Source of the DNA: an uncultured Muribaculaceae bacterium
GTDB taxonomy: Bacteria; Bacteroidota; Bacteroidia; Bacteroidales; Muribaculaceae
Assembly (NCBI GenBank): GCA_947632485.1
Contig: CANRPJ010000005.1
Coordinates: forward strand, 1-64,000
Direction: 5' to 3'
Length of the DNA stretch: 64,000 nt
Both the position numbers and the translations under genes were made by a program. Shown in pieces: positions 1 through 64,000 of this stretch; position 1 is the first letter of the stretch; each line of letters opens with the position of its first letter. The notes under the pieces were generated by a model. The model was not told the origin of the DNA and searched no databases. It saw only the letters and a list, made by a program, of their open reading frames with translations.

Positions 1-1850
1 GGTTATTATATAACGTACCGAGTCAGTCGAATATTTTGGTTAGCCCTGCCACGGAACTACGCCGCTGCCCCCTTTTCCTTGACGCTCTTGAAGAGGAATT
101 TGAAGCGGCTTGTGCTGAGGCTCGTGAAAAGATTGCAAAAAAGACGAACCCGGACCGAGCCACACAACGTCTTCGCGCTCTGCTCTCCCGCATGTCAAAT
201 ATAAAATTCTTTGACCCGGCTTGCGGTAGCGGCAATTTCCTTATTATCTCTTATAAACGTCTGCGTGAACTTGAAATCCGCATTTGGAAAGCCCTACACG
301 ATATTGCTAACATTGCAATTTTGCCTTTTCCGAACATTACTCTCACTCAATTCTACGGCATTGAACTTGATGAATACGCTTGTGATACAGCCACGCTTTC
401 GCTGTGGCTCGCCGAGCACCAAATGAACGTTAGATTTAAGGAAGAACTTTACGTGCAACCCGAAACTCTTCCGCTCAAACCATCCGGTCATATCGTCTGC
501 GGCAACGCTTGTTGCCTCAACTGGAACATCGTTTGCCCCCACACTCCCGATGATGAAGTTTACATCATGGGTAATCCGCCGTATCTTGGAAGCAAATTGC
601 AAGATGACGCGCAGAAAGAAGATATGCAAATTGCGATGGATGGTACAGATGCATCTAAAACGGTAGATTACATAGCTGCTTGGTTTTGGAAAGGATCTCA
701 GTATATTCAAGGAACAAAAGCAAAGTATGCCTTTGTTACTACTAATTCCATAAGTCAAGGTGAGCAGGTTGCCATGTTATGGAAACCAATCTTTGATCTT
801 GGGCTCGAAATTTTCTTTGCACACACTTCTTTCAAATGGAGTAATAATGCAAAATACAAAGCCGCCGTAACTGTTGCAATAATTGGTGTTCAGAACGTTG
901 TGAGTTCGGATAAAAGACTTTTTGTAGAATCCTTGCATACTGAGAAAAAAGTCAAATCCATCACTCCTTATCTTACCGAAGGCGATTCGATAATTGTCGT
1001 AAAAACTACGAGAGTGCCAAATGGATTTCCTGAAGTCCTTTTTGGTAGTATGCCAAGAGATGGTGGTCATCTTAACTTTGAAAGAGAAACGGCAGACCGA
1101 ATAAGGCTCGAATATCCCGACGCTGCTCATTTCGTTAAGAGATATATGGGTTCCCAGGAGCTTTTGCAAGATGTTGAAAGATATTGTCTATGGATTGAAG
1201 ATACGCCGATAAATATCAAAACAGCCAATTCTGTCCCTGAAATAAGCGCGAGGTTAAAAGCCGTATCTGCTGAAAGAGAAGCAAGTAATGCTCCAAGCAC
1301 GCGTGCTTATGCTAACCGTCCACATATGTTTGTACAGCGAGCATATAGACCAACTAATGCCATTATAATTCCTTCCGTATCATCCGAAAGAAGAATCTAT
1401 ATTCCTATAGGTTTTGTAGGCCCCGATACCGTTATTTCCAACCTTGCGTTTGCAGTATACGATGCGAAGTTGTGGCTGTTTGCATTGTTGACCTCGAAGA
1501 TGCACAATCTTTGGGTTAGAACGGTTGGCGGCCGATTGAAAACCGATTATCGTTATTCTGCGACACTGTGCTATAACACTTACCCTTTCCCTAAACTGAC
1601 AGCAGCTGAGAAAGATGAATTAGAAAAGTTGGCGCAGGAAATTCTTAATATCCGCGATGAGAACTTTGATATAACTCTTGGCGAAATGTATAATCCGGAG
1701 TCGATGCCTGAGGAGCTGCGCGAGGCTCACCATCGACTTGACCTCGCCGTTGAACGTATATACCGCCCGGAGCCTTTCACCTCCGACGAAGAACGCCTCG
1801 AACACCTTTTCAAACTCTACGCCAAAATGACAAAAAATAATGGAAGATAA
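1..1850 (+). CDS. MmeI-type class I SAM-dependent DNA methyltransferase, 5' end outside window
   Basis: An N6-adenine DNA methyltransferase of the MmeI/COG1002 type, which would protect self DNA by methylation. The SAM-binding motif DPACGSGNFL lies about 60-69 residues after the first possible in-window start (a TTG at 36), and the catalytic NPPY lies at 180-183. A target-recognition and C-terminal region like that of MmeI follows. The frame is open without a stop back to base 1, and family members are much longer, so the N-terminal part, where any endonuclease domain would sit, is upstream of the window. Its 3' end overlaps the DUF2971 start by 11 bp, and the helicase and GIY-YIG genes follow on the same strand, so it is probably the modification subunit of a multi-gene defence locus. 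The methyltransferase call is firm; whether it also cuts cannot be seen. Confidence 0.88.
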   Translation, partial: LLYNVPSQSNILVSPATELRRCPLFLDALEEEFEAACAEAREKIAKKTNPDRATQRLRALLSRMSNIKFFDPACGSGNFLIISYKRLRELEIRIWKALHDIANIAILPFPNITLTQFYGIELDEYACDTATLSLWLAEHQMNVRFKEELYVQPETLPLKPSGHIVCGNACCLNWNIVCPHTPDDEVYIMGNPPYLGSKLQDDAQKEDMQIAMDGTDASKTVDYIAAWFWKGSQYIQGTKAKYAFVTTNSISQGEQVAMLWKPIFDLGLEIFFAHTSFKWSNNAKYKAAVTVAIIGVQNVVSSDKRLFVESLHTEKKVKSITPYLTEGDSIIVVKTTRVPNGFPEVLFGSMPRDGGHLNFERETADRIRLEYPDAAHFVKRYMGSQELLQDVERYCLWIEDTPINIKTANSVPEISARLKAVSAEREASNAPSTRAYANRPHMFVQRAYRPTNAIIIPSVSSERRIYIPIGFVGPDTVISNLAFAVYDAKLWLFALLTSKMHNLWVRTVGGRLKTDYRYSATLCYNTYPFPKLTAAEKDELEKLAQEILNIRDENFDITLGEMYNPESMPEELREAHHRLDLAVERIYRPEPFTSDEERLEHLFKLYAKMTKNNGR

Positions 1851-2670
1851 TATATTATATCATTATACCTCATTAGAGGTTCTAAAATGTATTTTTGAGA
1901 ATTACTCTACAGATAACCCTTATCTTACCTTTTGGGCCACCAACTGTGCCTATATGAATGATCCCCGAGAAATATCTGAGGGAATAGATATCATAAAAGA
2001 TGCTTTATACGATATTCATTGTCCAGTTTTAAGAGAACGAGCGAGAGTCATTTGGGAAAACGAGAAGATTGCAGAAGCTTTACTAATAAGTTCGACAATG
2101 TCAACAATGGGAGTTCCCTATGCTTTGTCTTTTTCAAAAAACAAAGATAACATAAATATGTGGCGAATGTATGGAGACAATGGTCGTGGGATTGCATTGG
2201 GCTTCAAGCGGGATATGATTATCTCTGAGAATTGCAAGCTAGAAAAGTGTGAATACAATGATTATGGCAAAAATTATGAAGCACTAATAGATACAATTAG
2301 AGGGGTCTTTGAATGTTACATTGGGAAAATAGGTGCCGCTCCTAAAGGTATTTCTCAAAAAGATTATGACTTTATTAGCATATGTAATGTGATAGGTCTT
2401 GTTGCACCATTGATCAAAAACGAGATATATAGTTATGAAAATGAGATTCGTTTAATCAAAAATAATAAGAACCCGAAATTTAGAGTTGTCAATGGCATAC
2501 TTATACCCTATACAACTATACAATTACAAATTGAGTCTTTGTACTCAGTTACAATCGGGCCGGATTGTGACAGGCGAAATATAAACTCTTTGAGATTGTT
2601 CTTTTTATCAAAAGGCTTAAGGAGCTTATCCGATAATATTATACAATCAGAAGTCCCTTATCGCAATTAA
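1840..2670 (+). CDS. DUF2971 family protein inside the defence operon
   Basis: A 276-residue protein matching the DUF2971 pattern: YHYTS at 7-11, MNDP at 39-42, a central SFS at 97-99 followed by W and GIALGF, and ENEIRL at 200-205. No signal peptide or membrane segment is seen, so it should be cytosolic. The biochemical function of DUF2971 is not established. The H-Y / S-x-S / E-x-E layout resembles ADP-ribosyltransferase active sites, but that is inference only. It overlaps the methyltransferase gene by 11 bp and lies 14 bp before the helicase gene, so it is co-transcribed with both. It is visibly more AT-rich than its neighbours, which suggests it was inserted as a cargo gene. It could be a toxin-like effector or a sensor. 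Confidence 0.8.
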   Translation: MEDNILYHYTSLEVLKCIFENYSTDNPYLTFWATNCAYMNDPREISEGIDIIKDALYDIHCPVLRERARVIWENEKIAEALLISSTMSTMGVPYALSFSKNKDNINMWRMYGDNGRGIALGFKRDMIISENCKLEKCEYNDYGKNYEALIDTIRGVFECYIGKIGAAPKGISQKDYDFISICNVIGLVAPLIKNEIYSYENEIRLIKNNKNPKFRVVNGILIPYTTIQLQIESLYSVTIGPDCDRRNINSLRLFFLSKGLRSLSDNIIQSEVPYRN

Positions 2671-2684
2671 ATAATAACAATAGC

Positions 2685-4655
2685 ATGAATAATCTCGTTG
2701 AAGTGCAGTATGCACAGACTGGCAAGTCGAGTAATACTGATGGACTCGGTATGCGTGAAATGCAAGCAATGGTCTATGCTCAGCGCAACCGTAAACATCT
2801 ACTTGTAAAGGCACCACCGGCTTCGGGCAAGAGTCGCGCAATGATGTTCGTAGCACTCGATAAACTTGCCAATCAGGGAATTAAGAAAGTTATCGTAGCT
2901 GTTCCTCAGCAAAGTATCGGTCGTAGTTTTAAGAGTACCGATTTGAAGGGATCTGGATTTTTCGAAGATTGGCGAGTGGCTCCATACTGGAATTTATGCT
3001 TAAATGTAGGAAGCGAAAATTCTAAAAAGTCTATTGTTCACGAGTTTCTTGATAATCCAACGGCAACTAAGCTTGTATGTACTCATGCTACTCTGCTCAA
3101 TTCGCTGAATGGTATTGATGCACGTAAACTCGATAATATTTTCTTCGGCATTGACGAATTCCATCATGGTTCTGCTGATGAGGACAACCGACTTGGAACT
3201 CTTATTCGTCGTCTACTCAATGAGACATCAGCTCATATTCTTGCGATGACAGGCTCATACTTTCGCGGCGATGCTGTGCCCGTGATGCGTCCAGAAGATG
3301 AAGCAGAATTCCAGCCCACCATCAATTATAACTACTATCAGCAGCTCAACGGTTATAAGTGGTTGAAAAGCCTTGGCATCGGCTATAGTTTCTTTCAAGG
3401 TAATTATCTGACGGCAATTCCAGATGTGCTTGACACTACAAAGAAAACTCTTATTCATATTCCGCACCCCAATAGCAAAACTGGTGCATTCATGAATAAA
3501 CACGACCAGGTGGCGGAAATAATTAAGCATATTGGTGAGATTGTTGACATAGACTATAACCATTATCTGTATAAAGTTAAAACTTCCGATGGTAGGATTC
3601 TTACTGTAGGTAATCTTGTGGAAGATAAAAAGGAGCAGCGCGACGTATTGCAGAGTTACCTTCAACATATGAATAGGCGTGACTCCCTGGATATTCTTAT
3701 TGCTCTCGGTACGGCAAAAGAGGGTTTCGACTGGGAATGGTGTGAACACTGCATCACAATTGGCATCCGTGCATCGTTGACTGAGGTAGTGCAGATTATC
3801 GGACGTTGTACTCGTGACTGCGAGGGTAAAACTCACGCACAGTTCACTAACCTTATCCCTTGCCCCGATGCTTCACAGGACGATGTGGCTATGGCTGTGA
3901 ATGACTTTCTGAAAGCTATTTCAGCATCGCTTCTTATGGAGCAGGTAATGGCGCCAAAATGGAATTTCAAGACTAAACCTGATGAAGAAGCGCAGGAAAA
4001 ACCGGAAAAATATGATGAAGATGAGCATGTGATTGAAGTTAAAGGCTTACCTACTCTTAACGATAAAACAAAAGCTATCGTTGAAAACGACCTTGATACG
4101 TTGGTAGCTACTACGCTTTCTGATAAAAATATTCGTGAGGCGATCATAGGCGAGGGCATGGCAGAGATGATTACCGAAGTATACATACCTAAAATAATCC
4201 GCGACACCTATCCTGACCTTACGGAAGAAGAAGTTAATGCGGTGACACAACATACAATTCTTACAATCGCCACGCAGGGTGAACAGGTTGTCGGGCCTGA
4301 CGATTCAGGCAATAAGTTTATTAAGATTGCCAATAGATTTGTTAATCTCAACGATCTGGATATAAACCTTATTGCCGGGATAAATCCTTTTCAACGAGCT
4401 TACGAAGTCGTTTCCAAGTCACTTACGCCTGAAACGCTACGCACCATTCAATACGTAATAGAGGATAAACGTTCTGAGCATCTTACTGATGAAGAAGCAA
4501 TCCTTCTATTTACTAAATACCTACCAAAATGGCGTGAAGAAAATCCCGGAAAAGAGAAACCTGAAATTACTGATGGTGATCCTAATGCTCGGCGTATAGC
4601 AATGGCTATCAAACATCTCAAAAAACTGAAACGTAGTAAACTCGCTCAACAATAA
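2685..4655 (+). CDS. DEAD/DEAH-type superfamily 2 helicase of the defence operon
   Basis: A 656-residue SF2 helicase or translocase. Walker A is APPASGKS at 43-50, motif II is DEFH at 157-160, motif III is TGS at 189-191, a motif V-like GTAKEGFDW lies at 342-350, and motif VI is QIIGRCTR at 370-377. The roughly 250 residues after the motor are acidic or helical with no family I can name. It probably uses ATP to move along or open DNA for the neighbouring nuclease and methyltransferase. The stop and the next start share one base (TAATG), a sign of translational coupling to the GIY-YIG gene. It lacks the HsdR-type nuclease domain, so cutting would have to come from a partner protein. Confidence 0.85.
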   Translation: MNNLVEVQYAQTGKSSNTDGLGMREMQAMVYAQRNRKHLLVKAPPASGKSRAMMFVALDKLANQGIKKVIVAVPQQSIGRSFKSTDLKGSGFFEDWRVAPYWNLCLNVGSENSKKSIVHEFLDNPTATKLVCTHATLLNSLNGIDARKLDNIFFGIDEFHHGSADEDNRLGTLIRRLLNETSAHILAMTGSYFRGDAVPVMRPEDEAEFQPTINYNYYQQLNGYKWLKSLGIGYSFFQGNYLTAIPDVLDTTKKTLIHIPHPNSKTGAFMNKHDQVAEIIKHIGEIVDIDYNHYLYKVKTSDGRILTVGNLVEDKKEQRDVLQSYLQHMNRRDSLDILIALGTAKEGFDWEWCEHCITIGIRASLTEVVQIIGRCTRDCEGKTHAQFTNLIPCPDASQDDVAMAVNDFLKAISASLLMEQVMAPKWNFKTKPDEEAQEKPEKYDEDEHVIEVKGLPTLNDKTKAIVENDLDTLVATTLSDKNIREAIIGEGMAEMITEVYIPKIIRDTYPDLTEEEVNAVTQHTILTIATQGEQVVGPDDSGNKFIKIANRFVNLNDLDINLIAGINPFQRAYEVVSKSLTPETLRTIQYVIEDKRSEHLTDEEAILLFTKYLPKWREENPGKEKPEITDGDPNARRIAMAIKHLKKLKRSKLAQQ

Positions 4656-5848
4656 TGATAAACTGGGAGAAAGAACTTGAACGGATTTTTGAGGATCCGC
4701 TACTGGCCGATGTCGTCGCGCCAAGGAAACGCACTACATCATCAGACCGTCTGATTGCCGGATTCCAAGAAATATTAGATTTCTACGAAAAAAATGGTCG
4801 CTTGCCGGAAGATACCATTGAAGAAAGATCATTGTATCATAAGTGGAAAGGCATATTAAAGAAAGAGGTGAGCATACAGCATTGCCGACCTTTTGATACT
4901 CTCGGTATACTTCCGCAGGAATCTCAGGTAATCAAAGAACCTGAAGCTAGGTATCAAAGAGAAATGACTGAAGAAGAAAAACTCGAAGCAATTCTCAATG
5001 ACCCGCTACTATCGGACGTTCAGCCCGGGGAAGACTTAGGCTTATTTGACGTTCCGGAATATATGCGCCAACGTTTGGAGGCGAGAAAAGAAGCCGAATA
5101 TGTTGGGAAACGTCGTCCTTGCGATGATTTTGAGAAATATGCTGACGGGTTCAAAGACGTTCATCAAGGGCTTAAATCAGGTAAGTTTAAACTAATTAAA
5201 TTCAGCGTCAAACATCTCAAGGTTGGCTGCTATTTTGTGGAGAACGGTATGATTGGCTACTTGGCAGTATTTGAAGATGAAGGAATCAATCGCCACGGGG
5301 ACCGTGACGGTCGAACTCGTGTAATTTACGAGAATGGTGTAGAGTCGGACATAAAGTATAAGACCATTACTAAAAACCTATCTGTTACCGGTTACTCTGT
5401 CATAGATTGCTCGGATATGACCAATGAGGAGTTTGAACGATATTTTACTCTTACCGAAAAGGATGTTGAGAGCGGCACAATTTATGTTCTTCGTTCAAAG
5501 TCGACTTGTCCTGAAATTTCAGCTATTAAAGACTTATACAAAATCGGGTTTACCGTAACTTCGGTAGAAAGTCGTATTGCCAATGCCGTAAAAGAGACTA
5601 CATATCTTTGTGCCCCGGTAGAGGTAGTAGCTACTTGGAAAGTCTACAATGTGAAATCCTCTACCTTTGAGGCCTTGATTCATAAATTGTTTTCATCGGT
5701 ACAGTTACAAGTAACTGTAGATGGACATCGTCCAAAAGAATGGTTTATTGTTCCTTTCAATATAATTGAGGAAGCTGTGACTGCAATAATTTTAGGTAAA
5801 TCTATTGAATATAATCCTGAAATGAATCAGCTAATATATAAGTCATAA
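4655..5848 (+). CDS. GIY-YIG/T5orf172 nuclease-like protein
   Basis: A 397-residue protein with a C-terminal GIY-YIG-fold domain of the T5orf172/MUG113 kind: GTIYVL at 274-279, YKIG at 295-298, arginine 307, FEALIHKLF with glutamate 339, and KEWF at 361-364. Tyr, Arg and Glu sit where catalytic residues are expected, so it is plausibly the nuclease of the operon. The N-terminal 270 residues are not a family I recognise. They contain the same short motif twice, LERIFEDPLLADV at 8-20 and LEAILNDPLLSDV at 110-122, possibly docking elements. Its start overlaps the helicase stop by one base. Cleavage activity is inferred from fold and context, not shown. Confidence 0.78.
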   Translation: MINWEKELERIFEDPLLADVVAPRKRTTSSDRLIAGFQEILDFYEKNGRLPEDTIEERSLYHKWKGILKKEVSIQHCRPFDTLGILPQESQVIKEPEARYQREMTEEEKLEAILNDPLLSDVQPGEDLGLFDVPEYMRQRLEARKEAEYVGKRRPCDDFEKYADGFKDVHQGLKSGKFKLIKFSVKHLKVGCYFVENGMIGYLAVFEDEGINRHGDRDGRTRVIYENGVESDIKYKTITKNLSVTGYSVIDCSDMTNEEFERYFTLTEKDVESGTIYVLRSKSTCPEISAIKDLYKIGFTVTSVESRIANAVKETTYLCAPVEVVATWKVYNVKSSTFEALIHKLFSSVQLQVTVDGHRPKEWFIVPFNIIEEAVTAIILGKSIEYNPEMNQLIYKS

Positions 5849-5860
5849 AATAATCGTGAC

Positions 5861-6085
5861 ATGGATACAAATAACGGTATATTCCAGAGGATTCATTTTG
5901 CTGTAATGGCGGTTGAGAGCGGTGCGCGTAAGCTGAGGATCTCCGGCAAGGAGATGCACGACCGATTGAGCAAACAAGGCTTAATCCAAAACAGACTTAT
6001 CAAAAGGTATGAGGAACTTCATACGCAAAGCCTTGATTGGGTTGCCGACGACATTAGTGAAAAAACTTCTAAATTGGGAGGCTAG
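5861..6085 (+). CDS. DUF3791 small protein
   Basis: A 74-residue protein with the DUF3791 signature: FAVMAVESGARKLRISG at about 13-29, and ELHTQSLDWVADDI near the C-terminus. DUF3791 genes usually sit directly beside DUF3990 genes in Bacteroidota and Firmicutes. The pairing has a toxin-antitoxin look but, as far as I know, has no proven function. Here a DUF3990-like start follows 3 bp downstream but breaks off after about 15 matching residues, so this gene may be the surviving half of a damaged pair. It lies 12 bp after the GIY-YIG gene and is probably the tail of the same operon. Confidence 0.8.
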   Translation: MDTNNGIFQRIHFAVMAVESGARKLRISGKEMHDRLSKQGLIQNRLIKRYEELHTQSLDWVADDISEKTSKLGG

Positions 6086-6088
6086 CTT

Positions 6089-6175
6089 ATGATAACGCTT
6101 TATCACGGTTCATACATTGCAGTGCAATCTCCGAAAAAATGCTATAAATTAGGAATTATAGTGCGTTCAAGCTAA
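6089..6175 (+). pseudogene. truncated DUF3990 gene remnant
   Basis: An ATG 3 bp after the DUF3791 stop opens a 28-codon frame starting MITLYHGSYIAVQSPKK. The LYHGS start followed by a Pro-Lys motif is how DUF3990 proteins begin. The frame then departs from the family and stops next to the 26-bp palindrome. Full DUF3990 proteins are several times longer. The position directly behind DUF3791 supports the assignment. The break most likely marks a deletion or recombination junction. Confidence 0.6.
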
Positions 6176-6199
6176 TTTTGCACACGCGTGTGCAAAATT
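6174..6199. repeat. 26-bp perfect palindrome at island edge
   Basis: The half-site AATTTTGCACACG is followed immediately by its exact reverse complement, with no spacer. It sits between the DUF3990 remnant and the orphan winged-helix ORF, so it may be a recombination or insertion scar, a dimeric protein binding site, or a cruciform. There is no T-run typical of a terminator. Confidence 0.85.
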
Positions 6200-6488
6200 G
6201 AAATTTGAATTTCGTATTAGAAAAGAAACCTCAAATAATACGCTTAAAGGTATATGCTATATACCTTCAGACGTAAAAACAGACAAATGGATAAACTTCA
6301 GAATCTATATAGTACATGGCAATCCAATGCTTGACAATCCTGATATCACAATTGAAGGGCTTGCCACCGCTGCCGGTATTTCAGTAGCTGCGGTAAATAA
6401 GCAACTACGTCAGCTTTTGAATAAAGGATATATTCAACGGAGTGAGTCTGACGGCAGTTGGAGAATTTTTGCTTCATCTTCTATTTAA
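6198..6488 (+). CDS. orphan winged helix-turn-helix fragment
   Basis: An open frame of 96 codons whose C-terminal half is a convincing winged helix: ITIEGLATAAGISVAAVNKQ (about 51-70), then LRQLLNKGYI and a wing-like SDGSWRIF. The only start near the 5' end is a TTG inside the palindrome, and an in-frame stop lies at 6159. No ribosome-binding site or promoter is evident. It resembles the C-terminal wHTH tail of ATP-binding AlbA_2/RecG-like regulators, so it is probably a decayed fragment rather than an intact gene. It may have been joined here by the event that cut the DUF3990 gene. Confidence 0.4.
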   Translation: MKFEFRIRKETSNNTLKGICYIPSDVKTDKWINFRIYIVHGNPMLDNPDITIEGLATAAGISVAAVNKQLRQLLNKGYIQRSESDGSWRIFASSSI

Positions 6489-6581
6489 ATATTGTAAGAA
6501 ATGAAGTTTAAGTTAAGGTGTAAGCTGGGGATTAGGATTTATTCATGAAATGCGGGTGACAGCGTTGTGCGGGGAATTTTG

Positions 6582-6589
6582 TAACTTTG
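6582..6589 (+). promoter_or_regulatory. -7 box of def promoter
   Basis: TAACTTTG matches the Bacteroidota -7 consensus and ends only 5 bp before the preferred def ATG at 6595, so the transcript would be leaderless or nearly so. No good -33 box lies 20 bp upstream. Confidence 0.55.
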
Positions 6590-6594
6590 CTGTC

Positions 6595-7161
6595 ATGATT
6601 TTGCCAGTGTATCTTTATGGCCACCCGGTGCTTCGGAAGCAGACTGAGGATGTGGCTGAGAACTCGGAAAAGCTGCAGAAGCTGATTTCCGATATGTGGG
6701 AAACAATGTACCACAGCGACGGTGTTGGTCTTGCCGCTCCTCAGGTGGGCGAGTCGCTGAGCGTGGTTGTGATCGACGGCTCGAGTGCGGCCGAGAGATT
6801 TCCTGAATGCAAGGATTCGAAGATGACTCTCATCAATCCTTATCTGGAGGTGATTGAGGATATTGATCCGGTGACCCGCGAGGAGGGCTGTCTGTCGCTG
6901 CCGGGGATGTCGGAGCCGGTGAAGCGCACGGAGCATATACGCCTTCAATGGCTTGATGAGAATTTCGAGCCTCACGAGCAGGAGTTCAGCGGCTTTCTGA
7001 GCCGTATTATCCAGCATGAGTGTGACCATCTGGAAGGAATGGTCTATACCGACAGGGTTTCGCCGCTTCGCCGGCAGATGGCCCGCGGAAAGCTCCTCAA
7101 TATAGCTAAGGGGAAGGTAGACTGCGATTATCGCGTGAAAGCCGGCCCAAAACTGAAATAA
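6595..7161 (+). CDS. def: peptide deformylase
   Basis: Removes the formyl group from the initiator methionine of new proteins, using a metal ion. All three family motifs are present: GVGLAAPQ at 43-50, EGCLS at 97-101 (metal-binding Cys) and HECDH at 141-145 (two His ligands and catalytic Glu). I place the start at the ATG at 6595 (MILPVYLYG), giving 188 residues, the usual length. A longer in-frame start at 6550 would put the promoter box inside the coding region and add residues unlike the family. ettA follows 13 bp downstream, so the two are probably co-transcribed. Confidence 0.95.
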   Translation: MILPVYLYGHPVLRKQTEDVAENSEKLQKLISDMWETMYHSDGVGLAAPQVGESLSVVVIDGSSAAERFPECKDSKMTLINPYLEVIEDIDPVTREEGCLSLPGMSEPVKRTEHIRLQWLDENFEPHEQEFSGFLSRIIQHECDHLEGMVYTDRVSPLRRQMARGKLLNIAKGKVDCDYRVKAGPKLK

Positions 7162-7174
7162 AATCTTAAGAAAA

Positions 7175-8860
7175 ATGGCTGACGATAAAAAGATAATATT
7201 CTCGATGGTGGGGGTAAGCAAGGTGATCCCTCCCCAGAGGCAGATTCTGAAGAACATCTACCTCTCTTTCTTCTATGGCGCCAAGATAGGCATTATCGGT
7301 CTTAATGGTTCGGGTAAGTCGACCCTGATGAAGATCATAGCCGGTATCGACAAGAGCTATCAGGGCGAGGTAGTGTTCTCGCCGGGCTATACGGTAGGCT
7401 ATCTGGAGCAGGATCCGAAGCTTGATCCGGAGAAGACGGTGAAGGAGGTGGTGCAGGAAGGTGTGCAGCCGGTGCTCGATCTGCTGAGGGAATTTGACGA
7501 GGTGAATGAGAAGTTCGGTGACCCCGAGGTGCTCGAAGATCCCGATAAGATGGACGCCCTGATGGCGCGTCAGGCTGAGCTTCAGGATAAGCTCGATTCC
7601 TGCGATGCCTGGAACATCGACAACAAGCTTGAGCGCGCTATGGACGCTCTGCGCTGTCCGCCTGACGACCAGAAGATAGCTACGCTGAGCGGTGGCGAAA
7701 GGCGCCGTGTGGCTCTCTGCCGCCTGCTCCTGCAGCAGCCCGACGTGCTTCTTCTCGATGAGCCAACCAACCACCTCGACGCCGAGAGCATCGACTGGCT
7801 GGAGCAGCATCTTCAGCAGTATCCGGGTACGGTAATCGCCGTGACCCACGACCGCTATTTCCTCGATCATGTGGCAGGCTGGATTCTCGAGCTCGACCGC
7901 GGCGAGGGTATACCCTGGAAGGGCAACTACAGCTCCTGGCTCGACCAGAAGACCAAGCGCATGGCACAGGAGGAGAAGCAGGCGAGCAAGCGTCGCAAGA
8001 CTCTCGAGAGAGAGCTCGAATGGGTGCGCATGGCTCCGAAGGCGCGTCAGGCCAAGGGCAAGGCGCGACTGGCAAGCTACGACAGGCTGCTCAATGCCGA
8101 CCAGAAGGAGCGCGAGGAGAAGCTGGAGATTTTCATTCCCAACGGCCCGCGCTTAGGCAATAAGGTGATCGAGGCCAAGGGGCTGGCCAAGGCCTACGGC
8201 GACAAGGCTCTCTTTACCGACCTCAATTTCATGCTTCCGCCTAACGGTATAGTAGGAGTGATCGGCCCGAACGGTGCCGGTAAGACCACTCTTTTCCGCC
8301 TCATAATGGGTCAGGAGAAGGCTGATCGCGGCGAGTTTGAGGTAGGCGAGACGGTGAAAATAGCCTACGTGGATCAGACGCATAAGGATCTGGGGCCTGA
8401 AAAGACGGTATATGAGGTGATTTCGCAGGGTGTGGAGACCTTCCGCCTGGGAGGCAGAGATATGAACGCCAGAGCCTATCTCTCGAAATTTAATTTTATG
8501 GGTGCGGATCAGGAGAAGAAAATCGGTGTGCTTTCCGGCGGAGAGCGCAATCGCCTGCATCTCGCCATGGCGCTCAAGGAGGAAGGCAATGTGCTGCTTC
8601 TCGACGAGCCCACGAATGATATCGACGTGAATACGCTGCGTGCTCTCGAAGAGGGTCTGGAGAATTTTGCCGGTTGCGCGGTAGTAGTGAGCCACGACCG
8701 ATGGTTTCTTGACCGAATTGCAACCCATATCCTTGCTTTTGAGGGAGATAGTCAGGTCACCTTCTTCGAAGGCTCCTATTCCGACTATGAGGAATACCGC
8801 AAGAAGCGCGATGGCAACGATGCACCGCACCGGATACGCTACCGTAAGCTCACCGAATAG
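7175..8860 (+). CDS. ettA: EttA-type ABC-F translation factor
   Basis: A 561-residue ABC-F protein with two ATPase domains and no membrane segments. The first domain has Walker A GLNGSGKST, signature LSGGERRR and Walker B LLLDEPTNHLD. The second has GPNGAGKTT, LSGGERNR and LLLDEPTNDID. The N-terminal FSMVGVSKVIPPQRQIL and the overall length fit EttA, the factor that binds the ribosomal E site and gates entry into elongation according to energy state. The linker between the domains is rich in charged residues, as in the P-site tRNA interaction motif. It lies 13 bp after def and 26 bp before the AspT-like gene, probably one operon. Confidence 0.93.
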   Translation: MADDKKIIFSMVGVSKVIPPQRQILKNIYLSFFYGAKIGIIGLNGSGKSTLMKIIAGIDKSYQGEVVFSPGYTVGYLEQDPKLDPEKTVKEVVQEGVQPVLDLLREFDEVNEKFGDPEVLEDPDKMDALMARQAELQDKLDSCDAWNIDNKLERAMDALRCPPDDQKIATLSGGERRRVALCRLLLQQPDVLLLDEPTNHLDAESIDWLEQHLQQYPGTVIAVTHDRYFLDHVAGWILELDRGEGIPWKGNYSSWLDQKTKRMAQEEKQASKRRKTLERELEWVRMAPKARQAKGKARLASYDRLLNADQKEREEKLEIFIPNGPRLGNKVIEAKGLAKAYGDKALFTDLNFMLPPNGIVGVIGPNGAGKTTLFRLIMGQEKADRGEFEVGETVKIAYVDQTHKDLGPEKTVYEVISQGVETFRLGGRDMNARAYLSKFNFMGADQEKKIGVLSGGERNRLHLAMALKEEGNVLLLDEPTNDIDVNTLRALEEGLENFAGCAVVVSHDRWFLDRIATHILAFEGDSQVTFFEGSYSDYEEYRKKRDGNDAPHRIRYRKLTE

Positions 8861-8886
8861 TTGAAACTGAAATCCAAACGCTCCTG

Positions 8887-10578
8887 ATGGAATGGATTAT
8901 TGAACTTCTGAAACCGGGTGCCACCTCGCTGGCGAGTACGATCCTGCTTTATTCGTTCGTGATATTCGCGGGTATCTACCTCGGCAAGGTGAAGGTTCTC
9001 GGCGTGTCGCTCGGAGTCACCTTCGTGCTTTTTGTGGGGATTCTGATGGGGCATCTTGGCTATATAGTGGAGACCAACACGCTGCATTTCCTGCGTGAGT
9101 TCGGTCTGATCCTCTTCATTTTCTCGATAGGTATGCAGGTGGGCCCTGGCTTCTTCTCCTCTTTCCGCGAAGGGGGAGTGAGGCTCAATGGCCTGGCGAT
9201 GCTCGGCATTGCCCTCAATGTGGGTATCATGCTGGCTATCTATTATATACAGGGTGGTTCCGATGGAGCTACCTCGATAAATCAGATGGTAGGCATAATG
9301 AGCGGCGCTGTAACCAATACACCCGGTCTGGGCGCCGCGCAGCAGACCGCTCTTCAGGTGAATCCTGATGCCTACGGAGCCTCGGAGGCTATGTCGATGG
9401 GCTATGCGGCTGCTTATCCGCTCGGTGTGATCGGCATTATACTGACCATGATAGTGCTGAAAAAGGTGTTTAAGATTGATGTGCAGAAGGAGATCGATGC
9501 TGTAGAAGATGACCAGAAGGCTTCGCAGCTCGCGCCTCACATGCTCTCGCTGAAGGTGACCAACGATTTGATCGCAGGCCTGACGGTGAAGAAGCTCCAT
9601 ACGCTGATTTCGGCTAACTTCGTGGTGTCGCGTATTCAGAATCCTGCCGGGGAGATAATCGTGCCTTCGGCCGATTCCGAGATACTGAAAGATGATCTGC
9701 TGCTGATAGTATGCTCGGCGCAAGATGAGGAGACCTTTACCCGCTTCATAGGTCCTTCAGTAGAAAAGGACTGGAACGCTGAGCGCGGGCCGGTTACGAT
9801 GCGTCGCATATTGGTTTCGAAGTCGGAATACAATGGAGTGAAGATAGGCTCTCTGCGTCTCCGCACGGGATATAAGCTGAACGTGACGCGAGTGACGCGC
9901 AACGGACTGGATCTGCTTGCTGCCGCCAACCTCCGGCTTCAGATGGGCGACAGGCTGACAGTAGTGGGTACGCCGGGCGATATCGAGCGCCTTGCCAACA
10001 GGCTCGGCAATTCGGTGAAAGGTCTTGACCACCCGCATCTTGTCACAATGTTTATAGGTATCTTCTTAGGCATAGTGGTGGGCAGCATACCGCTTCAGTT
10101 CCCCGGCCTCTCGGTGCCGATGAAGCTTGGTCTTGCCGGCGGTCCGCTGGTCGTGGCAATCCTTATCAGCGCCTTTGGCCCGAAGTTTCATCTGGTCACA
10201 TATACGAGCACGTCGGCCAATCTGCTACTGCGCGAGATCGGCCTGTGTCTCTTCCTGACATCTGTGGGCATAGCTGCAGGTCAGGGATTTGTAGCTACGG
10301 TGTTTAATGCCGTGGGAGCCATGTGGGTGCTCTATGGGTTTATAATCACGGTAGTGCCTCTGCTCGTGATCGGTATAATCGCGAAGGTGAAGTATAAGAC
10401 CAATTATCTTGCCATAATAGGCTTGCTGAGTGGCGACTATACTGATCCGCCGGCACTGGCTTACGCCGGCAAGGTTGCGGGGAATGATGCTCCGGCAGTG
10501 GCCTATTCCACCGTGTATCCGCTGACGATGTTCATGCGTGTGATCGCGGCGCAGGTGGTGATCCTGTGCTTTATGTAG
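8887..10578 (+). CDS. AspT/YidE-family transporter with two RCK_C domains
   Basis: A 563-residue inner-membrane protein of the aspartate:alanine exchanger/YidE-YbjL family. Two membrane halves (about 10-200 and 385-563) flank a soluble middle with two TrkA-C/RCK_C-type domains (about 210-285 and 300-370; the second contains ILVSKSEYNGVKIGSLRL). Both halves carry matched glycine-rich motifs, TNTPGLGAAQQ near 140 and GDYTDPPALAY near 520. The substrate is unknown; characterised relatives exchange small carboxylates or amino acids, so a dicarboxylate or amino acid is a fair guess. It is the last gene before a strong bidirectional terminator. Confidence 0.85.
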   Translation: MEWIIELLKPGATSLASTILLYSFVIFAGIYLGKVKVLGVSLGVTFVLFVGILMGHLGYIVETNTLHFLREFGLILFIFSIGMQVGPGFFSSFREGGVRLNGLAMLGIALNVGIMLAIYYIQGGSDGATSINQMVGIMSGAVTNTPGLGAAQQTALQVNPDAYGASEAMSMGYAAAYPLGVIGIILTMIVLKKVFKIDVQKEIDAVEDDQKASQLAPHMLSLKVTNDLIAGLTVKKLHTLISANFVVSRIQNPAGEIIVPSADSEILKDDLLLIVCSAQDEETFTRFIGPSVEKDWNAERGPVTMRRILVSKSEYNGVKIGSLRLRTGYKLNVTRVTRNGLDLLAAANLRLQMGDRLTVVGTPGDIERLANRLGNSVKGLDHPHLVTMFIGIFLGIVVGSIPLQFPGLSVPMKLGLAGGPLVVAILISAFGPKFHLVTYTSTSANLLLREIGLCLFLTSVGIAAGQGFVATVFNAVGAMWVLYGFIITVVPLLVIGIIAKVKYKTNYLAIIGLLSGDYTDPPALAYAGKVAGNDAPAVAYSTVYPLTMFMRVIAAQVVILCFM

Positions 10579-10596
10579 AAGAAATCAAGTAAGGAA

Positions 10597-10641
10597 TAAA
10601 AAAAGAGATCCCGGGTCATCGTCATGATCCGGGATTCTTTT
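10597..10641. terminator. bidirectional intrinsic terminator between transporter and rpmE2
   Basis: A 12-bp stem, ATCCCGGGTCAT paired with ATGATCCGGGAT (one G-U), with a 4-nt loop. It is flanked by an A-run on the left and TTCTTTT on the right, so it can end transcripts from both the plus-strand transporter and the minus-strand rpmE2. Confidence 0.85.
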
Positions 10642-10663
10642 AGTCCGAATTTGCGGGCTATTC

Positions 10664-10915
10664 TTACTTCTTGCGAGCACCGTAGCGGCTGCGGAATTTG
10701 TCGACGCGACCAGCGGTATCGACGAGTTTCTGCTTGCCGGTGAAGAAGGGGTGGCTCGAGCTGGTGATTTCAAGCTTCACCAGAGGATATTCCTTACCAT
10801 CAACTTCAATGGTCTCTTTGGAGGCCACGGTGGAACGGGTGATGAAGATTTCCTCGTTTGACATATCCTTGAACACTACTTCACGGTAGTTGGAAGGATG
10901 AATCTCTTTTTTCAT
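10664..10915 (-). CDS. rpmE2: 50S ribosomal protein L31 type B
   Basis: An 83-residue L31 of the type B (YkgM-like) form, beginning [17 protein letters not shown], with [10 protein letters not shown] and a basic DKFRSRYG end. It contains no cysteines, so it is the zinc-free paralogue, part of the large ribosomal subunit near the central protuberance. It has its own promoter (10981-10988) and a short leader carrying a hairpin that could serve control. It shares a bidirectional terminator with the convergent transporter gene. Confidence 0.95.
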
Positions 10916-10948
10916 TTTAATTTTCTGCAGTTAAATTAGTTGTTGTTC

Positions 10949-10971
10949 TCAGCAGGTCGCGATCCCGCTGA
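10949..10971 (-). promoter_or_regulatory. 5'-leader hairpin of rpmE2
   Basis: In the RNA the leader folds as TCAGCGGG, loop ATCGCGA, CCTGCTGA: an 8-bp stem with one G-U pair and a 7-nt loop that contains the self-complementary TCGCGA. It begins a few bases after the expected transcription start and ends about 33 bases before the start codon. It could be a ribosomal-protein autoregulatory element or simply a stabiliser. Confidence 0.5.
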
Positions 10972-10980
10972 ATGGCGGTG

Positions 10981-10988
10981 CAAAGTTA
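10981..10988 (-). promoter_or_regulatory. -7 box of rpmE2 promoter
   Basis: TAACTTTG on the minus strand, a perfect match to TAnnTTTG, about 65 bp upstream of the rpmE2 start. A TTTG lies upstream but at a spacing shorter than usual. Confidence 0.6.
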
Positions 10989-11011
10989 GCAATTTTTCGC
11001 CAAACAGAAAA

Positions 11012-11815
11012 TCAATATACGAGTTTGCGCGTATTAATATCGCCTCCAGATGAAGAAGAGCGGTTAAGTCTTGTAGCTTTTCCCTCCAGGGTGATGTCTC
11101 CTCCAGATGATGCATCGGCATTGATATTAACGGTTTCAATACCGGTTATATCGATATCTGCGCCCGATGAGGCATTGGCATTGATAGTGCTTTTGCATTT
11201 CACTGCCTTCACATCGATATCGGCTCCTGAAGAGGCGGTGGCGTTGAGCGATGAGGAGAGCAGACGGTCTACGTCGATATCGGCTCCTGAGCTTGCCGTG
11301 AGATTAACATTGGTTCCCGTCAGGAACACGGCATGGATATCTCCCGACGATGAGGCATCGATATTGATAGTGCCAGCGCGTCCGGTGCTCAATTTAATGT
11401 CACCTCCACTTGAGGCAGCGAGATTAAGGGGTTTTGAACCGGTGTTGATCTCGGTGAGGATATTAATGTCGGAGCCAGCCGAAGCGTTGAAGCTATTTAC
11501 GGAGGGCGCTACTACGGTAATTTTCACCTTATCGGTGTTGCGGAACCGGTTGTTGAAGCGGTTGTGTTGAGTCTTAGGCTTAACGTAGAGCCGCTTGTCT
11601 CTGACAGTCACTTCCACCTCATTGATAAGGTTAGCTGGCGCCACTATCCTTATAGCTTTCTGCGAGCCAACGGAATAGTCAACGTCGAAAACCGAAGAGT
11701 AGATGCCGGTGAATGAGCCGACGCTGACGGTTCTTGACTGCATCTTCTGCGCTGTAGCATCGGTGCCGGTAAGAATGGCAACCAAAGCTGTGAGGGTAAT
11801 GAATAATGTCTTCAT
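11012..11815 (-). CDS. secreted GIN-domain (DUF2807) protein
   Basis: A 267-residue exported protein with a signal peptide (MKTLFITLTALVAILTG then ATAQ) and one DUF2807/GIN domain predicted to form a right-handed beta-helix. The motif SSG[AG]DI recurs about every 20 residues through the second half (for example ASSGADIDV), as expected for ladder positions in a beta-helix. The last of three tandem GIN genes read from 15294 downward, it starts 5 bp after the stop of the 807-residue paralogue. GIN proteins are thought to be periplasmic or surface adhesin-like proteins, but a precise role is not known. Confidence 0.85.
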   Translation of the reverse strand: MKTLFITLTALVAILTGTDATAQKMQSRTVSVGSFTGIYSSVFDVDYSVGSQKAIRIVAPANLINEVEVTVRDKRLYVKPKTQHNRFNNRFRNTDKVKITVVAPSVNSFNASAGSDINILTEINTGSKPLNLAASSGGDIKLSTGRAGTINIDASSSGDIHAVFLTGTNVNLTASSGADIDVDRLLSSSLNATASSGADIDVKAVKCKSTINANASSGADIDITGIETVNINADASSGGDITLEGKATRLNRSSSSGGDINTRKLVY

Positions 11816-11820
11816 AAGTT

Positions 11821-14244
11821 TCAGGGTACTAAGTCGTCTTCAGTATATTCTTTTTTAGCTTTCTTTGTGGTCTTGCTCTTAGCAGGAGTTTTAGTTTCGA
11901 TCAGGTCGGTATCGAGTCCGCTATTGCTAAGGGCGCGTTTAATCTGTTCGTCGGTGAGTCCGAGGTCTTTGAGTGCTTTTACAGCATCAGCCACTTTCTC
12001 CTTTTCGGTCTTGGGTCGGTCGGAGTCGGTAGCTGATGAGCGGATAATGATATCTTCATCGTCATCGAGATCGGAATCAAAGTTGTAATTGTAGTAATTA
12101 CGGTTGGCGTTATTATATACTCTGTTATTGCGGGTATTGGAGGTGATGCCGTTTTTCACTTCCAGATTATTGATGTCGATGCGCCCTTTGCTGTCGTAGC
12201 CATAATAGTCGCTGTTGGAGAGTACGCCTTGGTTGATGGTGAGGTGATTGCACTTACCGGCAAGATTGATAGTGCTTACTGAGCTGGCGCTAGCGATGAT
12301 ATCGCCGGCCTGAATTCCGCTCAGAGTGGCTTTGGCAGCAGATGAGGCAATAACCTGGAGTTCATCAGCTATGATCTGGCTTCCGCTTACACTACATCCG
12401 GAGCTGAGATTGGCAACGCACATAGGTGCTTTTAAGTTACCTAAATTGCCATTGACTCCTGAGGAGAAGTCGAAAACAGCCTTAGTCTTAGCATCAATAT
12501 TTTGCGCCGAGAAATTGCAACCGGAAGAGAGGTCGACGTAGACGTTACCCGATGCTTTCAGTACGGGTAGGCTGATGCGGCTACCGGAAGATAGATCTAT
12601 TAGAATATCGGAGGCAGCGACGGAGCTGGCTTTGAAAGTGCTTCCGCTGCTCATGTCGAGATTAAAGTTGCCGCTGATGGAATAATCATCGGTAAAGGTG
12701 AGCGTGCAACCAGAGCTGAAGTCGAAGGAGGCGACGTCAGGAGCCTGCACGGTAACTACGAATTCATCTTTCCAAGAATTTCCCTTCACCTTCTCGATAT
12801 TGAGGGTGGTGCCTTCCATGTAGACACTGATATCATTTTTCCTGCTTTCAGGAGTAGTGATCTCAACAGGTTTGAGCGGGCCTTGACGATAGTTGACGGA
12901 AATGCCGCTGCTGGCCTTGATTTCCTTAATCGTACCGGTCTTCAGGGTAGAGGTCTGTCGTTTTTCGTTTTTGGTTGCATACTCATTCCAACTTTGAGAT
13001 CCGTAATTCACGGTGCCGTTTTCAGCACTAAATGGGAGTGAAAGACCTTTATTTGATGTTTTGGATCGGGTGGTAGCAGTACTTTTTGATCGTTTTCCAG
13101 AAGCCGATAAATTAGCAGAATATTTTTCAAGCGCTGTATTGGCTAGTTTTTTGTATTTCTCTGCTTCTTTATCGTAGTATTTTGCCGAATTCAAATAGCT
13201 TTTTACATATCCATTATACTGGTCACTGCCAGAATTGGAATAGTAATCAGCCCAATTTCTGTAATAATCTGCTGCCCATTTATAATAATCGGCGTAATAT
13301 TGATAATAATCAGCGTAGTTATCAAAATCGTAATCAGAAGAAGATGGCGCAGGACCTGTATTTACAGTGCGATCCGAATTTTTAATAATAGAATTGTGTT
13401 CAAGTTTAGAGCTGTTAATTGAGCCTCTGTTGCCATATAGAATCAATTGGTCGGTCTTGCCTGCCAGGTTGATGTCGCAGCCGTAGGCTCCTCTGGCGTC
13501 GACGAGTTCTGCGTTGATTCCGTTGAGGCCAATGGTGGCGTTTGTACTACCGCTGATGGTTAGGTATTTGGAACTAATATTCTTGCGGATATCGAAATGG
13601 TCGGTGGGGCCGAATTTGAGGTTAGCGTTGGAGGCGCTGACACTGGTAATGGTAGTGTTACCGGAAGGGCCGCTGGTGAAATCGAAAACGCCTTTGGCTA
13701 CAATGTCGTTGACGGTCATTTTGGATCCAACGGTGTTTTCGAGTGCGAGGTCGCCCTCAGACTTAAGATCTGTAACAGAGGTGGTAGATCCTACAGTGTT
13801 TTTGAGAGTAATGCTGGAGGCACTGAGCGAATTGGCATGGAAACTCGAGCCGACAGAGATGTCGATATTAAGCGGGCTGCTTACGGAATAGCTTGAGTTT
13901 TCGATCGTGATGCTACTGCCTACAGTAGCCTTAAAACTAGTCACTTCAGGAGCAGTAACCCATACGCTTAGAGTTTCAGAATTGGAGCCGTTGTTTGTAT
14001 ATGTTTTTGCATTGTTTACGATAGAGAGAAGTCCGGACTGAGTAGTGACATCTACTTCGGAGAAGATATCGCGATCGGCTTCCAGCCGCACCTGTGTGGT
14101 GGTGCCTTTAGTGAAATGAAGCTTTACTCCAGTTGATACTGAGATCTTACTTATCTTGCCCGGATTGATAGTCTTAGTGGCCGCCGAAGCCGCGAGCGAG
14201 GAGCTCAGCAGGGCGAGAAGAAGGATAAAGATTGACTTTTTCAT
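11821..14244 (-). CDS. large two-domain GIN (DUF2807) protein with aromatic heptad linker
   Basis: An 807-residue exported protein: signal peptide (1-22), first GIN domain (about 25-280), an Asp/Tyr-rich linker (about 300-400), second GIN domain (about 440-680) and a charged, Lys-rich tail. The two halves use different ladder motifs, VGSS/VGST/VGSK in the first and SSGC/SSGS in the second, so they look like separate domains rather than a recent copy. The linker holds four exact-register heptads of the form xADYYxx at 310-337. The tail has a short helical motif (LTDEQIKRAL) before a basic stretch. It lies 21 bp after the upstream paralogue in the same operon. Confidence 0.85.
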   Translation of the reverse strand: MKKSIFILLLALLSSSLAASAATKTINPGKISKISVSTGVKLHFTKGTTTQVRLEADRDIFSEVDVTTQSGLLSIVNNAKTYTNNGSNSETLSVWVTAPEVTSFKATVGSSITIENSSYSVSSPLNIDISVGSSFHANSLSASSITLKNTVGSTTSVTDLKSEGDLALENTVGSKMTVNDIVAKGVFDFTSGPSGNTTITSVSASNANLKFGPTDHFDIRKNISSKYLTISGSTNATIGLNGINAELVDARGAYGCDINLAGKTDQLILYGNRGSINSSKLEHNSIIKNSDRTVNTGPAPSSSDYDFDNYADYYQYYADYYKWAADYYRNWADYYSNSGSDQYNGYVKSYLNSAKYYDKEAEKYKKLANTALEKYSANLSASGKRSKSTATTRSKTSNKGLSLPFSAENGTVNYGSQSWNEYATKNEKRQTSTLKTGTIKEIKASSGISVNYRQGPLKPVEITTPESRKNDISVYMEGTTLNIEKVKGNSWKDEFVVTVQAPDVASFDFSSGCTLTFTDDYSISGNFNLDMSSGSTFKASSVAASDILIDLSSGSRISLPVLKASGNVYVDLSSGCNFSAQNIDAKTKAVFDFSSGVNGNLGNLKAPMCVANLSSGCSVSGSQIIADELQVIASSAAKATLSGIQAGDIIASASSVSTINLAGKCNHLTINQGVLSNSDYYGYDSKGRIDINNLEVKNGITSNTRNNRVYNNANRNYYNYNFDSDLDDDEDIIIRSSATDSDRPKTEKEKVADAVKALKDLGLTDEQIKRALSNSGLDTDLIETKTPAKSKTTKKAKKEYTEDDLVP
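13234..13317 (-). repeat. four ADYY heptad repeats in GIN protein linker
   Basis: Residues 310-337 read YADYYQY, YADYYKW, AADYYRN, WADYYSN: four 7-residue units with Asp-Tyr-Tyr fixed. A 7-residue period suggests an aromatic-faced helix rather than beta structure, and it joins two beta-helical domains. The DNA repeat is imperfect, so the protein pattern is conserved more than the codons. Confidence 0.8.
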
Positions 14245-14265
14245 AAGGAAAGAATTTAATTTTTT

Positions 14266-15294
14266 TCAATTTTCGAGAGAGTCTCCAATGTGAAACTCGC
14301 TTTGTGAAATCTGGCCGTTTTTGGAGGTTACGGCGCCGAAGTCGGCATGACCGGTGAGCACGATCTGGCCGGAATCGGTTGTAGCCATTACGCTTTCGGC
14401 ATCGATGTTGCTCAGACTGATGCTGCTCCCGGAGGCACCGGAGATGGTGATGGCGCGGTTGGCACAATCAGCTACGGTAGCTTCACCGTTGACGCCAACA
14501 CTAAGCAAAAGGGAAGGTCCACTCGTGAATCCGGCGCGGAAGATGGCATCTTCAGAGACCTTGATATTGACGGGTTCCGTAGCAAACCATTTCTGCACAT
14601 TCAGCTTGGAAGAGTTTTGGAGATTCATTGTAACTAAGCCAGAAATCACATCGTCTTCCACGGTGAGGTTAGAGTCATGAGCCAGTCGGGCCACAAAGGA
14701 TTTGCCAGCCTTGACCTCTCCGACGTTGATGATATCGAAGCCTTCGGAGGAGAGGTTGAAGTCGCCGTAGGTATTGACGCGCCCCATCCTGATTCCATTG
14801 AATGAGTCAGTTTTCACCAACACGCTGGAGGCAGTGATATCGCCGAACACCCCTACCGCATAGGCTCCTCCAACAAACATGAAAGGCGTATGAAGATCGA
14901 TAGCGCCGGTGCAGACCAGCTTGGACCAGGCTCCGATACGGAAGGTGCTCACTTCGGGAGCAGATACGGTTACGTTGATGTAGGCCTCCTCTCGGCTTGG
15001 AAACTTTACTCCGTCGATCTCCACCTCTCCCTGCTGAGAGGCTTCGCCTTCAGGAGCCTTACGGCGGATCTGCAGCATTCCGCCTGTAACCTTAGCGTCG
15101 ATGGTAGCCATGGCATAGTCGCTTCCCGTAATCACAATCGGCTGAACCGGACCGACCACATACTGGATACTTACCGCCTCCGTAGCCACAATAGCAGTGA
15201 CGGGCGCAGCAGGGAGCATGCGGGTGGCTCCAAGGGCTGAGGAGATGCAAGCGCTGAGGGCGATAATTGAAAGTATGAGTCGATTCGATTTCAT
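14266..15294 (-). CDS. secreted GIN-domain (DUF2807) protein, first of three
   Basis: A 342-residue exported protein with a signal peptide (MKSNRLILSIIALSACISSALG) and a DUF2807-like domain. It is the first gene of the three-gene GIN operon, and its start lies downstream of an ECF-sigma-like promoter. The SSG ladder motif is weaker here than in its two paralogues (GASGSSISLS and SVGVNGEAT are the closest), so it is the most diverged copy. A cysteine in the signal region (LSACISS) could be read as a lipobox, but the residues around it fit a normal signal peptide better. Its role at the envelope is unknown. Confidence 0.78.
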   Translation of the reverse strand: MKSNRLILSIIALSACISSALGATRMLPAAPVTAIVATEAVSIQYVVGPVQPIVITGSDYAMATIDAKVTGGMLQIRRKAPEGEASQQGEVEIDGVKFPSREEAYINVTVSAPEVSTFRIGAWSKLVCTGAIDLHTPFMFVGGAYAVGVFGDITASSVLVKTDSFNGIRMGRVNTYGDFNLSSEGFDIINVGEVKAGKSFVARLAHDSNLTVEDDVISGLVTMNLQNSSKLNVQKWFATEPVNIKVSEDAIFRAGFTSGPSLLLSVGVNGEATVADCANRAITISGASGSSISLSNIDAESVMATTDSGQIVLTGHADFGAVTSKNGQISQSEFHIGDSLEN

Positions 15295-15320
15295 CGGTTT
15301 CTTTTGCTCTTTATAATAAT

Positions 15321-15346
15321 GACGGAAAAAGTGCCGTTTTGTGACA
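15321..15346 (-). promoter_or_regulatory. ECF-sigma-like promoter of the GIN operon
   Basis: On the minus strand TGTCAC (15346-15341) and CGTC (15324-15321) are separated by exactly 16 bp, the layout of ECF sigma promoters (AAC-like -35, CGTC -10). The box lies 26 bp upstream of the first GIN gene. No TAnnTTTG box is seen here. Confidence 0.5.
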
Positions 15347-15373
15347 CCCGGATTGAAAAAATTTTTTCAAAAA

Positions 15374-15406
15374 AGTAAAAAGAAGGGCACCAGACAGCGC
15401 CCTTCT
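15374..15406 (-). terminator. intrinsic terminator after oadA-like gene
   Basis: AGAAGGGC and GCCCTTCT pair across a 10-nt loop. Read on the minus strand, the stem is followed by a long T-run. It lies 32 bp past the stop of the carboxylase gene. Confidence 0.75.
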
Positions 15407-15438
15407 TTATGTTCTTTCCTTATATTCAGGTATTTAGA

Positions 15439-17499
15439 TCAGACTTCAAATTCTATCAGAGCCTGATCGGTAGCTATTACATCGCCGGGCTTCACGAGTA
15501 TAGCCTTGATCTTTCCATCGGTTTCGGACGTAAGGTCATTTTCCATCTTCATGGCTTCGTAGACTATCACCGTCTCACCTATGGAAACTCTCTGACCTAC
15601 CTTTACAGGCACATCAATCACCAGTCCTCCCATCGGGGCGCGGAGCGTAGGGCCGCTATGACGCACTTGGCTCTGACCATTTTCGGCAAATTCAATGAGC
15701 GGCTGCCCTGTGGCAACAATCTGGTCGGGCTTTACGAGCACGCGCTTCACGATGCCTTCGAGCTCCGACGTGAGATCATTTTCCATTTTCATTGCCTCAT
15801 AGATCAGCACGGTATCGCCGATGTTTACCTTATCGCCGGCCTTTACCTTCACTTCCATTATTCTGCCTCCCATGGGAGCCTCTACTGTAGGCCCGGTTAT
15901 GATCACCATGTCGGCGCTTTCTGCAGGCTTGCTTTCAGCGGCAGAGGCACTGTTGCTTTCCGCCTCATGCTCTTCGCGACGCTTATTTTTCAGATAGGTG
16001 GTGGCCACTGAGGGAAGCAGATGGAGCAGGAGCATCTCCTCATGGTTTTTAGCCAGCGGCTTGCCTCCGAATTCATCGAGCGTAGGATTGGCGGGCTCTT
16101 TATAAGCTGAGGTATCGTAGGGTTTCTCTTCGGTAGTGCCGGCAATCTTTTTCCTGAATGCGGGGTCGATGGCTACGGGAGTGTGGCCATATTCACCTTT
16201 CACGAGAGCCACGAACTGATTGTTGCGGATCGTATAGTCTTCCGCACCCTTGCGGCGGTCGAGAGCGAGAGCCACTGCCTGGCTGCCTACAATCTGGCTC
16301 GTGGGAGTAACGAGAGGAGTGAGTCCGGCATCGCGGCGCACTTTAGGAATGAGAGCCATAGCTTCGTCGAGCACATCTTCCGCTCCAAGCTGCCTGAGAT
16401 TGGCCACCATGTTGGAATACATTCCTCCCGGCACCTCGGCCTCCTTCACCAGTTCATTAGGCTTCGGGAAACCGAAGTATGCCTCTATCTTATGGCAGGC
16501 ATCGAGCAGGGCTGCCTCGTCGTTTTCTGAAGCGGCCTTGATAGCGCGGTCGAATTCAGCATCGATCTCTGCGGGCATCTCTTTGAGAGCCTCTTCGAAA
16601 TCGCGCGGCCATTTATCTTTATTGAGGTCGAACTCGGCAAGCGCCTTGCGTGCCTCCTTGAGCTCGGTGCGAATGCGTGCAACCGCCTCCATATTGGCCT
16701 CAACCTCTATGCCCATCTTCCGGCAGAAGAGCTCTACAAGCTCAATTGCAGGAGCGGCGGAGCCACCTGCGAACCACCAGATATTGGTATCTACAATGTC
16801 GACTCCCTTGATGATTGCGGTGAGCACTGATGCCAGACCGTAGCCCGGGGTGCAGTGAGTATGGAAATCAACCGGCACAGCCAGAGCCTGTTTGAGCTTC
16901 GGCATGAGGGTGAAGATACGCGACGGATTCACGAGACCGGCCATGTCCTTAAGCGTAACGATCTGAGCTCCAAGAGCCTCCATGTCCTTTGCGAGACCTA
17001 CGAAGTATTCGTCGGTGAAGATCTCCTCGCCGGCGGGGGTGCCTTTGGGGTCGACGGTATAGCATACGGCCGTATCGGCGATGCCTCCGAGCTCATTGAT
17101 AAGGCGCACGCTCTCCTTGATGTTGTCGATATCGTTGAGGGCGTCGAATATGCGCATTATGTTGAGACCGTTCTTGATAGCCTCCTCATAGAAGCCTTTG
17201 AGCACATAGTCGGGGTAGGGCACATAGCCAAAGAGGTTGCGTCCTCTCGAGAGCGCGGAAAGCAGGCTGATTCCCTTCATCTCTTTGCTGCAGGCACGCA
17301 GGCGGTCCCACGGGCTTTCGCCCAGATAGCGCATCACGCTGTCGGGCACGGCGCCTCCCCATACCTCCATGATATAGAATCCGGCTTCCTTATAGAGAGG
17401 AAGGAGCTTGTCGATGTTCTCCTGGCGCAGACGGGTGGCGAAGAGAGACTGCTGGCCGTCGCGCAGGGTAAGATCCCGTATTTTAAGTTTCTTGCTCAT
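15439..17499 (-). CDS. oadA: pyruvate/oxaloacetate carboxyltransferase subunit with two biotinyl domains
   Basis: A 686-residue protein with an N-terminal HMGL-like carboxyltransferase domain (RDLTLRDGQQS near the start, the metal-binding region DFHTHCTPG near 210), a PYC/OADA conserved domain, and two biotin-acceptor domains in tandem. Each carries EAMKMEN, with the biotinyl lysines at 571 and 651, 80 residues apart. It moves a carboxyl group between biotin and pyruvate, as the alpha subunit of oxaloacetate decarboxylase or the B subunit of pyruvate carboxylase. No biotin carboxylase or OadB/G gene is adjacent, so which of the two cannot be decided. The usual subunit has one biotinyl domain, so the second is notable. 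Confidence 0.87.
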   Translation of the reverse strand: MSKKLKIRDLTLRDGQQSLFATRLRQENIDKLLPLYKEAGFYIMEVWGGAVPDSVMRYLGESPWDRLRACSKEMKGISLLSALSRGRNLFGYVPYPDYVLKGFYEEAIKNGLNIMRIFDALNDIDNIKESVRLINELGGIADTAVCYTVDPKGTPAGEEIFTDEYFVGLAKDMEALGAQIVTLKDMAGLVNPSRIFTLMPKLKQALAVPVDFHTHCTPGYGLASVLTAIIKGVDIVDTNIWWFAGGSAAPAIELVELFCRKMGIEVEANMEAVARIRTELKEARKALAEFDLNKDKWPRDFEEALKEMPAEIDAEFDRAIKAASENDEAALLDACHKIEAYFGFPKPNELVKEAEVPGGMYSNMVANLRQLGAEDVLDEAMALIPKVRRDAGLTPLVTPTSQIVGSQAVALALDRRKGAEDYTIRNNQFVALVKGEYGHTPVAIDPAFRKKIAGTTEEKPYDTSAYKEPANPTLDEFGGKPLAKNHEEMLLLHLLPSVATTYLKNKRREEHEAESNSASAAESKPAESADMVIITGPTVEAPMGGRIMEVKVKAGDKVNIGDTVLIYEAMKMENDLTSELEGIVKRVLVKPDQIVATGQPLIEFAENGQSQVRHSGPTLRAPMGGLVIDVPVKVGQRVSIGETVIVYEAMKMENDLTSETDGKIKAILVKPGDVIATDQALIEFEV

Positions 17500-17590
17500 A
17501 GTTTGTCTGTTTTAGTTGTTGTAGCTTAAAACCGTAGCTTCATAGGAAGTCTTTGTAAAGTTAAGGAAAAATTCTGTTTCTTCCAAATTC

Positions 17591-20023
17591 TTACTCAAAA
17601 ATGCCTTCCACGGTCTCGTCGGTGCCGTCGCCAAGACCGGAGTCAACAATCACCTCGCCGGCACAGGCGTTGAAGTCGGCGGGAAATTCGAACCGGCGGT
17701 CTTGCGAGTAGGGAAGTTTCGGATCGGCATAAACCTTCTGCATGTAGAGGCCGTAGATAGGCAGAGCAGCGCGGGCTCCCTGCCCGAGAGCCATCGAGTT
17801 GAAATGGATATAGCGCTCTTCGCCTCCTACCCATACGCCGGTCACCAGATCAGGCGTGAAGCCCATGAACCAGGTGTCGGAATTGGAGTTGGTGGTTCCG
17901 GTCTTGCCTCCCATCTGAGCCGAGATGCCGTAACGGCTGCGAAGGCTTGCGCCTGTGCCGCTGTCGACTACGTTCATCAGAATCGAGAGAATCTTGTAGT
18001 AGGCCGATTCGCTCGTAACCTCCGTGCGGTGAGGGGGCACGGTATAGATAAGGTTGCCCTGATTGTCTTCTATGCGGGTCACGTAGGTAGGGTCTACTCT
18101 GATACCTTTTGCCGCGAATGCCGAATAGGCGCCGACCATCTCTTTCACGGGCACATCGACGGTGCCGAGAGCGAGAGGGAGAGTCGGGTCGATATGGCCC
18201 GTAACTCCAAACATTCTCATCTTGTTGGCGAGATTGATGGGCTGCAGCTCAGCCACGAGGCGCGCTGAAATCCAGTTGTTGGAGTTAGTGAGAGCCCAGC
18301 GAAGGTCGACCATCTCGCCTACGCGAGCGCTGCCGGAGTTGCGGGGCGCCCAGTTGCCGAACACGGGCTGCGAGTTGAGAAACTGCGAACAAGGCGTAAA
18401 ATCCTGCTCCATCGCGAGGGTGTAGAGAAATGGCTTCGCCGTAGAACCGATCTGGCGGCGGCCGCGTCCGGCCATGTCATATTGGAAATACATAAAGTCG
18501 GGGCCGCCTACATAGGCTTTCACATTGCCGGTCACCGGATCCATGCTCATCATGCCTGTCCGCAGAATGCTCTTCATGTAGAGCACCGAATCGCGGGGCG
18601 TCATCGTAACCGTTTTTGATCCGGGCACGATCCGTGTCTTCCCGTCGGCGCCGGTTTCCTTCACGTAGGTGAACACGTCCATCTGGTATGGCGTAGCGAA
18701 TGCCTCTTCAATCTCCTGCTGCGAGGCTCCGTTTTTCTTCATGATGCGGTAGCGCTCAGTCTGCTTCATGGCATTCTCCACCAGCTGCTGCACTTTCTGC
18801 TCGCTGAGCTCCTCGCGGTTGGTGGTGTAGGGGCCATAGCGGTTGCCCTTCTTCTCTTGGTCGAATGCGGGCTGGAGGATGCCTCCAAGCCATTCGTAGA
18901 CAGCCTCTTCGGCATATTGCTGCATCTTCACGTCGATGGTTGAATAGATGCGCAGACCGTCGGTGTAGAGATTATAATAGGTTCCGTCGGGCTTGGGATT
19001 CTTCTGAATCCAGCCGTAGAGGGGATTGTCTTCCCATGCTACGGAATCAGTGTTATAGCTGCCCAGAGCGAGAGTGTAGGCCAGTTTCGATCCGTAGTTC
19101 TCCCTCTTGGGGCGCTCGGGCCGGGTGGCGGTCATGAGGCGGCGGATCTCTTCTCGCAGATACGGAGCTCCGCCTTCGCGATGATCAACCCGGTGATAGT
19201 CAAGACCCAGAGGAAGGGCTTTGAGCGAGTCGGCCTCCTGGCGGGTAAGCTTATCGTTTTTCACCATCTGGTCGAGCACTACATTGCGTCTGTCGCGCGT
19301 GCGCTCCGGGTGGCGGATTGGATTGAAGTAGCTGGGGTTCTTTAGCATACCCACAAGCATGGCAGCCTCCTGCGCCTTGAGGTCGCCGGGCTCCTTGCCG
19401 AAATATACGTTGGCCGCAGTCTTGATTCCCACTGCATTATTGAGGAAATCGAAACGGTTGAGATACATGTTGATGATCTCATCTTTTGTGTAGAAGCGCT
19501 CAAGTTTTATGGCGATCATCCATTCAACCGGTTTCTGGAGAGCGCGTTTGAAAAGGTTTCCGGAAGCCTGGGTATAAAGCTGCTTGGCGAGCTGCTGAGT
19601 GATGGTCGAGCCTCCGCCCGATGATTTGTCGCGCAGGAGCAGTGTCTTCACAGCTGTGCGGCCCAATGCCATGAAGTCGATGCCTGAATGATCGAGGAAG
19701 CGCGCATCTTCGGTTGAGATGAGGGCATCGATCACGTAGGGCGACACCCGGTCATAATCAGTATATACGCGGTTGCCGGCACCGAAGAAGTAGCGACCCA
19801 GTTCGGTTGTGCCGTCGGAGGCGTAAACGACCGATGCCTGACGGTCATGCGGATCTTCAAGCTCCTCAACAGGAGGCATATATCCGATCACTCCATTGTA
19901 TATCAATAGCAGCACGAGAGCAATCAGCAATCCGATGCCGACAAAGGTGAGCCAAAGCCACTTAACCACTTTGCGACTTCTGGAGGAGCCGGTAGCCGCC
20001 GGTCCGTTGTCATGTGCAGTCAT
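17591..20023 (-). CDS. mrcA: bifunctional penicillin-binding protein 1A (class A PBP)
   Basis: An 810-residue inner-membrane enzyme that polymerises and cross-links peptidoglycan. One transmembrane helix lies at about 21-43. The glycosyltransferase domain has EDARFLDHSGID and GGGSTITQQLAKQLY. The transpeptidase domain has STAKP (nucleophile Ser), SNN and KTGTT. The length is normal for the class. It is transcribed leftward from a TATCTTTG box at 20052-20059 and is followed 91 bp later by the oadA-like gene. The symbol is by family; ponA is equally usual. Confidence 0.92.
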   Translation of the reverse strand: MTAHDNGPAATGSSRSRKVVKWLWLTFVGIGLLIALVLLLIYNGVIGYMPPVEELEDPHDRQASVVYASDGTTELGRYFFGAGNRVYTDYDRVSPYVIDALISTEDARFLDHSGIDFMALGRTAVKTLLLRDKSSGGGSTITQQLAKQLYTQASGNLFKRALQKPVEWMIAIKLERFYTKDEIINMYLNRFDFLNNAVGIKTAANVYFGKEPGDLKAQEAAMLVGMLKNPSYFNPIRHPERTRDRRNVVLDQMVKNDKLTRQEADSLKALPLGLDYHRVDHREGGAPYLREEIRRLMTATRPERPKRENYGSKLAYTLALGSYNTDSVAWEDNPLYGWIQKNPKPDGTYYNLYTDGLRIYSTIDVKMQQYAEEAVYEWLGGILQPAFDQEKKGNRYGPYTTNREELSEQKVQQLVENAMKQTERYRIMKKNGASQQEIEEAFATPYQMDVFTYVKETGADGKTRIVPGSKTVTMTPRDSVLYMKSILRTGMMSMDPVTGNVKAYVGGPDFMYFQYDMAGRGRRQIGSTAKPFLYTLAMEQDFTPCSQFLNSQPVFGNWAPRNSGSARVGEMVDLRWALTNSNNWISARLVAELQPINLANKMRMFGVTGHIDPTLPLALGTVDVPVKEMVGAYSAFAAKGIRVDPTYVTRIEDNQGNLIYTVPPHRTEVTSESAYYKILSILMNVVDSGTGASLRSRYGISAQMGGKTGTTNSNSDTWFMGFTPDLVTGVWVGGEERYIHFNSMALGQGARAALPIYGLYMQKVYADPKLPYSQDRRFEFPADFNACAGEVIVDSGLGDGTDETVEGIFE

Positions 20024-20051
20024 TTTTCAGATTGAATTCAATAGTGAACTG

Positions 20052-20059
20052 CAAAGATA
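20052..20059 (-). promoter_or_regulatory. -7 box of PBP1A promoter
   Basis: TATCTTTG on the minus strand, 28 bp upstream of the PBP1A start. No clear -33 TTTG. Confidence 0.5.
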
Positions 20060-20153
20060 CAAAAAATCCTATTTATGGGTCATTTCTCTAAAAATCGGGC
20101 GATTCCTTCATCTTGCCTGCAGTCCGATTATCACTAAGTAGAATGGATTTTGC

Positions 20154-20161
20154 TAACTTTG
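20154..20161 (+). promoter_or_regulatory. -7 box of nhaC promoter, abutting the start codon
   Basis: TAACTTTG ends 8 bp before the ATG at 20170, implying a leaderless or nearly leaderless mRNA. It also argues against in-frame starts further upstream. Confidence 0.55.
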
Positions 20162-20169
20162 CCGCCGAT

Positions 20170-21468
20170 ATGAAGGATGTGATGGATACCGGGCGGAGAA
20201 TCCCGGCGAAGCGCGGACTGCTGGCTATATCGCCGATAGCGGTGTTTCTGGTGCTTTATCTTGTAGTTTCGCTGATAGTTGGCGATTTCTATTCCATGCC
20301 TATCAGCGTGGCTTTGCTGGCTGCTTCGGCCTGGGCGGTAGTGATAATGAAGGGCACTCCGCTTTCGCGGCGCGTAGAGATGTTTTCGAGCGATGCCGGC
20401 AGCGGCAACGTGATGTATATGGTATGGATCTTCATTCTTGCGGGCTCTTTCGCAGCGCTTGCCAAAGCTACCGGGTCTGTGGAGGCTACCGTAGACCTTA
20501 CGCTGCGCTTTCTTCCCCGCGAATTGATTGTGCCGGGGCTGTTTGTAGCAGCATGCTTTATCTCTATGGCGGTAGGTACCTCTGTGGGTACCGTAGTGGC
20601 TCTTACGCCGCTCGCTGTAGAGATGGCGAGTGCCGATGCCGGTTCGGTTCCTTTTATGGTGGCGGTGGTGCTTGGCGGCGCGTTTTTCGGGGATAACCTT
20701 TCGTTTATATCCGATACCACCATAGCCGCCACGCGCACACAGGGTTGCTCCATGCGGTCGAAATTCCGTGCCAACGTGAAGATTGTGGTTCCAGCCGCTC
20801 TGGCGGCGCTTGTGCTATATGCCTTCATGGGGCGCGAGGTACCTTATGCTGTAGCTCCGACCGATGCAAATCCCTGGCTCGTGCTGCCTTATCTGGTAAT
20901 AATCGGTTGTGCTCTGGCTGGTATCAACGTTACAATCGTGTTGACTCTCGGCATAATAACCTCTCTGATAGAAGGACTTGCCATAGGTTGCGCTCCTCTT
21001 GAGCTGGTAGGCTTTATGGGGCAGGGCATTGATTCAATGGGGCAGCTTACGATAATAACTCTTCTGGCCGCCGGAATGCTCGGACTGATAAAGGCAGCCG
21101 GAGGCATAGACTATATAATCCAGATTCTTACGGCTCATATCCGCTCCACTCGGGGTGCGCAGGCCGGTCTGGCGCTTCTGGTGGGAGTTGTGAATCTCTG
21201 CACAGCCAATAATACGGTGGCGATCCTTACCGTAGGTGAGCTGGCTAAATCAATAGCCTCGCACTATGGTATCGATCCGAAAAAGGCTGCCTCGCTTCTC
21301 GATACGAGCTCCTGCATCGTGCAGTCACTAATTCCCTACGGCGCCCAGACTCTGATGGCTGCCGGGCTTGCAGGAATAGCCCCCGCAGCTCCCTGGCCCT
21401 ATCTGTATTACCCTTGGGCGCTGATTGTGGCCCTGACGGTTAGTATTTTAATCAAGAGGCGAAAATAG
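20170..21468 (+). CDS. nhaC: NhaC-family Na+/H+ antiporter
   Basis: A 432-residue polytopic inner-membrane antiporter of the NhaC family, which exports Na+ in exchange for H+ or a similar ion. The signature GGAFFGDNLSFISDTTIAA is present, with about ten to twelve hydrophobic segments and a second conserved region, ANNTVAILTVGE, near the C-terminus. I chose the ATG at 20170 (MKDVMDTGRR) because the in-frame start at 20113 lies upstream of the TAACTTTG promoter box. Some members exchange organic acids or amino acids instead, so the cargo is not certain. It is a single-gene unit, with the divergent PBP1A gene upstream. Confidence 0.87.
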   Translation: MKDVMDTGRRIPAKRGLLAISPIAVFLVLYLVVSLIVGDFYSMPISVALLAASAWAVVIMKGTPLSRRVEMFSSDAGSGNVMYMVWIFILAGSFAALAKATGSVEATVDLTLRFLPRELIVPGLFVAACFISMAVGTSVGTVVALTPLAVEMASADAGSVPFMVAVVLGGAFFGDNLSFISDTTIAATRTQGCSMRSKFRANVKIVVPAALAALVLYAFMGREVPYAVAPTDANPWLVLPYLVIIGCALAGINVTIVLTLGIITSLIEGLAIGCAPLELVGFMGQGIDSMGQLTIITLLAAGMLGLIKAAGGIDYIIQILTAHIRSTRGAQAGLALLVGVVNLCTANNTVAILTVGELAKSIASHYGIDPKKAASLLDTSSCIVQSLIPYGAQTLMAAGLAGIAPAAPWPYLYYPWALIVALTVSILIKRRK

Positions 21469-21496
21469 AGGCGTAAGGGAGCATCGGTTTATGTGC

Positions 21497-21525
21497 TTGG
21501 TTTTACAAATTTTTTGTTAACTTTG
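21497..21525 (+). promoter_or_regulatory. pyrBI promoter
   Basis: TTG (21497-21499) and TAACTTTG (21518-21525), 18 bp apart, match the Bacteroidota -33/-7 pattern. The pyrB start is 18 bp downstream. Confidence 0.65.
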
Positions 21526-21543
21526 CCAAAATCTTAAAGACCG

Positions 21544-22476
21544 ATGGCAAACACGAGCATCGTATCGATCAATGATCTCACCAAGGCAGAGATTCTTGAT
21601 CTTCTTGACCTCGCTTCCTATTTCGAGAAGCATACGAACAGCAAAATCCTCGACGGTCGAGTGGTGGCTACTCTTTTCTTCGAGCCTTCTACCCGCACCC
21701 GCCTCAGTTTTGAAACGGCAGCCTCGCGCCTCGGAGCGCGGGTGATCGGTTTTTCCGATCCCTCGGCCACATCTACCTCCAAGGGAGAGACGCTGAAAGA
21801 TACTATCAAGATGGTTAGCAACTATGCCGATGTCATAGTGATGCGCCATTATCTTGAAGGAGCTGCCCGCTATGCCTCGGAAGTGACCGATGTGCCGATT
21901 ATCAATGCCGGCGACGGTGCACATCAGCACCCCTCGCAGACTATGCTCGACCTCTACTCCATTTTCAAGACTCAGGGACGGCTCGACGATATCACGGTCA
22001 CGATGGTAGGCGATCTGAAGTATGGCCGTACTGTTCATTCCCTGCTGATGGCGCTGAGCCATTTCCGGGTGAAATTCAACTTCGTGGCCTGCGATGAGCT
22101 GAGAATGCCTAAGGAATTCCGCGATTTCTGCGATGCCAACGGGATTGAGTATAAGGAGAGTAAGGATTTCTCACCGGAGATAATCAATGAGAGCGATATT
22201 ATCTATATGACGCGTGTGCAGCGTGAGCGCTTCACCGATCTGCTTGAATATGAGAGGGTGAAAGATCTCTACAATCTCAATGCTGCAATGCTTGAGAACT
22301 CCAAGCCCACAGTGAAGGTGCTTCACCCGCTTCCGCGTGTAGGAGAGATTTCGCAGGATGTTGACGACAGCCCGAAAGCTTACTATTTCCAGCAGGCCAA
22401 GAATGGCCTCTATGCCCGCCAGGCCCTGATATGCAGGGTGCTCGGAATCGATCCAAGAAAAGACAACAACGATTAA
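21544..22476 (+). CDS. pyrB: aspartate carbamoyltransferase catalytic subunit
   Basis: A 310-residue enzyme that joins carbamoyl phosphate and L-aspartate to make N-carbamoyl aspartate, an early step of pyrimidine synthesis. The phosphate-binding motif [14 protein letters not shown] is intact, as are the later [11 protein letters not shown] and the aspartate-binding region LHPLPR. The length is standard. The regulatory subunit gene pyrI begins 13 bp downstream, so the protein is expected to assemble as the allosteric dodecamer known from enteric bacteria. Confidence 0.97.
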
Positions 22477-22489
22477 GCAGCCCGAAGAG

Positions 22490-22948
22490 ATGAAAGAGAA
22501 GAAAGAACTGGCCGTGGCAGCTCTGCGCAACGGCACTGTGATTGACCATATTCCGAGCCATGCGCTCTTCAAGGCTGTGGAGCTTCTGAACCTGGCCCGC
22601 TGCGACAAGGGAATAACAATAGGCAATAATCTCGAGAGCAGTAAGCTGGGCCGTAAAGGTATTATTAAGGTGGCCGATACTGATTTCCCGGAGGAGGTGA
22701 TCAGCAGGATAGCCATAATAGCTCCGACGGCGGTAATCAATGTGATCCGCGATTATGAGGTTGTGGAGAAGCGCCCGGTTACGCTGCCTGATGAGGTGGT
22801 AGGCATTGTGGTGTGCAATAATCCGAAATGCCTTACGCGCCATGAGCCGATGCCATCGCGCTTCCATGTCACGAGCCGCGAACCCCTTACCCTTACCTGC
22901 CATTACTGCGAGCATGCCGTGACCGGTCAGGAAATCAATGTAGGCTAA
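22490..22948 (+). CDS. pyrI: aspartate carbamoyltransferase regulatory subunit
   Basis: A 152-residue allosteric partner of PyrB. The N-terminal nucleotide-binding domain starts with VAALRNGTVIDHIPSHALFK. The C-terminal zinc domain has four cysteines in the expected layout, CNNPKC and CHYC, which hold the contact to the catalytic subunit. It is read in one operon behind pyrB. Nucleotide end products (CTP and UTP, activated by ATP) are the known effectors in the family. Confidence 0.97.
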   Translation: MKEKKELAVAALRNGTVIDHIPSHALFKAVELLNLARCDKGITIGNNLESSKLGRKGIIKVADTDFPEEVISRIAIIAPTAVINVIRDYEVVEKRPVTLPDEVVGIVVCNNPKCLTRHEPMPSRFHVTSREPLTLTCHYCEHAVTGQEINVG

Positions 22949-22956
22949 TCTTGGCA

Positions 22957-23529
22957 ATGGGAAAGGTAAGTTGGAAGCCGGGCACTATGGTATATCCTGC
23001 ACCGGCTGCGCTTGTTACGTGTGGCAGCTCGCCAGAGGAGTGGACTTTTCTTACAGTAGCCTGGACCGGCACAGTCTGCTCCGATCCGCCGATGTGTTAC
23101 GTATCGGTAAGACCTGAAAGAGCATCTTATCCGGTGCTTGAGCGCTGCATGGAGTTTACTCTCAATCTCACTACCGCCTCTATGGTGAGAGCTACAGACT
23201 GGGCCGGCGTGCGCTCATCGCGCCAGTATGATAAATGGAAGGAAACGGGGCTCACGCCGCTTCCGGGAGAGAAGGTGGCAAGCCCGACTATTGCAGAGTC
23301 TCCGCTCAGCATAGAGTGCCGCATAAAGAGAATAGAGCGCCTCGGAAGCCACGACATGATGCTTGCCGAGGTAGTAAATCTGAGAGCCGACGAACGGTTT
23401 ATTGATCCTGCCACAGGCGCTCTTAGCCTTGCTAAGGCAGGACTGCTCGTTTACGCTCATGGCGGCTACTACTCGCTGGGTCAGTTGCTCGGCACTTTCG
23501 GATTCAGCGTGCGCAAGAAGCCGAAGTAA
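22957..23529 (+). CDS. flavin reductase-like FMN-binding protein
   Basis: A 190-residue protein of the flavin reductase-like (FMN-binding split barrel) family. Family features include YPAPAALVTCG near the N-terminus, TVAWTGTVCSDPPMCYVSVR (about 34-53), and a C-terminal GGYYSLGQLLGTFGFS. In Bacteroidales such proteins are often annotated as flavin reductase or flavoredoxin-like. The electron partner is unknown. I place the start at the ATG at 22957, 8 bp after the pyrI stop; the TTG at 22951 is in frame but less likely. It may be read through from pyrBI. Confidence 0.85.
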   Translation: MGKVSWKPGTMVYPAPAALVTCGSSPEEWTFLTVAWTGTVCSDPPMCYVSVRPERASYPVLERCMEFTLNLTTASMVRATDWAGVRSSRQYDKWKETGLTPLPGEKVASPTIAESPLSIECRIKRIERLGSHDMMLAEVVNLRADERFIDPATGALSLAKAGLLVYAHGGYYSLGQLLGTFGFSVRKKPK

Positions 23530-23566
23530 TATCAACCTTGTAATAAACTGAATAATCTAAGTACTC

Positions 23567-24322
23567 ATGAAAAAGATAGTATTGATCACAGGCACCACGA
23601 GCGGAATCGGCCGTGCCTGCGCGGAGAAATTCGGAGAGAAAGGGTATCGCCTTATCGTAAACGGAAGGAATCCGGAGAAGCTCGATTCCCTTACCGAGGA
23701 GCTCAGAAATAAGGGTTTCGAGGTGTTGCCGCTGCTGTTTAATGTCTGCGACCGCGATGCCACGACGGCCGCCGTAAACAGTATTCCCGCCGAGTGGGCG
23801 GAAATTGATGTGCTGGTCAACAATGCGGGTCTCGCTCTCGGCCTGGAGCCCGAATATGAAGGCGATTATCAGGATTGGGATACGATGATCGATACCAATA
23901 TAAAAGGCCTGCTTACGATGACGCGTCTGGTCGTGCCCGGTATGGTGACGAGAGACAAAGGAATGGTAATCAACATAGGTAGTGTGGCCGGCGATGCTGC
24001 ATATGCCGGCGGCAATGTGTATTGCGCTACCAAGGCAGCCGTGAAGACAATCACCGATGGCCTTCGGATTGATCTTGCGCCGACCCGCGTGAGAGTAACC
24101 AACATCAAGCCCGGTCTGGTGGAGACAAATTTCAGCAATGTGCGTTTCCATGGCGACAATGAGCGTGCTGACAATGTCTACAAAGGAATCAAACCTCTCA
24201 CCGGAGCGGATATAGCCGATGTGGCCGTCTTCGCAGCCGAGGCTCCCGAGCATGTGCAGATTGCAGAGGTGCTTGTGCTGGCAACTCATCAGGGCTCGGG
24301 GTCGGTAGTAGTGCGTAAGTAG
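23567..24322 (+). CDS. short-chain dehydrogenase/reductase (YdfG-like)
   Basis: A 251-residue cytosolic NAD(P)-dependent oxidoreductase. The cofactor motif TGTTSGIGR is at about 8-16, NNAG at about 85-88, the catalytic Ser in INIGSVAGDA and the YxxxK pair in YCATKAA. The sequence GRNPEKLDSLTEEL after the first strand and overall similarity place it near YdfG-type hydroxy-acid/serine dehydrogenases, but the substrate cannot be read from sequence. It sits 37 bp after the flavin reductase gene, with no promoter box in the gap. Confidence 0.88.
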   Translation: MKKIVLITGTTSGIGRACAEKFGEKGYRLIVNGRNPEKLDSLTEELRNKGFEVLPLLFNVCDRDATTAAVNSIPAEWAEIDVLVNNAGLALGLEPEYEGDYQDWDTMIDTNIKGLLTMTRLVVPGMVTRDKGMVINIGSVAGDAAYAGGNVYCATKAAVKTITDGLRIDLAPTRVRVTNIKPGLVETNFSNVRFHGDNERADNVYKGIKPLTGADIADVAVFAAEAPEHVQIAEVLVLATHQGSGSVVVRK

Positions 24323-24352
24323 GCGCATACTGAAAAATACCCACTTTTAGCG

Positions 24353-24384
24353 ATTGCGGGGAAGCCGCTGCCGGAGTAACTTTG
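24353..24384 (+). promoter_or_regulatory. promoter of hemerythrin/LuxR operon, with long leader
   Basis: ATTG (24353-24356) and TAACTTTG (24377-24384) with a 20-bp spacer. The start codon lies at 24563, so the leader is about 170 nt. It holds GC-rich inverted segments (for example GCGCTTGCGC) that may fold; I recognise no known riboswitch. Confidence 0.65.
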
Positions 24385-24562
24385 CATCAGGTTTTACAAC
24401 CACATAATTTTGGTTATTAGAGTTAGGTTACAGGCGAGTGGCTCACAACCCGCATTCCCTACGCGGCAGCTGCATAATCGCTGCGCAGTGGCGCTTGCGC
24501 GATGCAAGTGCCTCTTGTCGTATCTATATAGCCCGGCCTTCTGACCCCGAAAATTCTCCACT

Positions 24563-25276
24563 ATGAATGATTCCAGTTCTTATTTTCACCCCGACGACCG
24601 GATGCTCAAGCTTATAGCCGACAACTATCAGCTTATCCAGGTAATGACCCGCTTCGGACTGCATCTCGGATTCGGCGACAAGACCGTGAAGGAGGTATGC
24701 GCTGAGGCGGGAGTAGATTGCAATACCTTTATCACGGTAGTCAATTTCGTGATGGAGGGCGGTTCGCTTCCGGAAGGGGAGCGCGAGCTGTCGGTAGAGG
24801 CTCTGATGCAATATCTCAAGCAGAGCCACATATATTTTCTCGACTATTGCCTTCCGGCAATAAGAAGAAAACTTATCGACGGTATAGAGCTGCGTACCAC
24901 CGACATATCCTTTCTTATCCTGCGCTTCTTCGACGACTATTGCGCACAGGTGAGAACCCACATGGAGCATGAGGAGAAAACCTTGTTCGTGTATATAACC
25001 CATCTGCTCAAGGGAGAGATGCCGGAGGGATACACGGTGAGCACCTACAGCAAGCACCATGAGGAGGTGAGCTCCAGTCTCAAAGAGCTGAAAAGCCTGA
25101 TAATCCGTTATTGTCCAAGTAGCGCCGACGCTAATCTGCTGAACTCTGCCTTATACGACATTTATCGCTGCGAACAGGAGCTGGAAAGCCATTGTCTGGT
25201 GGAGGACCGTCTACTCGTGCCGGCCATTATGAAGCTGGAGAAGGAAGTGGCTTCGAAGAAAGGAGGGCGGCAATGA
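24563..25276 (+). CDS. hemerythrin-domain protein, RIC/ScdA-like
   Basis: A 237-residue protein with an N-terminal ScdA-like segment (TRFGLHLGFGDKTVKEVC, about 29-46) and a C-terminal hemerythrin-like four-helix domain. Likely di-iron ligands are H89, H133 or H136, E137, H165/H166 and E167, H210, and E214/D215. Relatives of the RIC family repair iron centres damaged by nitric oxide or oxygen. Unlike classical RIC it ends without further domains and its stop overlaps the start of a LuxR-type regulator (ATGA). The pairing suggests an oxygen- or NO-sensing module, with this protein as the sensor; that is inference. Confidence 0.82.
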   Translation: MNDSSSYFHPDDRMLKLIADNYQLIQVMTRFGLHLGFGDKTVKEVCAEAGVDCNTFITVVNFVMEGGSLPEGERELSVEALMQYLKQSHIYFLDYCLPAIRRKLIDGIELRTTDISFLILRFFDDYCAQVRTHMEHEEKTLFVYITHLLKGEMPEGYTVSTYSKHHEEVSSSLKELKSLIIRYCPSSADANLLNSALYDIYRCEQELESHCLVEDRLLVPAIMKLEKEVASKKGGRQ

Positions 25277-25875
25277 GCCATGCGGAGAAGCTGAAGATAA
25301 TTGTGGCGGAGACTGCTCCGGTTGTGGGAATCGGTCTTTCGTCCTGCCTGAGGCGGTTGCCCGGTTTCGAGATTCAGGTTACCGAGGTGCATTCCTATGG
25401 TGATCTTCTCGATGTGGTAAGGTCTTCAGATCCGGACCTTGTAGTGGCAGATCCAACTTTCGGCGGAGCCTTTCACCCCGCAAGGCTGAGGGAAGGGAGT
25501 GCTGATCCCGGTCTTAAAGTGATGGCGATAGAGATAGGGCGTCTCGGTGATGAGGCATTGTCGCTCTACGATGGTGTGCTTGCTGTGACCGATGATCTGC
25601 AGACGCTTGCCTCGAAACTCCGCAGTGTCTGCCGCGGAGGAGCGCCAGAGGCCGACGATAAGGACGCTCTGAGTCAGCGCGAGAAGGAGATAGTGACGCT
25701 GGTTGTCAGAGGAATGACCAACAAAGAGATAGCCGACAAGCTCTTTTTATCTGTTCATACCGTAAATACCCACAGACGGAATATTGCCCGAAAACTGGAG
25801 ATTCATAGTGCCACTGGTTTAACGATCTATGCTATAGTAAACCATCTGGTCGATCTCTCCGAAGTGAAGCTCTGA
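25273..25875 (+). CDS. LuxR-type transcriptional regulator paired with hemerythrin protein
   Basis: A 200-residue regulator with a degenerate receiver-like domain (DLVVADP near 58-64 could hold the phospho-acceptor Asp) and a C-terminal LuxR/GerE HTH at about 135-190 (LSQREKEIVTLVVRGMTNKE, then IADKLFLSVHTVNTHRRNI). No sensor kinase lies nearby. The start is the ATG at 25273, which overlaps the upstream stop and makes the pair translationally coupled. It probably responds to the state of the hemerythrin partner rather than to a kinase; that is inferred from context only. Confidence 0.85.
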   Translation: MSHAEKLKIIVAETAPVVGIGLSSCLRRLPGFEIQVTEVHSYGDLLDVVRSSDPDLVVADPTFGGAFHPARLREGSADPGLKVMAIEIGRLGDEALSLYDGVLAVTDDLQTLASKLRSVCRGGAPEADDKDALSQREKEIVTLVVRGMTNKEIADKLFLSVHTVNTHRRNIARKLEIHSATGLTIYAIVNHLVDLSEVKL

Positions 25876-25962
25876 CCCCTCTTGCCGGCACGCGGCAGTT
25901 AATCAGGCTTACGGGTCTGATGACTTTTTGTTTGCCTTATCCTACTTTTGCCGCTTTCAAGT

Positions 25963-25994
25963 GTTGTATCTGACGGAATTATTTGTTAACTTTG
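25963..25994 (+). promoter_or_regulatory. promoter of DUF5063 gene
   Basis: GTTG (25963-25966) and TAACTTTG (25987-25994) with a 20-bp spacer. A second -7-like box, TACTTTTG, lies at 25943-25950, so there may be two starts. Confidence 0.65.
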
Positions 25995-26007
25995 TAATGG
26001 CAGCCAG

Positions 26008-26547
26008 ATGCTGCTTCCTATGACTATGGCACTGAAGGCAACTGATAACCGGATACTGAATTTCCTTACCGCGGCGCGCGATTACTGTGCGGCGCTCGAA
26101 GGCGCGCGCGAAATGACGAAAGAGGAGTTTGTGGCAACTATGCTGATGAGTTTGCCGCGACTATATAGCGGCATTTCCGAAATTGGGGGCGATGAACTGC
26201 CTTTTGAGGTTGGCGAGGAGTACTATGCCAGCTATGTAGATGAGGATTTCTACAATAATGTGCGACTGAGGGCGGAGACACTGCTCGGTGAAGATGATAT
26301 GTACCTGGAGACATTTGAAGAGGATATGAAATATAGCGACACCCCGATAGCAGCCAGTATTTCAGAAGGTCTCGCCGATATTTTCCAGGACCTCTACAAT
26401 TTCACCCAGCGGGTGGCCGATTCCGATGGCGAGGCTCTCGATGGAGCTATGCGGGAGTGTAAGGAGAATTTTGAGGCTTACTGGGGGCAGACGCTCTGCA
26501 ATACGCTTCGCGCGCTCCATAATGTGAGGTATTCACATAAAGATTGA
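26008..26547 (+). CDS. DUF5063 family protein
   Basis: A protein of up to 179 residues, acidic and probably all-helical, matching DUF5063 as it occurs in Bacteroidales (LTAARDYCAALE near the N-terminus, then GEEYYASYVDEDFY). No signal peptide, membrane segment or catalytic motif is visible, and no function is known. The start is uncertain: ATGs at 26008, 26020 and 26026 are all in frame, and 26026 (MALKATDNRI) looks most like relatives. A strong promoter sits just upstream, and the M18 aminopeptidase gene follows after 24 bp, so they may share a transcript. Confidence 0.78.
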   Translation: MLLPMTMALKATDNRILNFLTAARDYCAALEGAREMTKEEFVATMLMSLPRLYSGISEIGGDELPFEVGEEYYASYVDEDFYNNVRLRAETLLGEDDMYLETFEEDMKYSDTPIAASISEGLADIFQDLYNFTQRVADSDGEALDGAMRECKENFEAYWGQTLCNTLRALHNVRYSHKD

Positions 26548-26571
26548 TAAACCGACTAACTGACCTATACC

Positions 26572-27861
26572 ATGATACAGAGACTTATGACCCTTCTCGA
26601 CGGTGCGACCTGCAATTTTATGGCCGTCGACCTGATGAAAAATAAACTCCGCGAAGCCGGATTTGAAGAGCTTCGCGCTGAAGACGCCTGGAGCCTGAAC
26701 CCCGGCGGCAAATACTATGTGCTGAAAAACGGAAGTGCCGTGTTTGCTTTCGTAGTCGGTACCGGAAAGCCTGCTGAAGCCGGTTTCCGCATTATATCGT
26801 CGCATTCCGACAGCCCCTGCTTCAAAATCAAACCGAATGCGGAGATCAGGGGCGACGGCGGAGTCGTGAAGCTCAATGTAGAGAAATATGGAGGAGGAAT
26901 CCTCTATACATGGTTCGATCGCCCGCTCTCGATATCAGGAAGAGTGATGCTGCGAGGTAAAGATGCCTTGCATCCGGAGACCAGGCTGGTTGATCTCGGG
27001 CGTCCAGTGGCTACGATTCCGCATCTGGCTATCCATTTCAACAGGGCTGTAAACGAAGGCAATCCGCTTTCCGTGCAGAAAGATATGCTTCCGGTAGTGG
27101 GTATATATGACGATGCCCGCTGGGAAGAGGCCAAGGCCCGCGGCGGTGTGGTGAAATGTCTTGTGGCTGAGGCTCTCGATATCGCTCCTGAAGAGATTCT
27201 GCAATATGAGCTCTGCCTCTATCCGGCTGAAAAGGCCCGGCTTATAGGTGCGGGAGGGGAGCTGCTGCAGAGCGGTCGCCTTGATGACCTTGAGATGGCT
27301 TTCGCCTCGCTTGAGGCTATGATAGCGGCCTGCGAAGCTCCTGCCGAGGCTACGCGGGTGATGGCCGTATTCGATAATGAGGAGACTGGCTCCGGCACAA
27401 AGCAAGGGGCGCATTCCCCCGTGCTCCGCTCAATTTTCGAGCGGATTTGCGGCAGCAGCGAAGATTTTTACCGTGCTGTAGCCCGAAGCTTCATGGTAAG
27501 CGCCGACAATGCCCACGCATGGCACCCCAATTATAATGAGAAATACGACCCGACGAACCACCCGGTAGTAGGCGGAGGTCCGGCAATCAAGATAAATGCC
27601 AACTGCAAATATATGACCGATGCCGATGGTGCGGCTGTGTTCAGTGAGCTGTGTCGTGAGGCCGGCGTGCCGTTCCAGTATTTCGTGAATCATAGTGATG
27701 TGGCCGGCGGATCGACTCTGGGTAATATCCTTACCGGTCAGCTCGATCTGCGGGGAGTAGACATGGGCGCGGCAATATGGGCTATGCATTCGGCCGCAGA
27801 AACCGGTTCTGCCGCCGACTATGAGAGCACGGTGAAAGTATTCACCCGGTTCTGGTCGTGA
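26572..27861 (+). CDS. apeB: M18 family aminopeptidase
   Basis: A 429-residue cytosolic di-zinc aminopeptidase of the M18 family, which clips N-terminal acidic or other residues from peptides. Metal-binding and catalytic motifs are in place: SSHSDSPCFK near 80, DNEETGSGTKQGAHS near 265, SADNAHAWHPNY near 306, and NHSDVAGGSTLG near the end. The length matches the family. It lies 24 bp behind the DUF5063 gene. Confidence 0.93.
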   Translation: MIQRLMTLLDGATCNFMAVDLMKNKLREAGFEELRAEDAWSLNPGGKYYVLKNGSAVFAFVVGTGKPAEAGFRIISSHSDSPCFKIKPNAEIRGDGGVVKLNVEKYGGGILYTWFDRPLSISGRVMLRGKDALHPETRLVDLGRPVATIPHLAIHFNRAVNEGNPLSVQKDMLPVVGIYDDARWEEAKARGGVVKCLVAEALDIAPEEILQYELCLYPAEKARLIGAGGELLQSGRLDDLEMAFASLEAMIAACEAPAEATRVMAVFDNEETGSGTKQGAHSPVLRSIFERICGSSEDFYRAVARSFMVSADNAHAWHPNYNEKYDPTNHPVVGGGPAIKINANCKYMTDADGAAVFSELCREAGVPFQYFVNHSDVAGGSTLGNILTGQLDLRGVDMGAAIWAMHSAAETGSAADYESTVKVFTRFWS

Positions 27862-27868
27862 CCTATAT

Positions 27869-27900
27869 TTTGGGTCTTAGCGAATTAATTATTACCTTTG
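27869..27900 (+). promoter_or_regulatory. tig promoter
   Basis: TTTG (27869-27872) and TACCTTTG (27893-27900) with a 20-bp spacer, 36 bp before the trigger factor start. One of the clearest promoters in the window. Confidence 0.75.
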
Positions 27901-27936
27901 CACAATAATCATACAGATTGATATACCCCGAAGACG

Positions 27937-29295
27937 ATGAACGTAAAATTTGACCGTCTGAGCGACGTCACCGCTGAAGTGACCGTTACGCTCACCGAAG
28001 AGGACTACAAAGAGAAAGTGAAGAAGCAGCTCCGCGAGATCGGAGCGAAGCGTCCGGAGCCGGGATTCCGCGCAGGACATGTGCCCGCAAGCCTTCTTCA
28101 GAAGAAATATGGCACCGCAGTGAAGTATGACGTAGTCAACCAGGAGGTGTCAGAGGCTCTCTACAATTATATCCAGGAGAACAAGCTCCGCGTGCTTGGC
28201 CAGCCGGTGCCGGTGCGCAATGAGCAGTTTGATATCAACTCCGCTGATTTCGAATTCAAGTTCGAGGTTGGCCTCGCTCCTGAAATCAAGCTTGAGATCA
28301 ATAAGGATATCCAGGTGCCTTATTATAACATCGAGGTTTCAGATGAGATGATCAACCAGCGCGACGAAGCTCTGCGCCGCCGTTATGGCAAGCAGATTCC
28401 TGGCGAAGAGATGGAGCCGGATGCAGTAGTTAAGGGCGTGATCACCGAGCTTGATGCCGACGGCAAGCCGCTCGAAGGTGGCATAGTAGTGGAAAACGGT
28501 GTGATTTCGCCGAAGTATTTCACTTCTGAGGATCAGCGCAAGCTGTTTGAAGGCAAGAAGCCGGGTGATACGGTCGTGTTCAATCCTGCCGAGACCTGCA
28601 ACTCCAATCCCGCCGAGATGTCGTCGATGCTGAATATCGACAAGAATCAGATCGATGAGCACAAGGGCGATTTCAGCTTCGAAATCAAAGAGATCATCGT
28701 GCTGCGTCCCGCAGAGCTCGGTGAGGAATTTTATGAAGCTGCTTTCGGTAAGGATAAGGTGCACGATGAGAAGGAATACCGCGAGGCTATTAAAGAGAGC
28801 ATCGCCGCCAGCCTTAAGGCCGACAGCAACTACCGCTTCTCAATCGATGCCAAAGATGCCCTTATGGCTCAGGCCGGCGATATCGACCTGCCCGACCAGA
28901 TTCTGAAAGATTTCCTCAAGATGCAGAATGAGGGCATGAGCGATGAGCAGGCTGACGCAGAATATGAGAAAGCCGTGCCTTCGCTGAAATGGGATCTCGT
29001 GCGCGATGCAGCTGCGGAGAAGCTGGAGATCAAGCTTGACGAAAGTGATCTTCGCGACATGGCCCGTATGCTGGCAGCTCAGCAGTTTGCCCAGTATGGA
29101 ATGGCCAATGTGCCCGACGATGTGATCAACCGCTATGCCGATAATATTCTTGCCGACAAGAAATATCGCGAGCAGCTCGCAAATCAGGCACTTGACACGA
29201 AGCTCTTCAATGCAATCCGCGCTTCAGTGACCGTCGACGAAAAGACGGTAAGCGTAGAAGAGTTCAACAAGCTTTTCGCTCCGGCACAGGCCTGA
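27937..29295 (+). CDS. tig: trigger factor
   Basis: A 452-residue ribosome-associated chaperone. The N-terminal ribosome-binding domain carries the loop GAKRPEPGFRAGHVP (about 33-47), which fits the GFRxGxxP signature. A PPIase-like domain is in the middle and the long helical C-terminal arm follows. Bacteroidota trigger factors have a diverged FKBP domain, as here. It heads the tig-clpP-clpX cluster, a common quality-control arrangement, but a strong hairpin separates it from clpP. Confidence 0.95.
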   Translation: MNVKFDRLSDVTAEVTVTLTEEDYKEKVKKQLREIGAKRPEPGFRAGHVPASLLQKKYGTAVKYDVVNQEVSEALYNYIQENKLRVLGQPVPVRNEQFDINSADFEFKFEVGLAPEIKLEINKDIQVPYYNIEVSDEMINQRDEALRRRYGKQIPGEEMEPDAVVKGVITELDADGKPLEGGIVVENGVISPKYFTSEDQRKLFEGKKPGDTVVFNPAETCNSNPAEMSSMLNIDKNQIDEHKGDFSFEIKEIIVLRPAELGEEFYEAAFGKDKVHDEKEYREAIKESIAASLKADSNYRFSIDAKDALMAQAGDIDLPDQILKDFLKMQNEGMSDEQADAEYEKAVPSLKWDLVRDAAAEKLEIKLDESDLRDMARMLAAQQFAQYGMANVPDDVINRYADNILADKKYREQLANQALDTKLFNAIRASVTVDEKTVSVEEFNKLFAPAQA

Positions 29296-29316
29296 GTTCC
29301 GGCCGATAAATGAAAT

Positions 29317-29351
29317 AATTCCGGTCCGGAGAGCCCTCCGGGCCGGAATTT
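29317..29351 (+). terminator. hairpin terminator after tig
   Basis: A 15-bp stem (AATTCCGGTCCGGAG with its complement, one G-U) and a 4-nt loop, directly after tig. The following T-run is short, so it may terminate only partly or protect the 3' end. Confidence 0.65.
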
Positions 29352-29410
29352 GCAATTTCTGGCACGTAATTTGCTCTTTATAGAGCAGAGAGAAGAAAAA
29401 ACAGATTACT

Positions 29411-30127
29411 ATGAATAGAGATTTTGAGAAATTTGCCGTAGGTCATCTTGGCCTTAACTCCAATACGCTTCATTCCTATGCGGCGGCTGTGAATCGGGCC
29501 GGCGGTCTTGTTTCCGCTGCTCCGACTGCTGACTATATCAATCCTTATATTCTGGAGGAGCGTCAGCTCAATGTAGCTCAGATGGACGTGTTTTCCCGTC
29601 TGATGATGGATCGTATCATTTTCCTCGGCACGCAGGTCACTGACCAGAGCGCCAACATAATCCAGGCCCAGCTGCTCTATCTGGATTCTGTAGATCCTGA
29701 GAAAGATATCTCCATCTATGTGAACTCTCCGGGCGGATCCGTTTATGCCGGTCTTGGTATCTATGATACTATGCAGTATATCCATAGCGACGTCTCCACC
29801 ATCTGTACCGGTATGGCAGCCTCGATGGCGGCAGTGCTGCTTGTGGCAGGTGAGAAAGGCAAGCGTTTCGCCCTGCCTCATTCCAGAGTGATGATTCATC
29901 AGCCGATGGGCGGAATCCAGGGTCAGGCCTCCGATATTGAGATCACTGCGCGCGAGATTCTCAAGCTCAAAGATGAGCTCTACCGCATCATAGCCGACCA
30001 TAGCGGACAGCCCTTTGATAAGGTGGAGAAGGATTCGGACCGCGACTACTGGATGACGGCAGCCGAAGCGCGCGACTACGGAATGATCGACAAGGTGCTC
30101 GAAAATCCGAAGAAAGAGAATAAGTAA
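29411..30127 (+). CDS. clpP: ATP-dependent Clp protease proteolytic subunit
   Basis: A 238-residue serine peptidase that forms the two-ring chamber fed by ClpX. The nucleophile is Ser138 in GMAASMAA, the histidine is H163 in [10 protein letters not shown], and the aspartate is in the DRD at 210-212. An N-terminal extension of about 40 residues precedes the usual ClpP start, a processed or variable region in several Bacteroidota ClpPs. clpX follows 3 bp downstream, so the two are co-translated from one operon. Confidence 0.96.
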
Positions 30128-30130
30128 GCG

Positions 30131-31381
30131 ATGGCTACGAAACGCAAAGAGACGCTCAGATGCATGATGTGCGGGGCTATCGACAGTCCATCTAACCCTG
30201 TTGTAAAGGTGGTAGACGGACTTACTCTCTGCACCGAATGCATTACCTTTATCGATAATGCCCGCGATGCGCAGCTGGCGGAGGCCTCCCGTGACAAGAA
30301 TGGTGAGAAGCCCCAGAAGGAGATACCAACTCCGAAGGAGATATCCGCTTTTCTTGACCAGTACGTGATCGGGCAGGAAGACGCAAAACGCTATCTGAGC
30401 GTAGCGGTATATAATCATTACAAGCGAATCCGCCAGGATAAGACCGATGATGATGTGGATATCGAGAAATCCAATATTATCATGGTTGGTCCTACGGGAA
30501 CCGGAAAGACGCTGCTTGCCAAGACTATAGCGAAGCTCCTCGATGTGCCTTTCACTATAGTCGACGCTACAGTGCTTACCGAGGCGGGCTATGTGGGTGA
30601 AGACATCGAGTCGCTGCTCACGCGGCTTCTGCAGGCGTGTGACTATGATGTGGAGCGCGCTCAACGCGGCATAGTGTTCATCGACGAAATCGATAAGATA
30701 GCACGAAAAAGTGACACTCCTACGATTACCCGCGATGTGAGCGGTGAAGGAGTGCAGCAAGGCTTGTTGAAGCTCCTCGAAGGCTCGGTAGTGCTTGTGC
30801 CGCCCAACGGAGGACGTAAACACCCTGAGCAGAAACTGATTCCCGTAGATACGAAGAATATCCTCTTCATCTGCGGAGGTGCTTTCGATGGAATCGAGCG
30901 TAAGATTGCATCAAGGCTTAACACCCATGTGGTGGGCTACGGTCATGATGAGGCACAGAAGAAGCGCCAGCGCGAGAATCTGATGCGCTATGTGATGCCT
31001 CAGGATTTGAAATCTTACGGTCTGATACCGGAGATTATCGGGCGTCTGCCGATTCTTACCAGTCTTGAGCCTCTTGACCGAGCGGCGCTCCGCAGGATCC
31101 TTACGGAGCCAAAGAATGCGATCATCAGGCAGTATAAGAAGCTTTTTGCAATTGATGGCGTAGAGCTTGAGGTGACTGAAGATGCCCTCGACCTTATAGT
31201 AGATAAGGCTATAGAGTATAAATTAGGTGCCCGCGGCCTGCGTTCGATAGTGGAAACAGTGATGATCGATGCCATGTATGAAGTGCCCGGTACAGGCGTG
31301 AAGAATTTCCGCATGGACGGTGACTATGTGCGTGAGAAACTGGCAAAAGCACATTTCGAACGCACCAAACTGGCAGATTGA
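30131..31381 (+). CDS. clpX: ATP-dependent Clp protease ATP-binding subunit ClpX
   Basis: A 416-residue AAA+ unfoldase. The N-terminal zinc-binding domain has four cysteines (C11, C14, C34, C37) that recognise adaptors and substrates. The AAA+ core has Walker [11 protein letters not shown], Walker [10 protein letters not shown] and a C-terminal sensor region. It delivers tagged or misfolded proteins to ClpP, its upstream neighbour 3 bp away. The length and all motifs are canonical. Confidence 0.97.
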
Positions 31382-31423
31382 GTGAAAAATCGGGGCAGGA
31401 ACGAATAAAATTTCTGCCAATAT

Positions 31424-31455
31424 ATTGCAACAGTCGTGAAAATTTCCTAACTTTG
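31424..31455 (+). promoter_or_regulatory. recQ promoter
   Basis: ATTG (31424-31427) and TAACTTTG (31448-31455) with a 20-bp spacer, 31 bp before the recQ start. Confidence 0.65.
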
Positions 31456-31486
31456 TAGGAGAGGTTTTTACGACTGTTGTATTTTT

Positions 31487-33661
31487 ATGGCCGACAAAGC
31501 TACAATCCAGGAAGCTCTTAAGAAATATTTTGGCTTTGATTCCTTCAAAGGAAGCCAGGCAGAAATCATCGAGGCGTTGATGCATGGCCGCGATGTTTTC
31601 GTGCTGATGCCTACCGGTGGAGGCAAATCGCTTTGCTACCAGCTCCCCGCAGTGCTTTCAGAAGGCACAGCCGTAGTGATCTCGCCGCTGATTGCCCTGA
31701 TGAAAAATCAAGTCGATGCGATGCGCAACTACAGCACTGACGACGGAGTGGCGCATTTCCTTAATTCGTCGCTTAACAAAAGCGCGATCGATAAGGTGAA
31801 GACCGATGTGCTTTCAGGGCGTACGAAATTGCTCTATGTGGCTCCTGAATCGCTTGCCAAGGAAGATAATATAGCCTTCCTTAGATCGGTGAAGGTGTCT
31901 TTTTATGCTGTTGATGAAGCACATTGCATCTCAGAGTGGGGACATGATTTCAGACCGGAATACCGCCGGATTCGCCCGATAATTAATGAGATAGGGTCGC
32001 GCCCGGTGATAGCCCTTACGGCTACCGCCACACCAAAGGTGCAGCACGATATTCAGAAGAATCTGGGCATGATTGATGCCTGTGTGTTCAAATCAAGCTT
32101 CAATCGACATAATCTTTTCTATGAGGTAAGACCTAAAGGAAAAGATGTAGATCGCGATATAATCCGCTTCGTGAAAAGCAACGCGGGCAAATCGGGCATA
32201 ATCTATTGCCTTTCGCGCAAAAAGGTTGAAGAGCTGGCCGAGACTCTCCGTGTAAACAATATCAAGGCTCTTGCCTATCATGCCGGAATGGACGCCGCCA
32301 CGCGTTCTGCCAATCAGGACGCTTTCCTGCTGGAGCAGGTAGATGTGATAGTGGCGACCATAGCATTCGGCATGGGTATCGACAAGCCCGACGTGCGCTA
32401 TGTGATTCATTATGACATTCCCAAGAGCCTCGAGGGATATTATCAGGAAACGGGTCGAGCCGGTCGCGATGGCGGAGAAGGATATTGCATCACGTTCTAT
32501 AGCGCAAAAGATGTGCAGAAGCTTGAGAAGCTGATGCAGACCAAGCCTATGGCCGAGCAGGAGATAGGCCGGCAGCTGTTGCTTGAAACGGCCGGATACG
32601 CCGAATCTGCCGTGTGCCGGCGTAAGATTCTGCTGCATTATTTCGGCGAGACTTATGAAGCCGATAACTGCGGTAACTGCGACAACTGCCGTAATCCCAA
32701 GGTGAAGCGAGAGGCAGGCGAGGAGCTCGCAGCCGTGCTCGAGGCAGTGCTGGCGGTAGGGGAGCGCTATCGTCCGGAGTATCTGGTAAATGTACTTATC
32801 GGACGGCGTACAGATGAGGTTCGCTCGCATCATCATGATGAGCTTGAGGTGTTTGGTATGCTTGCAGATACTGATGAGAAATTCCTCTCGACTATTATTC
32901 GTCAGGGAGTAGTGGGCGGTTATCTGCGGAAAGACGTGGAAAACTATGGCACGATGAAGCTTACCGATGCGGGTCGTGAGTTTATGAAGAATCCGAAATC
33001 TTTTAAAGTAGTGGAAGATACCGAATATGCAGAACCTGAAGCGGAACCCCGCGAAGGCGCATCGGGCGCCGGGGATCCGCAACTTTTCTCTATTTTGAAG
33101 ACATTGCGTAAGGACGTGGCTCAGGCGGCAGGCTTGCCCCCTTACGTGATATTCCAGGATCCATCGCTTGAGGCTATGACTACGATGTATCCCATTACGG
33201 TTGAGGAGCTTTCCAATCTGCCGGGTGTAGGAGTCGGAAAGGCTCGCCGTTACGGACAGAAATTCGTAGATGTGATCAAGCGCTATGTGGATGAGAACGA
33301 AGTTGAGCGACCCGATGATATCAGGGTGCGTAGGGTTCCTAACCGCAGCAATGTGAAAATATATCTGATTCAGGGTATTGACCGGAAAATAGCGCTCGAT
33401 GAGCTTGCCGAGGGCAAAGGGCTCGAGTTTTCTGAGCTTCTCGATGAGCTTGAAAGCATTGTAGAAGCAGGCACCCGAATCAATATAGATTACTTCCTCA
33501 ACGATGTGCTTGATGATGACAAGCAGGCTGAGGCGCTCGATTATTTCATGGAGAGCGAGGAAGACGACATTGAGGAGGCTATTCAGGAGCTTGGCGATGA
33601 GCTTACGGAAGAGGAGATCCGGCTGATGCGGATCAAGTTCCTTTCCGAGCATGGTAACTAA
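31487..33661 (+). CDS. recQ: ATP-dependent DNA helicase RecQ
   Basis: A 724-residue 3'-5' DNA helicase used in recombination and fork repair. Walker A is PTGGGKS ending near 48, motif II is DEAH near 144 followed by the aromatic-rich SEWGHDFRP, and motif VI is QETGRAGRDG. The RQC zinc region has CRRKILLHYFGE and CGNCDNC, an HRDC domain lies around 520-600 (SNLPGVGVGKARRYG), and an acidic C-terminal tail follows. It is slightly longer than E. coli RecQ because of that tail, as is usual in Bacteroidota. Confidence 0.95.
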   Translation: MADKATIQEALKKYFGFDSFKGSQAEIIEALMHGRDVFVLMPTGGGKSLCYQLPAVLSEGTAVVISPLIALMKNQVDAMRNYSTDDGVAHFLNSSLNKSAIDKVKTDVLSGRTKLLYVAPESLAKEDNIAFLRSVKVSFYAVDEAHCISEWGHDFRPEYRRIRPIINEIGSRPVIALTATATPKVQHDIQKNLGMIDACVFKSSFNRHNLFYEVRPKGKDVDRDIIRFVKSNAGKSGIIYCLSRKKVEELAETLRVNNIKALAYHAGMDAATRSANQDAFLLEQVDVIVATIAFGMGIDKPDVRYVIHYDIPKSLEGYYQETGRAGRDGGEGYCITFYSAKDVQKLEKLMQTKPMAEQEIGRQLLLETAGYAESAVCRRKILLHYFGETYEADNCGNCDNCRNPKVKREAGEELAAVLEAVLAVGERYRPEYLVNVLIGRRTDEVRSHHHDELEVFGMLADTDEKFLSTIIRQGVVGGYLRKDVENYGTMKLTDAGREFMKNPKSFKVVEDTEYAEPEAEPREGASGAGDPQLFSILKTLRKDVAQAAGLPPYVIFQDPSLEAMTTMYPITVEELSNLPGVGVGKARRYGQKFVDVIKRYVDENEVERPDDIRVRRVPNRSNVKIYLIQGIDRKIALDELAEGKGLEFSELLDELESIVEAGTRINIDYFLNDVLDDDKQAEALDYFMESEEDDIEEAIQELGDELTEEEIRLMRIKFLSEHGN

Positions 33662-33688
33662 TTTTCTAAACCCTTAAATATTATTGAC

Positions 33689-35071
33689 ATGAGAAGAACC
33701 ACCGCATTAATGCTTTTGGCGGTGCTGGCCGTTGCTGTTCATGCCCAGCAGCCGAAGTATGTGTTTTATTTTATAGGTGACGGTATGGGAGTGAACCAGG
33801 TAAACGCCACCGAGATGTATCTCGCAGAGAAGGAAGGCCGCATCGGAACCGAATCGCTGCTGATGACTACGTTTCCTGTCGTGACTGTAGCCACAACATA
33901 TTCCGCTACAAATTCAGTGACCGATTCCTCGGCAGGAGGTACAGCTCTCGCTACCGGCCAGAAAACCTATAACGGCGCTATCGGTGTAGGCACGGAAAAG
34001 GAACCGATCTATAGCGTAGCCCAGTGGGCGAAAGATTCCGGTAAGAAGGTCGGAGTGCTCTCAAGCGTAAGTATTGATCATGCTACCCCGGCGGCTTTCT
34101 ACGCTCATCAGCCGGATCGCAACATGTATTATGAAATTGCTACTGATCTGCCGAAAGCCGGCTTCGATTTCTATGGCGGCAGCGGCTTCCTGAAGCCTGA
34201 TAAGGAGGGCGAGAAGAATATCTACACCTTGTTTGACGAAGCAGGATATACCGTAGCTAAAGGCCTGAAAGAGTATAATGAAAAGGCTCCGGGCGCCCAG
34301 AAGTTGATACTGATTCAGGAAGATGGTGCGGAGGCCGATGCGCTCCCTTATGCAATTGACCGTAAGCCGGGCGATATGACGCTTGCTGATCTTACCAGCA
34401 GTGCCATCGATTTCCTGACCAAAGGTAACAATAAGGGATTCTTCCTCATGGTAGAAGGCGGCAAGATAGATTGGGCGTGCCATTCAAATGACCCGGCAAC
34501 CGTGTTTGAAGAGGTGATGGATATGGATCAGGCTGTGAAGGTGGCCTACGATTTCTATAAGAAGCACCCCAAGGAGACTTTGATTCTGATATCTGCCGAC
34601 CATGAGACAGGAGGTATCGCTATGGGAACAGGTAGATATGAGCTTAATCTCAAGGCTCTTACCCATCAGCAGCAATCAGTTGACGAGCTTTCACGCGCAA
34701 TCACGGATCTGAGAAAAGGCGGCACTCCCAGTTGGGACGACGTGAAGGCTCTTCTTTCAGAAAAGATGGGATTCTGGAGCGAACTGCCTCTTTCGTGGGA
34801 TCAGGAGAAAGCCCTTTTCAATGCCTATGGCGAATCGATGGTGAAGGGCAATCCGAAATTCGAGGAATCTCTCTATTCGCGCACCGAACCTCTCGCCTCG
34901 GCAGCTAAGAGGGTTATGAGCCAGATAGCTATGGTGGGCTGGACGAGCGGAGGCCACTCCGGCGGCTATGTACCGGTATTCGTGATCGGCCCCGGTTCAG
35001 AAAAATTCCAGGGTAAGAGAAACAATATTGATCTTGCCAAGACGATCCGCACTGTGGCCGGCTATAAGTAA
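33689..35071 (+). CDS. phoA: secreted alkaline phosphatase
   Basis: A 460-residue exported phosphomonoesterase with a signal peptide cut after about residue 19 (AVHAQ). Family motifs: the first metal site in FIGDGMGVNQ, the nucleophile serine in VTDSSAGGTALATG, SADHETGG, and the C-terminal metal site in GGHSGGYVPVFVIG. It would release phosphate from organic esters in the periplasm or at the surface. No Pho-box-like control is obvious, and it lies only 27 bp after recQ. Confidence 0.92.
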   Translation: MRRTTALMLLAVLAVAVHAQQPKYVFYFIGDGMGVNQVNATEMYLAEKEGRIGTESLLMTTFPVVTVATTYSATNSVTDSSAGGTALATGQKTYNGAIGVGTEKEPIYSVAQWAKDSGKKVGVLSSVSIDHATPAAFYAHQPDRNMYYEIATDLPKAGFDFYGGSGFLKPDKEGEKNIYTLFDEAGYTVAKGLKEYNEKAPGAQKLILIQEDGAEADALPYAIDRKPGDMTLADLTSSAIDFLTKGNNKGFFLMVEGGKIDWACHSNDPATVFEEVMDMDQAVKVAYDFYKKHPKETLILISADHETGGIAMGTGRYELNLKALTHQQQSVDELSRAITDLRKGGTPSWDDVKALLSEKMGFWSELPLSWDQEKALFNAYGESMVKGNPKFEESLYSRTEPLASAAKRVMSQIAMVGWTSGGHSGGYVPVFVIGPGSEKFQGKRNNIDLAKTIRTVAGYK

Positions 35072-35077
35072 AAAATG

Positions 35078-35109
35078 TTTGGCCGAGTGAAAAAAAAGGA
35101 GTAATTTTG
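35078..35109 (+). promoter_or_regulatory. guaB promoter
   Basis: TTTG (35078-35081) and TAATTTTG (35102-35109) with an exact 20-bp spacer, 25 bp before the guaB start. Confidence 0.75.
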
Positions 35110-35119
35110 CGTGCAATAA

Positions 35120-36607
<1,488 letters not shown>

Positions 36608-36633
36608 AATTTCGGCAAAGGAAGATAAAAAAT

Positions 36634-36666
36634 CGGGTCTGGGAGATATAATTTCCCGGACCCGTT
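36634..36666 (+). terminator. hairpin after guaB
   Basis: CGGGTCTGGGA pairs with TCCCGGACCCG (one G-U) across a 9-nt loop. An A-run precedes it but little T follows, so it is a weak plus-strand terminator or an RNA-stabilising hairpin. Confidence 0.55.
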
Positions 36667-36683
36667 GCCGTTAGAAAGATAGT

Positions 36684-38204
36684 ATGAAAAGAAGACTGCT
36701 TTTCCTTGGCGCTTTATGCGTGGCTTTAGGCGCTTTGGCCGACGATCCCGTTGTGATGCGTGTGGGCGGTGCAGATGTGCATCGGTCAGAGTTCGAGTAT
36801 CTTTACAGAAAGAATAAGACCCCTGATTCGAATCTAAATGTAGAGGATTATGCCCGCCTGTTCGCTTTATATAAAATGAAGGTTGCGGCAGCACGTGCTC
36901 AAGGACTCGATAAGACCAGTGCTTTCCGCGAGGAGATGAGCCGGTACCGCGCCGATGCGTTGGAGCCGTATATCGCTAATGATAGCGCAAGATTCTATGA
37001 TCTTGTGGAGAAAGGAGTGGCAAGAAGCGCGGTAGAGAGAGAGGTGAGCCATATCATGAAGCATCGCACGGGCGATGCCGTGAGAGATGCAGAATCCGTA
37101 AGGCTACTTGATAGCCTGCGCGTGCGAATGGCATCAGGCGAAAGTTTTGCTGATCTGGCACGCCGATATTCCGATGATAAATCTTCGGCTCAGTCGGGAG
37201 GAAATCTTGGATTTCAACGAGTGTGCCGGCTGCCTCTGAGCTTCGAGGAAGCTGCTTTTAGTCTGGGAGAAGGAGAGGTGAGCAATGTGGTGGAAACTCC
37301 TCAGGGCTATCATCTTATAATGGGAGGAAGAACCCGTCCGGCTGAAGGCCGCAGGAAAGTCTGGGTAATAGTGAATCCTACTAAGGAGGCGGCGGACAGT
37401 GCTTCTGAAGAGATTAGAGGAGGTATGGCTTTTGAAGAGGCGGCGGCAAAATGGAATGGCAGTGAAACCGGCGCCCTCAAGGCTCGCAAAGGGCTTTTAG
37501 GAAAGCGTTTCGCCTCAGATTTTCCGTTCGCAGTAGATTCTCTGCTTCATACACTTGCACCCGGCGAGGTGTCTGCTCCATTCTTCGATGGGGGAGCATG
37601 GCTACTGCTCCGATTCACGGAACCGGAAGCGTTGCCTGAGGAATCGGAGCGCAGGGTAGCTGTTAAGGAGGCTTATTTAAAGTCGGAAGATGTGACTTCT
37701 GTTCTGACTGATATGGAGCTTGAGCGTCTCGCTTCGGTATGCGGGCTCGAGCTCTGTCAATCCGGAGTCGATGCCGTAACGTCCGCTTCCCGGCCGGAGA
37801 GATTTGCTGAATGGGTAGTATTTGCCAATTCTCCAGAGGCGATGTTGACTCCTCTTCTGAAGATTGACGGCCGGCTGCTTACAGTAGCTGATTTCGCCCC
37901 TCTGGTAAGGACGGCCGGGGTGCACCCTGCCCGAGGCTCTCAGTATGTTGGTGCTTCTCTAAAGCGTTGGGAGCTGGAAAAGGCGCGTGATGCAGAGCAA
38001 GCGCGAATTCTTGCCGAGAATCCCGATCTCATTCTTTTGCTTCGTGAATATGAGGAGGGGAGTCTGCTGTTCGAGATCAGTATGCAGAAGGTGTGGAATC
38101 AGGATCCTGCCCTCCAGAAAGATCTGGAAGAGAAATGGGAGGCTGAGTTGAAAGCCACTTATCCGGTAGAATACATTAACCGGGAGCTTCGCAAGATCAA
38201 GTGA
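36684..38204 (+). CDS. periplasmic parvulin-type peptidyl-prolyl isomerase
   Basis: A 506-residue exported protein with a signal peptide (cleavage near ALA19) and a parvulin domain at about 118-215 (EVSHIMKHRT, then SDDKSSAQSGGNLGF and GYHLI, the usual core motifs). A second, weaker parvulin-like segment may follow. It is the first of three SurA/PpiD-like genes in a row and probably helps fold outer-membrane proteins in the periplasm. It has no adjacent strong promoter box and begins 20 bp after the guaB hairpin, so partial readthrough is possible. Confidence 0.85.
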   Translation: MKRRLLFLGALCVALGALADDPVVMRVGGADVHRSEFEYLYRKNKTPDSNLNVEDYARLFALYKMKVAAARAQGLDKTSAFREEMSRYRADALEPYIANDSARFYDLVEKGVARSAVEREVSHIMKHRTGDAVRDAESVRLLDSLRVRMASGESFADLARRYSDDKSSAQSGGNLGFQRVCRLPLSFEEAAFSLGEGEVSNVVETPQGYHLIMGGRTRPAEGRRKVWVIVNPTKEAADSASEEIRGGMAFEEAAAKWNGSETGALKARKGLLGKRFASDFPFAVDSLLHTLAPGEVSAPFFDGGAWLLLRFTEPEALPEESERRVAVKEAYLKSEDVTSVLTDMELERLASVCGLELCQSGVDAVTSASRPERFAEWVVFANSPEAMLTPLLKIDGRLLTVADFAPLVRTAGVHPARGSQYVGASLKRWELEKARDAEQARILAENPDLILLLREYEEGSLLFEISMQKVWNQDPALQKDLEEKWEAELKATYPVEYINRELRKIK

Positions 38205-38214
38205 AAAGTTAGCG

Positions 38215-38246
38215 GTTGGCTGAAAGAAGGAAAATTCCTACCTTTG
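38215..38246 (+). promoter_or_regulatory. promoter of isomerase-like lipoprotein gene
   Basis: GTTG (38215-38218) and TACCTTTG (38239-38246) with a 20-bp spacer; the start codon is 29 bp downstream. Confidence 0.65.
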
Positions 38247-38275
38247 TAGCTGCCAATGTGGCAAAAAGGTAGCAG

Positions 38276-39169
38276 ATGCGTCTCTTCGGAAATTTGATAT
38301 TGCCTATCACCATGGTTCTGGCCTCCGCACTTGTATCGTGTGGTGGAGGTGCTACCGCGACTGAGCGTGCCGACCGGGTGCTGCTCTGGGTGGGCGATTC
38401 TGCATTGCTGGAGCGTGAGATTCTCACGAGGATTCCGGTAGGGCTTACTGCTGAAGATAGTACGCGGCTTTTCCGCTCCTTGGTTGATGCCTGGGTCAAG
38501 GAGCGCCTTCTGCTTAATCTCGCTTCTGAGAATCTCGACGATCTGGAGGAGATAGAGAGAAAAGTGGCTGACTACAGGAATCGCCTGATAGTGGCTCAAT
38601 ATGTAGGCGAGATGACCGAGGGTCATGTAGGCGAGGTGAGCGAGGCTGATGTGAAAAACTATTACCAGCGCTTCGGATCGGAAATGGTGCTTGAGCAGCC
38701 GCTGGTGAAGGGGGTTTACCTGAAAGTGGCCGATAATGCCGAACGCCTTGGAGAGCTTAAGGGCTGGGCTACTCACCCGAGTCGGGAGAGTGTGGATCGA
38801 TTGGAGAAGTATGGGCTGAAAGAGGCTATGCAATATGATTATTTCATGGACCGCTGGGTCGACTGGACCCAGATAGCCGATCAGATTCCTTACGCCTTCG
38901 GAAATCCCGATGAATTTCTGGCCTCTCACCGAAATTTCGAGACTTCAAGAGATGGAGCTGTCTATGTGCTCCATATCGCCCAGTATCTTGCAAGCGGTGA
39001 GAAAATGCCATATTCCTTTGCGCAGGGACGCATTCGGGAGGCTCTGCTGAGAAATAAGCTCGCGGATTTCGAACGCAACCTTACGGAGACACTCTATAAG
39101 AAGGCTCAGGCCTCCGGAAATCTCAAGCCGGGTCTGTATGATCCGAAAACGGGCAGAATGAAAAGTTAG
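38276..39169 (+). CDS. SurA-like lipoprotein without recognisable parvulin domain
   Basis: A 297-residue protein with a lipoprotein signal (ASALVSC, acylated Cys at about 22) and a SurA-like helical N-terminal chaperone region (VDAWVKERLLLNLA near 70-83). The conserved parvulin core motifs (GGxLG, GYHI) are missing, so it may be a chaperone only. Lying between two SurA-like isomerases in one direction, it probably works with them in outer-membrane protein biogenesis. The C-terminal half is not a family I can name. Confidence 0.72.
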   Translation: MRLFGNLILPITMVLASALVSCGGGATATERADRVLLWVGDSALLEREILTRIPVGLTAEDSTRLFRSLVDAWVKERLLLNLASENLDDLEEIERKVADYRNRLIVAQYVGEMTEGHVGEVSEADVKNYYQRFGSEMVLEQPLVKGVYLKVADNAERLGELKGWATHPSRESVDRLEKYGLKEAMQYDYFMDRWVDWTQIADQIPYAFGNPDEFLASHRNFETSRDGAVYVLHIAQYLASGEKMPYSFAQGRIREALLRNKLADFERNLTETLYKKAQASGNLKPGLYDPKTGRMKS

Positions 39170-39178
39170 AATTAAAGA

Positions 39179-40555
39179 TTGACCAAAGTGGATATCAAGA
39201 AAATAGCAATCAGTTTGGGAGCTGCGGCCCTGTGTGTGGGCGCCGTAGGCCAGAATCCGCGTAAATCGCAGAATGTGATCGACGAGGTAGCATGGGTGAT
39301 AGGCGATGAGGCTATCTTCCGCTCCGAGATAGAGAAGATGTATGCTCAGCAGCAGCAGGAAGGAACCGTGATCAACGGCGACCCCTATTGCGTGATACCC
39401 GAGCAGATAGCGGTGCAGAAGCTCTATCTGCATCAGGCAAAGATCGATACGATCGAGGCTCCCGAAAGCCAGGTGCGCTCTTCGGTGGAGAACCGAATCA
39501 ACTTTTTCATAGCGAACCTCGGTTCGAAAGAGAAGGTTGAGGAGTATTTCCGTAAGAATATGCCGGCTATCAGGGAAGACCTTATGGAGTCGACCCGCAC
39601 CTACTTCATTATGAATGAGGTACAGAGGTCGCTGACAAAGAATGTGAAGGCTACTCCCAACGATGTGAGACGCTACTTCAATAATCTTGAAGCCGATAGT
39701 GTGCCCTATGTGCCGATGCAGGTCGAGGTTCAGATCATTACAATCAATCCTACCATTCCGCAGCAGGAGATTGAAGATGTGAAGGCGCAGCTGAGGGATT
39801 ACACGGAGCGTGTGAACCGTGGAGATGCCGATTTCTCTACGCTTGCCATCATGTATAGCGAGGATAAAGGAAGCGCAATGCAGGGCGGTGAGCTTGGATT
39901 TCACGGCAGAGCGGATCTGGTGCCGGAATTTTCCAATGTAGCTTTCAATCTTAATGACCCCAAACGAGTTTCGCGAATTGTAGAGACCGAATTCGGATTC
40001 CATATTATCCAGTTGATCGAGAAGCGTGGAGATCAGGTCAATGTGCGTCATATTCTCCGCACTCCAAAGGTAAGTGCCTCCGATCTCGAGACCGCGCGTC
40101 TGCGTCTGGATACCCTTGCAGGGCAGATCCGCAACAATGATATACCTTTTGATCAGGCCGCGCGCTATGTATCGCAGGATAAGGACTCTCGCAATAATAA
40201 GGGTATCATGGTCAATCAGCAGACCGGTGGAAACCGCTTCGAGATGCAGCAGCTTCCCGTGGAGGTGGCCCGGCAGATCGAGAATATGGAAGTCGGTCAG
40301 ATTTCTGATGCCTTCATAATGAAAGATGAGCGCAAGAACCGCGATCAGGTGGCTGTTGTGCGTCTGATGGCAAGGGTGCCCGGACACAGAGCTACCTTGA
40401 GCGATGATTATAATCTGATAAAAGAGATGTATGAGGATCATGCCCGCGAGGATATCCTCAAGAAATGGATTGAAAAAAAGATTAAAGAGACCTACGTGAA
40501 GATTGAAGACGGTTGGGACAGCTGCGACTTCCGCTACGAAGGTTGGGTGAAATAA
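39179..40555 (+). CDS. surA: SurA-like periplasmic isomerase
   Basis: A 458-residue exported protein with a signal-like N-terminus, a SurA-type chaperone region and two parvulin-like domains: the first at about 180-285 (SEDKGSAMQGGELGFHGR, FGFHIIQLIE), the second at about 290-395. It is expected to escort unfolded outer-membrane proteins to the Bam complex. There is no ATG near the 5' end. A TTG at 39179 or a GTG at 39188 must serve as start, and the upstream stop lies 9 bp before the TTG. OstA and MutL follow. Naming it surA is by domain layout; several paralogues exist. Confidence 0.83.
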   Translation: MTKVDIKKIAISLGAAALCVGAVGQNPRKSQNVIDEVAWVIGDEAIFRSEIEKMYAQQQQEGTVINGDPYCVIPEQIAVQKLYLHQAKIDTIEAPESQVRSSVENRINFFIANLGSKEKVEEYFRKNMPAIREDLMESTRTYFIMNEVQRSLTKNVKATPNDVRRYFNNLEADSVPYVPMQVEVQIITINPTIPQQEIEDVKAQLRDYTERVNRGDADFSTLAIMYSEDKGSAMQGGELGFHGRADLVPEFSNVAFNLNDPKRVSRIVETEFGFHIIQLIEKRGDQVNVRHILRTPKVSASDLETARLRLDTLAGQIRNNDIPFDQAARYVSQDKDSRNNKGIMVNQQTGGNRFEMQQLPVEVARQIENMEVGQISDAFIMKDERKNRDQVAVVRLMARVPGHRATLSDDYNLIKEMYEDHAREDILKKWIEKKIKETYVKIEDGWDSCDFRYEGWVK

Positions 40556-40580
40556 TCTGATTGATTTAAGGATAGCTCCG

Positions 40581-42785
40581 ATGAAATTGCGTCATAATCC
40601 TCAGAGGATAGTATGGTTGCTGTCAGCAATGCTGGCGGTAGTCGGCTTGCAGCTGTGGGCGCAGCAGTCGGAGCAATCGAAAAAGAGGCAGCAGGCGAAG
40701 GAGATCTATACGCGCCCTCGCCCGAAGCGGCAGATAAAGCCGGAGATACCCTCAGCGAACCGCTATCAGACCGACAAGGTGTTTCTTGAGCAGGCCGACA
40801 GCCTGTTTAAGCGGCGCCCCGGCTGGCGGGAGGAGGAGCATCAGGTGGTGAGCGGAAACGTGAAGTTCCGGCAGGGAGGCATGTTCATGTGGTGCGATTC
40901 CGCCTATTATTTCTCCGATCTGAACTCGCTTGATGCCTTTGGTCATGTGAAGATGGAGCAGGGCGATACTTTATTTGCCTATGCCGATGTGCTTTATTAT
41001 GACGGCGATGAGCGGTTCGCGCGCCTCCGTTGCGGTCCGACACAGAAGGAAGTGACCCTGATTAACCGGGATGTGAAGCTCACTACTGACAGTCTCGACT
41101 ATAATGTAGGAGCGGAGATAGGCTGGTATGAATATGGGGGCAGGCTGGAAGATGATGTCAATACCCTCACGTCGCGTTATGGAGAGTATTCCCCAGCTAC
41201 TAAACAAGCGGCTTTTTATCATAATGTGGTGCTTCGCAACGAGAAAGATGATTTCACGATGCTGACCGATACGCTATATTATGATACCGACACTCATATA
41301 GCTACAATTGTAAGCTCCACACGCATTTATACCCCTACCGATACGATATTCACGCGTCAGGGCTGGTATGATACCCAGACGGGAGATGCTGAGCTCCACA
41401 GTCGCTCTATAATAGCTCATACTGACTCCCTGGGAAGAGTAACTACTCTGGAGGGCGACAGTATAGTTTACGATAAAGAAAGTCGCATCAGCCGGGTCTA
41501 TATCTACAAGGGTCCCGATAAGAAGGGGGCGCCGATGGTGATAACCGATACGGCGAGAAAAACGATTCTTATAGGAGGATTCGGAGAATATAATGACTCC
41601 ACCCGGGCCGCGTTTGCCACGGAGTATCCCCTGATGATCGATTATTCGCGTGGAGATTCTACATTCCTTCGGGCCGATACAATCGAGAGCTTCATCGAAG
41701 TCCGCAAGGTCTGGCCTCCGGGAGTGCTTGATTCCTTGCTCAACGCCAGAAAAGAAGCCCGGCTTTTAGCCGACAGCCTTGCTGCCGACTCAGCTAAGGC
41801 CATAGATAAGGATCTTGAAATCAAGCAGGATTCGGTAGCTCCTCAGCCTAAGCCAGCCACGGAATCGCAGCCTGCCGCCATGATGCCCTCCATGATGCCG
41901 GAGGAAGATTCCGGAGAGAAAGAGGAGCCTCTCGATTCTACCCTGATGGTGGATCAGGAATTTCATGTAGCCAAGGCCTATCATCGGGCCCGTTTCTTCC
42001 GCCCGGATCTTCAGGGAGTGGCCGATTCCATGGTCTTTCTCGAATGGGATTCCACACTGTTTATGATCCGGAAGCCGGTGGTATGGAGTGGCGAAAGGCA
42101 GATTTATGGTAATGTGATAGAAGTGCATTTCAACGACAGCACAGCTGACCGTGCCTATCTTCCTGACTATGGAATGGCGGCAGAAGCGATAGAAGAAGAT
42201 TTCTATAACCAGCTCTCCGGTAAGAAAATGACAGCTTATCTGGAGAATGAGTCGCTGAAGCAGCTCGATGTAGATGGCAATGTGCAGGTGATATTCCTGC
42301 CGATGGAAAACGACTCAACCTACAATAAGTTGGTGAATGCGGAAAGCTCGTTCCTCACGGCTAATCTCGAGGGGCAGAATATGGAGCGGCTGAAGATGTG
42401 GCCGGAGGTAACGGGTACAGTAACCCCGCTCTATGTGCTGAAAGATAACCAGAAAACTTTACAGGGCTTCCAATGGTACGCCCCGATCCGGCCTAAGCGC
42501 GTATGGTATGGAAACCGGTGGAAATGGGACGATGACCTGGGTGAGGTGCCTGATGAGCTTGAGCAATATTTCCGCAGCGAGGAGACCGGTATTGTAGGGC
42601 GCCGCAGGCTGACGAAGACAGCCAGCGGAGAGGCGAGTGTGGCCCGGCAACCGGCTTCTGAGGCGAAGCAAGAACAGGAAGAAGATGGGGCTGAGGCGGA
42701 CAAACCAGATGACTCCGGCGATGATTCTGCAGTGAGCGTTGAGGAATCCGCAGAAAAGGCAGAAGTGGAGGTGAAAGATGAGTGA
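40581..42785 (+). CDS. OstA-like LPS-transport protein
   Basis: A 734-residue exported protein with a signal peptide (LLSAMLAVVGLQLWAQ) and a long OstA/LptA-type beta-jellyroll region (VSGNVKFRQGGMFMWCDSAY near 90, followed by repeats of that strand pattern). The C-terminal part is acidic and low in complexity (Glu/Ser/Ala-rich). Members of this family bridge lipopolysaccharide between the two membranes. It lies 25 bp after the SurA-like gene, and its last 8 bp overlap the mutL start, so the two genes are translationally coupled. Confidence 0.82.
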   Translation: MKLRHNPQRIVWLLSAMLAVVGLQLWAQQSEQSKKRQQAKEIYTRPRPKRQIKPEIPSANRYQTDKVFLEQADSLFKRRPGWREEEHQVVSGNVKFRQGGMFMWCDSAYYFSDLNSLDAFGHVKMEQGDTLFAYADVLYYDGDERFARLRCGPTQKEVTLINRDVKLTTDSLDYNVGAEIGWYEYGGRLEDDVNTLTSRYGEYSPATKQAAFYHNVVLRNEKDDFTMLTDTLYYDTDTHIATIVSSTRIYTPTDTIFTRQGWYDTQTGDAELHSRSIIAHTDSLGRVTTLEGDSIVYDKESRISRVYIYKGPDKKGAPMVITDTARKTILIGGFGEYNDSTRAAFATEYPLMIDYSRGDSTFLRADTIESFIEVRKVWPPGVLDSLLNARKEARLLADSLAADSAKAIDKDLEIKQDSVAPQPKPATESQPAAMMPSMMPEEDSGEKEEPLDSTLMVDQEFHVAKAYHRARFFRPDLQGVADSMVFLEWDSTLFMIRKPVVWSGERQIYGNVIEVHFNDSTADRAYLPDYGMAAEAIEEDFYNQLSGKKMTAYLENESLKQLDVDGNVQVIFLPMENDSTYNKLVNAESSFLTANLEGQNMERLKMWPEVTGTVTPLYVLKDNQKTLQGFQWYAPIRPKRVWYGNRWKWDDDLGEVPDELEQYFRSEETGIVGRRRLTKTASGEASVARQPASEAKQEQEEDGAEADKPDDSGDDSAVSVEESAEKAEVEVKDE

Positions 42786-44625
42786 TGTGATCCGTCTTCT
42801 GCCTGATAGCGTTGCAAATCAGATTGCGGCCGGTGAGGTGATCCAGAGGCCGGCGGCAGTTATAAAGGAGCTTGTGGAGAATGCTGTTGATGCAGGAGCC
42901 ACTACAATACGCATCTATGTGAAAGATGCCGGGAAAACGCTCATTCAGGTTGTCGACAACGGGTGCGGCATGACCGAGACCGATGCGCGAATGGCCTTTG
43001 AGCGCCACGCTACCTCCAAAATCCGTAAAGCTGACGACCTCTTCAATCTCCATACAATGGGATTCCGTGGCGAGGCGCTTCCCTCAATATGTGCTATTTC
43101 GGAAGTAGAACTCCGCACCCGTGTGGCCTCGGATTCCATGGGTACCAGAATTTTGATAGAGGGTTCCAAAGTAATGGCTCAGGAGCCTTGTGTCTGCGAT
43201 GTGGGGTCAAGTTTCAGTGTAAAGCGGTTGTTCTGGAATGTGCCTGCCAGGCGCCGCTTCCTGAAGAGTGACAGTGTGGAGCTTGCCAACGTGATGCGTG
43301 AGTTTGAGAGAATGGCATTGGTCAACAACCATCTGCATCTCTCGATCGATACGGGCGTCCGTGAGATCGACCTTCACCCCGCTTCCTTTAAGCAGAGAAT
43401 CACGGATCTATGGAAAAACAATCTCAACATGGAGCTCCTTCCGGTCGAGATCGAGACAGAGCTGGTAAAGATTTCAGGATTCGTGTCGCGGCCCGAGCAT
43501 GCGCGTAAGCGTAACCCGCTGCAGTATCTGATCGTGAACGGGCGCAATATGCGTCACCCGTATTTCCATCGTGCTATCCTCAACTGTTTTGAAAATCTGA
43601 TACCGTCGGATTCCCAGCCCTGCTATTTTATCAAATTCGAAGTGGATCCGGAACGCATTGACGTAAACATCCACCCTACTAAGAGCGAGATAAAATTCAG
43701 CGATGAGAAAGATATATGGTCTATTCTCTCGGCAGCTGTCAGGAGCACGTTGGGGCGTAACGGCGCTGTACCCTCCATTGATTTTCACGAGGACCCGCTA
43801 CAGGTGCACCCTGCTTCGCCCGGTGCCTTCGTGAAGGCTCCCGCTCTCAATCTCAAACCCGGTTACAGTCCATTTGATAGCGGCAAGAGCAGTTCTGGCG
43901 GCAACAGGGTAGGGGTTCAATGGAAAGCCAACACGGTAAGCCGCGACTGGGATAAGCTCTATCGCGGCTTTGTAGAGGCTGGTAAAGAAGATATCAGGGA
44001 GCAGGAAAAGGAAGAGGAGACCTTACCGGGTATGGCCGTGAATGCGCCATCGGAAGCTCTATGCCTGCAGGTGGAAAACAGTTATATCGTCACCGCTTCC
44101 GACAAGGGGCTTATGCTGATTGATCAGCACCGGGCTCATGTGAGAATCCTTTATGAGAAGTTTCTTGAGAGTGTGAGAGCCAACGAGGTAATGTCGCAGA
44201 AGGTGCTCTTTCCCGATTTGCTTACCCTCGACCCGGCTCAGGAGGCTATTCTTGAAAAAGTGATGCCCGAACTCCGGAAGCTCGGATTCGAATTGGAAAA
44301 GTCGGCCCCCTGCGAATGGCTCATAGTAGCGGTGCCGGGATCTCTTACGGGTAAATCTTCTATTGATTTGATCGTGAAGGTGATAGATTCTGAAAGCGAA
44401 GGATCGGTCACTTATGGATCCGGACAATCCCGGTCTCCATTGGAGCGAGTGGCGCTTGTGGCAGCCCAGGCTTCCGCCATACAGCGGGGGCAGCCTCTTT
44501 CCTCTGCTGAGATGGAGCAAATGCTCGCCGATCTCTTCAGTCTGCCTGAATGGGCTTATTCTCCCGGTGGCAGCGCGGTAGTGAAGATTTTCGATCGGGA
44601 AGCCCTGAAGTCGATGTTTTCTTAA
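42778..44625 (+). CDS. mutL: DNA mismatch repair protein MutL
   Basis: A 615-residue GHKL ATPase that couples mismatch recognition to strand removal. The N-terminal motifs are intact: IAAGEVIQRPAAVIKELVENAVDAG, DNGCGM and HATSKI. In the C-terminal domain the endonuclease motif DQHA-xx-E is replaced by DQHRAHV (449-455), the metal-binding Cys motif is replaced by QASAIQRGQP (564-573), and CPHGRP is replaced by SPGGSAV (595-601). It therefore should lack the nicking activity of many bacterial MutLs. Whether this is shared by the whole clade needs an alignment. Its start overlaps the upstream OstA-like gene. Confidence 0.95.
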   Translation: MSDVIRLLPDSVANQIAAGEVIQRPAAVIKELVENAVDAGATTIRIYVKDAGKTLIQVVDNGCGMTETDARMAFERHATSKIRKADDLFNLHTMGFRGEALPSICAISEVELRTRVASDSMGTRILIEGSKVMAQEPCVCDVGSSFSVKRLFWNVPARRRFLKSDSVELANVMREFERMALVNNHLHLSIDTGVREIDLHPASFKQRITDLWKNNLNMELLPVEIETELVKISGFVSRPEHARKRNPLQYLIVNGRNMRHPYFHRAILNCFENLIPSDSQPCYFIKFEVDPERIDVNIHPTKSEIKFSDEKDIWSILSAAVRSTLGRNGAVPSIDFHEDPLQVHPASPGAFVKAPALNLKPGYSPFDSGKSSSGGNRVGVQWKANTVSRDWDKLYRGFVEAGKEDIREQEKEEETLPGMAVNAPSEALCLQVENSYIVTASDKGLMLIDQHRAHVRILYEKFLESVRANEVMSQKVLFPDLLTLDPAQEAILEKVMPELRKLGFELEKSAPCEWLIVAVPGSLTGKSSIDLIVKVIDSESEGSVTYGSGQSRSPLERVALVAAQASAIQRGQPLSSAEMEQMLADLFSLPEWAYSPGGSAVVKIFDREALKSMFS

Positions 44626-44694
44626 AAAATTTCGTGACGGCGTGGGAAAAATCCCATTTCAGGTGTTATAAGAACGAACATAACGCCAACAACT

Positions 44695-44937
44695 ATGAAT
44701 TATCTGTCATTACCCCTCATAATAGGTCAGCTGTCAGCTGTCGACATTGTGCTTCTTGCAGTAGTAATCCTGTTGTTCCTGTTCGGCCGCAAGATTCCTG
44801 TGCTGATTGCCCGTGCAGCTACATCTATCCGCACGGTAAGTTACAACGTAGATTTAGTCCGGGGAGTGCATGGTCAGGAGAGACAACGGCTTACGCCTGC
44901 CGTGCGCAAAAGATTAGTGGAAGACTGCGAGCGTTAA
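44695..44937 (+). CDS. TatA-like small membrane protein
   Basis: An 80-residue protein with one N-terminal hydrophobic helix (about 14-32) followed by FGRKIPVLIARAATSIR. This matches the FG-hinge and amphipathic helix of TatA/TatB proteins, where FGxxxxP and an LAR stretch are conserved. The tail is short and basic rather than the usual long acidic tail, and no tatC lies nearby. It could be the TatA pore component of twin-arginine export or a TatA-like orphan. Its 3' end overlaps the convergent EamA gene by 4 bp. Confidence 0.6.
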   Translation: MNYLSLPLIIGQLSAVDIVLLAVVILLFLFGRKIPVLIARAATSIRTVSYNVDLVRGVHGQERQRLTPAVRKRLVEDCER

Positions 44938-45887
44938 AGCCCCTGGGCTCCCTGAGCTCCTTTCGATACCCGGCCTTTCCATTTGTCGGCCAGAATAAGT
45001 CCGCCCAATACGAGCGCGCAGCCGGCGTATCCCAGAGGATAGATTGCTTCTCCAAGAGCAATATAGCCCACTATCATGGTGACTATAGGCTGGAGATACA
45101 TATAGTTGTTGGCCGTCACTGGGCCCAGAATCTTCATCTCCTCATTCCATGCAACATAGCTGAACAATGAGCATACAATCACGAGGAAGAGGAAATTGAG
45201 CATATATTGCGGCTGGGCTGTATCGAAAAGAATGTTGATTCTGAGCGGCGCGTCCTGGATCATGAGCATCGGAAGCGCGAACAATACTCCGTAGAAGAAT
45301 AGTTTTCTGGTCACGAAGAATGAGTTGTAGAAAGGAAGAATCCTTTTTACGACTATCGTATAGATAGCCCAGCTGAATGAAGAGCACAATGCTATCAGGT
45401 CTCCCAAAGGTCTTATCTCAAGGCCTTCGCCATGGCTGAAAATGATGCAGCCTACTCCTACGAGCGCTATCAGCGAGCCTATGATAGTACCGGCCTGGAT
45501 CTTGATATGGTATACCACTCCGACCAGAAGCGTGGTTACAATAGGCGATAGCGAGCTGAGCATCGACACGTTGGCCGTGGTCGTGTTCTGCAGCGCGTAG
45601 TTTTCCGTTATGAAATAGATAGAGCCAGCGCAAAGTCCGGAAATGGCAAGAGTGAGCTCATCTCGCCAGCTGTTGGAGCGGATATGGCGGAAAGTGAAAA
45701 GCAGTAGCACAATATAGGCAAGCGTGAAGCGATACACGTAGGTTTCCACAGGTGTGAGCCCGCCATCTTCCATCAATACCTTTGAGCAGATGAAAGATGT
45801 GCCCCATGCTGACACGGTTAGCAGCGCCCCAAGATGGGCGAGCAAAACGATAAATCCAGATTTCTGGTTAGACTTTAAGGCCGTCAT
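44934..45887 (-). CDS. EamA-family transporter (DMT superfamily)
   Basis: A 317-residue inner-membrane protein with about ten hydrophobic helices and the two-fold repeated EamA unit, each half with the typical glycine-rich turn (SWGTSFICSKVLME near 30; SSFSWAIYTIVVKRIL near 190). Family members export metabolites such as amino acids or purines; the cargo here is unknown. A TAATTTTG box lies upstream at 45925-45932. The gene converges on the TatA-like gene and overlaps it by 4 bp. Confidence 0.85.
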   Translation of the reverse strand: MTALKSNQKSGFIVLLAHLGALLTVSAWGTSFICSKVLMEDGGLTPVETYVYRFTLAYIVLLLFTFRHIRSNSWRDELTLAISGLCAGSIYFITENYALQNTTTANVSMLSSLSPIVTTLLVGVVYHIKIQAGTIIGSLIALVGVGCIIFSHGEGLEIRPLGDLIALCSSFSWAIYTIVVKRILPFYNSFFVTRKLFFYGVLFALPMLMIQDAPLRINILFDTAQPQYMLNFLFLVIVCSLFSYVAWNEEMKILGPVTANNYMYLQPIVTMIVGYIALGEAIYPLGYAGCALVLGGLILADKWKGRVSKGAQGAQGL

Positions 45888-45924
45888 ATACGTAAGACGC
45901 GGAGGGCTTTGCTCTCCGCGTCTG

Positions 45925-45932
45925 CAAAATTA
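45925..45932 (-). promoter_or_regulatory. -7 box of EamA gene
   Basis: TAATTTTG on the minus strand, 37 bp upstream of the EamA start and just past the rubredoxin stop. No TTTG at the usual distance. Confidence 0.5.
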
Positions 45933-45945
45933 GAAAAATTTTTGC

Positions 45946-46113
45946 TCATTCGTCCGGTTCCGGCTCAAAATCATCTTTTCCAACGCCACATACCGGGCAA
46001 ACCCAGTCGTTGGGGATATCTTCAAAAGCTGTTCCCGGAGCTATGCCGCCTTCCGGATCGCCTACTGCGGGGTCATAAATCCAGTCGCATACTACGCATC
46101 TATACTTTTTCAT
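45946..46113 (-). CDS. rubredoxin
   Basis: A 55-residue iron protein, too short for most ORF cut-offs. Both iron-binding knuckles are present: [14 protein letters not shown] (6-19) and [11 protein letters not shown] (39-49), with a central [11 protein letters not shown] (27-37). It carries single electrons at low potential in the cytosol, often to enzymes that remove peroxide, superoxide or NO. It lies upstream of the EamA gene in the same orientation and may share a transcript. Start ATG on the minus strand at 46113, stop TGA at 45946. Confidence 0.95.
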
Positions 46114-46187
46114 AGTCACATTGATTTGATTGTTTCTTTGCTTTTACAACGCCCCTGCCGCCTGCATTGTTTTCGGGGTATGAAATG

Positions 46188-46219
46188 TTTGGAGTTTAGC
46201 TGCGTTTTTAGTACCTTTG
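46188..46219 (+). promoter_or_regulatory. promoter of Fur-family gene
   Basis: TTTG (46188-46191) and TACCTTTG (46212-46219) with a 20-bp spacer, 22 bp before the start codon. Confidence 0.75.
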
Positions 46220-46241
46220 CACTGCCTCCGAGGCATTCAAG

Positions 46242-46730
46242 ATGACTAATCAGGATACGCGGCGAAAGGCCGAAGAAAAGCTTACGCGCTATCTCAAGCA
46301 GCACGGACTCCGGAAGACTCCGGAGCGTTTTGCCATACTTGCGCGCGTGCTTGGCATGAAAGGTCATTTTGATGCGGAAGGGCTCCATAAGGCGCTCGAT
46401 TCCGACGGCTACCATGTGAGCCTCTCTACAGTCTACAATTCGCTGGAGCTGTTCTGCGAATGCGGCTTGCTGAGGCGCCACACTTTCGGACGTGAAGCTC
46501 AGTATGAGGTGGATCTGGGGAGCCATTTCCATCTTATCTGCGAATCGTGCGGAAAGATCAAGGAGGTCGACGATGCCGAGCTCGTGCGCGGCATCATGGG
46601 TCGCCGCTACAGCGCTTTCACGCCGGCTTACTGCTCGGTGAGCGTATATGGCAAATGCAGCTCTTGCGCCCGCAAGCAGAGGGCTGCTGAGGCAGAGAAG
46701 AAGAAAACATCATCAACTACGAATATTTGA
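46242..46730 (+). CDS. Fur-family transcriptional repressor
   Basis: A 162-residue metal-dependent repressor. The N-terminal winged helix spans about 10-85 (TPERFAILARVLGMKGHFDA, then VSLSTVYNSLELFCECGLL). The C-terminal dimer domain has a metal-binding HFHLICESCGKIKEV and a C-terminal CSSC, the four-cysteine zinc site of Fur/PerR proteins. Whether it senses iron, peroxide or zinc cannot be told, though the rubredoxin beside it on the opposite strand would fit a redox or iron response. purA starts 9 bp downstream in the same direction, perhaps co-transcribed by chance. Confidence 0.9.
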   Translation: MTNQDTRRKAEEKLTRYLKQHGLRKTPERFAILARVLGMKGHFDAEGLHKALDSDGYHVSLSTVYNSLELFCECGLLRRHTFGREAQYEVDLGSHFHLICESCGKIKEVDDAELVRGIMGRRYSAFTPAYCSVSVYGKCSSCARKQRAAEAEKKKTSSTTNI

Positions 46731-46739
46731 AAGAGAATT

Positions 46740-48008
46740 ATGGTTAAAGCCGATGTGCTTCTGGGTCTCCAGTGGGGAGACGAGGGTAAGGGTAAGATAG
46801 TAGACGTTCTTACTCCGCGCTACGATGTTGTGGCCCGTTTTCAGGGAGGCCCCAATGCCGGCCATACCTTGGAGTTCGATGGCCGGAAAGTTGTGCTCAG
46901 GAGCATTCCTTCAGGTGTGTTTCAGAGCGGAATGAATGTGATTGGTTCGGGAGTCGTTCTGGATCCGGTGCTTTTCATGCAGGAGGCACGGGAGCTCGAG
47001 GCTACCGGGGTGGATCTTCACAATCATCTGTGCGTGTCGCGCAAGGCTCATCTGATTCTGCCTACCCACCGCAAACTCGACGCTGCTCTTGAGGCTGCTA
47101 AAGGCGCCGGAAAGATTGGCACGACCGGTAAGGGTATCGGCCCGACCTATACCGACAAGATTTCGCGCAATGGCCTGCGTGTAGGAGATCTGGAGGTAGA
47201 CTTTGAAAAGAAATACGCCGCTGCCAAAGCCCGCCATATAAAGATGCTCGAAGGTCTGGGTGGCGACACTGATATTGCGGAGCTCGAGAAGCAATGGCTT
47301 GAAGCTGCGGCCTATCTGCGCGGTTTCAGGATTATTGATAGCGAATATGAGATCAATGCGATGCTCGACGAGGGCAAGAGAGTGCTCTGCGAAGGAGCTC
47401 AGGGCACAATGCTCGATGTGGATTTCGGATCCTATCCTTTCGTGACCTCGAGCAATACGATGGCTGCAGGCGCATGTACCGGTCTGGGTATGGCTCCCAA
47501 CCGCATCGGCGACGTCTATGGTATTTTCAAAGCCTATTGCACCCGCGTTGGTTCCGGTCCCTTCCCGACCGAGCTTTTCGATGAGACGGGAAAGCGCATG
47601 CGCGATGTGGGGCATGAATATGGCGCTGTGACCGGTCGTGAGCGCCGTTGCGGCTGGATCGATCTGGTAGCCCTGCGTTATGCAGTGATGATCAATGGAG
47701 TGACCAAGCTGATAATGATGAAGAGCGATGTGCTCGACGATTTTAAGACGATCAAGGCCTGCACAGCCTATAAGATTGATGGTAAGATTACGCGTCGCTT
47801 CCCATTCGAGGCTGATGCGGTAGAGATCGAACCGGTCTTTGAGGAGCTGCCTGGCTGGGAGACTTCGCTTGGAAGCGCCCGTAGCGAAGAGGAACTGCCC
47901 GAAAATTTCCGTCGGTATGTAGCCTTTATCGAAGATGCATTGGGAGTGCCTGTAGTGATTCTCAGCGTAGGTCCCGACCGCACGCAGACAATCATTCGTA
48001 ACAGATAA
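46740..48008 (+). CDS. purA: adenylosuccinate synthetase
   Basis: A 422-residue GTP-dependent enzyme that joins IMP and aspartate on the way to AMP. The conserved start LLGLQWGDEGKGKIVD, the loop GGPNAGHTL, TTGKGIGPTYTDK, EGAQGTMLDVDFGSYPFVTSS and the C-terminal GPDR are all present. The length is normal. It sits 9 bp after the Fur-family gene, with no promoter box of its own. Confidence 0.97.
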   Translation: MVKADVLLGLQWGDEGKGKIVDVLTPRYDVVARFQGGPNAGHTLEFDGRKVVLRSIPSGVFQSGMNVIGSGVVLDPVLFMQEARELEATGVDLHNHLCVSRKAHLILPTHRKLDAALEAAKGAGKIGTTGKGIGPTYTDKISRNGLRVGDLEVDFEKKYAAAKARHIKMLEGLGGDTDIAELEKQWLEAAAYLRGFRIIDSEYEINAMLDEGKRVLCEGAQGTMLDVDFGSYPFVTSSNTMAAGACTGLGMAPNRIGDVYGIFKAYCTRVGSGPFPTELFDETGKRMRDVGHEYGAVTGRERRCGWIDLVALRYAVMINGVTKLIMMKSDVLDDFKTIKACTAYKIDGKITRRFPFEADAVEIEPVFEELPGWETSLGSARSEEELPENFRRYVAFIEDALGVPVVILSVGPDRTQTIIRNR

Positions 48009-48055
48009 TAAGTAATAAACCAAATAACTAACCTTAAAACAAAGAGAACTTAACC

Positions 48056-49303
48056 ATGGCAAAAGTAAAACCGTTCAAGGGGGTGCGTCCCCCGAAGGAG
48101 ATGGTAGAGGAAGTAGTTTCGCGTCCTTATGATGTGCTCAACTCTGAGGAGGCCCGCAAAGAGGCAGAGGGCAATCTGAAGAGTCTCTATCATATAATCA
48201 AGCCTGAGATTGATTTCGAACCGGGTACAGATGAGCATGACCCGAAGGTATATGACAAAGCCGCCCAGAACTTCGCTAAATTCCAGAAAGAAGGTTGGCT
48301 GGTGCAGGATCCGGAGGAGAAATACTACATCTACGCCCAGACGATGGACGGCCGCACGCAGTATGGCTTTGTAGTGGCTGCATGGGTCGACGACTATATG
48401 GAAGGTCGCATCAAGAAGCATGAGCTTACCCGCCGCGACAAGGAGGAGGACCGCATGAAGCATGTGCGCGTGAACAACGCCAATATCGAGCCGGTTTTCT
48501 TCGCATTCCCCGACAACGAGGCTCTTGAGAACATTATCAAGGAGGTGATCAAAGGTGAGCCCGAGTATGATTTCGTAGCTCCCGACGGTTTCGGCCATAC
48601 CTTCTGGGTGATTTCCGACAAGGCTCTCATCGATCAGATCACCGAGGAGTTTGCCAAGATCCCCAACATGTATATCGCCGACGGTCACCATCGTTCAGCA
48701 GCCGCAGCTCTCGTGGGCGCTGAGAAGAAGAACAACAACGCCGACCATAAGGGTGATGAGGAGTATAACTACTTCATGGCTGTAGCCTTCCCGGCAAGCC
48801 ACCTGAAGATTATCGACTACAACCGAGTAGTGCGCGATCTCAATGGCCTTACTCCTGAGGAATTCCTTAAGAAAGTGGAGGAGAATTTCATTGTGGAAGA
48901 CAAGGGTACTGAAATCTATACCCCCGCTGCTCTCCATAACTTCTCACTCTACCTCGACGGCCGCTGGTATTCGCTGACAGCTAAACCCGGCACCTACGAC
49001 GACAAGGATCCTATCGGAGTGCTCGACGTGACGGTATCGAGCGATAAGATTCTCCGCGATATTCTCGGCATCACCGATCTCCGTAGTGACAAGCGTATCG
49101 ACTTCGTAGGCGGTATCCGCGGTCTTGGCGAGCTGAAGCGCCGCGTTGACAGCGGTGAGATGAAGATGGCTCTTGCCCTCTACCCCGTGACTATGGATCA
49201 GCTGATGAATATTGCCGATTCCGGTAATATCATGCCTCCTAAAACCACCTGGTTCGAGCCTAAGCTCCGTAGCGGCCTCGTGATCCACAAACTCGAAGAC
49301 TAA
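48056..49303 (+). CDS. DUF1015 family protein
   Basis: A 415-residue cytosolic protein matching DUF1015 (starts VKPFKGVRPP, then VSRPYDVLNSEEA). It carries YIADGHHRSAAAA near 205-217, a GHxR loop like that of ParB-fold serine kinases, so a phosphotransfer or nucleotide role is plausible but unproven. Its stop and the next start share a base (TAATG), which ties it to a secreted C1 peptidase. The link of these two has no explanation I know of. Confidence 0.82.
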   Translation: MAKVKPFKGVRPPKEMVEEVVSRPYDVLNSEEARKEAEGNLKSLYHIIKPEIDFEPGTDEHDPKVYDKAAQNFAKFQKEGWLVQDPEEKYYIYAQTMDGRTQYGFVVAAWVDDYMEGRIKKHELTRRDKEEDRMKHVRVNNANIEPVFFAFPDNEALENIIKEVIKGEPEYDFVAPDGFGHTFWVISDKALIDQITEEFAKIPNMYIADGHHRSAAAALVGAEKKNNNADHKGDEEYNYFMAVAFPASHLKIIDYNRVVRDLNGLTPEEFLKKVEENFIVEDKGTEIYTPAALHNFSLYLDGRWYSLTAKPGTYDDKDPIGVLDVTVSSDKILRDILGITDLRSDKRIDFVGGIRGLGELKRRVDSGEMKMALALYPVTMDQLMNIADSGNIMPPKTTWFEPKLRSGLVIHKLED

Positions 49304-50700
49304 TGAAAAAAATCCTGACCTTTGCCCTTGCGGCAGTGGCCATGTTCCCGGCTTTTGGTGCCTCCGATTCAAAAGGAGGCATCACAGCCGACGAACTTGC
49401 CAGAATGCGCGCCTCCTACGGACAGACGCCCGCTAACCGCGCTATCCATAACGCTCTTAATGCAGCAGATCTCGACAAACTGGCAGCCAATGCCGGTGTG
49501 AAAAATCATTTTGACTCGCGCATCTCCAACCGCGTGAAGTCGAAAGGTATCACTAATCAGAAGGGGTCTGGTCGGTGCTGGTGCTTCACAGGCCTGAATG
49601 TGCTCCGCGCGCAGGCCATGCAGAAGCATGATCTGGCCAAGCTGGAGCTCTCGCAGAACTATAATTTCTTCTATGATCAGCTTGAAAAGGCTAATCTTTT
49701 CCTCCAGGGAGTTATTGATACAGCCGAGAAGTCGATGGAAGACGACTTCGTGATGTTCCTGTTCAAATCGCCTGTAAGCGATGGTGGCCAGTTCACCGGA
49801 ATATCCGACAACCTTATGAAATATGGTGTGGTGCCTATCGAGGTGATGGGAGAGACTCTCAGCAGCTCCTCGACCGGCAAAATGAGCCGTACGCTCAAAA
49901 CCATGCTTCGTCGCGACGGCCTCGAGCTCCGCAAAATGAAGCAGGAGGGCAAGAGCGCTAAGGAGATTGATGCGCGCAAGCAGCAGATGCTCGATGGAGT
50001 TTACCGCCTGCTGGCCCTTACTCTCGGAGAGCCTCCTACGGAATTTACCTGGACCCGTACGGACAGCAAGGGTAAGGTAGTAGATACGCGCACTTATACC
50101 CCGCAGTCGTTCTATAAAGAATACATCGGCAACGACCTCAAGAACGATTACGTGATGACGATGAATGATCCCACGCGTGAGTATTTCAAGCTCTATGAGA
50201 TTGACTATGACCGCGCCAACTACGATGGTAAGAACTGGACCTACGTGAACCTTCCTATGGACGTGATCAAGGAGATGGCTATTGCATCGATCAAGGACAG
50301 CACGATGATGTATTTCTCCTGCGACGTGGGCAAATATCTGAACCGCGAACTCGGCTACGGCGACCCTGACAATTATGACTATGAGGCTCTGCTTGGTGTG
50401 GAGCTCAATATGCCTAAGGCTGACCGTATCCGCAGCTATGAGAGCGCATCTACTCATGCGATGACTCTTGTAGGAGTAGATCTTGATGAGCAGGGCAAAC
50501 CCCGCCAGTGGCTTGTAGAAAACAGCTGGGGACCCGGTGCCAACGATGGTCATCTCATCATGTCGGATCCCTGGATGGACGAGTATCTTTTCCGTCTGGT
50601 AGTGGAGAAGAAATATGCTCCCAAAGAGGTGCTCGATGTGCTGAAGCAGAAGCCTACAACGCTTCCCGCATGGGACTATATGTTCCAGGAAGAACAGTAA
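49303..50700 (+). CDS. secreted C1B family cysteine aminopeptidase (bleomycin-hydrolase-like)
   Basis: A 465-residue papain-fold peptidase of the PepC/bleomycin hydrolase type. It has a signal peptide (MKKILTFALAAVAMFPAFG), so it is exported, unlike cytosolic PepC. The catalytic Cys lies in NQKGSGRCWCFTG (near 90), the His in STHAMTLVGVD (near 387), and the Asn in VENSWG (near 405). A strong intrinsic terminator follows. It probably trims peptides in the periplasm. Confidence 0.9.
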   Translation: MKKILTFALAAVAMFPAFGASDSKGGITADELARMRASYGQTPANRAIHNALNAADLDKLAANAGVKNHFDSRISNRVKSKGITNQKGSGRCWCFTGLNVLRAQAMQKHDLAKLELSQNYNFFYDQLEKANLFLQGVIDTAEKSMEDDFVMFLFKSPVSDGGQFTGISDNLMKYGVVPIEVMGETLSSSSTGKMSRTLKTMLRRDGLELRKMKQEGKSAKEIDARKQQMLDGVYRLLALTLGEPPTEFTWTRTDSKGKVVDTRTYTPQSFYKEYIGNDLKNDYVMTMNDPTREYFKLYEIDYDRANYDGKNWTYVNLPMDVIKEMAIASIKDSTMMYFSCDVGKYLNRELGYGDPDNYDYEALLGVELNMPKADRIRSYESASTHAMTLVGVDLDEQGKPRQWLVENSWGPGANDGHLIMSDPWMDEYLFRLVVEKKYAPKEVLDVLKQKPTTLPAWDYMFQEEQ

Positions 50701-50721
50701 GAAAGATTCTATTGAATGATA

Positions 50722-50763
50722 TTGGCGGCGGTTCTTAAGCGGGATCGTCGCCAAATTTTTTTG
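50722..50763 (+). terminator. intrinsic terminator after C1 peptidase
   Basis: TTGGCGGCG pairs with CGTCGCCAA (one G-U) across a 15-nt loop, followed by a run of seven T. It closes the DUF1015-peptidase operon. Confidence 0.85.
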
Positions 50764-50782
50764 AAAAAACTTGGGAGCCGGG

Positions 50783-50808
50783 GTTAAGGATCGGGCAACG
50801 CAACTGTC
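50783..50808 (+). promoter_or_regulatory. putative autoregulated ECF-sigma promoter
   Basis: GTTAAG (50783-50788) and TGTC (50805-50808) are 16 bp apart, followed by ATATTA and the sigma start codon 10 bp later. Layout and place suggest an ECF-type promoter driving the sigma gene itself; no TAnnTTTG box is seen. Confidence 0.4.
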
Positions 50809-50818
50809 ATATTAACGT

Positions 50819-51306
50819 ATGGCGAACAGAGACCACATAGAACTGCTTTTTAAGAACTACTATCAGCCGCTTCACCATCTCGCGTCAATAATGCTTCGAG
50901 ATGAGGATCAAGCGGCCGATATAGTGCACGATGTGTTTGCTTCTCTTCTGAAAAATCCCGATCTGTCAGAATTTCAGACAGGATATCTTTTCAGGGCAGT
51001 GCGTAATCGCTGCCTGAACCGTATTGAGAGTAAAGGATTCCAAGAGAAGGTAAGGAATCTTCTTTATCTCGAATCAGAGGAGTATGATTCCGAAAACTGG
51101 CCGGAAGAGGAGATGGTGTCGAGGATCCATGAGATTATTGACTCTGAGCTTACACCCCAGAAACATAAGATCATGACTCTCCGTTTCGGAGATGGCTCTC
51201 TTTCATTAAGATAGCCGAAAAACTGGGAATCAGCGAAACGGCCGTTTACAAGCATGTTCGCCAGGCACTGGAAATAATCCGAAATAAACTTGAGCAATAT
51301 GGATAA
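50819..51306 (+). pseudogene. ECF RNA polymerase sigma factor, frameshifted before region 4
   Basis: The first frame encodes 131 residues with sigma region 2 (IMLRDEDQAADIVHDVFASL) and the start of the region 4 linker (LTPQKHKIMTLRF). It then runs into TAG at 51212. The expected region 4 helix-turn-helix, IAEKLGISETAVYKHV, continues in the -1 frame from about 51196 and ends at 51306. One base appears to be missing near GATGG at 51191-51195. Restoring it gives a normal-length sigma of about 162 residues whose end overlaps the FecR-like gene. It could be a true mutation, a sequencing error, or less likely a programmed shift. Confidence 0.82.
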
Positions 51307-51943
51307 ATACGACCTGATTCTTGACCTTATAGAGCATCCTGACAGATATTCTTCGCAAGAGATAGAAGCTATTCTGGCTGATGAGGAGATGCGCGGGATC
51401 TACAATCTCTTATGTAAGACTGGAGGAGCCCTTTACAGCCCTAAAGAGACAGATGTTGATGCTGAATGGAGAAAATTCTCACGGAAGCACTTCTCAAAGA
51501 TATCTTTTACGAGACTGTTCCGAAATCGTGCTGCTTCAATTGCAGTTCTTATATGTGTATCCCTAACAGCTCTCGCTATCGGTGCAGGGGTAGCAGTGAA
51601 GGTTATCTCTGGGCGGAACCAGATGGCTGAGAAGACTGAACTTGTAGAAGCGGAATACGGTGCTCAATCTCTGCCAGCTGATACGATTATCATAGAAAGT
51701 GATATTGATAATCCTAAAGCTCCGGTGGTTTTTGAAGATGAAACTCTTGATACGATCTTGAAGTCGGTTTCCTCTTACTATGGAAAGCAGCTACATTATG
51801 AATACCCGGAGTCGGGCAATCTTAGACTTTACTTTCAGTGGAATCCGGAACTACCGCTTGCGGAGGTGATTGAGCAGCTTGACAATTTCGGGCAGATTAA
51901 TCTTCGCCTGGATAACTCTAAAATAATAGTAGAGAAGCCATGA
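51299..51943 (+). CDS. short FecR-like anti-sigma protein with DUF4974 domain
   Basis: A 214-residue single-pass membrane protein: a cytosolic N-terminal segment (1-75) that would bind the sigma factor, a transmembrane helix (about 78-102, containing AVLICVSLTALAIGAGVAV), and a periplasmic DUF4974 domain (about 145-214, ETLDTILKSVSSYYGKQ). Typical FecR proteins are about 100 residues longer and carry a FecR domain between helix and DUF4974; here that part is missing. The start is the ATG at 51299. It overlaps the sigma reading frame and its stop overlaps the barrel protein start, so the three are a coupled unit. Confidence 0.78.
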   Translation: MDKYDLILDLIEHPDRYSSQEIEAILADEEMRGIYNLLCKTGGALYSPKETDVDAEWRKFSRKHFSKISFTRLFRNRAASIAVLICVSLTALAIGAGVAVKVISGRNQMAEKTELVEAEYGAQSLPADTIIIESDIDNPKAPVVFEDETLDTILKSVSSYYGKQLHYEYPESGNLRLYFQWNPELPLAEVIEQLDNFGQINLRLDNSKIIVEKP

Positions 51944-54477
51944 GACCTATAATACTATTGATATTGGCTGTGACTGCTATTATCCCGGTCTATGCTCAGA
52001 AATTCTCTTACAGATTTAACGACACTCCTATTTCGGAAGCCTTAGTTAAGATTTGTCGGGAGCATAAGGATCTCAATGTAGCCTTCATATATAAGGAACT
52101 TGATCATTACCGGACGTCGGCCAGAATAAGTAGCGATAATCCCTATGAAGCTATCCGCACCATCATAGGCCAGAATCCTATAAGCGTGGTAGAGCATAAG
52201 GGAAACTTTTACGTAGAGGCTCTGCAGCGAGGGAAGTATCGGTACTCAGGAAAAGTGACAGGTACCGATGGTCAGCCCGTGGTGGCAGCCACGGTGCTAC
52301 TGATGAATCCAAAAGATTCGGTGGTCGTAACTTATGGAACGACTGATGCAGCGGGAAATTTCTCTATTCCCTGTGACAGCAGGCAAGTGATCGGAAAAAT
52401 ATCTTCTATTGGGTATTCACCCAAGATCTTGCAATTCAATAATTTCTCTTTGGGTACTATAATTATGACAGAAGAAGCCATTGCACTCAAAGAATTGAAT
52501 GTGAGGGCGGAAGATACTTATCTGTATGCGGACCGTTCGGTCTACATACCTACGACTCGGCAGAAGAACGCAAGCCAGACAGCAACAGAGCTGCTTAATC
52601 GCATGGCGATTCCGCAGTTGGCACTGAGCAATGACAAAAATATTACTACGGTTTCTGGTGCTGGAGTGGCAATCTATATCGACTATCTTTCAGCTTCGGA
52701 AGAAGATATAACAGGATTGCGTACAACCGATGTGAAAAGAGTGGAGTATTATGATTATCCTCAGGATCCTCGCTTCAAAGGGGCGGCTCATGTAGTAAAT
52801 TTCATAATGCAGCAGTATGAGTATGGCGGTTATGCCAAGGCCTATGGTGAATATAACCTGTTTGGAGGATCCGGTGAGCTACCTCTCTTTTCAAAGGTGA
52901 AATATAAGAAGATGACTTATGATCTTGGAGTCGGTTGGTCACAGTCAGACAGCAAGCATGACTATTCCGAGACTAAAGAAATCTACAGGCTGCCTCAGCC
53001 GGAAGGTGGAGAGCGGATTATTGAGAGGAGAAGTAGCGTAGATGAGGCCAGGAATACCAACCGCACGAATTGGTCAACTCTCAGAGCCACATATATCTCT
53101 GGAGCTACGACAATAAGAAACTCTATAGGCGTGAATTTCGACCACTCACCTCATCAGGACTGGTCCGGAAAGATGGATTATACTCCCCGCTCCTTCTCGT
53201 CAGATTTTTCGCAGCGAGGCGATGAACGCGTGAACTCTTTCTCCTACAAAGGTGAGTGGAACTATAGTGCTGATGCAAAGAACACTTTCAGTTTCCAACC
53301 AACCTACGTTTATTCTCATACCAACAATATGAGTGATTTCACTCAAACGGACGCGGGTAGTTATCTCAATATGGCAAAAGATAATACCCATCAATTTTTA
53401 GGAGTAGCGAATTATTCACATAGCTTTGGAAATGCGGGTACAATAAATGCTATGTTCCAAAGTAGAATAACCTCTAACCGAACTATATATGAAGGCACCT
53501 CCGATTATAAAGATTCGGCTGATACTTATAGGCTTGGTCCTGGCGTAACTTATTACTTTAGAAGGAGCAAGATCTATACTCAGGCTGGAGTAGGCTTTAT
53601 GTGGGATAAGGTGATTTATCAGGATCTGAAAGATTGTCAGATTGCTCCGTGGGTAGATTTCTTTTTCCAGTTTATTCCCACGCAGAAACATTCTGTAAGT
53701 CTTGAGTTTCATCATGCCGTATGGACCCCATCGTCATCGTATCGCTCCGCCAATATTCTAAAGATTAATCCTTTGATGAGCTATACGGGCTATCCGGGCT
53801 TGGCTCCTTATAAAAGTTTTGACCAATATCTGAGCTATATTTTCAGACCAGTTAATAACGTCACTATATCGGCAAATGCAGGTGGTTGGCTCGTGACTAA
53901 TCCCTATGCTTTCGATTACCAGGCTTCGCCGGAGGAAATACTGCGTACCGTGATTCAGCCGGCCGGAGTCTTCTCCAACTGGAATTTCTCTATTAGGGCA
54001 TCAGTGAGGCTTCTTGCCAATTCACTGATTCTTTCTGGACAGCTTGGAGAGAATCTAGTTCATCACGGATACCCCTACGATTTAAGTAAGGCTTCTCTAT
54101 ACCTTGTGCTTACCGGGCAGTGGTATTATGAGAACTGGAACTTCGGAGCGTATTATGCCTCCGGCAGCGGTCGTTCTACCAATTTTATGGAGGCGGCTTA
54201 TGTCCGCTCTAAAGACTCATATAACATCAGTATAGGCTGGTCAAATTCCAAATGGAATCTTCAGGCCAGTGTTTCTAACTTCTTCCGCTGGAACTGGCGC
54301 GGCTCCCGTACTACTATGAACAGCCGTAATTACGACTACGAGAGACAAGATTTCACCACTTCCGCGCATTGCGGCGTTAAGCTCTCAGCTACTTATACCT
54401 TCGGCTTCGGCAGGAAAGTGGAACGTGGCAACGAGGTAAGCCAGACCTATGGCGTAAATTCCGGAATCCTAAAATAG
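51940..54477 (+). CDS. outer-membrane beta-barrel receptor with STN and carboxypeptidase-like domains
   Basis: An 845-residue outer-membrane protein: signal peptide (to about AYQ/AQ19), a secretin/TonB N-terminal (STN) domain at about 20-95, a carboxypeptidase-regulatory-like domain at about 97-165 (YSGKVTGTDGQPVVAATVLL), a plug-like region (about 190-290), then a barrel rich in alternating aromatic strands to the C-terminus. The STN domain with the sigma and FecR-like genes upstream fits a cell-surface signalling set in which the receptor tells the anti-sigma that ligand has bound. No SusD-like partner follows. The ligand is unknown. Confidence 0.82.
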   Translation: MRPIILLILAVTAIIPVYAQKFSYRFNDTPISEALVKICREHKDLNVAFIYKELDHYRTSARISSDNPYEAIRTIIGQNPISVVEHKGNFYVEALQRGKYRYSGKVTGTDGQPVVAATVLLMNPKDSVVVTYGTTDAAGNFSIPCDSRQVIGKISSIGYSPKILQFNNFSLGTIIMTEEAIALKELNVRAEDTYLYADRSVYIPTTRQKNASQTATELLNRMAIPQLALSNDKNITTVSGAGVAIYIDYLSASEEDITGLRTTDVKRVEYYDYPQDPRFKGAAHVVNFIMQQYEYGGYAKAYGEYNLFGGSGELPLFSKVKYKKMTYDLGVGWSQSDSKHDYSETKEIYRLPQPEGGERIIERRSSVDEARNTNRTNWSTLRATYISGATTIRNSIGVNFDHSPHQDWSGKMDYTPRSFSSDFSQRGDERVNSFSYKGEWNYSADAKNTFSFQPTYVYSHTNNMSDFTQTDAGSYLNMAKDNTHQFLGVANYSHSFGNAGTINAMFQSRITSNRTIYEGTSDYKDSADTYRLGPGVTYYFRRSKIYTQAGVGFMWDKVIYQDLKDCQIAPWVDFFFQFIPTQKHSVSLEFHHAVWTPSSSYRSANILKINPLMSYTGYPGLAPYKSFDQYLSYIFRPVNNVTISANAGGWLVTNPYAFDYQASPEEILRTVIQPAGVFSNWNFSIRASVRLLANSLILSGQLGENLVHHGYPYDLSKASLYLVLTGQWYYENWNFGAYYASGSGRSTNFMEAAYVRSKDSYNISIGWSNSKWNLQASVSNFFRWNWRGSRTTMNSRNYDYERQDFTTSAHCGVKLSATYTFGFGRKVERGNEVSQTYGVNSGILK

Positions 54478-54480
54478 AAA

Positions 54481-54510
54481 AAGAGGCGGGGGTACTGAGC
54501 CCTCCGCCCC
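54481..54510 (-). terminator. convergent terminator between barrel and metalloprotease genes
   Basis: GGCGGGGG and CCCTCCGCC form an imperfect GC-rich stem. On the minus strand it is followed by a T-rich stretch (TCTTTTTC), so it ends the lipoprotein transcript; it may also slow plus-strand transcripts. Confidence 0.6.
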
Positions 54511-54537
54511 TGAAATCTTGATATAAAATCCGGAGAA

Positions 54538-55425
54538 TTATTTCTTCGGCTGATCTTCAGCCTCGGTCCAGTGGTACTGGTCAACCTTCTTGTGACGGCT
54601 GATCTGAGTATTAACCTCGGGGAAATAGCGGGCGATAATAGCGTAGAGCTTCGGATCATACTCTTTCATCTCCTCGCGGGTGTTCACGCGATTGTGCTTG
54701 CCGTCGCCATCGTTGCTTTCGATCTCTGCGTTAACGTTAAACCAATTCTGCACGCCTTCAGCGAAATATTCCTCATGGTTGGTAGCGGCATAAGTGTTGC
54801 GGTAGCGACCCTTGGCTACTGCCTCAGCAAGAGCCTCTTTAAGCTCCGTATTGATGGCGGTGTCGATCTTCACGATACCGGTCAGATGGAGCGTGTGGGC
54901 AAACTCATGGATTGTGATGTCTTCAGCGTGGTATTTGTCGATCTGATAAGCGAGAATGTTCTCCTCTGCGCAGCTCGTAAGCTCACCTTCCTGACCGGCA
55001 CCGAGACCGCGTGCACGGAGATCCCAGTTGAGGCTGGTGTCGTTAGCGAGGAAACGATGCTCAGGCACATCGGTTGTGCCCTCGTAGCGGGCCATGATGG
55101 TGATGCGGGTATCGTTGTCAACAAGCACCTTGAGAACCTCAGGCTTAAGCGCTCTCGTCATATTGTCAAGAATCACGTAGGCAGCATAGTAGCAGCTGTC
55201 GGGCACGCGCCAGGAGCTTGCCACGTGGATGCCGTTCACGTTCATGTATTTCTTATAGTAGGAAGTGTCGAGGCCAAGCTCAGCCGGGGGAGCGGTAATA
55301 GCAGGGGTGTCGGTCAGCACGGCCACTTCGATTTCCTCTGTTGCGGCTGCTTTATCTGAAGAAGCACGTCCGCAGGCAATCACTGCTGCGAGAAGCAGCA
55401 AAGCGAAAAGGGGGAGTTTTTTCAT
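54538..55425 (-). CDS. secreted zinc metallopeptidase-like lipoprotein
   Basis: A 295-residue lipoprotein with a lipobox (LAAVIAC, acylated Cys at about 18), so anchored in a membrane facing the periplasm or surface. A zinc motif HEFAHTLH lies near 174-181, with a likely third ligand in NHEEYFAEGVQNWFN further on; this is the gluzincin layout. It does not match a peptidase family I can name. The C-terminus is lysine- and acid-rich. It is monocistronic, with a TAATTTTG box at 55455-55462 and GTTG 20 bp upstream. Confidence 0.78.
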   Translation of the reverse strand: MKKLPLFALLLLAAVIACGRASSDKAAATEEIEVAVLTDTPAITAPPAELGLDTSYYKKYMNVNGIHVASSWRVPDSCYYAAYVILDNMTRALKPEVLKVLVDNDTRITIMARYEGTTDVPEHRFLANDTSLNWDLRARGLGAGQEGELTSCAEENILAYQIDKYHAEDITIHEFAHTLHLTGIVKIDTAINTELKEALAEAVAKGRYRNTYAATNHEEYFAEGVQNWFNVNAEIESNDGDGKHNRVNTREEMKEYDPKLYAIIARYFPEVNTQISRHKKVDQYHWTEAEDQPKK

Positions 55426-55454
55426 TGTGTTAGGTTATTAATGTCAATTTGGCC

Positions 55455-55486
55455 CAAAATTAGTCAAAAAGAGGGAACCGTACAAC
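55455..55486 (-). promoter_or_regulatory. promoter of metallopeptidase-like lipoprotein gene
   Basis: On the minus strand, GTTG (55486-55483) and TAATTTTG (55462-55455) with a 20-bp spacer, about 30 bp before the start codon. Confidence 0.65.
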
Positions 55487-55492
55487 TCTATG

Positions 55493-56278
55493 TCAGAAAA
55501 TGATGGCACCCGACAGTGAGGGACCTTTCGCGTAGGGAGAGTAGCCAGGCATTACGGCTATAGCTTTTTTGCTATTTCCGGTGGAAAACAATCGCTCGTA
55601 GACCGGTAGCATCCAGTAAGCTATCCTCGCGCTGAGGATTCCAACACCGGCACCGGCCATAAGATCGCAGGCCCAGTGGCGGCGGTTGTAGAGTCGGAGC
55701 AATCCGGTGCCGGCTGCAACTACGTAGGCTCCGAAGGAGGCGGCATCGTTATTGTATTCGAGACGTATCAGTTCCGCCCCCATGAAAGATATCGCCGTAT
55801 GACCCGAAGGGAAAGAATACCGGTCGCTCTTGTCGGGCCTTTCTTCCTTCACCCAGTGCTTGAGAGGTTCCGTAATGGCCAGAGTCACAGCTGTCGCAGT
55901 AGCTCCAGCCAGCAGGCGCCCCTTTATATTATGGCGAGCAGGCAGCCCGAGATATTCCATACCCAGATATGCCACTGTAGGCAGAAGCTGCAAATAGTTA
56001 TCGGCCTTGAATTTATGTGAGCCCTTGGTCGCTGTCAGTCCCTGATCCAGTTTTCTCTGCATCTTCCGCATCCAGCCGTTGGTCATTCCGAATGTGCCTA
56101 CCGCTATCAGGGCTCCTGGCAGAATGAGCTGATTCGGGCGGAAGCGGTAAGGCTTCAATTCTGTGGAGTCGGATAAGACTTGCCCTGGAGCTACGCTCTC
56201 AAACATGGTGACTCCTCCTTCAGCATTTGCGAAGAGGGAGGATAAAAGCATCAGAATAGCCAGAAGGCGGGCACGCAT
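55493..56278 (-). CDS. PAP2 superfamily membrane phosphatase
   Basis: A 261-residue protein with a signal peptide or anchor and several short hydrophobic helices. The acid-phosphatase motifs are present in order: KEERPDKSDR, FPSGHTA, and YNRRHWACDLMAG. Relatives remove phosphate from lipid carriers such as undecaprenyl pyrophosphate or from lipid A; the substrate here is not known. It is transcribed from a TATCTTTG box and lies next to the lipoprotein gene, both leftward. Confidence 0.88.
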   Translation of the reverse strand: MRARLLAILMLLSSLFANAEGGVTMFESVAPGQVLSDSTELKPYRFRPNQLILPGALIAVGTFGMTNGWMRKMQRKLDQGLTATKGSHKFKADNYLQLLPTVAYLGMEYLGLPARHNIKGRLLAGATATAVTLAITEPLKHWVKEERPDKSDRYSFPSGHTAISFMGAELIRLEYNNDAASFGAYVVAAGTGLLRLYNRRHWACDLMAGAGVGILSARIAYWMLPVYERLFSTGNSKKAIAVMPGYSPYAKGPSLSGAIIF

Positions 56279-56305
56279 GATTGGATCCTGTAAGGTTTCT
56301 GACTA

Positions 56306-56313
56306 CAAAGATA
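56306..56313 (-). promoter_or_regulatory. -7 box of PAP2 gene
   Basis: TATCTTTG on the minus strand, 27 bp before the PAP2 start. It faces the thioesterase promoter 16 bp away, so the two divergent genes share a short control region. Confidence 0.5.
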
Positions 56314-56328
56314 GTGGAAATTTTTCGC

Positions 56329-56336
56329 TAAATTTG
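56329..56336 (+). promoter_or_regulatory. -7 box of thioesterase gene
   Basis: TAAATTTG, a fair TAnnTTTG match, 30 bp upstream of the thioesterase ATG. No -33 TTTG at the usual distance. Confidence 0.5.
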
Positions 56337-56366
56337 CACTCCGCCCACTGATGGACGATCCTTTCT

Positions 56367-56786
56367 ATGAGAATACTAAAAGACAACAGGAAATATTGCT
56401 TCATAATGGATATGGAAGTTCGTGACTATGAGCTTGATTGTGAGCAAATAGTGAACAATGCCAACTATCTCCACTATATGGAGCATACGCGCCATAAATT
56501 TTGTGCAGATGCAGGCCTCTCATTTATAGAGATGCACAAAAGGGGTATCGACGCCGTAGTGCGGAAGATTGAGATTGAATATAAGGCCTCGCTTCGGGGA
56601 GGCGACAGTTTCATTAGTTGTCTGAGGCTTGAGCGCAGGGGGCCGAGGTTCATTTTTCATCAGGATATAATGAAGAGTGACGGTACAATGTGCGCTCAAG
56701 GTACTGCAACTGTTGTAGTGCTTAAAGATGGGAAGCTTACGCGTGGCGACGCCCTGATGGCGGTATTCAGCCGCTATATAAGTTGA
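56367..56786 (+). CDS. hotdog-fold acyl-CoA thioesterase (4HBT family)
   Basis: A 139-residue protein of the 4-hydroxybenzoyl-CoA thioesterase type. The signature VNNANYLHYMEHTRHKF is complete, and the active-site Asp/Glu region (IVNNANY) is intact. Such enzymes cleave acyl-CoA or acyl-ACP thioesters in the cytosol; the exact acyl group is unknown. A start at 56367 gives NRKYCFIMDMEV, the usual opening of relatives. dprA begins 7 bp after its stop. Confidence 0.87.
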   Translation: MRILKDNRKYCFIMDMEVRDYELDCEQIVNNANYLHYMEHTRHKFCADAGLSFIEMHKRGIDAVVRKIEIEYKASLRGGDSFISCLRLERRGPRFIFHQDIMKSDGTMCAQGTATVVVLKDGKLTRGDALMAVFSRYIS

Positions 56787-56793
56787 GGTAGCT

Positions 56794-57915
56794 GTGGAGA
56801 GTAAGACCGATGAGCTAAAAGTGGCTCTCGCTTTGACCAAAGGGGTTAAGGCGGGGCTTGTGCGCGCTATGGAAGAGGCGGCCTTAAGCCTTGAGGAGTT
56901 CTTTTCCCTCTCCGACAGTGCGCTTTCTGAGGCTCTGAATCTTGCTCCCGGCAAGTTTATATATCGTTATGACCGCGAGGAGGCTCTCTTCAAGGCGCGC
57001 GATGAGGTGGCTTTCTGCTCTCGTCACCATATATCTCCTCTCTTTCTCTTTGACTCCGGCTATCCCCGGCGTCTTGCCGAATGCCCTGATGCGCCAGTAG
57101 TGCTTTATTGTCTTGGTAATGCCGATCTCAATCCGGAGAAAGCTGTAAGCATAGTAGGAACACGCGGCCCTACAGCCTATGGAATGGATTTCTGTCGCCG
57201 TCTGGTTGAAGATGTAGCGCCTTTTTTCGATGGAATGGCTGTAGTGAGCGGTCTTGCTTATGGCATAGATGCCGCCGCTCATGAGGCTGCAATCGGGGTA
57301 GGAACACCTACATGGGCTGTGCTTGCCCATGGTCTGGATACAATCTACCCTGCTCAGCATCGGCAGCTCGCCCGCATGATTCTCGATAGGGGAGGAGCGC
57401 TCCTATCAGAATATCCGAGAGGAGAAAGACCTTACCGCCAGCGCTTTCTGGAGCGTAATAGAATCGTGGCAGGTGTCAGTGATGCTGTAGTGGTGGTTGA
57501 GAGTGATGTGAAGGGGGGAGCAATGTCTACTGCCAACCTCGCTTTCGGTTACGGCCGCGATGTGATGGCGCTTCCCGGAAGGGCAGGCGACCGGCTGAGT
57601 TCAGGGTGCAACCTTTTGATCAGAAGGCAGAAAGCACAGCTGATCACCTGTGCTGCCGATTTTCTCGAGCAGATGGATTGGCGGCCTATGGGTATAAAGG
57701 TCGATGGGAGGCAGCGCGAACTGTTTCCTGAACTCGAGGGCGATTCCCGCTCCATATATGAACTGATGCGATCTTCCGATACAGACCTTACTGCCGATGC
57801 CATATCAGCTACATTGCGAATGCCTATAGCCAAGACCCTCAGCGCTCTGGGAGAGCTTGAGTTTGACGGGATTATAGAGAAACTTCCCGGCAACCGCTAC
57901 CGGATCACGCTTTAG
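56794..57915 (+). CDS. dprA: DNA-processing protein DprA
   Basis: A 373-residue Rossmann-fold protein that loads RecA onto incoming single-stranded DNA. Motifs SIVGTRGPTAYG (about 111-122) and VSGLAYGIDAAAH (about 150-162) are clear, and a DprA-type winged helix closes the protein (DLTADAISATLRMP near 330). The start is GTG at 56794, 7 bp after the thioesterase stop. Its 3' end overlaps the convergent phosphorylase gene by 4 bp. Confidence 0.94.
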   Translation: MESKTDELKVALALTKGVKAGLVRAMEEAALSLEEFFSLSDSALSEALNLAPGKFIYRYDREEALFKARDEVAFCSRHHISPLFLFDSGYPRRLAECPDAPVVLYCLGNADLNPEKAVSIVGTRGPTAYGMDFCRRLVEDVAPFFDGMAVVSGLAYGIDAAAHEAAIGVGTPTWAVLAHGLDTIYPAQHRQLARMILDRGGALLSEYPRGERPYRQRFLERNRIVAGVSDAVVVVESDVKGGAMSTANLAFGYGRDVMALPGRAGDRLSSGCNLLIRRQKAQLITCAADFLEQMDWRPMGIKVDGRQRELFPELEGDSRSIYELMRSSDTDLTADAISATLRMPIAKTLSALGELEFDGIIEKLPGNRYRITL

Positions 57916-58823
57916 AGGCGCTCAAGCACGGTCGTGATCAGCTCGGCCACGCGCGGTTTATAGTCAGTATTAGCTTTAGTATTCACCCTCTCGGCAATGA
58001 TGCAGCATACGGTCATAGCCTTGTGGCCCAATAGTTTGGCGAGACCTTGCAGACAGGCAGACTCCATCTCGAAATTGGTAATCGGGCGCCCTGAGTAGCG
58101 GAAGCTCTCGATCTTCGCGTTCAGGTCGGGATCCGTTAGCTTAAGGCGCACCTGGCGTCCTTGAGGCGCATAGAAGCCTACAGCAGCTATAGTATAGCCG
58201 CGCACCATGTCGTTACGCCCGATGCGCTCTACGAGTTCCCGGTCAGCATCGACCGTGTAGGGAGCCGCCCAGGTGCTGTCCCAGCCGGTATGAAGGCAGA
58301 ATTCACGCTCAAATTCCAGATCGCACACGGCATCGCGGCCACGGTAGAAATTGAGTATTCCATCGAAACCGGTGCCTTTCTCTGCAATCACATAGTCGCC
58401 GAGATGAATCTCATCTTGCAGCGAGCCGGAGGTACCGATGCGCACAATGGTGAGCGTGCGGTGCTCAGGTTTCACCTTCCGGGTGGCGAAATCTATATTG
58501 GCAAGTGCATCGAGTTCGGTGAGCACTATCTCTATATTGTCAGGGCCGATGCCATGGGAGATGCACATTACCGGTTTGCCCTTGTAGGTGCCGCCAATGG
58601 TCCTGAATTCGCGGCTTTGCACCGTATAGTCGATAGTGTCGAAATGGGAAGCCACCATATCGACCCTGCCGGGATCACCCACGAATAAGATATTGTTGCG
58701 CAGCTGGTCGGGACGCAGATGTAGGTGAAACACTGAACCGTCGGAGTTTATAATCAATTCGGAGGCGGGTATGATTCTACCGGGTTCCGACAGGAAATCT
58801 GAGGTATAGTTATTAGTGGTCAT
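57912..58823 (-). CDS. nucleoside phosphorylase (uridine phosphorylase-like)
   Basis: A 303-residue cytosolic enzyme of the PNP/UDP phosphorylase family 1. NNILFVGDPGRVDMV near the N-terminus and IVRIGTSGSL in the middle fit the phosphate- and ribose-binding segments, and FEMESACLQGLAKLL near the end fits the nucleoside site. It splits a nucleoside into base and ribose 1-phosphate for salvage. Uridine is the best guess but adenosine/inosine cannot be excluded. It ends by overlapping dprA by 4 bp. Confidence 0.88.
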   Translation of the reverse strand: MTTNNYTSDFLSEPGRIIPASELIINSDGSVFHLHLRPDQLRNNILFVGDPGRVDMVASHFDTIDYTVQSREFRTIGGTYKGKPVMCISHGIGPDNIEIVLTELDALANIDFATRKVKPEHRTLTIVRIGTSGSLQDEIHLGDYVIAEKGTGFDGILNFYRGRDAVCDLEFEREFCLHTGWDSTWAAPYTVDADRELVERIGRNDMVRGYTIAAVGFYAPQGRQVRLKLTDPDLNAKIESFRYSGRPITNFEMESACLQGLAKLLGHKAMTVCCIIAERVNTKANTDYKPRVAELITTVLERL

Positions 58824-58862
58824 AGAATTAGTGCTTTTATTTTATAACGCTGTGGGGTGCGG

Positions 58863-58897
58863 TTTGTGCGCATATAGGGGAAATTTACGTAATTTTG
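58863..58897 (+). promoter_or_regulatory. promoter of FecCD-type ABC operon
   Basis: TTTG (58863-58866) and TAATTTTG (58890-58897), spacer 23 bp, slightly long. The box ends 9 bp before the start codon, so the mRNA would be nearly leaderless. Confidence 0.5.
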
Positions 58898-58906
58898 CGA
58901 TCAGTA

Positions 58907-59893
58907 ATGAGAGGGAAGGCTACCATATTGTTCTGGGCTCTGGGAGCTGCCGTATTGGCCTTGTTTATGGCCGATATGATGGTGGGTTCCACCAGCTTAT
59001 CGTGGAGGGAGGTGTGGGAGGCGGTTATGGGCCGGGGTGAGAGGTCGACCGTGATGATAGTGCGCCATATCCGCCTCATCAAGGCTGTGGTGGCAGTGCT
59101 TGCAGGCGCGGCTCTCTCCGTAAGCGGCCTGCAGATGCAGACCCTCTTCCGCAATCCGTTGGCCGGACCCTATGTGCTTGGCATCACCTCCGGTGCCAGT
59201 CTCGGAGTGGCCATATTCATTCTCGGTGCTCCTCTGCTCGGAGCCGGAATCCTTTCCGCCTGGGGTGTGGCCGGGGCAGCCTGGATAGGTTCAGCCCTGA
59301 TGCTCATAGTAATAGCGATAGTGGGCGCAAGAATTAAGGATATTATGGTTATTCTGATTCTTGGCATGATGTTTTCCTCCGGTGTAGGGGCAGTGGTGCA
59401 GGTGCTTCAGTATCTGAGCCATGAAGATGCCCTGAAGAGCTATGTGGTCTGGACGATGGGTTCGCTTGGCGATGTAACAGCCGCCCAGCTGCAGCTTCTT
59501 GCTCCGTCGGTCGTGGTAGGTCTCGTGCTCGGAGTGGTGGCGATAAAGCCGCTTAATCTCCTTCTGCTCGGAGAGCAGTATGCTCTTACGATGGGACTTG
59601 ACCTTCGGAAAAGTCGCGCCATCATATTTCTCTCTACAACGCTTCTTGCCGGCACTGTAACCGCATTCTGCGGTCCGATTGGTTTCATTGGCCTGGCTGT
59701 GCCGCATGTGGCGAGAGCTCTCTTTGATGATGCCGATTGCAGGGTGCTTGTGCCTGCCACGATGCTCGTCGGAGCGGCTCTGATGCTCGTCTGCGATATT
59801 CTCTCCAAATATTTCGTGCTTCCGGTTAATTCGGTAACAGCTCTTCTGGGCATACCTATTGTAGTATGGATTGTCATCAAGATGCAGCGATGA
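58907..59893 (+). CDS. FecCD/BtuC-type ABC transporter permease
   Basis: A 328-residue inner-membrane permease with about nine to ten helices of the iron-siderophore/cobalamin uptake type. LAGPYVLGITSGASLGVAIF, near 85-105, is the family loop that meets the binding protein, and GPIGFIGLAVPHVAR near 260 is the coupling helix. The start is the ATG at 58907; the in-frame TTG at 58895 lies inside the promoter box. The ATPase gene overlaps its end (ATGA). No substrate-binding protein is adjacent, so the cargo could be iron-siderophore, haem or a corrinoid. Confidence 0.9.
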   Translation: MRGKATILFWALGAAVLALFMADMMVGSTSLSWREVWEAVMGRGERSTVMIVRHIRLIKAVVAVLAGAALSVSGLQMQTLFRNPLAGPYVLGITSGASLGVAIFILGAPLLGAGILSAWGVAGAAWIGSALMLIVIAIVGARIKDIMVILILGMMFSSGVGAVVQVLQYLSHEDALKSYVVWTMGSLGDVTAAQLQLLAPSVVVGLVLGVVAIKPLNLLLLGEQYALTMGLDLRKSRAIIFLSTTLLAGTVTAFCGPIGFIGLAVPHVARALFDDADCRVLVPATMLVGAALMLVCDILSKYFVLPVNSVTALLGIPIVVWIVIKMQR

Positions 59894-60651
59894 TAAGGTT
59901 TGAACATCTCACCGTGGGCTACGGTCAGCGGAAGCTGATAGCTGATGTCGATGTCAGTATCAAGGCAGGGCGTCTGGTTGCCTTGATTGGGCGTAATGGT
60001 GCCGGCAAATCGTCACTGCTGCGTGTAGTGGCCGGTATCGACGCACCTCAGGGAGGCAAGGTCCTGATTAAGGGAAGCGATGTGGCGGCTATGAGTCCAG
60101 CGGAAAAGGCGCGGACGGTGGCATTTGTCACGACTCAGCGGGTTAAGGTGGCTCATCTGCGCTGCCGCGACGTGGTGGCTCTCGGGCGCGCTCCCTACAC
60201 CGACTGGATAGGTCGTCTCGGTGAGGACGACCGCAAGATCGTAGACCGCGCGCTGGAGCGTGTTGGTATGGCTTCTTATGCTGACCGGACGATGGATCAG
60301 ATGAGCGATGGGGAGTGTCAGCGGGTCATGATAGCACGCGCTCTGGCGCAGGATACACCGGTTCTTCTACTCGATGAGCCCACTTCTTTCCTCGACCTTC
60401 CGAATCGTTATGATCTCTGTCTGCTTCTTTCGCGTCTGGCTCATGAGGAGGATAAGTGCGTGATTTTTTCTACTCACGAGCTCGATATCGCACTCACACT
60501 TTGCGATGATGTGGCTTTGGTAGATTCTCCGTATCTGCATCTTCTGTCAGCTTCCGAAATGGCTGAAAGCGGCCATATTGAGCGTCTTTTCAGCAATCCT
60601 GGTATCACCTTCGACCCCAAAGGACGCCGAGTGCTGGTTGAGAGCTTGTAA
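59890..60651 (+). CDS. ABC transporter ATPase of the FecE/BtuD type
   Basis: A 253-residue ATPase that powers the FecCD-like permease. Walker A is GRNGAGKSS (34-42), Walker B is LLLDEPTSFLD, and the switch histidine lies in IFSTHELD. The signature is MSDGECQR rather than LSGGQ, a known relaxed form. It starts at the ATG at 59890, overlapping the permease stop by 3 bp, so the two are coupled. The cargo is as uncertain as for the permease. Confidence 0.9.
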   Translation: MIRFEHLTVGYGQRKLIADVDVSIKAGRLVALIGRNGAGKSSLLRVVAGIDAPQGGKVLIKGSDVAAMSPAEKARTVAFVTTQRVKVAHLRCRDVVALGRAPYTDWIGRLGEDDRKIVDRALERVGMASYADRTMDQMSDGECQRVMIARALAQDTPVLLLDEPTSFLDLPNRYDLCLLLSRLAHEEDKCVIFSTHELDIALTLCDDVALVDSPYLHLLSASEMAESGHIERLFSNPGITFDPKGRRVLVESL

Positions 60652-60666
60652 TTAAGGAATTAGCAT

Positions 60667-60942
60667 ATGAGCAGTTATCTTGAAAATAAGCGGGGAATTG
60701 ATGAGGCTATCGAAAACTATTCTCGAACCTGTGTCGGCAAACGATTAAAAACCATTGCTTTAGCATCAATTGCTTTAAGCGCAGGTCTACTTCTTGCTAT
60801 CGCTTTCCTGTTAGAGGATCTATCACAGGCTGTTAAGCTTATAATGCGTGGTTTGGCAGGTGTATGCGCTATTGTATTTGTAATCTCAACGGGAATATTA
60901 CTCTATAAATCAAATTGTTCCGTCTGGAGTAGTAAAGGATAG
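60667..60942 (+). CDS. small two-helix membrane protein, unknown
   Basis: A 91-residue protein with two hydrophobic helices (about 29-48 and 62-84) between short charged segments. I recognise no family. It lies 15 bp after the ABC ATPase gene in the same direction and before a hairpin terminator, so it is probably the last gene of that transcript. It is more AT-rich than the transporter genes. Confidence 0.6.
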   Translation: MSSYLENKRGIDEAIENYSRTCVGKRLKTIALASIALSAGLLLAIAFLLEDLSQAVKLIMRGLAGVCAIVFVISTGILLYKSNCSVWSSKG

Positions 60943-60964
60943 GGACGGAACACGTGGAAAAGCA

Positions 60965-60992
60965 GAGGTGCGATCTGAAAAGACCGCACCTC
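60965..60992. terminator. hairpin terminator between ABC operon and BlaR1-like gene
   Basis: GAGGTGCGATCT pairs with AGACCGCACCTC (one mismatch) around a 4-nt loop. T-rich DNA on the right and the short distance to both convergent genes suggest use in both directions. Confidence 0.6.
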
Positions 60993-61018
60993 CTGTAATA
61001 ATTTGGTTTCTACCTGTT

Positions 61019-61747
61019 TTACTTTTTGGTCTGGATTATGATGGAGCCAGATTTGTCGACCGAGACTGATTCGATTTTATCGGAGGGAATCTTGTTTATC
61101 TCTTCGTGGCTGATTCTCTTTCCGTCAAGATATATTTCGGCATCAGCGAGCGAGATTTCGTGTTCTGAGTCCTTTATAATAATTGGTTTTGCTGCAGAAT
61201 CGTCAGTATCCGGTTTTTTGTACGTACCGTAAGCTACAGCTTTATCATCTTTTGCTTCTGTAACTTCATCTTCTTGTAGAGTTGCAGTGCCGTAATACGA
61301 AGTCAAAAGATTTTTAGATTTTAATTTCACGGTTGAGGTATTACCCGATTTATCGACTGACATGCTTTCAATGCTGTTGCTCGGAATACTCATCATCTCT
61401 TCGTAGCTGATTTTCTTTCCGTCAAGGTAATACTCCGCATCCTCAGGTATTGAGGCTGTCTTATCATCTTGATTTACGGGGCGAACCTGAACGGTCATGG
61501 GTTTAGCGTTGTTGAAGAAATTCTCAAGGTTGAAGGGTATCTTTTCTCCTTTGATCGTAACTGTCATGCTGGTATTATCAAATTCCGTTAGGAACGGGAA
61601 TTGGATAGTGATCTCCGCCTCGCCATCACCAGATAAAGAGGAGTTGATCGCCTGGTCGGTATAGGTCTTTCCGTTGGTGGTGAATGTAGCTCCTGATACC
61701 GTGATACTGTTGCCCAGGTTCTCGCCTTTTATTTTTACGGTAGTCAC
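61019..61747 (-). CDS. C-terminal part of BlaR1-like protein (frameshifted from M56 gene)
   Basis: An open frame of 242 codons that starts only at a GTG but stays open upstream into the M56 gene. It seems to be the periplasmic tail of that protein, cut off by a one-base loss in an A5 run at 61811-61815. It carries two copies of a roughly 32-residue unit, YLDGKKISYEEM...SIESMSVDKSG (104-135) and YLDGKRISHEEI...KIESVSVDKSG (203-234), similar to plug-like motifs found at the end of Bacteroidales BlaR1 homologues. Restoring one base yields a single protein of about 570 residues. Confidence 0.68.
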   Translation of the reverse strand: MTTVKIKGENLGNSITVSGATFTTNGKTYTDQAINSSLSGDGEAEITIQFPFLTEFDNTSMTVTIKGEKIPFNLENFFNNAKPMTVQVRPVNQDDKTASIPEDAEYYLDGKKISYEEMMSIPSNSIESMSVDKSGNTSTVKLKSKNLLTSYYGTATLQEDEVTEAKDDKAVAYGTYKKPDTDDSAAKPIIIKDSEHEISLADAEIYLDGKRISHEEINKIPSDKIESVSVDKSGSIIIQTKK

Positions 61748-61761
61748 GTTGTCATTGTTGT

Positions 61762-62727
61762 TCAGACTTTTGACCGTGAAACTCCTCGTTTCCTTTTTCT
61801 TCTCCGGCAGTTTTTCGCTACTTTGCCAATGGAAACTTCGCTGCTGCTGATTGTGGAGATCGCAGCGCGCACGGCGGGTATGGAGGCCACGCCGAGTGCC
61901 AACGTGAGAGTCGGCACGAGTGCAAGGGCTTTGAGTTTTTGCCCTACACCGCCTTTTGATTTGTGCATCATGGTGATACGTTTTTTAAGTTTACTATGAT
62001 TCAGGCTGTTGGCCAAGGACGGGAATCTGGCGCCAACAGTCTTTTTTATTAAAAGCATCTGATAATCACGCGGATTGTGACCCTTTTCGATCACTGCCTT
62101 GTCTGCCTCGTATTCGTGTACGAGCATCAGTTCCTCCCTCATGAGCCAGGCGGCGGGATTAAACCAGTTGACCATGCACACAAGCTGCGCAATCAATAAA
62201 TCTATCCAGTGGCGGGAGGCTATATGTTGCTTCTCATGAGCTGCTATGGCTGGGAGGTTGCTTGTAAAGTCATTACGGCTGATTACAATGTAGCGGATCC
62301 AACTGAAGGGAGCGAACCGGTCGTTGTCGGTCACTACATACGTGTAGTCATTCTCCTTCAGCTTCTCTCCTGAACGGATCACTCCTATGAGCTTCACCCA
62401 CGTGACCAGGGTCTTAATCGCTACTGCAGCCATTCCGGCAATGAATACCCAAATCAGGACGGTGCCCCATACAGGTGCCGATGTTTCAGTCGCGGTAGCT
62501 ACTATTTCAGTTGCTCCGTCAATGCTTATTTGCGGCACATTTGAAGTTCCCGGTCGGGATAATAGTGAGATGATGGGAAGAGTAGAGAAAGCTACAAGAT
62601 ATATCATCAGCAGTACGCTACGGTTATAGCCATGCTGATTCTCACCGGAGAGCACCACTTTGTAAACCAGATACATAGCGAGCATCAACAGTCCGCTCAC
62701 AATGGAGTAAGATAAAAACGCTCCCAT
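61762..62727 (-). CDS. BlaR1-type M56 family membrane metallopeptidase, C-terminus frameshifted
   Basis: A 321-residue integral membrane peptidase with four N-terminal helices, a zinc motif AAHEKQH (HExxH) near 164-170, and a downstream HEYEADKAV as a likely third-ligand region. BlaR1/MecR1 proteins sense a signal, cut themselves and inactivate the BlaI repressor; here the BlaI-like gene lies 2 bp upstream. The last part (RRRKRKRGVSRSKV) is basic and unlike the family, and the -1 frame gives KLPEKKKETR and then the tail described separately. It is therefore probably one frameshifted gene. Confidence 0.82.
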   Translation of the reverse strand: MGAFLSYSIVSGLLMLAMYLVYKVVLSGENQHGYNRSVLLMIYLVAFSTLPIISLLSRPGTSNVPQISIDGATEIVATATETSAPVWGTVLIWVFIAGMAAVAIKTLVTWVKLIGVIRSGEKLKENDYTYVVTDNDRFAPFSWIRYIVISRNDFTSNLPAIAAHEKQHIASRHWIDLLIAQLVCMVNWFNPAAWLMREELMLVHEYEADKAVIEKGHNPRDYQMLLIKKTVGARFPSLANSLNHSKLKKRITMMHKSKGGVGQKLKALALVPTLTLALGVASIPAVRAAISTISSSEVSIGKVAKNCRRRKRKRGVSRSKV

Positions 62728-62729
62728 GA

Positions 62730-63110
62730 TTATTTGTTCTTTTGCTCCACCAGATTGAGCAGCTCCTTCAGTTCTTCAGCGGAAATTTTCTCTTCAGCCA
62801 CGAGTGCTGAAACCGCACCATAGTAGCTGCCTCCGAAATAATCTTTTATAAACTTTCCTAAGCCCTTGATTCTGAAGGCATCTTTTTCAGCGGTAGCATA
62901 GTAGCGGAAAGACCCTCCTTCGTTGCTATGAGCAGCAAAACCCTTGGTTTCGAGTCTCCGCATCACTGTTGATACGGTGTTGAAATGTGGTTTTGGGTCC
63001 GGATAAAGTTCTACAAGTCTACTTATCTGAATCGGGCCGTATTCCCATAGAAGCTGCATCAGCTCCTCCTCTTTGGGTGTAAGTTGCTCTGTTGAAGTCT
63101 TCTTTCTCAT
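62730..63110 (-). CDS. BlaI/MecI-family transcriptional repressor
   Basis: A 126-residue winged-helix repressor of the BlaI/MecI/CopY family. The DNA-binding part is EEELMQLLWEYGPIQISRLV (about 13-32), then HFNTVSTVMRRLETKGFAAH; a C-terminal helical part dimerises. Two matched operator-like sites lie at 63111-63127 and 63144-63160, on either side of a TAATTTTG box, so it likely represses its own operon. The target beyond BlaR1 is unknown; no beta-lactamase gene is in the window. Confidence 0.9.
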   Translation of the reverse strand: MRKKTSTEQLTPKEEELMQLLWEYGPIQISRLVELYPDPKPHFNTVSTVMRRLETKGFAAHSNEGGSFRYYATAEKDAFRIKGLGKFIKDYFGGSYYGAVSALVAEEKISAEELKELLNLVEQKNK

Positions 63111-63127
63111 AACTATTTTTGTAGTTT
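63111..63127. promoter_or_regulatory. BlaI-type operator 1
   Basis: AACTATTTTTGTAGTTT, with arms AACTA and TAGTT, directly before the start codon of the BlaI-like gene and downstream of the -7 box. It differs from operator 2 at one base. Confidence 0.65.
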
Positions 63128-63133
63128 ATGACG

Positions 63134-63141
63134 CAAAATTA
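63134..63141 (-). promoter_or_regulatory. -7 box of blaI-blaR1-like operon
   Basis: TAATTTTG on the minus strand, lying between the two operators and 23 bp before the start codon. Confidence 0.6.
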
Positions 63142-63143
63142 GA

Positions 63144-63160
63144 AACTATTTTTATAGTTT
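63144..63160. promoter_or_regulatory. BlaI-type operator 2
   Basis: AACTATTTTTATAGTTT, the same 17-bp sequence as operator 1 except for one base, with perfect arms AAACTAT and ATAGTTT. It sits just upstream of the -7 box; the two sites are 33 bp apart, about three helical turns. The rest of the 396-bp gap up to 63506 holds only the promoter and leader of the next gene as far as I can see. Confidence 0.7.
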
Positions 63161-63348
63161 AATCTACGAAATGAAGAATTTAACAATCCTTAACTTTTGA
63201 TAGGCTGTATGATAGTTGAAAAATACAGGTTATGCTTGTTTTGATGCAATAACTTATCAGATACAATTCCCGATTATATAGTAATTTAGTGCCCTTATAG
63301 AAGTTTGATAGCTCAGCAGAAATTACTTTAACCCGGATTAACGTTTCT

Positions 63349-63377
63349 TTTGCAAATTGGATAAAAAGTTAACTTTC
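63349..63377 (+). promoter_or_regulatory. possible frc promoter
   Basis: TTTG (63349-63352) and TAACTTTC (63370-63377), spacer 17 bp, one mismatch to TAnnTTTG. A leader of about 130 nt then precedes the start codon. Confidence 0.4.
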
Positions 63378-63506
63378 GTTTCACTGAGCTCAGGCTATTC
63401 GGCAGTTGTGTCTCTCCTGACGGTGTAAACTCAACGCCGGTAAGCATTGTTAGAATATCGAACATGAATTAAAACTTAAAACAAAAACTTATAAACACTT
63501 AAAATT

Positions 63507-64000
63507 ATGAAAAACGCACCCTTACAAGGAATCAAGGTTGTAGATTTTACTGAGGTACAGTCAGGTCCCTCATGTACGCAAATGCTCGCATGGCTTGGTG
63601 CCGATGTGATTAAAATTGAACGTCCCGGAGTAGGTGATGCTACCAGAAAGGAGCTCCAGTTTAATCCCGATCTTCCTTCATATTATTTCCTTCAGCTCAA
63701 CTCCGACAAGAAGTCGCTTTCGCTTGATGCAAAGACTCCCGACGGAAAAGAGATTCTTACGAAGCTTATCAAGGAATGCGATATATTTGTAGAAAATCTG
63801 CACCCGGGTGCAATGGATAAACTCGGATTCTCATGGGAGGCTGTTCATGCCCTGAACCCAAGATGTATCTATGGCACGATCAAGGGCTTCCCGGTTTCTT
63901 CAAAGTATAAGGATCTGAAGGCCTACGAGCCGATTGCACAGGTCACTGCAGCCGCCGCTTCTACTACCGGCTGGTTCGATGGCGAGTATAATATCCCGAC
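63507..64000 (+). CDS. frc: formyl-CoA:oxalate CoA-transferase, 3' end outside window
   Basis: The first 164 codons of a class III CoA-transferase. [20 protein letters not shown] (about 11-30), then [17 protein letters not shown] and, later, [20 protein letters not shown] are characteristic of formyl-CoA transferases rather than other class III members. It would move CoA from formyl-CoA to oxalate, the activating step before oxalyl-CoA decarboxylase. The catalytic aspartate lies just past the window end, so it cannot be checked. A decarboxylase gene would be expected downstream. The start ATG at 63507 follows an A-rich leader. Confidence 0.85.

Follow-up and report, generated by a model that had tools for sequence, protein, structure and literature searches.

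The first bases of the stretch of DNA analyzed here (the window, 64,000 nucleotides) carry genes for a methyltransferase (MTase), a DUF2971 protein, a helicase, and a GIY-YIG protein in a row on one strand. The question that this locus raises is whether these genes make up a new kind of phage defense, as an earlier note had suggested, and whether such a system can act in the strain that carries it.

The first part of the question is answered in print, as the MTase, helicase, and GIY-YIG genes form the DnmA-YeeB-YeeC cluster (PMC7261158, PMC9973331), and the proposal of an undescribed system was thus rejected. DnmA is listed among the MmeI homologues that lack an endonuclease motif and are flanked by yeeB- and yeeC-like genes, and a Type I-like restriction system has been proposed for DnmA-YeeB-YeeC (Morgan 2009, cited in PMC7261158). 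The synteny downstream of dnmA is conserved, with the helicase first and the T5orf172/GIY-YIG gene second (PMC9973331). Deletions in Bacillus subtilis left three phages unaffected, and phage genomes show no avoidance of the site, while deletion of the dnmA and yeeB homologues of Vibrio crassostreae made the cells more sensitive to some phages (Piel et al., in PMC9973331). Given the lack of restriction in B. subtilis and the apparent action in Vibrio, the kind is known and its function is disputed. The core system is widespread and poorly understood. What is new is a cargo slot within it.

Layout of the Locus

Four + strand ORFs are packed together (Table 1), separated in order by an 11-bp overlap, a 14-bp gap, and a 1-bp overlap. 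By Pfam, the first ORF comprises the MTase core, the target recognition domain (TRD), and the C-terminal domains of MmeI. The coordinates, overlaps, gap, and domains of the packed operon read from the sequence in the earlier note all held, except that the first ORF represents the C-terminal ~590 of ~920 MTase residues. PADLOC 2.0.0 gave no full assignment to a named system, with the MTase as the sole strong score (Type IIG, 1.1e-214); the helicase scored as PbeA (7.7e-6), the GIY-YIG protein as PDC-S57 (6.5e-6), and the DUF2971 protein as PDC-S31 (6.4e-12). Matches in the PDB were weak for the DUF2971 protein (E 0.53) and the GIY-YIG protein (E 0.016), and the helicase profile found no relative among solved structures at E 0.001.

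Table 1. Features at the start of the window
Feature	Position	Strand	ORF	Remarks
Mobile (IS-like) element end	1..71	.		Outer end at about base 71, at the start of contig C5; the same stretch, or one like it, at 11 further contig ends
DnmA/MmeI-type DNA adenine methyltransferase gene, 3' part	72..1850	+	3..1850	Pfam PF20473, PF20466, PF20467
DUF2971 protein, accessory cargo of the MTase-helicase slot	1840..2670	+	1840..2670	PF11185 (8.5e-9)
YeeB-type SF2 helicase	2685..4655	+	2685..4655	Pfam ResIII/DEAD
YeeC-type GIY-YIG/T5orf172 nuclease	4655..5848	+	4655..5848	PF10544, PF13455 (T5orf172/MUG113)
DUF3791 protein	5861..6085			Within the span of the earlier note; left out of the core

The Core Operon Recurs Across Phyla

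Relatives of the helicase were found in 17 of the 393 genomes searched from the order (one being the window's own), in 263 of 72,556 plasmid records, in 2 of 50,697 phage records (partial), in 41 viral contigs, and in at least 558 confirmed stretches of the genome collection. We assembled 127 loci, all found via the helicase, from 5 plasmid loci chosen from the 263 records, the best 80 of the at least 558 stretches, the 41 viral contigs, and the window. Hosts among the best 80 stretches include Bacteroidota, proteobacteria, Sulfurimonas, Anaerovirgula, Planctomycetes, Lentisphaerae, Chlamydiae, and Leptospiraceae; helicase relatives are also present on Arthrobacter and lactobacillus plasmids.

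A GIY-YIG gene lies downstream of the helicase in 124 of the 127 loci (the exceptions are L083, L129, and L153), and an MTase gene lies upstream in 108. Eighteen of the 19 loci without an upstream MTase show less than 2.5 kb on that side (one of them, L079, has an MTase downstream), and the remaining locus, L049, has 8 kb in view without one. Among relatives from the order itself, the GIY-YIG gene follows in 15 of 16 loci, the exception being a 188-residue helicase fragment. The recurrence of the MTase-helicase-GIY-YIG order across phyla, which the earlier note had named as a check, rules out a random one-off arrangement.

Key residues of both downstream proteins are conserved. Helicase residues G48 K49 S50, D157 E158 x H160, and Q370 xx G373 R374 xx R377 are invariant in 13 aligned sequences, window included. 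In the GIY-YIG protein, Y277, R307, E339, and H343 are each found in 122 of the 122 sequences in which the residue is aligned (124 sequences, window included); R307 and E339 are the two positions that the earlier note had singled out for mutation.

A Mobile Element in the MTase Gene

The missing N-terminal part of the MTase was traced to another contig. Base 1 of the window is the first base of contig C5 in a genome of 2,596,019 bases in 48 contigs, and 11 further copies of the window's first ~71 bases, 93 to 100% identical, are found in this genome, every one at a contig end. Twelve contig ends, C5 included, thus carry the end of a mobile element, which contributes ~23 codons to the start of the first ORF. 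Two related types of element end were distinguished among the contig ends read; C5 has one, and the end of contig C18 has the other. The initial ~330 codons of the MTase gene, including MmeI_hel, lie beside the latter (locus L011). An 8-bp repeat at the element edges is common to both flanks, and the C18 and C5 flanks map side by side on the uninterrupted MTase ORFs of relatives L037 and L039. We found no second copy in the genome of either the body of the MTase fragment in the window or the 5' part; apart from C18, MmeI_hel is found in this genome only in a second MmeI-type gene, which lies on C15. PF20465 matches B. subtilis, which was used as a control genome. The element had no match in plasmids, and a 30-base piece of it had no exact match in viral contigs.

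Two end types, the 8-bp repeat, the intact relatives, and the lack of a second copy together indicate that the insertion of a mobile element split the MTase gene. It is very unlikely that the split is instead an artefact of assembly or of a strain mixture, with an intact gene in the cell. An assembly of 48 contigs with 12 ends at the same kind of element would invite such an error, and the whole element was nowhere seen in assembled form; yet an artefact accounts poorly for a different element end on each side with an 8-bp repeat of the sort that transposition leaves, neither MTase part was found in a further copy, and contamination is 0.13%.

Judged from the sequence, this DnmA-YeeB-YeeC copy is a broken member of its kind, since the MTase gene is split here and intact in relatives. 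There is also a slim chance that translation from a start near the element end still yields the C-terminal fragment and that this fragment methylates DNA and keeps the system working, given that the MTase, TRD, and C-terminal domains are all contained in it and that it is open without stops. However, such a protein would be missing its first ~330 codons with the helical MmeI_hel domain, while 95 relatives keep both parts in a single ORF of at least 840 codons. The helicase and GIY-YIG genes are still open here. As silent changes are saturated for both genes, they are uninformative on decay after the insertion.

The MTase Lacks the MmeI Nuclease Motif

Among 96 cassette MTases (95 full-length sequences and the 5' part of the window's gene), none has a Glu at the E column of the ExK motif. 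In the 5' part, the positions of E and K are taken by K and N or, in a second alignment, by R and A. A loose search found D/E-x-K in 10 of the 96, the window's gene included, out of register and no more than ~12 residues away from the motif column. MTase motif I is present in 93 and NPPY in 92; the misses include the window's 5' part, which stops short of both.

MmeI relatives from the same order served for comparison. Thirty were fetched from 198 genomes, and 28 of their ORFs were long enough to align. D..ExK is kept in 23, none of which has a helicase within its flank (up to 1.5 kb); it is also present in the second MmeI-type gene of this genome, on C15. The five without it comprise three from helicase-bearing genomes and two that are short at the N terminus and have no helicase in view. 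Because these two also lack the nuclease region, loss of the motif is not confined to the cluster. The pattern fits an MmeI-like chain that gave up cutting, a task that would have been taken over by the helicase and the GIY-YIG protein.

Specificity may be exchanged as well. The TRD of the window is 44 to 54% identical to those of three relatives and 84 to 86% identical to those of two, while the MTase C-terminal domain is 73 to 91% identical to all five, as expected if specificity is exchanged beside a conserved C-terminal domain.

By gene order and the absence of ExK, the locus is a DnmA-YeeB-YeeC cluster, with the B. subtilis proteins compared by their published description. The idea of a set combining methylation, a helicase, and a separate GIY-YIG protein is therefore borne out as to the conserved order and the MTase without the MmeI nuclease motif, and the cutting itself is inferred.

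Exchangeable Cargo Between the MTase and Helicase Genes

The MTase and helicase genes are at most 60 bp apart in 55 of the 108 loci, 61 to 200 bp apart in 4, and more than 200 bp apart in 49, with a maximum of 4,360 bp. An operon-strand ORF of at least 95 codons occupies 47 of these 49 slots longer than 200 bp. Measured from start codons, helicase-GIY-YIG spacing exceeds 200 bp in 21 of 124 loci (15 of 124 when measured from the open frame), with a maximum of 458 bp. The excess in length of the MTase-helicase slot over the helicase-GIY-YIG spacing is significant when the relatedness of the loci is ignored (Fisher 3.4e-6). ORFs of at least 95 codons on either strand are present in 48 slots, and in 47 of these the largest one is oriented with the operon, at a median of 2 bp from the MTase stop, with starts chosen mechanically.

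The occupants are diverse. The 64 operon-strand ORFs of at least 95 codons in the slots were sorted into 36 groups. Representatives of 30 groups (single ORFs for 29, and the window's DUF2971 for another) were scanned with Pfam; 20 scored above the cut-off and 10 did not. The families include SLFN_AlbA_2, RhuM, YhcG nuclease, Zeta toxin, DUF3990, and AbiJ_NTD4, as well as Abi_C, PIN, ParE, Fic, AAA_15 (OLD-like), and DUF3800. Among ten chosen proteins, PADLOC recognized AriAB (PARIS) in L048, Old in L082, and AbiJ in L072; in L049, where no MTase is in view, it found SIR2 and HerA upstream of the helicase. Relatives of AlbA_2, RhuM, and YhcG number 21 in the slots (66 kb) versus 3 elsewhere in the same loci (~987 kb), a ratio that is biased upwards because these families were picked for their frequency in slots; 5 more are present in loci without an MTase in view.

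Cargo differs even among the window and its five closest loci in the genome collection, whose helicases are 78 to 91% identical. The window has DUF2971; L037 has a 246-residue protein with relatives in L040 and L044; L038 has DUF2971 and a Zeta toxin; L039 has a YhcG relative; and L040 and L041 have AlbA_2 relatives with different partners. A locus that is 89% identical, L015, has a 280-codon slot ORF that is not DUF2971 by the test used. On this comparative evidence, the slot holds exchangeable, unrelated genes, many of them of toxin or defense families. Our literature searches, none of which was aimed at the slot alone, returned no description of it. It has been noted that an uncharacterised family could be a further member of the locus in some bacteria (PMC9973331) and that accessory genes are linked to some restriction-modification (RM) systems, with a hypothesised role as toxins (PMC12707154).

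DUF2971 is present in 2 of the 127 loci, the window and L038, and so its inclusion in the defense set as a core gene was rejected. The family is found in 73 of 395 genomes of the phylum, the window's own included. Relatives were not found in viral contigs with six exact peptide patterns, and the name is nearly absent from the literature searched, in which a single paper uses it. When 31 members were aligned without motif filters, W108 and Y139 (31 of 31), K193, E200, E202, and G240 (30 of 30), and R204 (29 of 29) were invariant, and D41, Y111, and G117 (30 of 31), N40 (28 of 31), and Y9 (26 of 29) were nearly so, a pattern of conservation that looks like that of an enzyme. The neighboring slot occupants suggest, by analogy, that the DUF2971 protein is most likely a toxin or guard. 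It is highly improbable that it is an essential subunit of this particular system: the 11-bp overlap with the MTase gene, the end 14 bp before the helicase gene, and its presence in L038 speak for such a role, yet it is missing from all but two cassettes, and the MTase-helicase spacing is at most 60 bp in 55 of 108 loci, while others hold unrelated genes.

Proposed Mechanism and Its Implications

We consider it likely, from sequence comparison, that the locus encodes a DnmA-dependent, restriction-type block with exchangeable cargo, whose MTase gene a mobile element has split in this strain. In an intact member, DnmA would use its TRD to read an asymmetric site and would methylate adenine in a single strand. 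Where the DNA is unmethylated, the site bound by DnmA would recruit or license the helicase, which would then move on the DNA and let the GIY-YIG protein cut, so that the nuclease would need DnmA to act. The DUF2971 protein would be expressed together with the core as an accessory outside the cutting machine, most likely serving as a back-up toxin or guard.

The need of the nuclease for DnmA would explain why intact helicase and nuclease genes are tolerated in a cell whose MTase gene is split. Since these two genes are open in the absence of a whole MTase gene, their products cannot be freely self-destructive and should either need DnmA or be silent; both DnmA dependence and silence would fit the sequence. 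Restriction is probably off in this strain. A natural strain with intact helicase and nuclease genes and a split MTase gene leads to the prediction that cutting is MTase dependent.

A different reading, which we regard as unlikely, is that DnmA-YeeB-YeeC is a relic that does not restrict, with DnmA as an orphan regulatory methyltransferase and YeeB-YeeC as passengers. This is the conclusion reached for B. subtilis from the unaffected three phages and the lack of site avoidance (PMC9973331). However, key residues of the helicase and GIY-YIG protein are conserved in the aligned relatives, and the block or its helicase is retained on plasmids and viral contigs. The V. crassostreae deletions of dnmA and yeeB, which raised sensitivity to some phages (PMC9973331), also run counter to it, as does the fact that the broken gene here is the MTase gene, while the other two are intact.

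Guard behavior is predicted from the way in which the slot brings defense modules and toxins into the core operon. It is tempting to view DnmA-YeeB-YeeC as a modular chassis in which a fixed core of modification, motor, and nuclease genes has a docking position, between its modification and motor genes, for exchangeable guard effectors. Such effectors would be coupled to the MTase gene and, like PrrC in EcoprrI, would fire upon inhibition or loss of the restriction complex. The DUF2971 protein, in which N-D, W/Y, K, and E-x-E-x-R residues are near-invariant, might then be a new guard toxin. This broader view, drawn by analogy, is held tentatively and is more doubtful than the restriction-type reading. 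Parallels are PrrC inside EcoprrI and PARIS as a guardian of RM systems (PMC3874165, PMC12707154).

Comparison with Known Systems

As the earlier note had stated, landmarks of BREX, DISARM, and classical Type I systems are absent from the scanned proteins (PADLOC, Pfam). The MTase weakly resembles PglX of BREX and DrmMI of DISARM (PADLOC), and none of the five scanned proteins matched PglZ, BrxC, or BrxL of the former or DrmA, DrmB, or DrmC of the latter (PADLOC), and both assignments were rejected. A classical Type I system was rejected as well, as no HsdS or HsdR-nuclease family was found (Pfam, PADLOC), the TRD is inside the MTase, and the nuclease is encoded by a separate gene.

EcoprrI with PrrC, a Type I system with a guard gene, is similar in having a motor/nuclease beside modification and specificity functions and an accessory gene inside the operon (PMC3874165, PMC12707154). 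In contrast, modification and specificity are combined in one chain here, the GIY-YIG nuclease has its own gene, and no anticodon nuclease was found at the locus.

The MTase, TRD, and C-terminal domains are shared with MmeI and Type IIL enzymes, whose single chain methylates and cuts with a PD-ExK motif. Here this motif is absent in register, and the nuclease and helicase are encoded by separate genes, which argues against a Type IIL assignment.

The closest counterpart is DnmA-YeeB-YeeC (yeeABC) of B. subtilis, which by its published description has the same MmeI-type MTase without an endonuclease motif, SF2 helicase, and T5orf172/GIY-YIG protein in the same order. The present locus differs from it in the DUF2971 gene between the MTase and helicase genes and in the splitting of the MTase gene by a mobile element.

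Contig ends and genes beside the window operon

The IS-like mobile element that splits the window methyltransferase (MTase) gene between contigs C18 and C5 is found at the ends of contigs C1, C5, C8, C14, C16, C18, C21, C24 (at both ends), C32, C34, and C41 of the same genome, and its own ends are inverted, long, and imperfect. Many breaks in the genome assembly appear to be due to this one mobile element. The element was assigned to no family, matched no plasmid record, and gave no exact match to viral contigs with a 30-base piece.

Beside the window operon, a by-eye reading indicates that apparently just the first codons of the DUF3990-type gene are present after DUF3791, and the pair is likely a decayed two-gene module.

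Features of the window and of related loci
Locus	Position	Feature	Remark
Window	5861-6176	DUF3791 gene and start of a DUF3990-type gene	DUF3791 by Pfam; DUF3990 by eye
L079	1126-7013	Helicase, GIY-YIG, MTase order	Usual order has the MTase first
L049	3050-7998	SIR2, HerA, and AlbA_2-like genes	Immediately 5′ of helicase
L048	5060-6967	Fused AriAB (PARIS-like) gene	Inside cargo slot
L012 (contig C15)	5191-7989	Second MmeI-type gene of the window genome	Intact

Relatives of the cassette and of MmeI

The second MmeI-type gene of the window genome retains the D..ExK nuclease motif, and no helicase match was found in its flanks, searched up to 1.5 kb. Two other MmeI relatives (L181 and L185) are without the N-terminal nuclease region, and a helicase was not seen in their flanks either.

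Four cassettes (L032, L036, L044, and L069) have shortened or split MTase ORFs and long helicase and GIY-YIG ORFs. Sequencing errors may be the cause of the MTase disruptions; in L032, an IS26 transposase gene adjoins the affected ORF. In L049, no MTase was found in the 8 kb upstream of the helicase.

The cargo slot, between the MTase and helicase genes, holds a DUF3990 gene in L042. In L048, a RhuM-group gene comes next after the PARIS-like fusion.
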